Made by a program: the position numbers and the translations under genes. Shown in pieces: positions 1 through 64,000 of a stretch of 64,000 nucleotides of DNA. This DNA comes from Polytrichum commune. Its lineage: Eukaryota; Streptophyta; Polytrichopsida; Polytrichales; Polytrichaceae. The stretch covers positions 49,843,169 to 49,907,168 of the forward strand of contig OX485806.1 of assembly GCA_950295325.1 (NCBI GenBank). The letters run 5' to 3'. Below the pieces are notes generated by a model. It had not been told where the DNA came from and did not search any database. It worked only from the letters and a program-made list of their open reading frames with translations. How positions within the stretch are numbered: position 1 is the stretch's first letter; each line of letters starts with the position of its first letter.

Positions 1-173
1 TCCTAACCCTTGCGGGTAGACACATATGGAATGTACGTCCACATGTGCATGTGTGAAGCCCACAAGGAGAAGTCAATAATTAGAATTATACAGATGTATC
101 AGTCAAAAGCTTAAAATAATGATCCATCAATAAACAAATAACCCATGAAAGCAGCCTTCAAAGTAAGAACTAC

Positions 174-330
174 CTTGTTGTTGAAGGCTGCTTTGACGTT
201 GGGTTGAGACAGGCAGACGCAGCATATTGGAATCGCCTGGCTCTGATGACCCTCCAACAGAAGGACCTCTTCCAGGTGCAGTAAGTCCATTTGCTCGCCT
301 GCCACTGCCAGAAGCAACAAGTGCTTTACA
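174..330 (-). CDS. Possible downstream exon of an unknown gene
   Basis: On the minus strand a segment lies between a plausible acceptor (CTATAG) and a donor-like CAACAAG/GTAGTT. In the frame beginning at its first base it reads as a Ser/Gly/Pro-rich stretch (for example GRGPSVGGSSEPGDSN) ending in a Gln run, similar in composition to the exon candidate at 957-1324. The phases do not match: the upstream exon leaves two bases of a codon, while this frame needs none. An intermediate exon would be needed, or the reading is fortuitous. The only ATG-started ORF here uses another frame and looks less protein-like. No domain is recognised. Confidence 0.2.
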
Positions 331-956
331 CTATAGAGCGCCATAATTTAAGTTAAACAAGACAGTTTGATAGTCTGAAATAAGGATCGGTGCTAGTCAA
401 ATTTTGCACTGAACTACAGAAATTTACTCACTGCACACCGAAATAATGATTACGCAAAATCATTTGTCTCTATTATAAACACCTGAGTGAAAATAAGAGA
501 TGCACATAGCTTAGGTCTTTCCAAGACCAATCCTAATAGAACTGAGAATACGATTGATTGCAGATAATAAAAGTTCCAAAACATTTAGTGACAGAATGTG
601 AGGTTTCGAAATTGCAAATAATCGAGACAGATACAGGTCAACAATAGAAAGCTCTAAGCAGAGCCGGTGCAAACGGAGCTTGCACTTCACGGTTGATACA
701 ATCATGGCGGCCCTGATATTCCTTTCAACTCATAATGCTCACTACCTACAACTACAACAGGAACTAAAATGATGTCAAACCAAAATGAATGAGTTAGAAA
801 TAAATTTACTAAAAAAATAAAAAATAAAAAACAACAACAACAACATAAAGAGAAACAAATAAAAATATCAAAAGCTGGCAGATGCTGGACCACCGCCCAT
901 GTCTGCAGTAAGAAACCTAGCAGGATGGAGAACTTCGTGCGCTTGAAGCAACTTAC

Positions 957-1324
957 CCAGGGTTGGTGAAAGCGGCTAGAGTGGAGGTTCGAGCTTTAGG
1001 GGAGACAGAGGAAGCCGGCTGGGGAGTCACAGCCGCGACAGCAGAGACCCTTTTGGAAGGGCCAGGCCCTCCGCCCTTCGCAGGTATTGATAAAACCCCC
1101 CCTGCCCGTGCAAAACCAATATCACTTGCTCTTCCAGCCCTTTTCAACTGTGCATCACTCCGGTCTCCCTTGCTTTGATGATGGGACATATATCCCGTGG
1201 TTTTAATAGCCTCCCTTGGAAATCTACAATGCAGATCTGCGATCCACCTACACTCTTCAAGACTTGAGAAAACGGCCTTGAGACAGCGGCCTGGAACGGA
1301 GTGATTATCGACTGTCTCAACCAT
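957..1324 (-). CDS. Possible first coding exon, product unknown
   Basis: A minus-strand ORF starts with ATG at 1324 (MVETVDNHSV) and stays open for 122 codons to an excellent splice donor (CCCTGG/GTAAGT, exon end 957). The first ~60 residues are mixed in composition; the rest is rich in Ala, Ser, Pro and Gly (SAVAAVTPQPASSVSPKA), as in a linker. Local GC is higher than in the surrounding AT-rich DNA, which fits a host exon rather than decayed repeat. I recognise no family. A shorter plus-strand ORF overlaps it and is probably its shadow. Upstream (1325-1620) the sequence has no repeat signature and could hold a 5' leader. RNA evidence would decide; the call rests on ORF length and the donor only. 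Confidence 0.35.
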
Positions 1325-2448
1325 GCACGAAACTTACCCTCTAGGAATATCTCAACTCACAATCTACAGGCTCGGCACAAGCCCCAAGTGCGCCGACGTT
1401 TGCCCTCACAAACCCTGCACATTGACAAGCACCTCTAAGCACCCACACAATCTCTCCACTTCCTGAGATCCACTTCCAGCAAAGAGGACCAAGTAACAGA
1501 ACCCTAACACGGCACCAACTATATTATCTTTTGCGCCGTTTTAGCACTCGAAAGAGACGGTACAGCAGAAGCAGGTGACAACATGGGAGCGGGCAGGGAG
1601 CCTTTGGCTAAGATCGGTGCTGGCATGAATTAGACACGGGGTTGGAATGATAAAGGTGCACATCGTTTAAAAACACAAACTGGGGGAACAGCAAGACCAG
1701 AATAGTGCGGGTATCACCATGATGCTATGCGAAATATATAGTCAGCCCTTCGTAATTGTTAACAGTTGGGAGGTTGTAAAAAATAAACACTTCAGGGTAC
1801 TCACATGGAATTTGGTAACCTTGTTTTAAATATTTATAAACATGCAAACATGGTTATTGAATTAAGGCTCTGCAATGCTCTACCCAATTGTTGACGACAA
1901 TATATGATTAGGTAGCGGATAATGAAATTCCAAATAATATTGAAATACTTATTTGGAATGCGTTATTTGTATTGTCAAATATTCTTAAATTTGATATCAA
2001 GACCACTTATTAGTTGTTTTTTTGAATATTGGCATGTGCTATGGGGCAATGAAAATTGTCCCCAAGATGTTCACTTTGAACAATCATTTTCATAATATTA
2101 TTAATAATAATAATAAAATATTTATCATGTTTTGTGATTATACCCTATATGAACTCAAATAAAATAAATTAAGGGTAAAATGTTTGTTTAAAAGTTTTGG
2201 GATCGAAAATCAAATCAAAGAAGTAATTGCTTGTTTTCAAGTGAACATATAAAAGAAAGTTGTACAAGGCAAATATTAAACTACATCCATACTTTGAATT
2301 GGCAACATCATCATTGTTTTACATCAAAAAAAATTGAAACATTTGACTGTAAATAATAATACATTAATTGTTTTGGCCCCTTAAGTAAAATTTAAAGATG
2401 AGTAATATTTGTTGCCTTGCAAACTCTCGATATTTTGCTAGCCCAATT
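1325..2448. other. Intergenic, AT-rich
   Basis: The part from 1325 to about 1620 is mixed in composition and may be the upstream region of the exon candidate at 957-1324. From about 1740 on it is strongly AT-rich with short homopolymer runs and no ORF of note. No RNA gene or terminal repeat is seen. Confidence 0.4.
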
Positions 2449-2880
2449 CATGTGCAAACAAGCAGTTTATCTCCTCCTCTTTATTTTTATTTTTTTACCC
2501 TACACCCTCCATCTATTCTACCACATTATTCCAAATGCAAAGAACATGTTTAATTTAACTCTAGTGTCAATAATCTAAAGTTTGAAATGCACGTGTATAG
2601 AACATGCCCAAAAATAATAGTTGAAATTTTAATGGTTGAGCACTTTAGCACAAAGGGAATAAGCCATGTGCAAACGAGAGGTTTATCTCCTTTTCGTCAC
2701 TTTTATCTCTATTTTTCTATCTTTACACCTCCACATATTTCACCACAACTTATACAAATGTGAGAAACACGTTCACTTCAATGCTAGTGTTGAAATCTAA
2801 ATGTTGAAATGTACGTGTATAAAACATACATGAAAATGGCAGTTGATAATTGATTGGTTAACTACTTTGGAGTTCATCAC
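2449..2880. repeat. Diverged tandem duplication, ~216-bp unit
   Basis: Two adjacent units begin at 2449 and 2665 with CATGTGCAAAC, then share a pyrimidine-rich tract (TTTATCTCC followed by T-rich sequence), a block with ACACCTCCA, then GAAATG(C/T)ACGTGTATA and a shared tail. They are imperfect copies. A trace of a third start is seen near 2892. No coding capacity is apparent. Confidence 0.6.
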
Positions 2881-3339
2881 AAAGGCCATAAGCCATATCC
2901 AACCTTAGGTCATTAATGGACATAAGTATATAAATAGGATAAAGTATAACTCTTTGTAATAGGCTCAAAATAGGCTCGAAGAGATTTAGTATGAACTTCA
3001 ATATGTATTGACATCATATTTGTCACTAGGGACACCAAATGAAATGTTATCTCACAAAACTGAGAAATATAGTTGTATATTAACATGGACATCATTCAAA
3101 ACGTGTCATTAATTTGAGTTAAGTTTGTTGTTGAAGATATCAATTGTTAAGATAGGGTCGCCTACAGTTGGCCCCAAATACGTTGCAAAAGTTGGCACAA
3201 TATCTAACAAAACCTAACAACCTATGTTTGGAGCCATAAATTGATGTGTTTTTAGCCATGTGATGATTTTGGGTTGGTAATTGTAATAGTTTTATGCTTT
3301 ACGATGCCATATAGATTCCCCACAATGTTTGACATATAG
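2881..3339. other. No recognisable feature
   Basis: AT-rich sequence without a convincing ORF, RNA or paired terminal repeats. Confidence 0.35.
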
Positions 3340-3435
3340 GGTTGTGCGCCAGCCCGAGGGTTTACTTGGATGTTACATCATGAGGGCAAGGGCGGGATAT
3401 AACATCCAAATAAACCCTCAAGCCAGGGCGCAACC
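3340..3435. repeat. Imperfect inverted repeat, ~36-bp arms
   Basis: The left arm (3340-3375, with GTTTACTTGGATGTTA) pairs with the right arm (3399-3435, with TAACATCCAAATAAAC) around a ~24-bp loop. Outer ends are GGTTGTGCGCC and GGGCGCAACC. A folded mini-element or an inverted repeat remnant is likely; no target duplication is clear. Confidence 0.55.
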
Positions 3436-4244
3436 TAGCGTAAAAGTTTTGGTCCATCTTTATTTAGTAATTTAATGAACTTAAAAAAAACTTAACAGTG
3501 CATTGCACTGTTAATTGAATTTACCAAGGTGATAACATCTTATAAAATGACACCTTTTATGAAGGAAAAAAACATGCCAAAGGTTTACAACAATGGAAAT
3601 CACTTTGATAAGTTGGTAATAATTAAAACATGTGACAACATCCTAAGAAAGCTACCAAGTCATTTGTACATCCATTGCATAAACAAGAAATTGCTCGCAT
3701 ACATTTGAATATGCTTAATGTCATCCACACATATATGAGAAGAATATGTGTTGCAAGAAACATTGATGTGTTTAATAGCATTTGATAAGAAGATAGCTCC
3801 ATTATAGGGGTTGTAAGGGCATCCCCAGGAGAGATAGTAAGCAACCCGCCAAAAAGAATATATTATATGGTGTTTAGGGTGTTTGGGGAGCCCTCCATCT
3901 TGGGCGGGGCCGCTCATCTTGAGTCAGAGCCCACCAAAGCCTAGGCATACCCCCGGTATAATTAGGAAGCAATCAATAAGACAACGACACCTATTATCTG
4001 ACATGGGATAAAGTAGGATATCGGAGTATCTGATATTAAAGTAATCTCTTGGCGGGCCGGAGGAGGGCCGCCATATGAACCATTTATGGCGTTGGAAGGC
4101 CTTTACTATACCCGGGCCGCTTCTAAATTATGCCGGACCGGACATTGGTGGGGATCAATTTATGCCGGTACCGCCACCTAAGAACCCGGGATGCCCCATT
4201 TTTGGCGTTGGCATGCCCTATGGCGAGGCTGCTGGGGACGCCCT
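3436..4244. other. AT-rich stretch with an embedded GC-rich patch
   Basis: The first ~450 bases are AT-rich. From about 3880 to 4240 the sequence turns GC-rich with CCGG-containing segments (CCCGGTATAATTAG, CCCGGGCCGC). The ORFs there are short and not protein-like. It may be a fragment of another repeat. Confidence 0.3.
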
Positions 4245-4252
4245 AAAGCACA

Positions 4253-4661
4253 CACGGGTAGATCACTCCATTGTCAAGTTGAACACCACGTGTGACCAAA
4301 AAAAATCTTCTTTTGGTAAGTTGCACCACCAAAATGTGTCAAAATTTTATCAAATTTTTTTCATGAGTAGATATTCACAACAACTATCACATAGTCAAAA
4401 GAGGTAACTAAATTTGATGATTTGTTCTTTTCATAAAACATACCATTTCTAACTAGAATGACACATAATTAAACTTAAACAATTACTAAAAAAATAAATA
4501 TGAGTAAAAATTTCAAAAAAATATACAAAAGATACTATCAATGGTTATGTACATGTAGAAAAAATATCATAAATTTTAAAATTATATATGGCATGTAATA
4601 TAGGGGTAGCAAACTTTGTCCGCACGTGGTGTCAACTTGACAATGAAGTGACCTCCCCGTG
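4253..4661. mobile_element. Non-autonomous hAT-like element (MITE), 409 bp
   Basis: Terminal inverted repeats of ~42 bp (4253-4294 and 4618-4661) begin CACGGG and end CCCGTG and share a long core (CATTGTCAAGTTG, ACACCACGTG). They are flanked by a perfect 8-bp direct duplication AAAGCACA (4245-4252 and 4662-4669). An 8-bp target duplication with CA...TG ends is the hAT hallmark. The interior is AT-rich and non-coding, so the copy would depend on a transposase supplied in trans. Confidence 0.8.
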
Positions 4662-4669
4662 AAAGCACA

Positions 4670-7600
4670 ACAAATTACAACCAAAATTGATTGTGGAGAT
4701 CTAAGTTTCTATTGGCGCCCACAACCCACTCAACTACTATGGTTAAACATGCATCCTACATGCATATTGCATGTAACAATGTCCACTACCATTATTTTCC
4801 TATATTTCTAAGCACTGAACATCTACAAAGATATCTTCACTCCAACTTCCCAACATCTAAAGCTTCAATGTTATCTTTGTCATTCATGCCAAGAATTTTG
4901 ACTCAGCAATGGCATAGTCTCCCAACTTCTCCAACATCTACAACAATCTCCTTCCTACAATGTCTTGCAACTTCCAAAATATGATTTGAGCTCATTTATG
5001 ATCCCTTCCATATTATGTTGTTAAGCAAGGATTTAAAGTTCTTTGATTGTCTAGGTCCATCTCATATTTCGTACGTTTCTCCTCAATTTAGAAATTGTGG
5101 TCCACCCCTCCCCAGAAATAGATATGAAACTCAATTACCAACCAATGCAATTATAACATATGCACCTCAAATTTAATCCTAACCATTGCACCTTAATAAT
5201 TGGCATCCAACAAGTTTGCATTTTCATTACACATACAAGTGACCTAGGTATTAAGCATCCCATTATGAGCTTAGGAATATGCATCTTTGACTACATAATT
5301 TTGCTAACAACATCAATAGGGCAAATACCCACAATGTTGCAAATACGCTACTAGTTGAAACTACCTTGTTTGCATAACAACAAAAATTGCATTGTCAATA
5401 TCAATATTGACAATATAATTGCATAAAAAACATAAGATTGAAGGTCATATTTAACTCACAAACTTGGCATTGGTTTTTTTTGCTCTGCAAGTTCCTAAAT
5501 GATGAAATGAGCCTATGCTCATTCAAACTTGGAAGGCTTTGTGGATTGGTTTGAACACAATATTTTCATGTTGCAACACCTCTTCCGCAACCAAAGCCTC
5601 CTACAACTCAACTATGCACAAAGTAGTTCTTTTTGTAAGCACACCTATTGTACAAATGATAATCCTTGCCAAAAATTGCTTCATGTGCATTAGTTTAAAT
5701 AAAATTTCTAAGACAAAGTTGTCATTCACTCCTCCCCCTCCAACCACGTCTCAAGTTTGCAAATGAATGAATTTTAAAATGTATATCTTGTTCAAACCAT
5801 TTTAAGTGCTGAAGGAATCATCGATGGCTTACAAATATGTGCAGTGTTGCATTTCTCCTCAAAACATGCCAATTGGCTCCTATGTATTGGTAATTATCTT
5901 TGCAGTTGTTTTTGTAGTTGCAATGTTGGCATTTTTTGTTTTTGCTTCTCATTAAGAACACCAATTTTTTTTCAAGGCATAGATTTGTATTCATAGTTTT
6001 TGCCACTATTCACATACCAAAAAACCATGAATGATTAAGTGGCGAATCCCACATTTGGGTGTTGAGAGAATGAAACTTGTTGTCCTACTAATAGACCATG
6101 TGCCACACCTTGTATTATCCATCATTATGTATGGTTGTCTAGTAGTTGAAGCCACATAAAGTGTTGGCAATATTTGAATGATGGTAATTTTTATTTTAGT
6201 TTTTAAAGAGAAAAAATCACTATCTTAACAACGTGGCCATTCTTAGTTTTAAAAACATTTGGGAGCTATGCATTGTATTTGACTATACCCCTTCCCTAAA
6301 ATCCTATCTAGAATTTTCTAAATAACAATGACATTATAGTGGCTCAAGCTCGTGGAATAAACCTCAAACTACTCACATATTTTTCATCCCATTATGTTTC
6401 CATTACAAACACATCATTACCAAGGTCATATAAATGTATACATAACTTATACTCCAGGGTGTGTTACAATCTTGAACCACAAGTTCTTGAGACCTTGAAA
6501 CCATTTGATTTTCATGTATGGGGAACCCTCATGCAATAAATGCGTATTTTGTATGATATTATTTCTCAATGTTGGAGGAATCATTTTATTGTGAAACCTA
6601 AAACCAATCCTATGATGGAAACATGTTTGTTGTTGTAAATGGCATTGTTGTCCCACCAAATTTTGAAATCAATCTATTCCATTATTTATCATTCTTTCAA
6701 TGAATACCACAAGTTTTTAAAGTCTATAGCCAATACACATATTTATTGTTTATTTATTGATTTATCTGAAGTTACTTTAAGGAAAAAATCCACAATATAT
6801 TTGTGTTGTGATGGACTTCCACATATGTTTTGAAATATGATTGGTTTCATTAAATGCAGTTTGGGTGACCCATTTGTCCCCATTGTGAAATGGAAGGAAA
6901 ATCATGGTCACAAATGCTTACACATTAGTAAAAATGACTTTGTAATAACAATTGATATTTGTATACCATTAGAACATGGGAAGAGTAATTCCTAACTATT
7001 GGTTCCCTAGGTGCTAGGATTACATACTAATGGAGTCATCTAGATAGAAATAGGTTTTGTAAACTTGATGTGATAGGAATTTTACAAGGATTCACATTTG
7101 TGTGTGGTCATACACGTATCATTAATTTTATTTGATAAATCCATTGGCACATTTCCCAATTCCTTAATATTAGCATGTCATCTCAATTTGTATTCACCAA
7201 AACTTTGATATGGAGCAAAATCATTCTCACAATTTTTTATGGTTTATGGTCTTCAAATAATGTCTAGCCAAGAAAACACCAATTATTGATCTTTCATGTT
7301 TTACCTGATTAGTACCAAACCAAGTGCAAATGTTGTGAACTATTATAAATCATGATAGTTTGTCATGCAAGGGACTACCATTATGCCCCATTAAAAACAT
7401 CCATTTTATGCTCCAAAATGCTTGTAAAATTGTATCACCCCCAACATCACCCAATCCTATGACATGTTTGAGATTTGAGACACACTTGTGGTCAATTTCA
7501 GCATACAAAAACCTATAAGAGTGGCAAACGGGTTGTCCCATGCAACATGTTTTATCATATTATTTTTGTTTTTTGCAAGGAATTTGGCCCATCAAATTGT

Positions 7601-7865
7601 GGGTTTTTTTTTCTTTAACATATGAATATTGAAGTTGGTTCACCTCAAATGAACCAAACCTTTGTGGTACCCTTTATGTTGTGCAAAACATGGGAACAAC
7701 AAAATTGAGTGCAAATAAGTCTCACATCCTCCTACCATCATATAATTATACGGTTTGACAAATGTATTTAGTATTTTGCATGATCTTGAGATCCTTCATT
7801 TGTTGTTCATATTTGAAGCAATGTTTTGCATGAGGTCCCACAAAGCCGCCTTCCCACCAAATGTA
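4670..7865. other. Long AT-rich region without identifiable genes
   Basis: Only short ORFs (under ~85 codons) occur, with no recognised motif, no paired terminal repeats and no RNA gene. The many near-codon-like patches rich in T and A could be old transposon coding sequence decayed by C-to-T change, but I cannot name a family. Confidence 0.35.
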
Positions 7866-8337
7866 CATGATGTGGGAGCACACGAACACCAAAAGTTTCC
7901 GGATAGGCGTTTTTCAATGTCTAATCCGGTTTGTCCGGATGATCCGAGTATCGTCTAGGGATTCTATGAAGTGTAGGATGTCAAAGACCTTTTTTTCCTG
8001 CTTGAAAATTGACCACCGGCCGGATCGGCTTTCCGGATTCGGATGGTCCTTTGGAAGTCATTGTTCCGGGACTTGCCTTTCGGATTAAACCTCTATAATT
8101 AAGTCTTACTCCTATGTGCATCTTTACTCAATACCTACCTATCTATATCCTACCTCCAATGATGATTTGGTTCATCCAGTGAAGACGTCCCTGTATGGTT
8201 AGAATCCAGATTTCTCTCACAACCAGTCTTGATCGGCCTAATCTTTCTTGGCAAGTCACACAGAGAATCCGGATGGTGCCCCGGAACTACAACGACAAAA
8301 ATGTCAAGATTCGTCCGGATATCTGTTAATCCGGCAT

Positions 8338-8792
8338 AACTGGGCGATCCGAGCCACTTTCCGGATTGCTCCGTCCAAGGGTTGTGAGACCTCTTCAGAA
8401 GGTCGGATGGCGTAAGTCCGACACCTCCCTCATCTTACCCAATCCTAACGATGGCTATCTCACATGGACGTTACCCAAGCATCCGGAATAATGAGGTTTC
8501 TTTCCCACTACTCGCTGGAAATGACCTCCGGACCAAAACCCTAACCGTTTCGGTTTTTCTCCTCCTTCCGACAGACCGATCCGGCTACAAAGAACTTAGG
8601 TTCTACTAAGTCTGAGATGACTGGGCGATCCGTACCACTTTCCGAATTGCCCCGCCTAAGGGCCGTGAGACCTTTTCAGAAGGTCGGATGGCGTACGTCC
8701 GGCACCTCCCTGATCTTACCCAGTCCTAACGACGGCTATCTCACGTAGACGTTACCCAGACGTCCGGAATAATGAGGTTTCCTTCCCACTAC
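8338..8792. repeat. Diverged direct duplication, ~175-bp units 281 bp apart
   Basis: Units near 8338-8515 and 8619-8792 share ACTGGGCGATCCG, TTTCAGAAGGTCGGATGGCG, CACCTCCCT, TCTTACCCA and GGAATAATGAGGTTTC. The spacer between them contains more CCGGA motifs. It lies in the non-coding left part of the 6.1-kb element and probably forms subterminal or regulatory repeats. Confidence 0.65.
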
Positions 8793-9369
8793 ACTCAAAA
8801 AAGATCCATAGTATTGCAGTCAAATCCGATCCGGGTTTCCTCTCCTTTGTCCTATCCATATTTCCTGCTCATTCATTCTCTCTAGAGCTGCAACATTCTC
8901 CTAACAGTCCATGCACCAAACAAATCAGAATAGATGGAGAACTAGAGTTTTATTGAGTAGGGAACAACAAAATACAACAACGGAGAAGATAACACTTTTC
9001 CAGCTCCTTATTCAGCCTTAAGTAGAGACTGTAATCCGTAACTACGAATGGCGGCCCAGTTGGCCGCCCAAAAAACCCTAGCAGCGAGAAATCCAGAAAC
9101 TCGCCCTTCGCGGAATTTCCGGATCTCGATCCGTTTTTTGTGCTGACGAAAAATTTGAATTTACAGTTTTGCCAAAATTCAAAAGTATCCTAAACCTTGT
9201 CTGCCTAATTTTGATCTACCTAGAGCCGCATGCCTAAGTCTAAATTAAGTGGTACGATGCTTCTTCGAAGCCGTCCCGTCCTTGGAGTGACTCGCGGGGC
9301 CATTGATGGCAGAGGAGCCTCCTCCGGGGGTCAAAAGCCGATGTTCCTACAACCTCGTAAATACCCTCC

Positions 9370-10290
9370 TCATGTTTGGGGAGGGGGCGATTTCTTCCTT
9401 GGAATCGCCTGCAGCGGACGGATCCTCTCCTGATCCATCACCGGTCCGGACCGCGCTGTTTCGGAAGCCTTTTTCTCCTTCCGGGAGCTCTGGACGGCTG
9501 AAGGGTCACTTCCGGTGGTCCGCTCCCTGTTTCGGCCACAAGAAACTGAAGTCGTCCGGGGATCCGTAGCTGACATCACGTGTGAGGGTGGGGGCGCCCA
9601 CTGCTCCACTATTATACAATCCGGAGCAGGAGCTGGCGAGACCTGCGACATCGGTGCCTTACCCCGATCCGAAGTCTTCGTCCGATCCGGTATCCTCATC
9701 ATTTCTAGAATTCTGGCCTTTTTCGGTGTTCTGGACCGCTCTGATGTCCTGCCCCGATCCGGATTCGGTGATTGCCCACGTCCGGATCTGGCTGACTGTT
9801 TTGTGCTCTTCTGTCGAACCTGGGATGAGCGGGTGCGTTCCGGAACATAACTCTTCTCCCGATCCGAAAATCTTCCGGATTCTGGTGGCTTGGAAGTTCT
9901 TGCTAGCTGACTAGGCCCCGCACCCGCACCCGCCTGAGAGGCCGGAACTAGCTCAACCTCCCCTATAACCTCATACAACGTGCCTGCTGGAGATCCGGGT
10001 GGACTTGGATAGAGCATCCGTCTGGGGGTACCACTCAGAGGCAGAAACTTCTGGATCTCCTTGAGCAGATCCTTCATCGAGCGGGAGTACTTCACCAAGA
10101 TCTGGAGCGTTTGTCGGGCGGAAGACGGTTCCGCTGACTCCATTAATTGGTCATAGAGGTGCGCCTTGTTGACGACTTCTCCCGGATGGCCCACTAATTC
10201 CCGGACCCGGCTTAGAACTATAGCTTGTTCCGCTTGGTACTTCCGGATCTCCTTGCTCTTCTGGGTGAGGTCATGTGTCATAGTGGCCAC
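9370..10290 (-). CDS. Coiled, Ser/Arg-rich retroelement-type protein, function unknown
   Basis: This 306-residue ORF starts at ATG 10290, but the frame is open upstream to about 10357 with coil-like residues (ETLETEKAQFAAQ), so the true start is probably earlier and was cut off by the insertion at 10337. Residues 1-95 are charged and helical (KSKEIRKYQAEQ, DLLKEIQKFLPL). Residues 115-306 are disordered and rich in Ser, Arg and Pro with many RT/RS pairs, resembling a nucleic-acid-binding tail of Gag-like proteins. It is on the same strand as the ORF remnants at 12384-13432 and was probably part of one protein or transcript with them. There is no zinc knuckle, protease or RT. Function is inferred only from composition and location. 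Confidence 0.5.
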   Translation of the reverse strand: MATMTHDLTQKSKEIRKYQAEQAIVLSRVRELVGHPGEVVNKAHLYDQLMESAEPSSARQTLQILVKYSRSMKDLLKEIQKFLPLSGTPRRMLYPSPPGSPAGTLYEVIGEVELVPASQAGAGAGPSQLARTSKPPESGRFSDREKSYVPERTRSSQVRQKSTKQSARSGRGQSPNPDRGRTSERSRTPKKARILEMMRIPDRTKTSDRGKAPMSQVSPAPAPDCIIVEQWAPPPSHVMSATDPRTTSVSCGRNRERTTGSDPSAVQSSRKEKKASETARSGPVMDQERIRPLQAIPRKKSPPPQT

Positions 10291-10336
10291 TTGCGCTGCG
10301 AACTGCGCCTTCTCCGTCTCCAGGGTCTCTACCTGC

Positions 10337-12434
10337 TGTAGAGACCTCCTACATTAAGCAGCGCAAGGAGATTGAGTTCGGCAACAATCCAAATCCAGGT
10401 GACAGAGAAGTGAGGGAGCCGTTCGGAGGAAGCCAAAGGGACCGAAAGCGAACTGGAGGGGACCGAGAGCAAACTGGAGGGACCGAGAGCAAACTGGAGG
10501 GGACCGAGAGCAAACTGGGAGCAGGAAGGAGAGAGAGACCACGTGGCGACCGAGGAGTGAAGGCCCGACAAAGGGGGAGGCTGCGAGCCCATGGAGGCTG
10601 CGAGACGAGAGGCCGGCCACTTCCCCCTCTTATGGGACCCACAGGCCTACCTCGCCTAAGTAATTAGGGTTACGGCCTAATAAGCCGCGGGCAACCTATT
10701 AGTGAAAACCTTTGGATTATATAGGTTAAGGCCCAAATTTTGTAGTGAACGTTCTAGTGACTTTTTACATTAGTAGGCTAGGAGCCACGTAATAGATTAG
10801 TGAAGTAGAGACAGTAAACCCCTTGGACAAAGGGAGACGAAAGGACATGACCGAGGGGGGGATGAAATCCTTTCGGATGAACATTAACTACTCCTACTCT
10901 TTTAATGAACTTATGCAATGAAGATGAATGGATGAAAACAATGTGGATGAATGGAGGAAAGGGGTTGTAACTACCAATGGCACATCTAGGCGGTTAAGAC
11001 ATGCCCGAATGTACCTCATGGGCAGATCTATATTAAGCACGTGTCAGTCTATTTATAGATCTGACAGGGCTGAATGTAGACTGTGAAGACATACAGGGCT
11101 AAAATTAGTAAATACAGACATTTAAAGACCTAACCGCCACATCTTAGTTTACCTTGATTTCAAGCCTATATAAAGGGGCCACATATGGCACCTAATTCAC
11201 CTCATTCTAAACACGAGCCATCCGAGGTGGAGGACGACGCGCTTGAAGACTAAAGGATATAACCTATCCTCGCATTTGAAGACTAAAGGATTGTAATCCT
11301 CGCAATTGCAAATTCAAAGGGATTGAGATATTATCCCCGAACTTGAAGGCGTAAAGGATTGAAGAATCCTCGAAATGATTCAAAACTTTAGAGGATAAGA
11401 AATCTTAGAGTTTCTTCAACACGAAGAGGATCAAGGATCCGTAGAAAATTGAGATTTTGGAAAATCAAATAAACTGGAGGAACTTTTGGAGACATTGATT
11501 TGGGAGTTGATTAAACTTGAAGGCGTAAAGCCAAAATTGGCAGTACTCGAAATAATTAAAAAAATGGAGCAAAGCCAAATTGGATACCTAGAGCTACTCG
11601 AGTGTGATTTGAGGTAGATTGATCTAGGTGGCAAAGTCGAAATCATGATCTAGAGAACGTGGTGGACACGACATGGAGATTATCAAAACATGAAATCATT
11701 TCAACTTGTGTGCACGGAATGCGGCCGGCAAATGGAACCTCATCAACCTCTCAACTCGGAGCAAGATTAGGATTTCAACTCATTAAAACTCTACTTCATA
11801 GATTTAAAGAGAACTCAAAAATCATGTCATATGATTGAAGATTAATACTCAAATACGGAACAAACATTTGATGAAAGTTTTTCACGAGAACATTATGTGA
11901 ACTCTAGGAATTGAGTAGAAGAATGAAATCTTATGAATATACTTTAGTGAGGGAGTATGTTTGGACCTTCAAAGGAATTGTGAACTTATCATAAACACAC
12001 ACTCTTAATGGATTAAGGATATTTTACGATCATTCAAACCATGAAAGATATTGTACGTATGAATGATGTTCTCCCTAAAACACTTAACCTTGACATTAGG
12101 ATTTCGGGGAACATAAACTTGACAACTTGGACACTTTATCCCTAGGGATTTATAAAAGGATTTTGAAACACTTTTCTTGATTAAGAAAAATATTGTGTTG
12201 CTAAATCTATTTAAAGGTTTAGGATCACCTAACCTTGACATTAGATTTCGGGGAACATGAACTTGAAAACTTAGGACAATTTGTCCTTGAGGATTCAAAA
12301 GAGAGCATTAAGATTATGTATCACAAAATTAAGATTATATGAGTGCAAACACCTTCACCATAAATGGAAATCAAATGAAGGATCTAATTTTGGTGGGAGT
12401 AACTTCCATGTAAACCGGTCAGTAGCGGGTTACA
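10337..12434. mobile_element. Probable nested insertion splitting the ORF of the 6.1-kb element
   Basis: Both flanking reading frames stop being protein-like at these points. The inserted block starts TGTAGAGACC and ends GGGTTACA (TG...CA), with an imperfect flanking pair CCTGC/CCGTC. It has no CCGGAT motifs through most of its length. On the plus strand it carries a TATA-like CCTATATAAAGGGG (11163-11176) followed by short direct repeats built on TTGAAG...AAAGGAT. A ~2.1-kb solo LTR or other non-autonomous element is the best guess. The 9-bp palindrome GGTCTCTAC/GTAGAGACC sits at the left junction. Confidence 0.4.
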
Positions 12435-13432
12435 CCGTCTAAGTTGCTGAGGGTTGAAGGTGGCCTCGACACCTGCTTCCGGTCTATCTGCTTGGCCAAC
12501 TCCCGGAGGATATTTTCGGATCCACAGTTGTCTAAGGCCCAGTTCACCCCACGAGTGATATGTTCCATTCGAAAATATTGGATTTGGAGTTTTTGTCAAC
12601 TCTTCCCGGACGCGTTTGAAGGGGGCTTCCGGAAACTCAAACGTCGATAGGTCGATGTCTCTCCAGGGAACTTCTTGTCTGGTTCCGGCTTCTTGTCGTG
12701 GTGCTAGTGAGGCTGGTTTCCGGACTTTCGGAGGGGGCGAAGCGGGAGGTGGTTCCAAAACCGCGGTGTCACTCGAGTCTTTTGTTCTGGTTTCCGCAAC
12801 CTCGACTTTCGGACCAAGTTTGTACACCACCTCGTCTTCCGCTATCGTCAACATGTCCTCTTCCGCTTCATTGACGTAGCCGTGGTGCTGGTAGAGATGG
12901 AGGATGTAGGGAGAGAGGTAGGAGGATTTCCGGCCAATGTGGGGGAGAGATTTCTCCATATACTCCTGAATTAACCTACCCCAATTGACGGGCCGGACCC
13001 CGGACATCGCTCCGAACAAGGTGTTGGCCATGGTAATGCTAAGCCGCTTGGGCTTTTCCGGAGTAAGAATGGGGAGGATGAATTCTATTACTCTCGCTCT
13101 CTAGGGTTTCGGCAATTCCCGGGATGGAATCCGTCTTTCGGATCAGGCTTCGTTTGGAATTTTCCTACATGAAAACTATCCCGGCGGCTAGTCCAACCCT
13201 CGCCCTTTCCTCGCGGAAATCCGTAAAGCCCAGCCCATACCTCTGCCGTTCATTTTTCCGGATCCTGCCTAATGTCCTAAACCATTGATTGCCTCTCTTG
13301 AATAAGAATTCTCGCAAGGTGGCCTCCGCCCGGAGATTCCAGGGTTTGGCGAGTAGCCCCTCGCAACCCATCCGGCTAAGATCCTCTATGAGTTCTTTCA
13401 ACTCATATTTTCTCTTTGGGATGGCAGGCGAT
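12384..13432 (-). pseudogene. Decayed transposon-associated ORF, similar in layout to plant 'putative transposon protein' domains
   Basis: Three pieces read in succession on the minus strand. Near 13401-13165: ELKELIEDLSRMGCEGLL, a Trp-containing LREFLFKRG patch, then a stop. A frameshift follows near 13090, then RVIEFILPILTP leads into the 215-residue ORF at 13031 (VNWGRLIQEYME, YLSPYILHLYQHHGY) and a Pro-rich linker. From memory of the families, the layout (a conserved EFY/REF-type motif, then a 'W..LI' helix and 'YLSPYI.HLY') resembles the plant retroelement domain called putative plant transposon protein; I have not aligned it. Another frame becomes more protein-like near 12560 (ITRGVNWALDNCGSENIL), indicating a second frameshift. 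The last ~17 codons of the open frame run into the nested insertion. Confidence 0.45.
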
Positions 13433-13672
13433 ATGTTTTCATTGGAATCGGGACATGCTCCCTCTCATCTTCTTCTCACGCTTCCGGGATTTTGCTACGT
13501 GGCCTCAAACCCTCAACAATACCCAGATTCTCTCCTCCGGAATTCTACCTGCTAATCACTACGGAATCCCAACAAAGCAACTGTTGGTGACTTGAAAAAA
13601 CAACTCACCACTCGTTCTCTCAACAATGCCGCTCGCGCAAATGGGTCGGAGAAGAGGAAAATTTCTCTTAAG

Positions 13673-13693
13673 TACTCTCTCTCTCTCTCTCTC
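13673..13693. repeat. (CT)n microsatellite
   Basis: A simple run of alternating C and T of about ten units lies in the right non-coding part of the 6.1-kb element. Confidence 0.8.
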
Positions 13694-14207
13694 CTAACGG
13701 GTATGGTTCCGTAACTGTTCCCCCGCAACCATTCGGAGTCCGTTGTAACCGTCTCCTGGTCCGGACGCTCCTGACCGGACCGTTCCTAAACAATCTTCCC
13801 CGGTTAATTTTCGGTCCGGCCAAAGTATCCGTTCTAAGCATTTTAACGCGTAAGGCGCATGCCTAGAACCTTATTTCTTAAAACAACTAACCTACCCTAG
13901 GAATCCCTACTTTAATAACAATCTCTGGGTATTATCCGGGTATCAGAAGCCAATCCGGATTTCCGTGGATTTTTGGGCTCCCACACATGATGCATGGCTA
14001 AAATGACTTAATGGCAAGTTGGATGCCATGTTGACAAAATATAAATATTCTATGCATAGTAACTTAGAGGGAGACAACAAAAAATTATTAAAGGATAACA
14101 TGTGGTTTTGTCAACTTCATCCAACTGTTGCTTTGAACCACTATTTTATTTGTCCTCCATAAAAATAAAAGGAGGTAGTTGAACTCTACACTCAAGGTCC
14201 CATATAA

Positions 14208-14517
14208 GGGGAAGGTTAAATCCCTTGTAGTAACGCACAGCTGGCTCACGTGTGGCCACCGTGGCACGTGGGCCCTGTGCCGGTGCCTAGCCCATTTGAC
14301 CCCCCAGGGTTTAGGGTACGGTCGTACCTTGCTAACGCCCGAGACACTGCGCAGTGTCCCGAACTTGAGTCGCCGGAACACTGCATTGCCGGAACACTAG
14401 CCCCATCCATCGCCATGCCATGCCCAGCCATGCCATCCCCTCATGCCCACGCCATGGCTGTGGGGCTCACCAATACGTCATCTCCCATCAACCCAGAGTC
14501 TCGGAATGTGCGTTAGG
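14208..14517. repeat. Left terminal inverted repeat of the MULE
   Basis: 310 bp, matching the reverse complement of 21747-22038 closely. The left copy has a ~15-bp extra duplication in its GCCATGCC-rich part. Shared landmarks are GGCTCACGTGTGGCCACCG, CGAGACACTGCGCAGTGTC (a palindromic block) and CACCAATACGTCATCTCCC. It is GC-rich relative to the flanks and probably holds transposase binding sites. Confidence 0.92.
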
Positions 14518-14811
14518 AAACGGGAGTGTTTAGGAGGAGCAGTCCCTTTAACCCATATTGTTTGGGGGACAGCTTAAGGGCAAGCTTATAAGGAGAAGTG
14601 GCCAGCACCTCGTTCGAGAACAAGATGTTGACTTGGAACTGGTTATTTGCTACTTGTTGCTAAGACTATGGTCCCCTTTGATGAGAGAAGTTACTTGGAA
14701 CTGGTAACTGGTTATTGGCTCTTGAGACTATGGCCGGATATTGAGACTATGGTCCTAGGGATTAGACTATTCGCTTAGGCCGGTTCGCTTAGCTTGGTCA
14801 CTCAGTTCCCG
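14518..14811. repeat. MULE interior with short direct repeats
   Basis: Repeated phrases TTACTTGGAACTGGT, GGTTATTTGC/GGTTATTGGC and GAGACTATGG(T/C)C recur between about 14632 and 14760, a small degenerate minisatellite. No ORF of note. Confidence 0.45.
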
Positions 14812-15218
14812 TTACTTTGCCATTGTTTTTGCATGTAATCCCAAAAGTCCAAAAGTCTTTTTCTTCAGGGTATTTTTCGCTCAACTCGTCTAGCTTATCT
14901 TTTGTCCAAGTTGTTGATTCAAAGCCACTAGGTGAAGTCGTATGATACATCATGAGACCCAACTCTTGAAGAACCATTGCACGTCGTACAATGTCTTTGA
15001 TCTTTTAATAAGAGTGTTTTTGCCATGCACAACGAACATGCCACAAGCAAAGGAAAATTGGAGTTCCAGGCCACGTCTCTCTGAAATATGCGAAAGATCA
15101 ACCATGTCAATGTGAATATTTTTTTAGTAACGGCTTTCACAATGATATAAAATGACATTTAACAACGAATATGAGATAAATGGGTGGAATATATGTCAGG
15201 AATTGTTTGACTAACTCA
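14812..15218 (-). repeat. Second copy of a transposase coding segment
   Basis: About 400 bp match 16659-17059 in the same orientation at roughly 90% by eye. The segment covers the minus-strand transposase part with the HVRRAW-type helix and the following region. The two copies have decayed independently: where the 16659-17059 copy has a TAA stop, this copy has GAA, and this copy has its own TAA near 15005. It lies downstream of the transposase 3' end and is not obviously part of the gene. Confidence 0.88.
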
Positions 15219-15232
15219 AACATTCGTGGGAA

Positions 15233-15403
15233 TGTAACACTGATCTTGTAACACTAAAATTGTAACACCGAACTTCTAACACTGAAGTTGAAACACTGAT
15301 TTTGTAACACTAAAGTTGTAAAACTGAACTTCTTACACTGAGGTTGTAACACAGAATATGTAACATTAAAGTTGTAACACTGCAATCCTAAACACTGAAG
15401 TTT
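15233..15403. repeat. Degenerate tandem array of GTAACACTGAA-type units
   Basis: About ten units of ~16-17 bp follow the pattern TTGTAACACTGAACTT with substitutions. It lies between the duplicated transposase segment and the transposase 3' end. Confidence 0.75.
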
Positions 15404-15740
15404 GTATACGTATTAGCTATAGAATTACTATGGTTATCCGAGTAGCAAGAAACTATGAACAAAACTATAACTGATGTAATAACCCATTCGCAATTTCAAA
15501 ATACAACAGAGTTGATACTTACACATGTATGGCTGCCTATTTGAGAAAAACATATAACTACAAATAGGATGATGGTTTTCTTGGTAGGAAATTGCATAAC
15601 AATCTTATATGAAGAGTAGGACATTGGATGTCAATAGTGTATTCCGTGACACTAGAATCCTCAGAGTCCACATTTTTTCTTAAAGTTCCAACGGGGGTAG
15701 TGTCACGCGAGCAAACACTGATATGATGTTAGTGTTTGAA

Positions 15741-18689
15741 TTAACAACCAAACATTCTAAGACGTCTCACCACAGTTTTTCCCTTTCGCTCCAAGAAATT
15801 TTTTTCTCGAAGAAGGCTAAACCCCCTGCTATCATTGACGGCTCGTAGCACTGGCGAAGCCACAAGTGGGTGAAGTGTTCCAGACTTCAAATTTGCTTTC
15901 AATGCTCGGACCCTACCCACGACTTGATTTAAATCTGCTAGAAAATGCTCCATGAGGACAATGTCCCCCATGACTTCTTCTGAGAGGTCTATAACCAATT
16001 GCCTCAAAGCTTCGTCGAGATCCTTTGACGAAACACTGGTCCAAACCGGAGTTTGCTTCGGGGTACATACCGGGGCAGTGTCAGGAGGAAATTGTGGATG
16101 ACCAAGCGGCGTAGAAGGGGTGAGGAGTTCTCTCATACCGCCTATGACGGTTTCAACATGTTTGCCACAGAAACGTGCAATTGTACCCTCAACAATATCC
16201 GGTCGAAGCATGAGCAGGACCTTCACAACATGCTTACATATATTCCCCCGTTGTGCCCAAACACAATTACACCCTGCCCATTCCTCTGCAGTATTATGCA
16301 CAATGTATCTAATGTGTCGGTGTCGGAAGAAGTCACTAAGGCATGGTTCCCTGGAAGCACATTCAGTGTCACGTCAACATCTGGAATGTCACGTGCCTTC
16401 ATCAGTGCTGTGACTACAAAATTTTGCATTTTTTTGTTGTCTATAAAACCATTTTCTTTCCGAAGGCCCTTATACCAGAAGTGGTCGTGCACTTCTTCCG
16501 TAAGAGCAGTAATAGTCCAATCTACACGTCTTCCAACCATGCGACGTCTCTCTGATTTTAACATTGACTTTAAAAACCCATGGTACCCTTCAATAGCTGC
16601 ATTCGTGTCCTGGCCAGCATAAGGTAGGTTCCGGTAACCTACCATCTACATGTGAGCCTTACTTTGCCATTTCTTTTGCATGTAATCCCAAAAGTTTTTT
16701 TCTTCAGGGTATTTTTTGCTCAACTTGTCTAGCTTATCTTTTGCCCAAGTTGTTGATTAAAAGCCACTAGGTGATGTCTTATCATACATCATGAGACCCA
16801 ACTCTTGAAGGACCATTGCACGTCGTACAATGTCTTTGATCTTGTAAGAAGAGTGTTTATGCCATGCACGACGAACATGCCACAAGCAAAGGAAAATTGG
16901 AGTTCCAGGCCACGTCTCTTTGAAACATGCCAAAGATCAACCATGTCAATGCGAATACATTTTTTGGGTAACGGCTTTCACAATGACATAAAATGGCATT
17001 AAACTACGAATATGAGATAAATGGGTGGAATATATGTCTGGAAGTGATTGACTAACTCATAGATGGAGTTAGAGTAACATACGTTAGTGCATTGATCTCC
17101 CCCTGCGCACAGTCCACAATGAATGCAGACGGTTTCCATTCTGGGCAAACTGTTTTCATACGTTGTTTCAATGATGCCATCCAGAGAGTGAGGTCTGCCT
17201 CCGTGCATTGTGAGGTGAGAATCCAGGCCACCGGAATTCCTTGATGCCATTCATCAAATACCATGAAGGTGTAAAGCGGGAACTGCAGAGATATAGTCAA
17301 TGTGAAGGTATGATTGGTTTGAGACACTATATAAATGAAGTAGTGTCACTGGTGCAAATAAAAAGTTAGTCACTCGCCAATTTGATTGTACCAATAAACA
17401 CTATCTTCAAATCATGCCTAGACACAAGCATATGAAAACATGTACAGAAGTGAACATACCTTCTTGTCATTAGTCCCAAACGTAGCATCAATGGAAACAC
17501 CTCCATTATGACCATATTTGGCCATTACCTCTCTTTGCCACTGTGTTTGTATTCCTATGGTAAAGGGCATGTTGGCCCCATTCAATTGGCCATTGACTTG
17601 GATGGGTGAGGCCAAATCAATCTCAGTATAGTGGAAGATTTTATCCGGATTCTTCTGGACCCACATGCGGACACTTTGAGCGTCGTTAGAGTGCAACATA
17701 TATGTTTCCCTTGCTAGCTTACTAGCAATGTTACGAATGTCTTTTGGGGTGATAAGTAAATCCCGTGTTATTTCTTTACCATCTGCCTCCCACTTCCGTA
17801 GAAATTTAAGGTGTTTCTTCATAATCTGGTGGATATTGTAACCCTCGTGCAAGCATCCATCAATGAATTCCTTCACAATTGGGGACAAATGGGCTGAGAA
17901 GGCACCACGGTCACCGAACTTCATTTTACCATGAACCATCAATCCATCCTTGTTGACATGTTTGAACTCAAAGATACAGATCTCTGAAATGTGAGGCGCA
18001 TGCAACAGGCTCTTGATCGTAAAATGTGTTGTGCACCCCCGTTTAATAGACAATCCCCACTTCTTCTGCGAGTCTCTTTATTTTGGTGGAAGAGGGACCT
18101 CTGTATTCTTGACGTGTGCATTACATTCATCATGTATTGCTCCTTCCGTCTTCTCATCTTCAAGCATTGGATTATTGTCGCTTGAGACAAATGCCCATGT
18201 GACCTCCGACGCAACGTCACGGTGCCTAAAAGTTTCGTTGTCCACAACACAAGATTTTGCACGGACTGAGGAGTCGATACAGTCAAGCACAATACAATCC
18301 AAAGAAACACTGCCAGAGTTCTTAAGGTCACCTCGACGAATGTAGTCCAACTCAGCTAAGGAGAACGTATGCTTATCCATGGTCGCCAAAACACTAGTGC
18401 AGGAAGTAGGGAATGTTGTAACACTGGGGTCGTCCAACGTGGTTGCCGAGACACTGCCACCATTGGGCCCATTTCGTAACGCATTACTAATTGCGTTAGA
18501 GGTAATAGAGTACACACTAATAGAAGCAATGTCACCTTGTGCAGACTTGCAGAGCACAGTGAGAAGGGATCCCAAACCCTGAAACATAGAATCCCCCTCT
18601 TTGCTCACATTGGCTTTGTGAATAATTTTTGCCACGGATGGCTTTCGCGAAAGAGGAGTATTTTTGGGGGACTTTCGAGCGGTTGCAGG
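15741..18689 (-). pseudogene. MULE transposase, catalytic and SWIM part (decayed)
   Basis: The minus-strand pieces read in order. 18635-18078 is a low-similarity region. 18053-17460 contains the helical part ending in SIDATFGTND, where the first catalytic Asp lies. A GTATGT donor at 17459 and a CTGCAG acceptor flank a ~177-bp intron. The next exon from 17282 reads FPLYTFMVFDEWHQGIPVAW and FIVDCAQGE, giving the second Asp. The third acidic residue is in NAAIEGYHGFLK. The C-terminal ORF (16301-15741) has the SWIM finger CNC-x8-CKH and ends at 15741. Decay: a TAA near 16759 in the segment duplicated at 14812-15218, and a frameshift near 16370 between the DDE end and the SWIM finger. In this family the DDE domain cuts and joins DNA and the SWIM finger aids DNA binding. 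Confidence 0.85.
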
Positions 18690-18694
18690 TTTGT

Positions 18695-19634
18695 TGTCGC
18701 GACCCTTGCTAGTTTTTCTCCACTTAGCTCAATCGCTTTCCAACTCTAGCAAGTGTCCCGAGCGCTAACCTGCACATCCCACGCACATGCATGGTTAGCT
18801 TTCAAAACCGCGGACCTTCAATCCCATATTTGGTCACCAAACCCTCCTACACATGCATTCGGGACTCTTTCCCCTTAGTAGGTAACCCATCGCTAAGGTG
18901 GACTTCCATCCATGGAAGTCCACTCCCTACTTGGTCATAGTGTTGCTAGGACAACACTACAACCACCCGGAGCACATTGCCAAGTATGCTCCGGGGGGGT
19001 CGGTCGGCAAAGCCGCCTCACCCATATAAGCCTCTAGGACTTTTGGCGGGGCCCCTCCCCCACCGTCAACATCCCTTTTGTCTCTCTACCAAGAGTTGGG
19101 GCCAAGTAGACATTTTCCCTTAGCCGCTGGGTCTAGAAGCCTCCCTGCAGCTTCAGACCTTCATAACTTCCACGTGCGGTCTTTGAATCTAACAACCAAC
19201 CACTCTATCGTCATCTACATTTCACGTACATCCCTATGGACACCTCACTTGCCCTATTCGGGCAAGTATTGAGGAAGTTATGCCTGTTTAAGCCTTTGCA
19301 GTCCCGGGAGCCACTCCCAGGCCCCTGCTGTTCCAGGGCGCTGTCCCGGGACAGCATCCCACTCAAAGTGCCATATCTCCTAGCTCACACCTCAGATTGA
19401 GGTGTTCTTTAGCATTCTAGAATTGGGACGCCATAAGCTACTCATAGCTTATGGCTTTACCCTCATGACTCCTAGTCTTTGTGGGTGGGAGGCGTTCTAA
19501 ACGCCCGGGGCCCTCACCCACATTAGGATCACTTGGTCCCTCTCACCAATGGCGTCACAAGTCCCGGGTGTCACTCCGGGGTCCCCCTTGTGCCCATGGT
19601 GTTGCGGGCACTCCTCATGGAGAGGTGCGCGACA
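18695..19634 (-). mobile_element. Solo LTR, family 1 (copy A), inside the MULE
   Basis: 940 bp with ends TGTCGCGACC and GCGCGACA, flanked by a perfect 5-bp duplication TTTGT (18690-18694 and 19635-19639). It splits the transposase reading region. Minus orientation follows copy B, where a polypurine tract precedes the LTR on the minus strand. On the plus strand it contains the family block CACCCATATAAGCC, which holds a TATA-like core on both strands. It is younger than the MULE it sits in. Confidence 0.92.
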
Positions 19635-19639
19635 TTTGT

Positions 19640-21105
19640 TGAGATCTGGAAGCTTCTTCTTCCTTGGGGTGCAAGTAAACCCGCAAGAGTCTGTAGCATT
19701 GTCTAGTAAAGGGTGAACTATGCATCCGTCACGTTCAGAAGACATGCATTTTCCTGCCTTTCACCAAGGGCTTCTTTGGCGGATCACTTTGGGAGGAAGT
19801 TTGAGCAGCAAAGGCCTCCCGGGGACGTCAATACCTGTATCTGCAAAGGCGGAGTTAGAATGTGGGGTCCCGTCACAGTGGCTATGAAGTGCAAGTCCGA
19901 TACTGTTGTTCAGTGGCGTTGTCTTGCATACAGGTTTTACATGCACCTGGCAACCATCCTCGTTATTTGGTGGAAGAGGAGAAATACTTTGACAAAGTGG
20001 GGTTCCGAGACACTGGATGTCATGTGGAATTTCCAATTTCTTCTTCCTTGGGGCCCTCTTTCGGACTGGTTTTGCAAGAACCTCATCACCATGACTATTT
20101 GGTACTGGAAAAAGGAAACCAATATCACCATGATCAACTCTGGAACATTGATTGTCAGGTACGACCACATCCTTTGCCTTGCAGGGAGTTTTTTTCCTAA
20201 CTGGTTTGGCATGCGCTTCAATGGGAGGATGAGGCGCTCCTGTGGCAGAACAAAAAGCCTCTGGACAATCACCTTCGTCAACAACCACGGCAGGTTTCTT
20301 ACAAGGTCCAATCTTTCTCCGTCTCAAAGTGACTGGCAGTTCTTCTTCAATAGAAGGATGCACATTGAGATCAAGTGTCACGGGAGACTTTATAGTGGCC
20401 TTAGCTTTTAAGTCCTAAGTTGGTTTCCTTTTTCCTAAAGGGCGACATTTTTTTGTGGGCAAATTCCTGGCGAGACATTATTGATCACTGCAGTGATCTT
20501 TGCAATGGAAATTTTTTCCGAGCTTTAGGCAAGAGATCAAAAGTAATATCTTTAACTATGTGGGAATAATCCTCAGGACCATACTCACAATGCCACCTGC
20601 GTACAAAAAAAAATCTATGAGAGTGTTACGAGAATGCAGAGACTGAAGTTCATTGCTTGAAACAAAGATGGAGCACTCACCGTGCAAAATCCATAGCAGT
20701 ACGTGGACCTTGTTTGGCGTGATCAGTTCGCTTGCGGTTCTCCTTTGTCCGTCGATACAAACATTGTGTTCCTTCTTTCCCGCATTGCATACCTGCAATG
20801 AAATTTGGCACACGATTCGTGGGAATATAACACTGTTGTACAACGGAATTGCGCCCATGTTTTCCACGACGGGCCTTAAATTCCAGCGCCCAAATGAGGT
20901 CTCTCCACCCAAACGTGGATGTTGGAGGGTGTTGAACGGAATGTTCAATGTTGGCAAGGATCTGGAGACCGAAGTCATCAAGTTTGGGCTTCTCCTGATT
21001 CTCAAAGTTTGTTCCAGAGTCACAGTCCACATCAACATTGACTCCAGTGGAACCCCCGGTAGCCATCTGACCATCATCTGGGGTACATGTTGTATCCACG
21101 CCCAT
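19640..21105 (-). pseudogene. MULE transposase, N-terminal exons (decayed)
   Basis: Exon 1 runs from ATG 21105 (MGVDTTCTPDDGQ) to 20681 and ends at a consensus donor (GCACG/GTGAGT). Exon 2 starts at 20596 after a T-rich tract and GCAG, and keeps the frame (WHCEYGPEDYSHIVKD). Exon 1 is basic with paired Cys and His residues (CGKEGTQC) and may be the DNA-binding head. After indels near 20460-20420 the frame continues as a 206-residue ORF (20381-19761) with a basic phrase repeated about four times: KPVRKKTPCK, KPVRKRAPRK, KPVCKTTP and a diverged first copy. These resemble AT-hook-like or nuclear-localisation tracts. The frame then runs to the solo LTR at 19634. Confidence 0.7.
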
Positions 21106-21566
21106 GGAGGTGAAGGAATGAAAGACCCAAAACCTCTAAAACAACATGCACGATTGCACGATCGCACACAAGCTCCACAACACCCAAAATGTAACCCTCA
21201 ACCCTAAACACTAACTCCAGTGACCCCCCCGGCAGCCTAAACCCTGACCATCATTTGGGGTACATGTTTTATCCACGCCCATGGAGGTGAAGGAATGAAA
21301 GACCCAAAACCTCTAAAACAACATGCACGATCGTACACAAGCTTCACAACACCCAAAACGGAACCCTCAACCCTAAACACTAACTCCAGTGACCCCCCCG
21401 GCAGCCTAGCCATCTGACCATCATTTCGGGTACATGTTGAATCCACGCCCATGGAGGTGAAGGAATGAAAGACCCAAAACCTCTAAAAGAACATGCACGA
21501 TCGCACACAAGCTCCACAACATCCAAAATGTAACCCTCAACCCTAAACACTAAACCTAGCCAGAAT
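21067..21566. repeat. Three tandem copies, ~170-177 bp, over the transposase start
   Basis: Copies begin at about 21067, 21244 and 21414 with CTGACCATCAT and contain GGTACATGTT, CCACGCCCATGGAGGTGAAGG, GACCCAAAACCTCTAAAA and ACCCTCAACCCTAAACAC. The third is cut short. Each copy carries an ATG on the minus strand with the codons for MGVD, so exon 1 has three potential starts and a triplicated leader. It lies just inside the right terminal repeat, where the promoter is expected. Confidence 0.85.
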
Positions 21567-21746
21567 TGCACGGAACACTAAGGTAATATTAATCCCAAAC
21601 TAATGACATTGTAAATCAACGTGATTCCCACACTGTGCTTGACCAAATGTTGAACCACAGGAAGAAGCATGAAAGGAAGACGGCAACAAGAAGCTCCAAA
21701 CCATATGCATACAATGGCAAGCTATGAGACATTGGGCAGCGAAAAC

Positions 21747-22038
21747 CCTAACGCGCATTCCGAGACTATGGGTTGACGGGAGATGACGTATTGGTGAGCC
21801 CCACAGCCATGGCGTGGGCATGAGGGGATGGCATGGCGATGGATGGGGCTAGTGTTCCGGCATTGCAGTGTTCCGGCGACTCAAGTTCGGGACACTACGC
21901 AGTGTCTCGGGCGTTAGCAAGGTACGACCGTACCCTAAACCCTGGGGGGTATGGGCTAGGCACCGGCGCGGGGCCCACGTGCCACGGTGGCCACACGTGA
22001 GCCATCTATACGTTACTACAGGGGATTTAGCCTTCCCC
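21747..22038. repeat. Right terminal inverted repeat of the MULE
   Basis: 292 bp, reverse complement of 14208-14517 with a ~15-bp difference. It ends CCTTCCCC next to the CCCATATAA duplication. The transposase promoter should lie in or next to it. Confidence 0.92.
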
Positions 22039-22047
22039 CCCATATAA

Positions 22048-25000
22048 AAGGATGTGGTTTCTAAGCAACATGGTTGTTGTAAGTGTACACCTCATAGTGG
22101 TGTCACAAATGATGAACGGTCCTTGCTTTTGTAAGAAAGGTATTTATTGTTGAATGAAAATGAGAAATCCAAAAATAATGTGTCAGAAGGTGTTGTCCCA
22201 TGTTATTATGAGCTAAGAGGTTTTCTTGACTATTGTTATGTTGATGTAAAATTTTGTTAGTGTGAGACATTTTTACAACAATATAGCACGTTTTTGAAGT
22301 TTGTGGCATATTTGCAAGCAAACTTGAATGATGGCCCAAATATTCTAAAGGCAACAAATCTAGCCATTTGTTGCCAATATTAGCTCCTTCCATTCTCACT
22401 TGTTTTTAAAATTGGACCATGTGATGGCACACTTTCAAAAGTGAGTGGTGCTAATTCTAGTAGATATTGTAGGGGATAGTGTTCCTCACCATCACATAAA
22501 TGGAAAATATTCATCTTAATAAATCATCACTAAGATCAATAGAATTGCTAATTTCTTCAACACTATGGCAAATACTTGAATTAATAGAAGTTGCTAAAGC
22601 CTTTCCAATCAAGTTTTAGGGTGCATTGTTTTTTGACATCCCATAATTGTGCTTAGTCCACAAGATATTCTTTCTACAACAAAACCATGAATTGGGAATA
22701 AGTGTCATTTTCTTCACAATTAAGTAGACCAACAAAATCAAATGAAAATTCTCATCTTCCATTGCCCATAATCTTGTTTTAATGGGTGTAGTTTAACACA
22801 TGAAGTAAACAAAAACTCCTTAAATCCCCCAAAACACAAAAATATTTACGTAATAATTTTCTCCTAATAATCTTTCAATCAATGCACAACATACGAGCAA
22901 AAATTTTGATTTTATACAGGCACATGCATGCAAACAAATAACACATATGTGTATTTTTTTTGCCAATCACTTTTGCAACTAGTTCATGTGGTGTGTTTGC
23001 CATCCATGGTTTTCAAATCAAGGTGACAAAGCTTCTCCAAAACAATCGTGGATAGGTTGCATAACATGGGTGGGAAATGGTGGACACAGGATGAACCCAA
23101 TTACATACACCAATGCAACCATATGCACATGTCCATATGTCTTTGATGTTTTTGTGTCCCATCATATGTATGTAAGCCCATGCCCATGGTCATTTGTCCA
23201 GATGACTGTCCACAACACCATCATGGAGTGTTTTTATTTTCCTTTTTATTTAGATAACTAGAACTCCCCCATATTCCATGCCATGTTTTCTTTCTAACAC
23301 TTGAAATTTGATTCATATATATTGGTAAAACAACCAAATCTATCACAAACTTTGCATGCCATTGATTACAAAACACATTATCATTATCCCATGTAATTTT
23401 TGTGAATATGATGCAAGTACCCTACATGGGGCTTATAATGGTATGTTGTTTGCAAAACAATGTGGTTCTTGATGCTAATATGTCTACAAATGGATTTTAT
23501 ACTAGATATATTGTAAGCATGTTGTTTATATCCTACATTTTAATTTGTGTAGAATATATATTTTCATATCTATTGACGTAGACTGAACGTTGTTACAAAT
23601 GTTTCCATTCATGCTTTCCATTGTTAAAAATGTCATTTGGTGGCCTATGAAGCATATTGATGAGGCAAACTGATTAGGTTTTTTGGGTCTAGTGAAAGAA
23701 ATTTTTTATCTTGGAGCGGGCCAAGACTTTCTTTCCCATCCATTATGTCTTGAAGAAAGTCTCGGCCCACTCCAAGATGCAAGAACACATGCACACATAG
23801 TATTAGTTGGTCATCTTCAATGAATGAACTCAAGTGATGACAAAGGGTTACCTCAGACAACACATTATACACATTTGAACACATGATTTGTGATTTTTGA
23901 GCTTGACCATGTAAAAAAAGTATCATTTTCTAATTATTTGGTTATTAAGTTATTGTTTTTGTACATCATTGTATGCAAACTTACAGCAGTGTACAATCAC
24001 CTCCACCAATGCATGTGTTTCCATATACTAGTGTGACATTGCTATTGCCATGAGGCATGAACAATGATGTATATATATGCATCAAACAAAGTCTTGATGT
24101 CCTTTAAGTTTTGTATGTTCCAAGGTTGAATGACATCCAAAAAGAGATGTAACCTTTGGAACCAAGAGACCTTCAGAAAAATTTGCAATAAAAAAATCCA
24201 TTAGATGTACAAAGACCAAAGAAAAAAAGGGTGTTTAAAGCCCAAACAACGTGCATATGAAGATTACACAATTAAGGATAAACCTTTTTTGTGAAACATA
24301 CATTGATGGAAATACCTATTGCACTTAGAATACAAGTAATATTGCATATAGGATACAAAAAAAGGTAATTCAACATTTTCAAAAACGCAAAGGTTGTGAT
24401 TAGCATTGGGTTATTGATTGCTCCATTATTCAACAAAATTGCGATTGATATATTATCAACAACAAAACAAAATCATTTTTGGGAATACTAAACCTTCACA
24501 CATCCTTGGGCACAACAAGTGGATGATATAGGAATAAGGTGGAGTAATACAAACTTTTGTATGAGTGGGAATTAAAGGCACATCAATTTCATCAATGTGT
24601 GTATCACTAATAAGAGGGATTCAAGGTTGATTTGATATTACAATATATTTATTAGTATAGGTTTGATCAATTTGTATTGTGGAATCCATCATCCCTCCAC
24701 TCCATCAATGATTCCTCAAATTCTTGAGTTCCACCCATTGCCTTGTAATTTTCCATTTTCTTAGCTAGATAGAACCCTAAAGGGCAATCTAAAACCAAAC
24801 ATAGTCATGAAAAAAACTAAATTGCCAAGTTCAAAATCGGGGGGAGGTTTATGTACATAATGTTATTGACAAACCGTGCAAACAAAAATGTAAGAACAAA
24901 CAAAATGAAAAAAAAAAACATAGGTTTAATATGAACATACACGTGCACAATACAAACATAAATAGGATTGAAATTCAAATACAATCGAATGCATCAAATA

Positions 25001-25852
25001 AACATTCAAAATTTCAAACTAGTTTGATTCAAACAATACAAGTACATGTACAAAAACATGTTTGATCCCAATGTCTCCAAATTTTAGCAAGTGACATGTT
25101 TGTTTTTGGGGAGAAAAGGGGGTTTATGGAAATTAATGGATTGAATGTTTTGTCCCAATGTAATTTTGCCATTCTTTAAGAATACATGACTGCCTAATAA
25201 CTTTGGCATCCTAATTGATGTTCCTCGACTCAATCTCAAATATCAAAAACTTCAAATTCACACAAAATTGCCTCCTTCATTTGCCATACAAATTGTATAA
25301 GGCATTCTATCATGAAGGCAATAAAAACAACCATTCCTACACATAATGCCATGTTTGATGGATAGTTCAAAAGATATGTTGAGATTAAGTCCCACAAAAG
25401 AAGGATGTGAGCAAATCCACTTTGACACTAAAGGAATTGAAGCCATTGTAGTAGATATGGAATTGCACCATTTTAGCCACCAGACCTTATATACAACTTC
25501 CACCAAAAAACTCAAAAAAATTGAAGTTTTTCTAAAGTTTTTCTAAGTTTTATATCAAAGCTCCAATGTCTTTAATATTCAATTTTTACAAACCACAAAA
25601 CTCAACAAAAAGAACCAAAATAATTTGAACAATTTTTATTTAGAAATTTTTTTACGTGTGTTGAGCCCACAGAAAATAATACACTAAATATGATATTTAC
25701 TGTCACCAATACCAAATGTTAATCCAACATTAGTTGGCATTATTTGTAAAGTTTTTGGGGTATTATATATTTATAGTGTTGCAATTATAATCATTTACCA
25801 AATGTATTTTCATCCAAATTTTAATTGTTCATGATACTATTTTATCACAAGT
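22048..25852. other. AT-rich region without identifiable genes
   Basis: No ORF over ~100 codons, no recognised motif and no terminal repeat pair. It resembles 4670-7865 in composition. A hairpin lies at 23710-23776. Confidence 0.35.
23710..23776. repeat. Hairpin with ~24-bp arms
   Basis: The left arm with CTTGGAGCGGGCC and GACTTTCTTT (23710-23734) pairs with the right arm containing AAGAAAGTC and GGCCCACTCCAAG (23753-23776) around an 18-base loop. It stands out in otherwise AT-rich DNA. It could be a mini-element, a small-RNA-type foldback or chance; nothing distinguishes these. Confidence 0.6.
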
Positions 25853-26779
25853 TGTCGCAACCATTGCTAGACTCCTTAACAATCTCGCCAATTTTCATTT
25901 CTAGCAAAGGTTACGAGCGCTAACCTTTTCGCATTCCGCCATGCCAATGGTTAGCTCGTTCTACCTCAAACCTTATAGTTCATAGGAGGGGAACCAACCC
26001 TCCTACTTTATTTTTGGGACTCACCCCTTCATCGGTAACCAATCACTAGATGTGGACTTACATCCATGGAAGTCTAATCTTATGTTGATCATCGCATTGC
26101 CGGAACAACACTACAACAACCCGAACCATATTAGGCAACTATGGCCTCACAATGGGCCAAAGCCCATGGAGACCGTTCGGCCTCGGGTGGGTGAGGCCAC
26201 ACCACCTCACTCATATAAGCCTCTAGCACTCTACACGGGGCCCCTATCCCACCGCCAAGAGACCTTTTGTCTCTCTACCAAGAGTTGGGGCCAAGTAGAC
26301 ATTTTCCTTTAGCCGTTGGGCCTAGAAACCCTCAGTTGCTTCAAACCATCATGACTTCCTTGCATGATATTTGATGCAATAAAAAACCACTCCATCGTCA
26401 TCTACGCTTCACGTAGATGCCGATGGACTCCACATTTGCCGCATTCAGGCAAATATTAAGGAAGTTATGCCTGTTCAAACCTTGGCAGTCCCGGGAATCA
26501 TTCCCAGGCAAATTGTCATAACTCCTAGCTCACACCTCCGATTGAGGTGTTCTTGAGCATTATGGAATCCTCATGCCATAGGCTACGCATAGCTAATGGC
26601 TTTACCCTTGGTTCTCCTAGTCTCCGTGGGTGGGAGGCGTTCCCAATGTCCGGGACCCTCGCCCATACTAAGATCACTTGGGCCCTCTCACCAACGGTGC
26701 CACAAGTCCCAGGTGTCACTCCGGGGTCCCCCTTGTGCCCATTGCGTTTCGGGCACTCCTCATGGAGAGGTGTGCAACA
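25853..26779 (-). mobile_element. LTR, family 1 (copy B), probable 3' LTR of the chromovirus
   Basis: 927 bp. Plus-strand start TGTCGCAACC; the far end is GTGTGCAACA. Read on the minus strand, the LTR is directly preceded by a purine-rich tract containing TTTGGTGGGGGTGAG (26780-26795), the expected primer for plus-strand synthesis. This fixes the family orientation as minus here and makes this the 3' LTR of the element to its right. Confidence 0.75.
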
Positions 26780-27599
26780 CTCACCCCCACCAAACAGAAT
26801 CGATGCCCTCATCGACTATACTCGTAGTCGGCACACCAATTCTCAAGTTGCCATCCTCTATGGTGTGACATTGTGTTTACCTTAGGGCACGACCCCACAA
26901 TGCATCTTCAAATTTGGCATAGTCCCAAAGGTGTGGTTCCTAGCTAGTCTGTTAGCGACCTTGGATGTCTTCTCCAAGGCCCTAACCTACAGTAGACTCA
27001 CCTACTTTGGGACTCACTTGGGTTGCCCCTCCTTTGGGGCCTCCCTTGTTAGGCTCTACTAGCTCAACATGACACATCTAGGCGAAACCTCAATGCTTCC
27101 ACTAAGTTGTCTCGGTTGCAACTTTGAGATGGCTTTCCATTGTTAAGCCACGCCTCGATCGCACGGGGGTGATGCCAAGTCCCGCCCGACTCGGTTCCCA
27201 CTTTGTTTTTTCGAGACATAGGTGCATGACTCCCATGCGCCAACTTTCGTTCGCTCGCGGCTAGCACTCTCATGAGCACGAGCCATCACCTTGCCCCCGC
27301 CTGGACAAACCCACGACTAAGAGGTTTCTTGGTTTTATTCAAGGCCCCTCCAAGCCATGGCCCCCAATTACTCGGCTTACCCAACCTAGTTTGGCATGTC
27401 TATTCCCCTTCTTCCACCAACCAAACACTAGTACGAGACTAGGACATCATCCCATACTTTTCTCTTTGCATCACTAAAGTTGAACTTTATTGCCTTAAGC
27501 CAAAGAAGAAGTACATGTTGTGGACGCCATTGTCTCGAAGCTAAGTGTGCTATCATTGTCTCTCCCCCACAAAGGAGATTGATGTCCTCATCAATGCCT

Positions 27600-28548
27600 A
27601 AGCTTCTTTTTATTGGAACCTTTAGCCCTAGTTTCTTCAAAGTGCTTCACCAATTCCTTGGCGTTCATCATGTCTCTTGCCGCTACCCAAACGGTTTCTT
27701 TCTCATAGTATCTTCACAATTTCACCAAATAGTCATTTGTAATTTTTATTTACTTTTCACTTGGGCTTCCTACACTTGAGGATGCCCTCTTACCTCATGT
27801 TCCAAATGACCCCCACAAGGCCAGGAAGTGGCCTAATCACTTGCTTGTGATCGGGCCACAAGGTGTCTTCCTTAAATGGTTTTAATAATGAGACATGAAA
27901 TGTCGGATGCACTTTGATCTCGGGAGGTAATTCTAACTTATATATATCCTTGAATACTTGTTCCAAAATTGGAAATGGAGCTCCAATTTAGGACATGAAC
28001 TCTGCAGTAAGGCCTTTCCCAAGGTGAAGTTGTCCACATTCAACAACACCTTTTTGGCCCACCTCATAGTCCACTTCGCGTCTTCCGGCATTGACTTGCA
28101 CTTCATAGCATCTTCAAGCTTTCTCCACCAACAACTTGGTCATGTCCAAGACTTGTTTTTGTTCCTTGGCCAAGTCCTCACCATCTTGGTTGAACTCTAG
28201 TGTTGAATGTGCCCCCTCGAGAGCTAGGTTAATAGGTTGGAGTGCATCCACTCCATAAGCCACCACGAATAACCACCCTTTGGTAGCCAAATGCGTGGCT
28301 ACATTACAATTACACTCTGCTCAACCCACATAGTCCGCCCAATCTCGTTGGTCCGCCCCCACCAAGTTCCTCAAGTATTGCTTCAAGACTTCCTTCACAT
28401 GTTTTTTTCCCCCATCCATTTGGGAATGTAGGCTGGCTTAACCTTAATTTCATTCCCACCTCCTTAGAGAAGTGCATTGAGAATGCACCTGTGAACTTTG
28501 GATCTTGATCCGACACAATCACTATTGGCAACCCGTGGTGCCTCAACC
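27600..28548 (-). pseudogene. Chromovirus integrase (C-terminal half) and chromodomain
   Basis: Read on the minus strand from 28548, the first piece is RHHGLPIVIVSDQDPKF, carrying the second catalytic Asp of the integrase. Next comes HSQMDGGKKHVKEVLKQYL, where the usual catalytic Glu is lost, and the C-terminal region with YGVDALQPINLALEG. After further frame changes it reads HFMSLLKPFKED, and the segment ending ETVWVAARDMMNAKELVKHF matches the end of a chromodomain (the helix after the aromatic cage). In chromoviruses this domain steers integration to marked chromatin. Stops and frameshifts show that it is inactive. Confidence 0.8.
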
Positions 28549-29521
28549 TGTCGCAACCCTTGCTAGGTCCCTTAATAATCTTGCCAATTTTCAATTCTAG
28601 CAAAGGTTACGAGTCGCTAACCCTTCGCATTCCGCCATGCTAATGGATAGCTCCTCTTACCCCGGACCAATAGTTCATAGGAGGGAACCAACCCTCCTAC
28701 TTTGCTTTCGGGACTCACCCCTTAATCGGTAACCCATTTCCCCAATGTGGACTTCCATCCATGGAAGTCCAATCCTATGTTGATCATCGCGTTGCCGGAG
28801 CAACACTACAACAACCCGAACCATACTAGGCAACTATGGCCTCACAATGGGCCAATGCCCATGGAGGCCGTGCCGTTCGGCCTCGGGTGGGTGAGGCCAC
28901 ACCACCTCACCCATATAAGCCTCGAGGACTCTACACGGAGCCCCTACCCCACCGCCAACCAACCTCTTGTCTCTCTACCAAGAGTTGGGGCCAAGTGGAC
29001 ATTTTCCCTTAGCTGCTGGGCCTAGAACCCCCCAGCAGCTTCAGACCATCATAACTTCCTTGTATGATGTCTGATCATAACAACCAACCACTCCATCCTC
29101 ATCTACGCTTCACGTAGATGCCGATGGACTCCTCACTTGCCCCATTCGGGCAAGTCTTGAGGAAGTTATGCCTGTTTGAACCTTGGCAGTCCCGGGAATC
29201 ACTTCCACGCACTGCTGTACCAGGGCGCTGTCCCGGGACAGCACCCCACTCAAATGGCCATAACTCCTAGCTCACACCTCCGATTGAGGTGATCTTGAGC
29301 ATTCTAGAATCACCACGCCATGAGCTACGCATAGCTCATGGCCTCACCCTCATGCCTCCTAGTCTTTGTGGGTGGGAGGCGTTCCCAACGCCCGGGGCCC
29401 TCACCCACACTAGGATCACTTGGGCCCTCTCACCAACGGCGCCACAAGTCCCGGGTGTCACTCCGGGGTCCCCCTTGTGCCCATGGTGTTTCGGCCACTC
29501 CTCATGGAGAGGTGCGCGACA
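28549..29521 (-). mobile_element. Solo LTR, family 1 (copy C), inside the integrase
   Basis: 973 bp, plus-strand ends TGTCGCAACC and GCGCGACA. Flanks are CAACC (28544-28548) and AAACC (29522-29526), a 5-bp duplication with one difference. The flanking halves are consecutive parts of one integrase core in the same frame, so the insertion point is certain. It belongs to the same family as copy B. Confidence 0.92.
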
Positions 29522-29870
29522 AAACCATTCTTTGATAAAAGGCTATGTTGTCTCCAACGTAGTCCCGGTTCCCACAATCGGCACCATGTGTGCCCACTTG
29601 GCAAACCGTTCTATCATCAACAAAATGGCATCATACCCATGTGAGTCCGGTAAACTTGTGATCAAATCCATGCACATACTATGTCATGGCCCCGGCGGGA
29701 TAAGCAACGGTTGCAAGAAACCGCCTTGCTTTTGGTAAGAGGCTCGATTCAATTGGCACTTCATCCACGCCTTCACAAAGTAGGTTATATCCTTCTTTAT
29801 GCACCGCCAATGGTACCTCCATGACACCATTCTATGGCGGTTCTTTCTTTCTAGGACTATTACATTCCTT
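29522..29870 (-). pseudogene. Chromovirus integrase, N-terminal half of the core
   Basis: Minus-strand reading includes FVKAWMKCQLNR (end of the zinc-binding HHCC part), then MDLITSLPDSHGYDAILLMI, with the first catalytic Asp, and RFAKWAHMVPIVGT, up to IKEWF at the LTR border. These are standard Ty3/gypsy integrase landmarks. The frame has stops (for example one near 29545). The other half lies at 27600-28548 beyond the solo LTR. Confidence 0.8.
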
Positions 29871-30012
29871 ATTCAAAACTGATAGCCTCGACTTGCCTTG
29901 TGGCACATACGCCCAACTTTGCTTACACTTGAACAATCCGTCCACCAACTTAACCTCTTTGAGCACCTTGCTCTTGCGAAGCTCACCTAAAAGCATTTGT
30001 ACTTCGGGGTAG
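29871..30012 (-). other. Degenerate link between integrase and RNase H
   Basis: Short stretch where integrase zinc-binding sequence is expected; no clean frame is visible. Confidence 0.3.
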
Positions 30013-31380
30013 TTAATGTATCCCTCCCGTATCTTGCATCATAAGTTTCCTTTGCCGGCACACATTTGCCACAAGGTTTGGATGGTTCTCATTTGCTTGG
30101 AATTTTTCCCGTCTACTTAGCGCATCCGGCACCACATTTCCATGGTCCGGTTTGTGGATCAAATCCACCTTCATAAGCGCCAAATTACCATGCCACTGCA
30201 ATGACTTGGCGCTCACTTGCGCTTGTATGTCAATATACTTTTATGACACATTGTCCGTGTAGACCTTTGTTATGTGCAACCCCAAATACTGTCGCCACAT
30301 CTTCAAGCAATGCACTACAACAAAGAAGTTCGTTATCATGAGTTGGTTGTCTTCTTTGACAACCATCGAGCTTCATGCTCCTATATGCAATGGCCATCCA
30401 TCTTACATCAACAATCCGCCATTGGCAACGTCATTCACCTCCGTATACACCTCAAAAACTTTCTCGAACTCTACAAACTTGAGCACAGGCGGCGAAGAGA
30501 ACTTGGTCTTAAGCTCCCCTAAGACTTGGTGACAAACATCATTCCACTCTTCGGATAGCCATTCCTTTCACAAGTCGGACAAGGTCGGATAACCATTGAG
30601 CTTTATGCCCCTATATGCAATGGCCATTCGTCTTGCATCAACATCCGCCAATGGTAAAGTCATTCTCCCCTGTATGCACCTCAAAAGGTTTGTCAACCAC
30701 GAACTTAAGCACGGGCAACAAAGAGAACTTGCTCTTAAGCTCCTCAAACACTTGGTGGCAAGGCTCATCCCACTCTTAGGATAGCCATTTCTTGCACAAG
30801 CTGGACAAGGTTCGACAACCATCGAGCTTAATGCTCTCATATGCAATGATCATCCATCTTGGATCAACATCCGCAAATGGTAAAATCCCTCGCCTCCATG
30901 TGCACCTCAAAGTGTTTGTCAAAACCCGGGAACTTGACCACATATTGTGAAGAGAACTTGCTCTTAAGCTCCCCAAAAGCTTGATGACAAGGCTCATCCC
31001 TCTTTTGGGATAGTCATTTTTCTTTAACAAATTGAGGATGGTCCTAGGAACCTTAGAAAAATCTCTAATGAAGTGGTGGTAATAGTTGGCTAGGCCAACC
31101 AATGACCTAAGCCTTTTTGAGTCAAGGGCCAATTCTCCTCTTGGATTGCCTTGACATTCTTCATGTTCGTTCACCAACTTTATTTGTCACCACATACCTC
31201 AAGAACTTAATCTCTTGTTGAGTAAAGTTGCTTTCCACTCCTTGGCGGTAACATTTTGAGCAACACATTGGTGAATACATCTTTGTATCTCACCAACATC
31301 CCACAAATGTGATTTGGGGGATATCCATCTTTCCTAGCCTCCCCATGAGTTTGTTGGAGTTGCTCCAATTGAACCACGAC
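30013..31380 (-). pseudogene. Chromovirus reverse transcriptase and RNase H, internally deleted
   Basis: At the right end (31360-31230) is a segment typical of the RT start (LVRYKDVFTNVLLKMLPP). It is followed almost at once by the RT end (ESNFTQQEIKFLRYVV) and RSLVGLANYYHHFIRDFSK; the fingers and palm with the YxDD box are missing, a deletion of several hundred bases. Then comes a connection and RNase H start repeated three times (30364-31015) and the RNase H tail (DHGNVVPDALSRREKF, 30213-30100). Without the palm this copy could not have made active RT. Confidence 0.8.
30330..31015 (-). repeat. Triplicated RT-RNase H connection, ~228-bp unit
   Basis: Three diverged direct copies share a plus-strand landmark near CATCGAGCTT at 30364, 30594 and 30820 and the phrase AGAGAACTTG followed by CTTAAGCTCC. 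On the minus strand each reads the same part of the protein (the LRASSL phrase, DVD-R, IAY-ES-KL). The ~228-bp period equals 76 codons, close to frame-preserving. Confidence 0.85.
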
Positions 31381-31422
31381 CATTATGTTTTCTATTTTTC
31401 ATTTGGTCCATAAAGACCAAAT

Positions 31423-31900
31423 TCAACTTGGGTCCTCAAAAATACTGAGAAACTCCCTCCCTTGGCCCTTTAATACTTCGGTTGGTGCTCCAAAATGTGC
31501 CAACACACAATCCAAAAAGGCGGCCGCGGCCAACTTTGCAGAGTTTTGGGTTATAGCAACAAGCTCAATCCACTTGCTAAAATGCTCCACCATCACCAAC
31601 ACATACTTTACTTCACGTGGTGTGATAACCAATGGTCCTGCAAAGTCCAGCGACCAACGGTAGTCCAATCCCATAATAGGTAAGGGTTGTAACTAAGGTA
31701 ACAAGGTGTTAAAGCTAGACCTGACCCTGTCACAAATTTCACACCTCTTGACATAAGCAATCACGTACTGATATATGCCAGTCCACCAATATTGGCCACG
31801 TAGCATCGAATGTGTCCTGCGTATGCCAAAATGGCCAAGTTCCTTGTGCACTTGTCGCACCAAGGAGGCCTTCTGATCCGGTTTAGGGACAATACGCCTT
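31423..31900 (-). pseudogene. Integrase of the methyltransferase-bearing element
   Basis: The minus-strand ORF 31674-31423 reads WSLDFAGPL (first Asp), VKYVLVMVEHFSKWIELVAI, FLDCVLAHFGAPTEVL and QGREF. The second catalytic Asp, expected before QG, is replaced by Lys (KGQG). Upstream, read with stops, is a zinc-binding portion including YVKRCEIC. The sequence is cut just after SIFEDPS by the junction with the chromovirus, so the final Glu region is absent. Confidence 0.8.
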
Positions 31901-31917
31901 GTCCCATTTGACCATAA

Positions 31918-33568
31918 TTAAAATAACAAACCGTTTTCCCAATGGAACCTTGTTATTCGATGTCCAATCCTATTCCTTTCCATTGCCGACGTAGACAAAA
32001 GAAAGGTCGCTTGCTGAAGCTTATGCAATACGGGAATAACCTCCCATATATCCGCAATAGCTTGAGGTCGATTAGTCTCATCATCCGAGCCTTGTATCGG
32101 AACCTCAATAGCCGCACCAGAAAATAAAGTGAGGTAATCAACCGCGTGCCAACCTGGAACCGCCTCTCGATCACAATTTCCATGCCACCTAGCCCTGGTC
32201 AAGTCATCATCCAAACGACCTGGATTGCGTGAGAGTCCATCTGCATCCAATTTGGTAATCCTAGCACGGTGCACCACCTCAAAGTCATACTCCTGGAGCA
32301 ACAAAGCCCACCTAGCGAACTTGCTTGTAAGCTTATCCGACTTCATGAGCCACCGTAATGGCCAATGGTCAGTTACCAAAGTAAAGCGCTGACCATAAAG
32401 ATATGGCCGAAAATGGGCAATAGCCCACGCCGCCGCCAATGTTTCTACTTCGTAGGACGAATAATTGGCCTTCGTCGTGTTATTGCTTCGCGAAGCGTAA
32501 GCAACAACATACTCCTAACCAAAATCAACTTTCTGAGTGAGAACTACTCCCAAACCCAATGAACTCCAGTCCGTCTACAACTGGAAGGATTTGGAGACAT
32601 CCGGACGTCAAAGAACTAGAGCCACACCTAGGTTCTGCTTCAATGTCTTAAATGTTTGTTGTTGCTCACAACCCCAGGTCCAAGTTTGGTCCTTGCTCGT
32701 CAGAATGGTGAGATGCTTGGGGATCAAGCTAAAGTTTTTGACGAATTAACTATAGTAATTCACCAAGCCCAAGAAAACACGAAGTCTCGGCACATCAACC
32801 GGTGCCAGAATCTTTTGCAAGGCGTTCACCTTAGCTTACTATACTCCGAGACCTCCAAGAATAATCATATAACCTAGTTATGCTAGTCAGTCATGGAAAA
32901 ACTTGTACTTGCCATGGTGCAAACGCAATCCCCACCGCTGCAACTGCTAAAAAACGGCTTGCAGATGCCTTACATGCTCATGTGATGTCTTGTTGAAAAT
33001 GATCACATCATCAATGTAACACCGAGCAAAGGGCAAGCAAGAGAGAACTTGGTCCATCACTCTCTAAAACTCAGCATGTGCATTCTTGAGGCGAAATGGA
33101 AGAAACTTCCAATGATACAGTTGATCATTCCCATCATGATCAACTCCCCAGAATACGGTTTTCACTCGATCTCCCGCAATGGGAGCTAGTGATAGCCGGA
33201 TCTCAAGTTAGGGTGTTGAAGACCCGAGAAAATCTGATGGCATTGAACAATTCCTGCAGGATTGGCATGGGATACCGATCTGACTTAGTCTTCTGATTAA
33301 CTAGACGGTAATTCCCGCGCATCCATTTTTCCGTCCAATTGCCAAAGATACCCTTCTTCAATGGCATAACCGTAGCACAAGAATACTCCCCGTTTAAAAG
33401 TTTGATTAGCTTTGCTGCCAAAAGCTTTTGGCACCTAGCCTGAACGCCAATCCACTCGGAAACACTGAGCCTATAAGGTCTCCGAAAAATGGGATGGTCG
33501 TCCTGCAACTGAATGTAGATGGGTTTCCCTTTATAACCTTCAAGATCCTGAAGGCTAAAGCAAAACAC
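31918..33568 (-). pseudogene. Reverse transcriptase and RNase H of the methyltransferase-bearing element
   Basis: The RT begins near 33568 (IYIQLQDDHPIFRRPYRLS), continues through NYRLVNQKTKSDRYPMP and, after a stop, reaches the active-site box YIDD at 33018-33007. The connection follows (LGLVNYYS, TSKDQTWTWGCEQQ). RNase H is in the 173-residue ORF 32439-31918 (FTLVTDHWPLRWLM, KFARWALLLQEYDFEVVH, LDADGLSRNPG). The order is normal for Ty3/gypsy. Several stops and shifts lie between 33200 and 32440. Confidence 0.88.
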
Positions 33569-34003
33569 CTATAGTACGAGCAAATAAACGCTCGTACTTT
33601 CCATGCCTCATCTCCAGTGAAATGAGGGCCTAATTCTAATGGTCAATCGTCAAACATTGTGGTCTCCCTCTCCACCAAAGGGGAGCCACTTGGTGCTAGC
33701 ACGGACTCTAACTGCTACTGAGAGGAGGGGGCATTAACCATGCCCCCAACCTCCATGCTAGCAATAGAGTCCGTCTCCTCTTTATCACCACCAATATGTG
33801 ATGATGAAGCCACCTCCGCAGGTGAAGAAGCCAAAGCAGTAAACCCGATGATCTTGAAGCTCCTCCATCACATGTTGTTTGAATCGAAAGTTTCGTTTGG
33901 CTTCTCCAACCATGACCTTAATTCCCTTCTCTATGGATGTGGACCGTTGTGCCCCCTGACCAGAGTCTTCAGCCCCCAGAGACAAGAACTGGTCAATATG
34001 ATG
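33569..34003 (-). other. Linker between methyltransferase and reverse transcriptase
   Basis: A 66-codon minus-strand ORF (33985-33785) is basic and unrecognised. It probably belongs to the polyprotein, between the methyltransferase end and the RT start. Confidence 0.35.
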
Positions 34004-35066
34004 TCATTGCAATGCAAGGCATAAATCAACAGTCCACACCATGGTATGAAGGTCCATGGCTTGGTCCAACACGAAACATCGTTGGCCCTTAGAAAGGCCA
34101 GGAGCAACGGTGGTGCTGGTGTGGAATCCCATGGCATGCTCACGTTCGCCAGCCAATGATTTGGTGTGAGCATCCCACACCATACCCAACCCCCGATCGC
34201 GGAATACGAATGACTGTGAAAATATCATGAAAGTGGGGAAGGCCCTCCGTGGTGTCGCCACTTTGTTGACCAATGCCAACGGAAGTAAATCATCTCAAAC
34301 CACTGGCAAAGAGGTTCAGTTTGGATACAAGATGTCATCCATTTTTTAATCAAAAGGTGGAGACACTGCAAAAAATATTACAATTAATATGGATAACGGT
34401 GCAAGGTTGGTCCAAATTCAACGAGTTCAGTGGGCATAAAAACCAATGCTCGCGACATCCACAAAAATGGAATCCCAATAAAGGTAAATTATCAAAGATA
34501 TATCCTAAAGGGGACGGTTGGTGGGCAAACCACCACTGCATGAGCCGGATGAGGGCCCAAAATAGACTAGACCGGGGATCCTCTAGGCCTCGGCCTGCTC
34601 CAGCACGGGAGTGGCCCTAGCATGGCCATCCCGCGATCACTACATCCACTGGACCCAAGTGTTACAAGTTTTCCTCACTAATAAGTATAACATCATGAGG
34701 GAAACATGCAAAACACCCACAAATAGCAGTTGGGTGTAACTGTTGTGGGTACAACACCATCAACTGGTGGAAATGGTGGCAAACCACACAGGTGGACACG
34801 TGACTGTTGTCCACATAAACATACTGTCGAATTGTGAAGCCAACCTCTAACACGGCCGCCAATCCCATTCCAATGCCCCCAAAAACTTCCACAAAAGTAA
34901 TCCCCTTGTTCGGAGGGCGCCACACAATGGGATGTGCCAACGCCGAGGGCCTAGCCGGTATGACCGGCGTCGTAGAACCGAGAGAGAGTATAATATCCTC
35001 ACATCGCAGGAGTAGCTCTGTGAAATCACGCCAAGGAGGAAGAGGATCTTTGGGATGACACACCAA
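34004..35066 (-). pseudogene. Retroelement-encoded cytosine-5 DNA methyltransferase domain (decayed)
   Basis: Motifs occur in canonical, unpermuted order on the minus strand. Motif I FVEVFGGIGMG (34895-34863) is in the S-adenosylmethionine site, followed by YVYVDN as motif II. Motif IV is VVIAGWPC with the catalytic Cys (GWPC at 34631-34620), then GHSRAG and LEDPRSSLFW. A motif VI-like YIFDNLP replaces the usual ENV. A motif VIII-like segment lies near 34440-34415 before IWTNLAPL. Motif IX is EREHAMGF (34147 on) and motif X LDQAMDL. Breaks: stops at 34662-34664, 34617-34619 (just after PC) and two near 34425-34433, plus a frameshift near 34470. Such enzymes methylate DNA cytosine. It is not DRM-like, since DRM enzymes have permuted motifs. 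Upstream is the protease, downstream the RT. Confidence 0.88.
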
Positions 35067-35259
35067 TGCACTTTAAGGTGGCATCTCCCATTGATCCTTA
35101 GCACTCCCCATAAATGCCAAAGACTCCTCCAATAAAACCATGGATAATGGTACTATGGTAGGGGTAGCCACAAATGCCACATGAATAAATTCCCTGCGGC
35201 CATCCCCAGTCGACCAACCTGGTCGGATCCACGCCTCCTCAATCTAGTTGTCCATACCA

Positions 35260-35560
35260 AAACCGAGAGGATAAAGTGATTGCTGACCAACTAAAATATC
35301 GTAGTTGGTCACCTATGTTACCGCACACATGAGAATAGAAGGTACGGGTGGATCTCTAGGCTGTAGTGGCTCCCGAGTATAAGTAGTGGCCCGCTCCACG
35401 TGGCCAATGGATGTGATGATAATAAATGGGCAAAGAGCCAAGTCATTGGCCATCAACCACAGATTTGGCGTAAGTTTTTTTGCCAATCATAACAAGTTGT
35501 ACCCCTGAATTCATCATCACACATTGGGGAGCAACTTGAATTGTGTTGCCCCAGTTCGAC
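35260..35560 (-). pseudogene. Aspartyl protease of the methyltransferase-bearing element
   Basis: Minus-strand reading gives VMMNSGVQLVMIGKK, in which the retroviral-type active site D-S/T-G has become NSG (35511-35503), so the catalytic Asp is lost. After a frame change it continues ANDLALCPFIIITSIG and TNYDILVGQQ, the typical flap and end of a Ty3/gypsy protease. It lies between gag and the methyltransferase. Confidence 0.7.
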
Positions 35561-35580
35561 TGTCCACCAAAATACCGAAA

Positions 35581-36029
35581 TCATTCATCATACGTACAAC
35601 GCCAGGTCGAATGCCTCAACGCTCGCGAGCTGGTCGAGCAGTTACAACTGAGAGATAAGTTGCGCCCCCAAAGCTGGTGAATCATAAGATGAGGTTGGCT
35701 CTTGGCCATCCAGGCGTGTGCGTCAAAAGATGCAATGGCCTCCACTGCAAGCCTCGCTCGCTGTCTGGCCGCCTCCATGGACCCTCCGTGGCAAGAAGGT
35801 CAGCGGTGGCTTGAGCCATAGTCAGAGAAGATGGGGGTGCCTTTCCTTCCAAAATCCTACATGCTAAATGAAAAACCTTAGCTTGGATGCCAGATGACGA
35901 CCACCCCATCGCTGTGAACAAAAATGTGTGCAACACTTTGGGTTCCAAAGTGTGCATCACGTCAATCGCTGGATTCAAAGCCTCCAAGCTTGAATTACGA
36001 TCATTGATAGATTGGACATCATCTGCCAA
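35581..36029 (-). pseudogene. Gag-protease spacer of the methyltransferase-bearing element
   Basis: A minus-strand ORF of 115 codons (36029-35682) followed by a 65-codon frame (35778-35581) is helical in composition (AIDVMHTLEPKVLHTFLF, MAQATADLLATEG). No domain is recognised. It is on the gag-to-protease path and is most likely polyprotein sequence. Confidence 0.45.
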
Positions 36030-36098
36030 TCCAAAAGACGATGACAGACATGTCTAGCAATATGATCCGCGGGAGTATTGCCCGAGCTTAAAAGCTGT

Positions 36099-37435
36099 CT
36101 ACCGACCCCCCATGTGGTCGAAGGTGTGGCTCATGACACGGATTAAACACGTATCGCCGCTGCCGAACTCATCACCTCCCCTGAGGCTTCGAACATATAA
36201 AAAATGTGGAGTGGAAAAACTAGCCTGAGCTCCGGAATAAGACAATGAATCCAAAATTTGGCCGGATGACGCCAAACTTTTGAACCTATCTTCCAAGGCT
36301 CCAATCTTTGCCTCCAACATTTTTTTCTCGTTCGGAAGAAGACGTTTATATGGATGGAGAGCAAAGTAGTTTTCCATTGCATGATTGTTCCGCCCACAAT
36401 GGGAACACTTCAACTGCTTGGGTAAATGATTATCCGCCCCTTCCGTCGAATTCTTAGCGGGAACAACTAGTTTCCGCTTTGGATTACCTACTATATGGAC
36501 ATTTCTTTGTTTCAAAGGACAATCCTTCTTAGCATGGCCCGCCTGCCCACAAGACCAACAATATAAGCTCTTGTCCACCTCTGCCGCTGCCAGTCATGTA
36601 GTCGCAATCGGCACCTTTCGGGATTTGCTTGAATTCACTAGCAAGAACACCAAATCAGTGGTATCGTGTTGACATAAGACATGATCACACTACTCCACAA
36701 CGGCGAAAGCCTTTGCAAGTGTGGCCCGACCACCATAATCCATGATGATCCTAGGTAGAGCTAAGTCAATGAGGCATTTGTCAATCTTTGACAAAAAGAC
36801 CTTCACAAATTGGTTTTCCGCGAAAACACCTTCAGATTCCGTGGCAAATCTCGCCAACCTTGTGGTACGAGGTGTATCCTCTTTCTCCCACCGGAAGTCT
36901 TTGATCCACTGCATTTAATCTCGATGAAAACCTCCATATTGCTTCTCTAATTGAAGCTAGAATTCCTGTAGAAGATCAAAACCAGGCGGAGCCCCTCAAG
37001 AGGCTAATGCCGCTTGTGTAGCCTTGACATAGGGGGAGAGTAAGAAAATCGAGTTTGACGAACTCGCGGATATGAAAGCATGAACGTTTTCTTGAGGTTC
37101 ACTAAGAACGGTTCCGCTCCACGTGGCCAATACGTGAGCGTTCTCCACTTGTTCCGTCTTCACCATAAGAGGGGCTAATAAACTAGAAGCCACACCGTCC
37201 TTGACCTGGCGTAGCACCATCCAATGAGCGTCCCTCCATTATTCACAAGTCTGGAGCGCCTCGTGCTCCAAATGTTGGAGCAAAACTTGAATGCATATTT
37301 GTCATTAAAACTGGAATTACGTTGACGTTTCATTTGCATCCACATCGTAAATCGAATTTTCCAGTCTTGCAGGAAAATGGTCCATGCCCGACCGGAAAAC
37401 CTGTCTCGGACTCCACCTCGCGTCTCGTCTTCCAT
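36099..37435 (-). pseudogene. Gag of the methyltransferase-bearing element
   Basis: Broken frames cover the capsid part (37435-36690; for example FVKVFLSKIDKCLIDLALP) and the nucleocapsid ORF (36578-36099). The latter has a CCHC zinc knuckle CWSCGQAGHAKKDC (CX2CX4HX4C, from about 36560) and a second one, CSHCGRNNHAMENY, whose last Cys is Tyr. Two knuckles suit an RNA-binding Gag. Frameshifts separate the parts. Confidence 0.75.
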
Positions 37436-37654
37436 ATTGTCAAAAGTCCCTACCTCAAGGACGTGAGAACGCGTGGTAGTCCCCTAAACCGAAGTAGGCT
37501 GAAAATCCTCGTCGGTTGCTACCACTGGTTCAACGTCTAAGAGGTCCGATGATTAATTTTTCGATGCTCTTGGAGATGGCGAATGATAATGTTGGCTCCG
37601 AATCGTAACCATAAACCCACAATGAATATGATGACTAGAGCCAACAACCTACAT

Positions 37655-38060
37655 TACTCTGGTGTCAATGTAAAACAAAAAAATTGAAAAATACAACATG
37701 CACCTACAATCATTACCAATCTTATGAATTGTTGGTCATTACTCCAGCCTCATTATGAGGGAATATAATCACCGCCCACTTGGTGCACACACAAGGGTCT
37801 CGTCGGTAATGACTCCGACCTTACCCGTACAATACCTATCACAAACTAATACACCACAAAACGGGCAAGTTGGCAATTGCCAAGAATACAACCGGCCACG
37901 GGGAAAGGTACCACGACAAAATACAAAACTACAATAGATTTGTTAAAACTAAAAAGACATATCAAGTACAACAAATAAACACAACAAGCCTACAATCAAT
38001 ACACCACAACACCGAGGTGACCACAACATGTCATACCCAATTAACTGCAACCCCTGATTA
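37655..38060 (-). promoter_or_regulatory. Possible primer-binding site and LTR edge
   Basis: On the minus strand TGACACCAGAGT (37666-37655) resembles the initiator-Met tRNA primer site (8 of 12 bases as I recall it) and follows a TG/CA-type edge at 37669-37670. The next ~400 bases would be the 5' LTR, with a TATA-like ATTTATAATC on the minus strand near 38060. No second LTR is present to confirm it. Confidence 0.3.
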
Positions 38061-38739
38061 TAAATAATGGCTAGATCACATGACGTATATTCCAACCCAT
38101 ATGGTAGTCGGTTTTTTAGTTTTTGAAAGTTTGGATATGACTTTATTATTTACACAATAAGTATTTGAGTATTTCCATTTTAGCTAACGAGTCTTTCAAA
38201 TAAAACCGGTGGATTCAATTTCCTCACAAGGTGTTGTTGAAAATGTTTTTTATTGTATCAGAATAACCATCTAATTCATTAATGTCACAATGCTATATGC
38301 TTTGACACGAGCATTGGAATTTTATTTGTTGTTAGTTACATATTTAAATGCTAATTACAGTGAGTTGCCAATGCAGTTGAGAACATTGTGGGAAACAAAA
38401 ATGATGGTAGACCTCCTTTTGGCCAGCTTTAGTATGGGGGGATAATATGTTGTGTTGGGGATCATGTAGGTAATGCTATAGAAACTAGAAAGATGACATT
38501 TAATTGGAGTTGTGGTGAAGATGGTCATGGTGGTGTAGAAACATTTGTTTCTGTCGGATTATCTTCATGGAATAAAATTCATTTGTGCACACCCTATTTT
38601 TGGTCGAATCAATTAAATAATTTGTCCACTTTGAGAATTTTTTTTGTTAAGACCTCAATGGTTCTATATATTTATTTTTTAGAGCATAATATATTATCTG
38701 ATTCTAGAATATAATTGGCCAATTATCCAGGGAAGTTTC
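38061..38739. other. AT-rich, no clear feature
   Basis: Short ORFs only. A 73-codon plus-strand ORF (38493-38714) has no recognised motif. Confidence 0.3.
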
Positions 38740-39267
38740 CTAACCCCTCGGGACTACTATGAGTCGTATATGCAATTTTCTTATGCACACAGAGAACAAC
38801 AAGATCCGGTGTGCTTCCGTGCGGCAATCTTCACGACAATTTTGGCGTTCTGGTGTCAATGGTACGGTTTTGTGTACAATGTCAACTTGCTGAGCAAAGC
38901 AAATAGAGAGAAGATGTTGTTGACAAAGATCAACTACAACTAGGCAATGTGCTCAACATAATCTATCATTGGGCCTCACCATAGCTTGGTGAACGAATTC
39001 GAAGCTACCAGATACGGAGTAATTAGCCGAGCTCTAAAGAACCAGAGGCTGGCACACAACATTGTCATGCCCCAAGAGGAGATTATGGCCCCTAGTTACG
39101 TGGAAGAGTGCGGGCCATCGTCCCAGAGACCATTCAAACATATGAGCAAGAGCGACAAGAAGATGAAGCGTTGTGTTTTTGCAAAACGCAAAAAGATCTG
39201 GGTGGGGCTATGTAAAACCAATTTTTTGGCCATCGCCTATCCGAATAAGGCTATTAGCCAATTTTGA
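38740..39267 (+). pseudogene. Unrecognised protein-like ORF remnant
   Basis: One plus-strand frame from about 38740 reads protein-like sequence (DYYESYMQFSYAHREQQD, TILAFWCQWYGFVYNV, NREKMLLTKINYN) to stops at about 38941 and 38955. It then continues as a 93-codon ORF from 38986 (NEFEATRYGVISRALKNQRL, ending in a basic cluster SKSDKKMKRCVFAKRKK). Its composition is balanced and unlike shadow ORFs. I know no family for it; an envelope-like, accessory or DNA-binding transposon protein is possible. Downstream, GCTATTAGCCAATTTT and similar phrases recur around 39225-39300. Confidence 0.35.
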
Positions 39268-41650
39268 TGATTTTCATCTGGCGATCGGCTGTTGGACTTC
39301 ATCTGGAGTCGATGAAGGGGGCAATTGTCGTTCATAAGCGATTACGATGGCTAACAGACTCGTCACCTCCCTCGACGATAAGGAGGAGCCGGCCATCATC
39401 AAACGTAGGCTATTTGCATACAGAGTAGATCTTACATAGTCTCAAAAGTAGTGTTAGCAATAGGCGTAGAAAGATAGCCGCTTAGTGATTGAGTTCGGCC
39501 ATAGACAAGACCAAGCGAGATGCTTGAGTTCGTAGAGTTAGTGGAAGAAGAACCGTAGGAATCGGACTCTGAAATATGAAATTGACACTTTGTTAAATGA
39601 GCAAGTTGTGAGTAAGTCATGTTGTGTAGTTGTATGTCGTGAAAATAGGCAAGCAGTTTGAAGTAGGCCATTTCAGTTGTTTATGAGCAACGTCTGAAGA
39701 GTAAATTTGGGCAAATAGTCTGGCATAGCGTTGTAACGTGAAAATCAGGCAAATAGGCTAGTAGGAAGTCTGATTTGGAGTGAGTCCTAGTTGATTAAGA
39801 GTGAGTGATCAGAGAGGGAAGTGGAAAAAGTTGAGAATATACAGAGTTGTGAGGAATGTGAGGCAACATTCTGAGAGATCGAGACGTGTATGAAAATAAT
39901 GGTTGGACAAAGCCAATATGAGACAATAACCTGATGAGTAAACCAAAAAGTGGCGAGGCAACTGGTCTGAGAAAGGACTTGACGGGTGAAAACAATTTGT
40001 CGTAAAGAAGGCAAATCATGAGAGGACTCAGTGGGAAGCAAAATAGGGAATAAGCTTACATTGAGGCCGTCCGTCAAAAGTAGTGAGTGCAGGCAATTGG
40101 CCAAGTGAAGAAGGCCATAGTCTTGAGAGAGGGTTGAGAGAACCCTCGAGGTTGCTCAGTAGCCAGCCGAGAGGGCGATAGCCTTTATTGAGGGAGGCCG
40201 GCAGAGAGATTACAAAGAGGGGCCATCGTCTGGGCAAGTGCCGTTAACGTACTGGCCATTAGCTGGAGAGCCACAAAGAGAGAGAGAGAGTTGGGCCAAT
40301 TGCCAACGCATGACATGGAAGGACTAGGGACAGACTATAGGCTGCCAAGACATTACCTTCCCAAGAAGGAAAGATTACCCTACTGGAGTAAGACTTTACC
40401 ATATGCATGTTGTGATGAATTTAAAGAAGACTAGAGCCTTAAGGAAAAGATATAGCCTAGTTGTTAATGTATTGAATTTTATATTGACAATTGGATGATT
40501 CCTCTAGATGAATCACCAGATGGTTGAAGATGAAGGTGGTGACTTGAGTATGCGAAGACATCCATGGTGGTTGTAAGTTGAATTAAAAGGGAGTTAAAAT
40601 GTTGAATTTTCGCAATTGTGATTTATGTTGAGCAAAAACGATGCGGTTATCAAAAGACATTACCCCGGACTTCGGTCCTGACCAATTGCCAAGGACAACT
40701 TGCCAAGCTTTTGAGCTTCACGACTGAAATAGGTCAAGACGTAGAGTGATAGAAAAGTCCGTGAAAATAGGATGGAATCACTCACGACTGAGGAAACACA
40801 AATGAACCATAAGAGTGGAGAGTAAGCGGAATTAAAAAGGAATGAAGGAAGAAAGGCCCTAAGATGTTATTGTAATCCTCAATCTAATGTGACATTAACC
40901 CTTATAAATACTATCTCAGTTTTCTTGGAGACATAGTTCCCTGGGTTTTGTTGTTTTAAGTCATAGCAAAAACCTAACTACATACCCTAAACCATCAATG
41001 AAGTAATTCATCATTTTACACATAGTACCTATGGAAATTAATTTTTATCCATTAACATGCATTAGTAAAATACAAAACTTATCTATTACTTTTATTTGTG
41101 TTATTTGTTAGGATATTTGGTATGATTTAGACTTCCACAATCATTGGTTTGTGTGACCCACCACCAACTATACCCACCAAATCCCAGACAACCACCTCAT
41201 TGCACTTGGAAATAGAAAACCTACAAAATTACCAAAAAACAAACATTACCAAAGCAATCAAACATTATTATCACATTTTCAAGACCATAACATGACTAAT
41301 ATGGAAATGAATATTCATGACCACAAAAACTAATCTTTGAAAGCCTTTGCAACAATGAATTCCCACACACCTTCATGACAACACACAAGCATTCTTCACT
41401 CAAGAAGTAGCTATATATTCACAACTATGCATAGTGTCCTAACACCAAACTCCAAACTTGTAGTGCACATTCTTTCAATATATTTGTCACAAACTCAAAG
41501 GCTTTACATTATAAAATAATAACATCCAATGCAAAATTGAAAGACTTCTTCAAGAATAAAAAAAATGATACAAATTCACCCAACTTACTAGGTGAAAAAA
41601 TAACTCAAGCGCGGATGACATGCCAAATAACATCCTAGAAAACCTCAACT
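39268..41650. other. Intergenic, no identifiable gene
   Basis: The part from 39300 to 40350 is AG-rich on the plus strand with recurring GGCAA/GGCCAAT phrases; from 40850 on it is AT-rich. The ORFs here are short and of biased composition. No paired terminal repeats are seen. Confidence 0.3.
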
Positions 41651-44600
41651 TGTGAGCCCATGAACGTGCTTACATGAGTAATTAGACTAAAAATAGTTGT
41701 GAGAGCAATGGGAAAAACAGTGTGAGAACTTAAATAACATTTAAAAAATAAAATTGAACTAAAGTTATGGTAAGTTGAGAAGAGCTAGGTGGTAAAGTTA
41801 AGTTAAAAAACAAGTAGACGAGAGAAGAGAAAAAATCAAGTGGAGTTGTTTTTTTACGGGCCACCCAAGAGATGCCGAGCAATGCGAGAAAAAAAAGCGG
41901 GAGAGAGGGGTCTCGGGAGCTTGGAGAAGTAAGGCTCATTAGGGATGTCGCAAGAGAGAAAGGGGTATGCGAAAGCCATGCTGTGGTGAGAAATGAAGGC
42001 AGTCGCAGTGCCGTTGCAGCGTAAAGGTAGGAGATTTCTAAAGATAGGACATCAGTAGGGCATCAAAGAGACACATGCAATGAAAGGAGAAGGGCATGCA
42101 TGAGAAGCAAGATTTGCAATAGGAGGTAGAATCTCCGAGGTAATGTAGAATTTTCTTTGTGGTCGCGGTTATGTGCCACTCCAGTGGGGATCGGGTAACA
42201 ACAACATGCAAAATCGATCTACAAAGGAAGTGATGTTCCAAGACGGGTGAGTGTAATGAAAGTAGAGGGGGGAAGGATTAACAAACTAGGTTGGTGCACT
42301 GAATCCTATTTGCATGAGTTGGGGGGCATGTGATACTCGTGGAAGAAGGAGGAGTAGGCAACATCAAGAAGGCACGTGGGTGGAAGCCATGCCAGAATGG
42401 AAACTCTAGTGTTCCAAAACCTAATGATGGTAGGAGGGTCATGTGCGGCGATGCTTTGGTATGCTCAGAGGTGAAGGTGGGTAGGGTAGGTGTTGGGTGA
42501 GGAGTCATGGATTTGATGTCAATGATGTAACAAGGAGGAGAGGAGAGCGATTTCTAGATGCCCTGGCCTCGATGCTTATGCACTAGACAAATTGTGGGTC
42601 TCTGGGAAGGTTAATGTAGGTGGAGCAAGGATCGGAGTCCACACCTTGGTGTGCAGACAAAGGCCAACCTGGCTTCAAACATCCCAAAAAAACAACAGGT
42701 GGTTGTGGACAAATCTGGAAAAATAGGGAAGCAGAAGCTTTGCTTTGATGAAGGCTTTGGTGTTGGGTTAGAACCCTAGTAGTGGAGTGTGAGCAGGTAT
42801 CTTCCCCACCCTTGACTGCTCTCTAGTCCAGGTGGGGAATCCTTTCACACCTCCTATGTCATTGCTTACACATGCATCTTTGTTCCATTAATTGTGGGTG
42901 ATGTACATGACATTTTTTTATTAAATCGTGCAAGCATTTACAAATGCTTGATCACCATACAATGTTAAGCAACAATGAACCCATTGAATCCCTCCCACAT
43001 TCTAGTCTAATTGTTCTACCCTTCCACAAGCAGAGAATCCGACTCACAATCAAACCCCCCGCCTCCTGCTAACCATGATTTCACTGCTTAAGCACCTCAA
43101 CCAGCACCCCAGTGCAAGCTTAACACCACTTTAGCTCCCCTGACTCCTGACAAAGCGAATAGGACCTAAAGCCCATCCCATAGAGGGAAAAAAAACACCA
43201 TCTGAACCAAAAGAACCGAACGAATGCCACCAAAACCTGCTCCTCTACGCCTTGAATTCCTCTGAAAAGCCCTTGGAAAGTTTTTGAGAAGAGGAAGCAA
43301 AGAGCCTCCTCCACTTGTCAGTCCAGCGCTACCAGTTCACCCATGCGAGCTCAAAAACCGTTCGACTTCCGTCTCATTTCCCTCTCCTTGTTTACGACCA
43401 ACCCAATAGCTGCCTTGCCACATCGTCCCATATGGACTACCCCACCGTTCCAAGTGCTCCTTATGTATGCCCTTAACCCTTGCATAAAACCTTAATTGAC
43501 CATTTGCACAACAATCATAATTGTTTCACATTTCAATTACAACCCCCATGTTCAGGTTGTTCCTAGATGCACTCCCATAATCATTTGGTAGCCATTGATG
43601 GGCTTCTAGGAGTTCAGCTACATGTTGCTCCCATCCTTTAATTGAATTAACCTCACTTCAAATGACACTGTATTGGACGGCTCGGCAAATTGAAACACCG
43701 CAAGTTAACCCTCTCTCTCCCTGCTGGTACCGCTAATCCGCAGGACGATTCGCACCAACCAGACCTGCACCACCATTAATGAGTCAAACCAGTGAAGATT
43801 TTGAAATCGTGTTGCCGATGGTGTCTCTAAGCACAAGGGTTTCGCTACTCTTGCTCATGTGAGTCTACAATGTGTGATTTCTCCTCCCGCCAATACAATT
43901 AATCCAAATAAAAGGGATTCCGCCTGTATTCCTGCAGACTCGTACTCTAACAATCAATAGCCAACACATTTGAGCCCTCCCTACCACTACTAACTCCCAA
44001 TCACATCACATTTGCCTGTCACGGCAATAGTGGCTATCACAATGTTACATTGACCATTCCTACCCCTCGACCCCCACTGCTGCCCCCAAAGCTGCCCCCA
44101 AACTTCAACATCTACAGCTTGCCATGACCCAACACTTTGTACCTCTCACCATGACCACTCTCCACCTTCTTTTTTCCTCACTACAATTGGAACAACATTG
44201 GCCACCCTATTCCTTCTATTGTCCTACCTAAGCCTCCTTACCATGATTTTTGATGATGCCACACATGCTCAAAAAAAACACCAACACCAAAATTTCATGT
44301 CTCAAATTGGAAAATCTCTCCACCTCACTGTCACAACTCTAACAAAGGAGTTTGAATCACCGCAAATCCCTGGACCTCGAGCTCGAGCCTGGGACAACTC
44401 CCTACTCCCGAAAGGGAAAATAAATGGCTTGACCTTTTTCATTGATTTTTTTCTCCCCTTCTAGAGTCCACCTCCCGGCACATGCACTTGATTTTTTATT
44501 TTTCTCTCTTCCTAAGGGTGAGGTTCACTTCTTTTGCTTGCTTCTTACTTCCCAATACTTTGCATTAAAATTAATCAACATGTGAGTACAATTTTTTGGG

Positions 44601-45956
44601 CTCACATGGAGGAATCGATGGCTACATGAGCAATAACAACACTGACGATTCCTAGGGGCGGACAACAACAATGTCCTCAACAAAGGTTCATCATAGTTGG
44701 ATCTTATCTTTTGTTTTTTCTTTTCTTGAGATAAGATTGTACACTAACGCTTGATTTTAATTAAACAAGTCGAAGAGTATGAGTTGAATTTGATGGTAGC
44801 GTTGGTCTTAGGTTGGTCATCATGTTTGTTACTGCAATTGCATTGCAATCTTGAAGGTTGCAAAGCGAGGTGGCTGGGCCACGAAGTGCTCCAACAAACT
44901 AGGGGGTGAGTTGGTAGTGAAGGGTCGGCGGTGTTAGAATTGCGGGGGTCACACAATTGAGTCGGAGATCCCTCGGAAGAGAATCCACAAAGTGAGCCAA
45001 GAATGCATGGTTAGGTATAGAGTGTTTCGTGAAACCTTTTGTGGCAGGGCACGGTTGTCAAGTTAGGACTATGGACTTAATGCATGGGAAGCGGATGCAT
45101 GAAAAGCCGCAATGGCTTTGCCTCTACCTTGGGCAAATGCCGACCTGTTCTTTTATTGTTTGTTATTACTCTGTCAATTCGGAAGGTTGGTAGTCTAACC
45201 GTGAAGTTGCTCACCTAAGGAATGGGTTATCTAATTCAAAGGACTTTAGTGATTTCTCCCCAAATTGGCATTGATCAACTGCAAATAGGCAGGTGTTCTC
45301 CTTCATGCATTGTTTGCTACCTTGTCAGGGACTACGGGAGGCTGCTGTGTTTCTCCCATGGCCGTTGTTGTGTGTGCCATTTTCTCACTGTAGGGGATCA
45401 ATTAGGGTTGGCGCAAGTGCAACTCAAGGTGGAGGGACAAGATGGTGTTAGTGTGGCGGAAAGAGGAAGGTGATGGTGGCAATTGGAAACTGCAACTTTG
45501 ACGAAAAGTTGTGCAAGCCATGGATGGTGGCATCGACGATGTATAGATGGTAGCCAAGGAACAAGTCTGGTAGGGCATTGAGGCAAGAGGCTATGTCGGA
45601 CCAGGAAGCTAAAGGAAGGCAACATAGAGCAGGGTAGTTTGGCTACTCACTTCCTAGAGACTTTTAGCTGAATTAGACTCAGGATGGGAGTAGGCAACTA
45701 GGTGAGTTGGTGCAGTGGTTGTGAAGCCAAAGAATGCATACTAAAGTAGTAAAATAATGAATGATTATGCTTAAGGTGTTAATGAACATATGTGTGACAC
45801 ATATGTCATAATGAAATGGTGTCATATACACCACTTGCAATTCATGATGGGTTGAGCATAATTGCATGAGTAACAAGAGCCGAACAAGGTTTTTGTGAAA
45901 GAAATTCCCCACTTGAACTAGGACGCACTCAAGGGTGAGGAGGATTCTTGCTCACA
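41651..45956 (+). mobile_element. Solo LTR, family 2, split by a nested copy
   Basis: It starts TGTGAGCCCATG at 41651 and ends GATTCTTGCTCACA at 45956. Removing the nested reverse copy (42788-44606) leaves ~2.5 kb, close to the 2.74-kb copy at 54084-56823. A shared phrase AGATGCCGAGCAATGC lies ~210 bases from the start in both. Flanks CAACT and TAAAT agree at three of five positions. The end carries the family block CACTTGAACTAGGACGC. Confidence 0.6.
42788..44606 (-). mobile_element. Solo LTR, family 2, nested, reverse orientation
   Basis: On the plus strand it starts TGTGAGCAGG (42788), with the reversed family block CACCCTTGACTGCTC soon after, and ends TTGGGCTCACA (44606). It is flanked by a perfect 5-bp duplication TGGAG (42783-42787 and 44607-44611). 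The outer ~25 bp at its right end form the family palindrome. It lies inside another copy. Confidence 0.85.
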
Positions 45957-46169
45957 TAAATGGTGTGCCCGTCAAAAGCTTGGAACGGTTGATGGTTTGG
46001 GTAGTAATTGATGTGGCAAAAGATCATGTATGGAGCGGAGTAGCATTTTTGTTTGAGGTAAGTCAGCTTTATTCTAACCCTTGAAATCCCACCTTCGTGA
46101 ATCATTTTTTTTACCTTTTACTTGAATTTTATTTTTATTTCTCATTGTAACTGCTATTTCTTTTCACCG

Positions 46170-47126
46170 TGTCGCAACCCTTGCTAGCCCCCCTTGACCA
46201 TCTTGCCAATTTTCATTCCTAGCAAAGGTTGAGAGCGCTATGCTAATGGTTAGCTCCTCTCACGCCGGACCTTATAGTTCATAGGAGGGAACCAACCCTC
46301 CTACTTTGCATTCAGGACTCACCCCTTAATCCATAACCCATTTCTACATGTGGACTTCCATCCATGGAAGTCCAATCCTGTGTTGATAATTGCATTGCCG
46401 GACCAACACTACAACAACCCAAAGCATACTAGGCAACTATGGCCTCACAATGGGCCAAAGCCCATGGAGGCCGTGCCATTCCGCCTCGGGTGGGTGAGGC
46501 CACACCACCTCACCCATATAAGCCTCTAGGACTCTACGCGAGGCCCCTACCCCACCGTCAAGAAACCTCTTGTCTCTCTACCAAGAGTTCGGGCCAAATA
46601 GACATTTTCCCTTAGCCGCTGGGCCTAGAAGCCCCCAGCAACTTCAGACCATCATAACTTCCTTGTATGATGTCTGTTGCTAACAAGCAACCACTTCATC
46701 TTCATCTACGCTTCACGTAGATGCCGATGGACTCCTCACTTGCCCCATTTGGGCAAGTATTGAGGAAGTTATGCGTGTTCGAACCTTGGCAGTCCCAGGA
46801 ATCACTCCCACGCACTACTGTACCAGGGCGCTGTCCCAGGACAGCGCCCCACTCAAATTGCCATAACTCCTAGCTCACACCTCCAATTGAGGTGTTTTTG
46901 AGCATTCTAGAATCACCCCGCCATGAGCTACACATAGCTCATGGCCTTACCCTCATGCCTCCTAGTCTCCGTGGGTGGGAGGCGTTCCCAACGCCCGGGG
47001 CCCTCGCCCACACTAGGATCACTTGGGCCCTCTCACCAACGGCGCCACAAGTCTCGGGTGTCACTCTGGGGTCCCCCTTGTGCCCATGGTATTTTGGGCA
47101 TTCCTCATGGAGAAGTGCGCGACTCA
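46170..47126 (-). mobile_element. Solo LTR, family 1 (copy D)
   Basis: It starts TGTCGCAACC on the plus strand and ends GTGCGCGACTCA, slightly degraded. It matches copies A, B and C throughout (CACCCATATAAGCCTCTAGG, CTTCACGTAGATGCCGATGG, GGAGGCGTTCCCAACGCCCG). The flanks CACCG/CACTA show no clear duplication. Confidence 0.85.
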
Positions 47127-48528
47127 CTAAGTGGTTGTTTTTTTTGTGGTTGTGCTAGGTTTAGTGCAGCGAATTGTATTACTATGTTGGTTTTTACTTA
47201 TTGTTTCTATAATTTCTATTTTGTTTTAAAGAGCTGCAAGTGAGGTGGAGAATTCAAGGGGAGTGTGGGTTTATCCCGACCTCCTTACATTCAAACAAGA
47301 TGTTAAGAAGACCCCCTAGCTCTTATGCTAGGGTCAAGTAAGGGTGCCCTAGAATAAAAGGTTGGGGCCTTCCCACGGTTGCTCCATACGCAACGAGTGA
47401 GCTCCTAGGCCGAAGGGGAGAGGGCAAGAGCCCGGGTATGGTATAAGGGCATCCTCTTCTCCCCCCCCCCCCCCCAAACTTGACTTACCACAAAGGTAAG
47501 TGCAGTTTGTTGTTTTTGTGCAATCTGGTTTGTCGTCAATTTTGTTATCAAATTTTGGTATGAAATGCAAGGAAGGGGTCGAACCAAAAGAACGCGGCAC
47601 AAGGTGAGTACGTTGATCCCTCTTGGGATGGCATAATAAGATCATACTAAGAGTGCGAGTAAAGTAGGAAATTAAAACTTTGAGTGACGTAACTTAGGAT
47701 AGGTGATTTAAGTTCTTACCTAGGTTCAGCATCTGAGTCTTTACCCTAGGGTGAGTAACTTAGGATCTTATCCTAGGTTAAGTAACTTGGGTTTTATCCT
47801 AGGTAAAATGACTTAAGTTGTTAACATGGGTCAGTAATGTAAGTAGGTGACCCAAGGGAGTAACTTAGGTGAGTTATCTTAGGCTAGTGACTTGGGTAGG
47901 CAACTTAAGTTAAATAATTAGGAAATTAGGAGTTAGGATGTGGTAGCCATTGTGAGGGATGAGGATATGCAACGAGTGGCGAGGAGTTGCAAATCAATTG
48001 AGTACATTTTCTTCGAAGTAAATCAACTTATTAATTAAGAAAGATTTTTTTGTAAAAGTTCAAAGCGTTGTTCTCGCTGAGAGTGCGGTAATTTTGAATC
48101 CACTACTTCATGTTGGAAATCCGAGGGTAAAACCTCGATTTCCACCTTGAATAATGAGGGGAGGTCAATCCTTCACAATGATTTGTGGCAAGGGATTTCC
48201 TAAGGAAAGGCTCAAAGGTGATGTTCCATCCTAACCAAGGGTTGTCTCTTGTGGGACTTGTTCATTTGGAGTGGGTTGCAGGTTTCTTTACCTAACCTCT
48301 ATTAAATTTTAAAAATCTAAAAGACTTGAAAACATAGAAAAATGAAGGTAGTTCGGGGTATGACTGGTCAAGTGAGGGTTGATCATAACTAACCAGTACA
48401 TGCACACTAGGATTAGGTCGAACAAACCAGAGTTAGTACCATGATTAGGAGAAAGTAATGCTAAGGAAGGTAGCGAGGCAAAAGACAATAGGGTAGCAAG
48501 AGAGGTAAATGAGAGGAGTAAGGGGAGC
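47127..48528. other. Intergenic with simple repeats
   Basis: Contains a 14-15-base C run (47461-47475) and the minisatellite at 47680-47935. No convincing ORF. Confidence 0.4.
47680..47935. repeat. Degenerate minisatellite based on GTAACTTAGG/CCTAGGT
   Basis: About seven units of ~35-40 bp follow the pattern GTAACTTAGGATCTTATCCTAGGTTA. CCTAGG is palindromic, so many units are self-complementary. Confidence 0.7.
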
Positions 48529-48866
48529 TATGAGCCCAAAATGAGTGCTCATATTTGTTTTATGTTTACAATTCATTTAGAATTGCAATTGAAATGTTAT
48601 TAAAACAATCAAAAGTATAGAAAGAGTGAGGTTTGGTGTGATTTATATTTTAGGCCTTAAGCCTATTTTGTGTGGTTAAGTAGAAGCTTAGTGACATTAG
48701 GAAGTGTTCTGGTTGAGTGAGTAATGTTTGGTGAAGCAAGGAGAAGTGCTTTGGATATAAATGTTTGATTTAGAACATGGTTGTGTTGGTTTAGGGGTGA
48801 GGGTTTAGTGGATAGGATAAGGTCCTACTAAGTAGGAGAAGGTTGAGGGGGTTTGTGGTCTTGGGT

Positions 48867-48933
48867 GCCCTCCCCTCTCTTTCCTTTCTCTCCCTCTCTT
48901 CTTCCTTCTCTTCTCTCTCTCTCTCTTCTCTAG
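48867..48933. repeat. CT-rich simple sequence
   Basis: A pyrimidine tract of CCTCTC and CTCTCTCT runs inside the family 2 LTR. Confidence 0.7.
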
Positions 48934-49059
48934 GAGGTTGAGCTCTTAGAGCTTGGAAGAAATGTGGGAATTGAGTAGGAGGACTTAGTGAAATTAGGAG
49001 GGTAAGTAAGTAGGGGAACTTAGTGAAATTTAGGTAGGGGACGGCCATATTAAGAAGGG

Positions 49060-49490
49060 CTAAGGAGCTCAGATTGAATTGCAAGTTAGTTGTTGCTGCT
49101 GGAGCAGGGAGATCGGACTGAAATGCCAGTTAGTTGCTGCTGCTGGATAAGGAGCTCGGACTGAAATGCAAGTTAGTTGCGGCTGTTGGGTAAGGAGCTC
49201 AGACTGAATTCAGGAGCTCGGACTAAATTGCAAGTTAGTTGTTGCTGCTAGACTAGGGAGCTCGGACTGAATTCAGGAGCTCGGACTGAAATGCCAGTTA
49301 GTTGCTGCTGCTGGAGCAGGGAGATCGGACTGAAATGCAAGTTAGTTGCTACTACTGGGTAAGGAGCTCGGATTGAAATGCAAGTTAGTTGCGACTGCTG
49401 CGCTAGGGAGCTCGGATTGAAATGCAACTTAGTTGCGGCTGCTGGGTAAGGAGCTCGGACTGAATGCAAGTTGGTTGTTGCTGCTGGGCT
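49060..49490. repeat. 43-45-bp tandem array inside the family 2 LTR
   Basis: Nine copies of a unit with GGAGCTCGGACTGAAATGCA and AGTTAGTTGCTGCTGCTGG, some truncated. It is absent at this length from the other LTR copies, so it expanded in this copy. Confidence 0.88.
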
Positions 49491-49883
49491 AAGGCTGATA
49501 CTCGGAGGGGATACTCGGAGGGAAGACCGGGTATGAGAAGGTCATCGCACAAGGTAGAACACCACGCACGAGCCGGTTATGGACCGGGTAGGGTCAAGGG
49601 CTTAAGGGGGATATTGTTCCATCATTAGAGGGTGGTCTAGGGATGAACTTTTTGTAGTGAGTGAGGGTTGGTGTGTAAATTAGTGTATAGAGATAGGGAT
49701 AGATAGGGAAAAACATTTTTTAATGCTTGGACTCTCATTATGGAATAAATTGGTGTGCAAGATTTGATGGAAAATGTGATGGATTCTCACGAAGTTGGTA
49801 AGATGGAGTCATGGGAACACGAATGTGAGATCCATTCCCTCACCCGGACTAGGGCGCTTAAGGGTGGGTGGTTTGGCCTCACA

Positions 49884-50425
49884 AGAGCTCTTTACTAGGA
49901 AATGCACATTTACAAACTCAAACTAAAGAAAAAAACTTGAGTCTTTTCAGTTTGGACGGTGAGGGCTTACAAGAGATTGAGAGAGCTAAGAAAGGAGATA
50001 ATGACTTAGACTCAGTAGTACTGAAGGAAGGTATACATAGAATAGCAATGGCGACTAACCTAGATAGGCAGGAAACACCTCTCATCCCACCCATCGATCC
50101 TTTGGTCAGGCCAAGTGATCTTTTCATTTTTCTGCTTCGAAGCTTGGATGTGCTAGATTTGCTACCAAACCTTCCTAAATTCTTGGGCACTAAAAATGAG
50201 GACCCTTTAGCCATATAGAGAATTGCATTGAACAATTAGCTAACTCCCTTATAACCAACCCAGGTTACTGATTGGTGTGGTCTCCTACCACTCTGAAAGG
50301 CGAAACCTATGCATGGTATTAAGATCATCCAAAAGGTCACTTCACGGAGTGGGTGCAAATGCAAAGGGAGTTTCTAAATGAATTTAGACTAGAAGTGGGG
50401 CAGAGTATAACACTTTAGACGTGTT
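49884..50425 (+). pseudogene. Gag fragment of a Ty3/gypsy element
   Basis: A plus-strand ORF (to 50218) ends LLPNLPKFLGTKNEDPLA and, after a stop and frame change, continues with TLKGETYAWY and FTEWVQMQREFLNEF. These are landmarks of the retrotransposon Gag capsid (a GxAxxWY-type motif, then FxxxF). It begins right after a family 2 LTR in the same orientation. It is cut at about 50425 and there is no pol. Confidence 0.65.
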
Positions 50426-50558
50426 TCTTCACAGTTTGACAAGTCATAATTGACAATTTGTATAATTTTTGCATTTTTTATCCGAATGGTGTGGATTTTA
50501 GGTATTTGAAAGCTAATGATATGTACGAATGGATTAATTGTAATAAAATCATGATTAT

Positions 50559-51505
50559 TGTTCCAACCTTTACTAGTAGCCTTTAACCAACCTGGTCATT
50601 TTTCAATTCTAGTAAGGGTCACAAGTGCTAACCATTTGCATTCCGCCATGCAAATGGTTAGTTCCCCATATCGAGGATCTCTTAGTCCATAGGAAAGGGA
50701 CCAGCCCTCCTACACTTGCATTTGGGACTCACTTCTTAATTGATAACCAATGGTAAGATGTGCATTTTTATTCATGAAAGTTTAAACTTTAATTGATCAT
50801 TGTGTTGCCGGAGCAACACAATAACAACCTGAACCATACTTTGCAACTATGCCCCCATGTTGGGCCAATGTCCGTGAAGGCCATGCCATTTGACCTCGGG
50901 TGGATTTGGCAACCACAATGCCTCACCAATATATGCCTCTAGGACTTTTGGCAGGGTCTCTATCCCACCATCAATAAACCTCTTGTTTTTCTACCAAGAG
51001 TTGGAGCCAAGTAGACATTTTCCCTTAGCCGCTGGAGCTAGAAACCCCTAGCACCTTCTAAACAACACAATTTCCTTGTATGATTTTTGATGGTTCACGT
51101 AGATGGTGATGGACTCTTTGTTTGCTTTATTTGGGCAAGTATCAAAGATGTAATGTTTGTTCAAACCTTGGTAATTCCAGGATCCACTCCCAAGCCGTTG
51201 CTGTATCAAGGCATTATCCCAAGAGAGCGTCCCATTCAAATTGCCATATCTAATAGCTCACATCTCCAATTGAGGTGTTTCTTGAGCATTTAAGAATCCA
51301 CATGCCATAAGCTACGCATAGCTCATGGCCTTATTCTGGTGACTCCTAGTGTTGGTGGGTGGAAGGCGTTTCCAACGCTCAGGGTCTTCACCCACACTAG
51401 GATCACTTGGGCCCTCTCACCAACGGCGGGGTAAGTCTCGGGTATCATTTTGGGGTCTGCTTTCTGCCCATGATGTTTCAAAATCTCCTCTTAGAAAGTT
51501 GTACG
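50559..51505 (-). mobile_element. Old LTR, family 1 (copy E)
   Basis: It aligns along its length with copies A to D (CGCATTCCGCCATGC-type start block, GCCAAGTAGACATTTTCCCTT, CTAGGATCACTTGGGCCCTC) but is clearly the most diverged, with both ends eroded. Boundaries are approximate and no target duplication is recognisable. Confidence 0.75.
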
Positions 51506-54083
51506 TTAGTTATAGTGTAAAAAATGATGTTTTGACCATTTAATAACTTTAGTTCCACAACTAAATTAGTTACAGAGAAGGATATAAGGTCAATTCTCAA
51601 GACAACAAAGTAAGGAATGGGAGCGTCCGTTGAAAGGTCAGAGGAAACGCTTGGTGCATATTTATGAGGATTGGGAGCAAAACAAAAAGGTAATGGTTCA
51701 CCCAACATCAAACCAAAGCAAACAAAGAACATTAAGATAAAACCAACTAATCTTAATGTTCAATTTAGAATTGGAAGTAGCGTGGCGAATGTATGCAATT
51801 CTAAATTCATTCATCTATCCTATAAAGTCAAGTGGTTCAACCACTTGACTAGCAAAAGGGTACTCATCTCTATTGTTCTTGGGATCCCTTGGTATGTTTC
51901 GTGGTAGCAACTTTTATTACTAAAAGAATTTTGTTTGTAGTGAAGCCAAATTAATCAACGACACAACCAGTCTCCATGTTGTTGGTGAGGAATGCGAGGT
52001 TAATAATCACATTTTGTTGCAGGCCCCATGGTTAGGGAGTTATGGCCCCATTATTTGAAGATTGTGCAACACATTGAATCTACAAGTTGCCTGTCACCCT
52101 GGTCCCATTAGTTTGTATTTAACAGTCCGTCCAATGTAACATATTCAACGAGAAAATAATCCACCAAACATATCGTAAACTTTTGTTGGCAACAAAAATC
52201 CAAATCAAGAACTTAACTCGGTAGGATGGCACCACCCTTCAGACCATTAAAGTCTAAAGGGTTGAGTTGTCACTCGATCTTTCAGGGACCTTCACAAGGC
52301 CCTAGAAGGTTTTGAGCTAAAAAATACACCAACCAGGTAAGGGTTGATGTCTAATGCATGAATGTAGCTAAATAGGATGTGTGAACAAAAATTAATTAAG
52401 TAAGGGGAAAATATAAATGGTGGATCTCAAGCAAAGTCCCCCCGCATAAGAAATCTAAACACAACTAAATAAGGAAGTGGAAATGCATTGAGTGATGGAT
52501 CAAACCATCGTTTCTTTGTCCACTGAGCTAGGGGTGGGTGCAAGCATGGTAAAGTAGACCAAAAAAATGCTCTGGTTTACTAAAACCATGATGTTTTTGG
52601 TCAAAGGCCTAAAAGTAGTAGCAAATTGGAATTTAAATTGGAATTTTTTTTATGATGACCTCTATTGTTGTGTTAAATACTCAAATGTAGAATATAAAGT
52701 TGAGATCTTCAATACTTAGCATCAAAAGTGATGCTAAAAAAAAAATGGTTGAGTCTGGTTTTGGATGTAGATTTCATGACCTTAACTATTTTGAAGTTAG
52801 AATTTCTTTTTATATTCCTTGAATTCATTATCTACTTAAGGGCATCACCAGAAAATTTTTTAAGAAACCATCAATTTAATGTAATTTTATAATATTTTAA
52901 ACAAATCTTAAACAGCCACTTATTCAATATCACCTACTTGCACGCCACTTGCACCGTCTTCTAAAATAGGTAGACTTTTATTGGAATATTTTGTCATCAT
53001 AAATTGCTTGGCTTTGTAGATCAAAATGTTTTTAAAATGTCTATGGTTTATTTCTTCACAAAATTCAAAGTTAGTTTATAAAATTGAATCACTTTCACTT
53101 AACACTAGGCAGGGATCAGGAGTTGTCCACTTTACCATGCTTGCGCCCGGGTGGTATGAACGGTTGTTGTGTTCTAGAGCCATCTCAATTTATAAATTAA
53201 TATTGATTTGGTTCCAAGGTTGGTGCGTCTACGCTTAGACTCGGTCGTAGGTTTAGGTTTGAACTAGGTATGAAAATTAGTACTGGGTTTTAAGGCCATA
53301 ACAATAAAAACTAGGGCCAACCTTTGGAGTACCTACAATGCAAATTCAATCCCCCTCCAATCTCTAAGCACTCACCTCATGCACTTACCATCCGGGTTCG
53401 GCTTGGGCACCTGCAAGAGCAGGCCACCCTCATTGAATGGCTTGTGTGGCATTTCTAAGCTCCTTCGGAAGGGGGTGGCCCAAAATTGCCATAATATACT
53501 ACACCTATATTACTTTATAAAGTAATGTTCGTCTTCACTATGCTTCATCAATATAAGTACGATAAGACACACCTCCATATAGCTAAGCCTAATGATATCA
53601 TGGCACTAGCACCAGTCATAAATGTAATCTAGGAAAATTTGCACTTCATTTACAAAATCACATCATTTGCAATGCATAAACATACCAACCAAAGTACTAG
53701 TCAATAATAGCAATATGGTTAATACAAAGATGGTTCAAGCTAATTAATAGTAGTTAATTTAAACTCTTCACATTGTTATTTCTAATGAACTCAAATAACA
53801 ATGAAGCATCTTAATAACTCTACATAGCAAGTGTGTCTGACTGGACAAAGTAAACAAACAAAACAACATCATATATTACTCATTATACGTAATGATATAT
53901 AATTTACTATGTGGAGTAATATATTGTGTATAATGGAGGTAAAAATACTTCAACCAATAGTATTTGGCTTACTTTGTGAAATCATGTGGTAGGTATATGA
54001 CTCAATTATGTATTACTAGTAGTGAAGTTTGTATGATTATGTTAAATAACCATATCCTGCATAAGTAAGATTTTGTTGATTTA
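51506..54083. other. Intergenic with one inverted-repeat pair
   Basis: AT-rich with short ORFs. Contains the inverted repeats at 52532-53151. No gene is recognised. Confidence 0.35.
52532..53151. repeat. Possible small inverted-repeat element, 620 bp
   Basis: The left arm GGGTGCAAGCATGGTAAAGT (core about 52536-52555) is matched in reverse by GTCCACTTTACCATGCTTGC (53124-53143). Outer bases are GGGG...CCCGG. The interior is AT-rich and non-coding. No target duplication was found, so the class is open. Confidence 0.5.
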
Positions 54084-56823
54084 TGTGAGCCCTAAAAATG
54101 CGCTCACATGTGAATTAACCCTAATCATATATTGGGAAGTGAAAAGGAAAATTAAAAAGGAGAACCTCAACCTTAAAAAGAGAAGAAATGAAACAAATGA
54201 AAATAAAAAGAATGAGTGCAAATATCTAGCGCGGGAAGCGGAAGTCTTACGAGGAAAGAAGAGGCAATGAGAAGGCAAAACCTTTTTTTTTTCGAGCAGC
54301 CCAAAGATGCCGAGCAATGCAGAAAAAAAGGAGGAATTGGAGGGGTCTTGGGAGGTAGGAGAGGAGAGGCTCATTAGGTAAGGAGGAGAGAAAGACTAGA
54401 GGTAGGAGGCGGAAGCGCTGCCTCAGGGTTAAGCGGGAAATGCTAGTTAATGTGGTTATCGGTAGAAGGGCAGGGAAAGGAGAAGCGCAAAGGGGGTGGG
54501 AGGAAGCCCTGCAACAATGAGAAACAAATGTTGAGTTTGAAGGAGAGAGGTAAGACACAAGGAGAAGCTTGTGGTAGGGGGAGAAACATAGGCAAAAATT
54601 CTCCGTGAGAGATCGAGAGGGTAGGTCTCATTGATGGCATTCTTGGGGTTGACGAAAAGATCTAGAAGAAGACATTGTTCCATAGGGTGTGGTAGAGAAA
54701 AAATGTAATGGAAATGCAAGGAAAGAGGAGAGAGTAGAAGAGAGCAGGAAGATGTGTGGCATGGCGTAACGTTTGGGATGGTAGCGATGTTGCGGTGGTC
54801 GTACGTAGGATGGATGGTGTGAAATGGGGTGTAGTGGGTGCATGGTGAATCTAGTGAGGCATGAGGCATTGTCTCATAAATGTCGGCTAAGAAGTGGATA
54901 CTGGAAATGAGTGGGCCATGAGGGCCAGAATTGTTAGGGTGCCAAGTTCTCAAAAGAAAGTACATGAGTTGTTGTCAGGCGCGGAGGAGCGATGGTCATG
55001 TAGCTAAATTCGTAAGTTCTAAAGGGGTAGGGGGATTGCCTCTTCTTTCTTGGTTTGGCAGTGGCAAATGGGGAGTATGGAACAAAAGGGAGAGTGGATC
55101 TCCTCATCGGGAATGAGTTTGAAGGTGCGTCTGGAGGAGACTAGAGTTGCTCTAAATGTAGGGAAGGAAGAGAGGAGACGGCGCCTTCTATTGTCATAAT
55201 CATCGGAGCCGTCAAACCAACAATTATAGTTCCAACATCGGGGTGGCATTCATCCGCTGAAGCGGATTGGATTGTGATAGTACCTAGAACTGGTGCTGGA
55301 GTCTCGGATCTCCCCTGTGCAAGAACTCTGGTTACGTTACTAGGTGCTTTGGGAAGGGTGATGACTAGTTCAATCGGCTCCTGAGGATAATGAGCTGGGT
55401 GAGGATTAGAATGGAGCACAACAAACGGCGGGCTGTGGAGGAATGGTTCATGGAGTCAAAGCAATCAACGCCGCAGGATGCCCCCACCTATCACCTAGGG
55501 CTTTATCAAGCAAGGTGGAGGAGGACATGCACCAAGTTTTCTTCCTTTATTCTCATATGTTTGACTCATGAGGACTGATCATGGCGAGTGACATTGCACT
55601 ACTCAGGGAAGTTCCCCCACTATGCCACCGTGTTTGTGTTCCCTTACCACTGACAAATTGCTCAATGTATTGTAATAGAGGGCTGCTATGAACGTTCTCC
55701 GCTTGGAGATTTTGTGCGGTGAGGGTGAGTGGTGTTTGTCGAGCTTAATCGTCTTGATGAGCCCGGTGGAGCACTAAGTGGTGAGGGAAGGGTATTATCG
55801 TAGGAACCTAGGACGGAGTGAGGGTTGAATTACATTACAGTACAAAGGTGAAGGGAGCCCACGTCGTAGGTCAAAATGCAGCCCACCTTGCCCACCTAAA
55901 TCTTATATCACACCGAAATCATCATCTAGGAGCCAAACAGAAATTAACGGTCTTCAATTGACATGTTCCCTGCAAAACCCACTAATTAAGTACCGAACTC
56001 GGGGGAAAGTTGTTAGGTGAAGAGGTTGCGGCCAGCCATCGACGAAGGCTGCTAACTCCAGAGAGGTCACACCTACCCCACCAGATGTGGTGTGAGCATT
56101 ACTAGTATAGGGGCAGACCCACTCCTTCCTCATTCTCAATAGAGGCCGAGTTGTAGTGGATAACCCTGCAGTTGATGGGTGGTAGCACATGGGTTTTGGG
56201 AAGGGCTTGGGTTGAGCTTTGTTGATGAATGCATGCTAAGTTTGGGAAAGACCCCACTTCTGCGAGCAATTGTTGTTGTCCATTAGTTGCAATAAGTGGA
56301 GGATCATACTTGTTTGTTGTCTGCTGATGATAAAGCATAACAAATCGGATGGGACATCTTCACGGAGCAGGGAAATCAATTTAGGGGGCGAAGGCAACCT
56401 GGGATACTTGAGGTTGTTAACTTGTGTTGAGGTGTTTGGCATTGTTGCAGATGTGGTATTGTGTAAGTCAAGGGCTGCAAAGGGAGCTGAGATTGAGTAG
56501 TGCAACTGGGAGCCATCAACGAGGGTGTTGGGAGCACAATATAGGCTAGGGCACTAAGGTAGGGTGATAGGGGGGAGTGATCAAAGTAAACCACAGGGGG
56601 AGGTAATTAGGACTAGGGTTAGTGACCTTGTGAGTCATGTATGTGTTTGGTGTGTGACTCAAGCATTTGTAAATGCTTATATGACTTAATAAAAGGGTGT
56701 TTTACACACCACTTCTTTTACCCCCAAATGGAACAAATGTGAATGATGATCTTGGTGTGTGAAAAAGGGTCCGCCACCCGGACTACGACGCAATTAAAGG
56801 TGGTTGTTGATTTTTTTCTCACA
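54084..56823 (+). mobile_element. Solo LTR, family 2, long copy
   Basis: It starts TGTGAGCCCTAAAAATGCGC (54084) and ends TTTTTTTCTCACA (56823), flanked by a perfect 5-bp duplication ATTTA (54079-54083 and 56824-56828). The end block CACCCGGACTACGACGC is shared with the other copies. At 2.74 kb it is about twice the shortest copy. No internal coding region. Confidence 0.88.
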
Positions 56824-56828
56824 ATTTA

Positions 56829-57515
56829 AAATAAGTATAATGTGTATGACTCAACACAATCATATGTTTATTTAATGGACATACTATTCATTCCCATTGG
56901 TCATACGTGTATTACTATGTAGAGTTAACTAAATTATTTTGACATCAATTGGAAAGGTAAGGTGAGAGTTATTGTTAGTACTACATGAAGTGCATTATTA
57001 GTAATTGAGATGTTATTTAAATTGGTCGTGCATGACATAACCTTTACTCCATATGTTTTTGATTTTCGCAAGATAAAATGAAGTACATAACACCAAGAGT
57101 TTATACATAAAAACAATTGCAACATTTAAAATCAATTCACCATTTAATCAAATAATGTGTCATTCATGTTTCAAAATTCACTACTAGAAGTGATAATTAC
57201 AAAACTCTATAGAGTTATATGTTTCAAAATCAATATTGGTCTACAAATCTAATGTAAATTTATGCAGCCTCATACAATATTAGAGAATTAGGTGGCCAAA
57301 CAACAAACTATTTTTTTCCCTTGCCAATTGTAGTAATTTGAGGGTCGTCTTCATTAAGGAGATCAAATAGGAGATGATCATCTTGATAAACCTTAGTGAT
57401 TGTAAAAAAATGTAGCCTATACTTATCACCCTTGAGTGCAACATCCCACCTGCTTCATTTCGAAAAATACCCTCTTTGATGAAGCACGTTTTGAAGTCTT
57501 CCTCCTCATAACCAC
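56829..57515. other. AT-rich spacer between two family 2 LTRs
   Basis: About 690 bases with only short ORFs and no recognised feature; it lies between a plus- and a minus-oriented LTR of the same family. Confidence 0.4.
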
Positions 57516-59042
57516 TGTGAGCCAGGATCACCCCCACTTTTAATTGCGTCGTGGTCCAGGTGAGGGATCCCCCTTCCACCCTTGTCATAAATCACCCATT
57601 ACAATGTATGGCTTCCCCACATTAGTTGTTGAATTGATGCCTTGATACCTTTTTCTTTATTATAATTAAACCCACAAGCATTCACAAATACTTGTAAGCC
57701 CTCACAAGCAACCCACACTCTATCCCTACCTAAATCCTATAACTTCAATGCTAAGTGGCCCCCCTGGAGGTCTTGGTGTTTCAATGCTAATTGTATAATT
57801 AATTCAAAGGTGGCCTTAGGCTACAGTGCTAAATACCAAACTAGCACGGCCTCGGGAAAACCCAGCCGTCCCCCCTCAGGCTTACTCCCAGCCCTTGATA
57901 CTGACCGGCTTGTTACCCCTTCGGGGAAGCCTTCCAGCGTGTTCGGCTCCTCAGACCTCCCAACAATCTCCTCCTCACTGTATCGCTACCCCTCCTTGAC
58001 ACCCAGGCTCGCCTCCCCTGTTCGAGCTTGTCGAAGATGTTGAATTCGGCCTCTAGAAGGGTGCTGGAGGGTAGTCCAACAGTCCAACGCTGATTCCTGA
58101 GGCCACTTCCCAACACAGTGATCTGTTGGTTGGCATTTGGTTTACTTAAGCCTAAGGACTTTTTGCATTGCTGGTCGGAGGTTGCTTTCCGCTGCTCCTT
58201 CGGTAGCTACCCATTCCTCTAGTATGCGACACCACCTGCAATCTCAGTAGTGTAGAGACGGCGCCCTTAATCTTTCCCTGTGAAGGTGCAAAACCCTCAG
58301 CTGAGCCTCCCCTGGAACATTCAATTTCAATTCCTTCCGTGCATCCTTCCTTACTTGGCTCCCATTGTCACGGCAGTTGCCCGACTTCCTACCTTCCAGC
58401 ATGCACAAGTATCCTTCTCCTTTCCCAGTCGAATGGAATTCAGGTGACCCATCATTGAACCCTCGCGACTAAGTGATGTGGTCGTTGCCCAGCTCCGTCT
58501 CGCCTCCCCTGTCCCAATGTACTCCCTTGGTGCGCTTCAAAATTACCTACCCAACCATCCTCTCACTCGGTGCATCAATCCTCACTCCTGTAGCAACCTG
58601 CATTGACTAGGGTCTTCCTGCTGCATTCGGCACCACCCCCTGGCTATCCCCTGCCGCACACTAGAGAGAGCGACCCTGGCACCGAGCATTCCCTCATCCT
58701 CTCGACTAGATCCTAGAATTCAGGCTCCGTCCCAGCTGGGAAGGTCTCCCGGTCCTTAAACGAAGAGCCCTCCAGACTAAAACAAACTCAAACCCAGCCC
58801 TCAACCCTTAAAACTTCCATCACTCCACTCAACCTTAATTAATTCCACAATTTTTAAGAGTTCTCGCTTTGCAATAATTCAACCCCCCTAAGCCCCACTA
58901 ACATCTTAAAACTAACTTACTTAAATCAAATCCTAACCTTCCACTCTTTTTGTTTCCTTCATAAACTCAAAATGACACTGCTCTAACTTTTTAATGTTTC
59001 CTTGGCCTCGCTGAAGCATGTGGGCACAAAAATGGGCTCACA
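57516..59042 (-). mobile_element. Solo LTR, family 2, reverse orientation
   Basis: The plus-strand start is TGTGAGCCAGGATCACC (57516) and the end AAAAATGGGCTCACA (59042), flanked by a perfect 5-bp duplication ACCAC (57511-57515 and 59043-59047). The reversed block GCGTCGTGGTCCAGGTG follows the start. It holds a GC-rich segment (57830-58780) not seen in all copies. Confidence 0.88.
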
Positions 59043-59047
59043 ACCAC

Positions 59048-60364
59048 ACTTTTGCACCACATGCCCCACTTTCTACACATTGTAAAAGCCATATGTTAAT
59101 CACAAAAATATATTATTTTGCCTTTAGTGTTTTGCAATTATATCATACCGAGGAGGAAGCTAATAGAGCTATAAAAACATAACCGGAAAGTCAAGCCAGG
59201 ATGGCTGGAATTAAATAAGAAAACCTCACCAAATCTTGAAAAATGTTCAATATTTTTTGAAGCCCTAATAGCAAGTAGAGGTTTATCAACCCGATGTTTG
59301 TCCAAATTTTGTATGTTACCTTCCTTATCCAATTTTATTTCTCTTTTCAATAATGGGCTACAATTCTCTTTATCTAAATTGTTTTCTTTCTCTTTGACTT
59401 GTTTACCTACATGACATTTGATGTTCACATTTGTTAGTATGCTCCAAAATATACCACAACTACCACCTATAATAGTTATTTACCATGTAATTCAACCATT
59501 TTAGCATGAAATTTGATAAATCCATTATCCACAACCCTATTTTACTATATTAATTTGACCTCAAAATATAGGTGATATAATATGTTATACTCTATTGCTC
59601 TATTGCATGTTGATCTCACCTCTTAGCATAAATATTACTCATTTTTATGTCTTTTTGTCTTTGGGTCACCTTTTTACAATATTGGCAACACCTCCAAAGC
59701 CAATTTCTTGCCTTCATTCAATCGTATCCACTTAGATTTAGGTCCATTTTCCACTTTTGCATCCCCATCACGTTTTTGGATAACATGGTTTGATGAAGGC
59801 CTTATAGATGTGCAAATATTGTTGCTGGAAATCTTTTGTACCTATTCATAACAACATTTCCAATATGCACATTAAACACTACCAAATATGTCATCATTTA
59901 TTTAAACACATAGATTAGCTTTGAAAGGTCAACCTCCATAAGATCAAGCTATGAAAATACCAAAAATCACATACATCTAAAATAAGCCATAAATACTCTA
60001 ACATCCTAATAATAATGTTTGAACATCTACAAACAATGTCTCAACATGTTTTTTATTCAATGTCGTTATTATACTATGTAAAAATGTCAAATTGGACTCC
60101 ATAACAATTTGATATGAGTTGGGGGCTCAAGAAAAAAGGTAGGGGTTCAAAAAACTAGGGTTTTAAGAGCAAGGGCTTCCAAATAGGTTCCAAAAAAGGG
60201 CCACAACCCAGGAATTGCAAGTTGCAATCAACATCAAGAATTTGGATCAAGGCATGCTCGAGAAATCCAACAGTGGGATCAACTTTGAGGGTAAGCTATG
60301 TTGACATAAGTTAAAGTTTCAAACTAACATGAGTTCTCATCTACAAACCCATCATCTACCGGTG
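59048..60364. other. Intergenic, AT-rich
   Basis: A 96-codon minus-strand ORF (59428-59138) is rich in Lys, Glu and Asn and not recognised. No terminal repeats are seen. Confidence 0.3.
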
Positions 60365-60369
60365 CGGTG

Positions 60370-61050
60370 CCCACTTGTTCCGACAATCTCGACGGGTGAT
60401 CCACCTGCAAGTGCATTCTCCCGGGTTTGTAATCATACTCCTCTAGCAGCAAAACTCATCGTGCTAATCTACCGCTCAACTCTGGCTTGTTTACCAAAAA
60501 CTTAATCGCCATATGGTCCACAAAAAAAACTAGTGGATTACACAGCAGGTATTGACGGAATAGCCAAGCATTTCATTTACGTGGTGGAATAGTTACGCTC
60601 GGCCATGGTCAGTTGCCTACTAGCGTATGCCACTGGTTGATCATTTTCCATTTCTCGGCTAGGCTGGCAGAGGGCACTACCTACAGCCACCGCACTGGCA
60701 TTATAAAATACGTGGAAATGAATGCTCCAATTCGGGGGCACTAAGACCGGATACGTGCTTAGGCAAGCCTTTAGCTCTCCAAATGCTTTCTCACACTCCT
60801 CCGTCCACTCACACTTCGCGTCCTTCCTAAGCAGCTTGGTGATGGGAAGGGCTATCTTTGCGAAGGAAGGGATCAGTACCCTATACCATCCCACATGCCC
60901 CAAGAGCTTAGCTATACCTTTAGCGTTCGTGGGTGCCTCCAATCTTTCGATCACCACAATCTTGTCTGGATCAGGATCCCTCCATTTTTTACTCACCACG
61001 TACCCCAACAACACTTCTCTCCGTACTGCCAAGTACGTTTTTTCGTACAT
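60370..61050 (-). pseudogene. RT C-terminus and RNase H (third gypsy element)
   Basis: The 157-residue ORF includes LLGYVVSKKW, IAKLLGHVGWYRVLIPSFAKIA, ITKLLRKDAKCEW and ECEKAFGELKACL, with QPVAYASRQLTMAERNYSTT at the end; this is the RT connection and the start of RNase H. Further left, read with stops, are MAIKFLVNKPELSGR and LLLEEYDY, then HPSRLSE, the RNase H tail. Wording such as LLGHVVSK and the SFAKIA/LLRKD pair suggests the Athila/Tat side of Ty3/gypsy; this is an inference. Confidence 0.8.
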
Positions 61051-61186
61051 ATCGGAAGATATTGTGGCATCGACACTTCTCCAAATCTTACATTGTTCAC
61101 TTTAATCTTTCCACCATCAAATATGCATCCATCACTTGTTGTACGGATGTCGGATCTTATATCAACACCTCCCGCAACACTCGTTC

Positions 61187-61534
61187 TTATAAAGATTGAA
61201 GAAAAATCCCGATAATGGTATTTTCTTCAAGTCGAGCCGCGTCACATCTATCTTTAACCAATTTGAACCTCCGCACAAACTCCGCAATCGTCTTATTCTC
61301 TTTTTGTTTCAATTGTAACAACATGATAAAAACACCACGTTGATCTACGACTGTTTCAAATTTTCTTAAAAACGTGTATTTAAGAGAGGCCCACATAGGA
61401 AATGAAGCGCTAGGATTGGACCAAAACCATTCAAGCGCCTTACCCTTCAAAGTAGAAGAAAACCATAGTAATGTATAACGATCATTGTTAACCAAACTCA
61501 TAACAACGATATTAAAAAAAAATTGAACATGCAC
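61187..61534 (-). pseudogene. Gag capsid fragment (third gypsy element)
   Basis: A 115-codon minus-strand ORF reads STLKGKALEWFWSNP, WASLKYTFLRKFE, LLQLKQKENKTIAEFVRRF and DRCDAARLEEN, the hallmark order of the retrotransposon Gag capsid domain (PF03732 type). The C-terminal part with zinc knuckles is missing; the sequence passes to RT within ~100 bases. Confidence 0.82.
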
Positions 61535-61560
61535 CCTTGGATCTTGGTTTGGATTTCCAT

Positions 61561-63098
61561 CGAATGATGGAAAATGAACTTAAGCGTAGCGTACGGAAGA
61601 CCCACCGGTTGTATAACAGGTAGTGTACTCATTATAAGTGTTATCGGAGGTGGATTCGGCGGTTGAGACGCCATGGTTGGCGTCGGTGAGACACTCTCAC
61701 ATTACTCTCCTACTATGTTATCTTCAAACCGATTATTATGGATTCAAGATCTAGTTATTCTTCGGCTACTCAAATTAGAAGTACGCATTTCATCTTTAAC
61801 ATCTAATTTAAGCATTAGAATTCAATGAACAAATAGGAGTTTCACAAGGCTTACCTTCGTGGACGACAATATGCTGCATCACCAACGCATATGCCTCACT
61901 TTCTTCTTACTTCCAAAATGTAGTATCGTTGGAATTTTTGTATGCCAATAGTAGTTGTACGACGGAATGAGCTCGGAATGCCGATACTCCTAGGTATAGG
62001 TAACCCCAAATGTCAAATCAGTAGTGTTTTGATCGTCGTAGGTGTTGTGGTTTTAATATCCGCGCACTCGAGATAGAACACACAAACGAATGGCTGTAAG
62101 TTAGTTCTATATGGTGAAGCCAATCAAGTATTTCTTTTTTAACAAAACAATCGTAAATTTCTATTTCTATAAATTATTCTAACTCTGAGAAATATTCGTT
62201 TTCAATCGACATCTTTAACGGACAACATCTTCCTATAATATTAGCCTCCTAGATTCCAAATCTCTCTTAGACTATCGGCAGACGCACCAAAATGTGCGGT
62301 AAAGTAGGCACCCTCTTGGTTTCCAAGTCAAAGGGTTGAATCATGTATACCTTTAATTTACAAATAACATTTTCTAAGATTCGAAAGTCTTATGAATGAA
62401 AAGTTTGTAGTTAGCCTTCTAAGCATCTAATTAGTCCAATCTAAGCTTAGTTACTTTGAAATCGGCAACCTAGACCCTTTTAATGTAGTTCAACTACTAA
62501 AAGTCAACACAAACGGAACCAAACACTAATATAATATTTTAGAACTTCTAACTATTTGAGAAGGAATATAAATAAATAAGGTTTATGAGAGCTGCCTCAC
62601 GAAAATGCTTATAATTTTTCGTCATAATTTTTGATTTTAAAATGATATAAATAGAGAGATAACTTCACAACCTATCTAGGTATATAATAATGATTGAAAA
62701 TGGATTTTCCAGCTAGTGGGGGTGAAGCTACAAAGTTAGCAGTACCACAGCAAAAACTATGTCACGAAAACGTTGATAACTTCTAAAACAAAATTTACAT
62801 TTCAAGAAAACCACTTTTGTTGGAGAGAACACTTAAACCTCTATGTATGCATATAAGATATGTTAGAATCGGACTTAAAGATAAGACGTGATAAGCTTCT
62901 GAGGTATGCTATCTCTTTTTGGTTCAAAATTACTAAGTAATATGATATTCTATATGAATTAATTTTGCTGCACTAATAAGAAAAAAATAAATTAGGATGT
63001 TCCTTGAATACAAAAAGACAAAAGCTAAATAAACTATAGGAGAATAATTTATTTGAATGATAATAATATTAGGTCAAATTGATAAAACAAATCAGATT
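61561..63098. other. Possible 5' leader and LTR of the third gypsy element
   Basis: No ORF. On the minus strand TTTTGGTGCGTCTGCCGATAG near 62275-62296 resembles primer sites of Athila/Tat elements (TGGCGCCGTTGCCGGGG as I recall it), directly after a CA edge. The LTR would then run right from about 62293. No second copy confirms it. Confidence 0.3.
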
Positions 63099-63451
63099 GA
63101 ACCTTCACCGAGGCCAAACGGCACGGCCTCCATGGGCATTGGCCCAATGCAAAGGCATAGTTTCCTAATATGGTTCGGTTTGTTGTAGTGTTGTTCCAAC
63201 AACGCGATGATCAATATAAGATTGGACGTTCATGGATGGAAGTTCACATCTAAGAATTGGTTACCGATTAAGGGGTGAGTCTCGAAAGTAAACTAACAGG
63301 GTTCGTTCCCCTCTTATGAACTATAGAGTCCGGGGTAGGAGGAACTAACCATTAGCAAAGCGGAATATAAAGGGTTAGAGCTCATGACCCTTGCTAGAAA
63401 TGAAAATGATGAATATAATTAAGGGAAGCTAATGAGGGTTTCAACAAAAAA
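63099..63451 (+). mobile_element. Truncated LTR, family 1 (copy F), opposite orientation
   Basis: About 350 bases are the reverse complement of the first ~350 bases of copies A to E. They include ACGGCCTCCATGGGC, GTTGTAGTGTTGTTCC and AACTATAGAGTCCGGGGTA and end at 63451 with the equivalent of TGTTGAAACCC. The rest of the LTR is missing to the left, with the break at about 63099. Confidence 0.85.
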
Positions 63452-63720
63452 ATGGCAAAGATGAATGCCCTGCCCAATAATCAATTCAATAAAGCATGGT
63501 TCCTTGGGGGACTAAAAAAATAACATGCTTAACATATTGACCCAATGCTAATCGATGACTTGGATGAAGCAAAAACCTCGGCTCAAAAGTTAAAGGTAGG
63601 GAGAATGAAGAAAAACGTATTCCTTGATGATAGTGTTAATTATGAGTTTAGTGATGACTTAAAAAAAGAAAAAGAAAAAGACAAAAAAACAAAGACCAAG
63701 AAAAAATAAATCAACGAAAG
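63452..63720 (+). pseudogene. Possible gag remnant
   Basis: A plus-strand frame reads NALPNNQFNKAWFLGGLKK and, after stops, DDLDEAKTSAQKLKVGRMKK, then a Lys/Glu-rich tail. 'FxxGL' followed by an acidic/Ala helix is reminiscent of the end of a Gag capsid. It lies right next to the truncated LTR copy F. The evidence is thin. Confidence 0.3.
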
Positions 63721-64000
63721 AAAATATCAAAGCTCTACATGAGGAAATATAGGGACTAACTTTGAAAAAACAAATAATCTAAATTACTAAATGGAAGATA
63801 TTATGTCTAAGAATTTTAATGAGGTAATGCACTAAATACAACATTCCTTCCTATAACACAATCGAATGTGAATATGAAAGACATGAAACACAAAATTCTC
63901 AAAGAAAAAAGAACGAGGTGAATCAAATACAATCCCAATCCATTTGTACCCTAGGATGGAAAACACCTAGGCTAGACACCAATGAAAAAAGGGTCTAAAT
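63721..64000. other. AT-rich end of window
   Basis: No feature is recognised. Confidence 0.3.

Follow-up and report, generated by a model that had tools for sequence, protein, structure and literature searches.

The window, a stretch of 64,000 nucleotides from Polytrichum commune (G000:C4:49843169-49907168), contains on its minus strand a broken retroelement that runs from gag to integrase. By tblastn with pieces of an open copy of the same family (L028), the window element was found to be colinear from gag at 37648 to integrase at 31432; the limits given below are those of the L028 query pieces, not independent boundaries, and all features lie on the minus strand. The gag region (35677..37648) is broken, shows 58-67% amino acid identity to L028 and includes a CCHC zinc knuckle within 36102-36593 (zf-CCHC, E=6.3e-5), the name gag resting otherwise on position. 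It is followed by a broken retropepsin-like protease (PR) region (35034..35636; 62% to the L028 PR piece), a broken DNMT3-like cytosine-5 DNA methyltransferase (MTase) domain (33962..35033; 73% amino acid identity to L028 in both halves) and the C-terminal tail of ORF1 (33718..33961; 61-69%). A UAG stop, read directly from the sequence at 33715..33717 and followed by CAG TTA (a case of CAR-YYA), stands between ORF1 and ORF2. Beyond it lie a broken reverse transcriptase (RT) region (32635..33714; main stretches 80-82% to L028), RNase H (32149..32631; 83%; PF17917 E=1.7e-23 on 31921-32514) and an integrase with H2C2 zinc-binding part and DDE core, the 3' end of which is missing (31432..32148; 81%; Integrase_H2C2 E=2.1e-18, rve E=1.5e-9).

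The original prediction had placed a minus-strand cytosine-5 MTase between protease and RT, at 34004-35066, which is within about 45 bases of the limits found here, and both the colinear L028 alignment and a profile search of the translated minus strand bear it out. Translated in frame, with stops written as X, the stretch of 183 residues matched PF00145 with E=5.6e-8 and 33 bits, above the cut-off of 22; the match to TIGR00675 (1.2e-8) reached 34.9 bits, below the curated cut-off of 100.65. The domain is interrupted by stop codons and a frame change, and its stop-free pieces alone gave E=0.15 against Pfam for one of the three and nothing for the other two, while those of the RT region gave a weak Pfam match or none. 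The flanking gag, RNase H and integrase described on the same strand were likewise recovered, through matches to the CCHC knuckle, RNase H, H2C2 and the DDE core. That prediction made no mention of four features treated below: the UAG that follows the MTase, the split direct repeats, the genomic family and the PHD finger.

Neither terminus of this copy and no family end repeats were found within the window, nor were Rfam families or tRNA genes. Other repeats are present. A repeat of about 950 bp occurs at 18693-19634, 25851-26779, 28543-29521, 46164-47123 and 50558-51502 with 67-90% identity, and again at 63108-63446, where only about 340 bp remain, inverted. At 30355-31030, adjoining the truncated integrase end, a unit of about 228 bp occurs three times in a tandem-like array, its copies being 61-86% identical.

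A genomic family with open copies

The genome searched comprised 407.8 Mb in 64 contigs, seven of which account for 406 Mb. The PF00145 profile found at least 123 places over the cut-off (123 scored of 353 candidates, all 123 passing), one of which is a host DRM gene; a stop falls within the matched stretch in 13 of these rows, and for nine the frame is exactly 1386 codons long. A search with the domain of one of the family's lineages (A-type) found at least 108 places at 69-100% identity (108 scored of 619 candidates). Twenty copies of 9.9 kb, picked mostly for long open frames, were examined together with a further 20 short places, mostly low-ranking rows. When 28 loci (L002-L009 and L042-L061, some coinciding with the long loci) were tested with the domains of both lineages, A and B, all matched except L042. 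One of the 27, L058, did so at only 45-49% identity, a distance that sets it apart as a third lineage, C. In the copy of this lineage (L062), which is broken, about 3.3 kb of additional sequence separates MTase from RT, but gag-PR-MTase still precedes RT; identity to lineage A amounts to 45-49% for the MTase and 70% for the RT. Short tandem repeats occupy 5969-6347 of this copy, as oriented, inside the extra 3.3 kb.

Outside this genome, no relatives of the element were found in a prokaryotic genome contig collection. In a viral contig collection, likewise without element relatives, the MTase query yielded a single short match (37 residues, 38%), and the RNase H query and the alignment A1 yielded none. 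Phage records yielded matches to generic MTases, 466 records in all, each below 60% identity.

Open copies follow the order gag-PR-MTase-RT-RNaseH-integrase-PHD. An ORF1 of 1356-1386 codons with the MTase inside it is present in 14 of the 20 long copies and an ORF2 of 1045-1048 codons in 11, both being open in nine. Domains were assigned in L018, searched as eight pieces that leave out the last 86 codons of ORF1, and were placed in other copies by colinear alignment. In ORF1 of L018, Pfam matched protease-like and MTase domains, the aspartyl-protease matches being weak (E=1.4e-4, under the curated cut-offs), and no gag profile; the CCHC knuckle of L028 scored 7.9e-4, just under the cut-off. 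PF00145 scored 48 bits for both L018 and L028. ORF2 of L018 matched RT (RVT_1, E=1.2e-30), RNase H (1.3e-39), integrase H2C2 (9e-19) and rve (1.1e-14), and after the integrase, at the C-terminal end of ORF2, a PHD finger (7925-8707, E=1.7e-11) which is possibly a chromatin-targeting module.

These copies decide whether the MTase belongs to the element. The broken state of the window copy and the other repeats around it could suggest that a cellular MTase gene was inserted later in one gypsy copy, leaving two unrelated things side by side. Against this stand the 108 or more places with an A-type domain, the MTase inside an ORF1 of at least 1356 codons in 14 of 20 long copies, and its same place in the diverged lineage C as in A and B. 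The host DRM2-like gene is also different: located at G000:C2:4702600-4704900, with two exon pieces matching DRM2 (E=6e-52 and 9e-45), it has a rearranged motif order and is separate from the element MTase. DRM is described as confined to streptophytes (PMC12344493), which places the host among them. A self-comparison of three copies showed no flanking repeats, and the insertion with its own target duplications that had been named as a way in which the prediction might fail was not borne out. Later insertion is thus given almost no probability; the MTase is real, no chance match and integral to a Ty3/gypsy-type element, of which the source genome holds many other copies in the order protease-MTase-RT, several of them open.

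Class and conservation of the methyltransferase

Twelve stop-free domains of the family were aligned. The motifs run I-IV-VI-VIII-IX-X, the normal order that had been read from the window alone, with PCQ, ENV and HRPRW invariant, and FGGIGTG, ERERAMGF and GQAMDL variable at a few positions. A profile of these domains matched DNMT3A best among PDB sequences (1.1e-13, 54 bits), ahead of DRM (34 bits) and M.HaeIII (31 bits), and the 60 PDB sequences with matches up to E=10 included no DNMT1 or CMT. Single-sequence PDB searches with L018 and L028 agree with this result, and the broken window copy alone gave a tie between M.HaeIII (24.2) and DNMT3B (24.0). On profile scores and unrearranged motif order, the enzyme is classed as DNMT3-like. 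The DRM class was rejected, the motifs being unrearranged. An AlphaFold model of the domain, built with 12 near relatives, was poor (mean pLDDT 40) and lent no support.

Divergence between lineages A and B was estimated from 14 of the 20 copies for ORF1 and from nine for ORF2, picked mostly for open frames. The dN/dS ratios, which are rough because dS is saturated, were 0.134 for the MTase, 0.131 for PR, 0.122 for gag and 0.115 for PHD, against 0.025-0.039 for RT, RNase H and integrase. The dS mean excluded pairs whose pS was 0.74 or higher, an exclusion felt most in gag, the PR-MTase linker, RNase H and the integrase end. Between MTase and UAG the sequence is only loosely constrained, with a ratio of 0.55. 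Within lineage A the MTase ratio is 0.25, and within lineage B it is 0.66 at a dS of 0.018, a divergence so low that the value says little. With dN/dS of about 0.13 between two old lineages, the MTase appears to be under selection.

It might be argued that the MTase has been kept as a non-catalytic, nucleic-acid-binding or structural part of Gag-PR, as the domain evolves faster than RT (dN 0.28 vs 0.05 between A and B). However, the catalytic PCQ, ENV and HRPRW are invariant in all 12 stop-free domains, and the dN/dS equals that of the protease. A non-catalytic role is accordingly judged improbable.

A putative leaky stop, element ends and a possible mechanism

ORF1 and ORF2 lie in the same frame, one codon apart, with gag-PR-MTase before the UAG and RT-RH-INT after it. 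The codon is followed by CAA UUA or CAG UUA in lineage A and by CAA UCA or CAA CCA in lineage B. UAG-CAR-YYA was found in 34 of 34 aligned rows, which correspond to 27 distinct places, the window and all 20 long copies among them; adding the lineage C copy (UAG CAA CCA) brings the total to 28 of the 28 distinct places at which the junction was readable. According to PMC2754532, CAR-YYA is the hexamer required in TMV. Plant reporter readthrough is given there as 32% for the TMV context and 11% for that of BNYVV, figures that hold for CAA UYA contexts, the CAG UUA and CAA CCA of the present family not being among them (PMC2754532). The UAG thus looks like a type-I leaky stop of the tobamovirus (TMV-like) kind, and its conservation after the MTase suggests that the MTase should be made at a Gag-like dose. 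Readthrough in a plant gypsy element is not in itself new, because candidates among rice gypsy elements are mentioned in the same source (PMC2754532); the unusual point is an MTase on the Gag side of the UAG.

Split direct repeats, with B1 on the left and A1-B2-A2 on the right, were found in 10 of 12 copies with upstream flank and in L011; two given upstream flank, L014 and L024, showed no end repeats, and L015 shows the split-repeat arrangement too, though the locus edge cuts off its left end. B is about 334 bp long in A-type copies and longer, about 440 bp, in the B-type; A is about 106 bp. In 10 of 11 copies B1 and B2 are 99.1-100% identical (94.6% in L021), and on this repeat identity of at least 99% the ten are classed as young. 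All 11 copies with both ends readable start with TGTCACG, end with CACGACA and are bordered by a 4-bp target duplication; such TG...CA-type ends (TGTC...GACA) and duplication length fall within the 4-6 bp of Ty3/gypsy elements. Two full LTRs flanking the element were not found in these 11 copies, the split direct repeats standing in their place. Immediately ahead of A1 is a G-rich tract resembling a PPT, and A1 meets B2 in the sequence GACA-GC-TGTC. On the assumption that A-GC-B is the replicative LTR, we infer that the integrated form would be a two-LTR circle opened inside one LTR.

The B1 ... A1-B2-A2 arrangement of the 11 copies would also suit a tyrosine-recombinase retroelement of the DIRS/Ngaro/PAT-like kind rather than a gypsy element. 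This is countered by the presence of the integrase zinc-binding part and DDE core, by the lack of any recombinase match in the eight L018 pieces (the last 86 ORF1 codons lying outside them) and by 4-bp target duplications in 11 of 11, and a tyrosine-recombinase origin is considered very improbable.

With a probability of roughly 0.85, as judged from sequence comparison, the element in the window is a degraded member of a high-copy Ty3/gypsy-type family that took up and kept a DNMT3-class cytosine-5 MTase. The mechanism proposed for this family begins at the UAG, where most ribosomes would stop and release Gag-PR-MTase while a minority would read through and add RT-RNaseH-integrase-PHD. The MTase would enter the particle at a Gag-like dose and there may methylate the cDNA or circular DNA of the element ahead of its insertion by integrase. 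This self-methylation step is advanced tentatively, at somewhat under even odds, as the likeliest role among those considered, and its candidate benefits include disguise as methylated host DNA, cDNA protection, self-limitation, and placement in silent chromatin with the PHD finger. A fuller scenario, regarded as speculative and rather unlikely as a whole, would have the element pack DNMT3 at a Gag-like dose via UAG readthrough, methylate itself as a circle, and be opened by integrase at the internal palindrome (GACAGCTGTC, the A1-B2 joint) instead of the LTR ends, giving a permuted two-LTR insertion with 4-bp duplications.

The window copy itself bears a mark of methylation. At sites where five A copies agree, transitions were counted at 20.8% of 404 CG, 20.5% of 346 CHG, 10.9% of 1481 CHH and 4.7% of 2633 A/T positions. 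This CG/CHG decay signature indicates that the copy was probably methylated in the past, despite its family's enzyme, without singling out the enzyme responsible. Cytosine methylation silences plant transposons, yet a cytosine methyltransferase is encoded, and apparently maintained, by this family, and the UAG arrangement predicts both the dose of that enzyme and its place, the particle. Split repeats combined with integrase-type duplications raise the question by what route the DNA of such elements is closed and integrated. With young copies at hand, and nine of 20 with both ORFs open, it can be tested whether the element gains by self-methylation.

Comparison with known systems

Ngaro/PAT-type elements combine split direct repeats with a tyrosine recombinase. 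As a comparison of family features only, without sequence comparison, the split direct repeats are common to them and the present family, whereas the latter has a DDE integrase and target duplications in place of the recombinase. Among plant Ty3/gypsy lineages (Phygy, Selgy, chromoviruses), the elements have paired LTRs. They resemble the present family in PR-RT-RH-INT, and most lineages show duplications of 4 or 5 bp; the main text of the survey makes no mention of methyltransferase or PHD (PMC6317226). SymbioDIRS-Dnmt3 and SymbioLINE-Dnmt of Symbiodinium are DNMT-bearing retroelements, the SymbioDIRS enzyme being described as methylating CG (PMC5890265). Both belong to other retroelement classes, in contrast to the gypsy-type polyprotein with DDE integrase described here. 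A 2025 survey reports retroelement-embedded DNMT3s in streptophytes and dinoflagellates (PMC12344493). The literature searched, which excluded subscription papers and preprints, gave no account of a land-plant gypsy element that bears a DNMT, nor of a stop codon read through downstream of an MTase in a retroelement.

Among published elements, KnitGypsy-Dnmt3 of Klebsormidium nitens comes closest. Klebsormidium has a genome far below 408 Mb in size. De Mendoza and others described a Dnmt3 in the Pol ORF of this gypsy element, under purifying selection (de Mendoza et al., 2018; PMC5890265), so that a DNMT3-bearing kind of gypsy element is already known. By the published description, both families have a Dnmt3-class, non-rearranged and intronless MTase in a gypsy coding region, conserved key residues and purifying selection, and the Klebsormidium element has its repeats arranged as in DIRS with gypsy domains (PMC5890265, Fig. 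4 legend), a DIRS-like arrangement that is shared as well. Again by description only, the two may differ in the placement of the MTase, given as the Pol ORF there (PMC5890265) and found here in ORF1 ahead of UAG-CAR-YYA; for the present family, 4-bp target duplications are shown as well. The main text of that paper makes no mention of readthrough, PHD, 'split direct' or 'direct repeat'. What the present family adds is the placement of the UAG, the target duplications together with split repeats, and the PHD finger.
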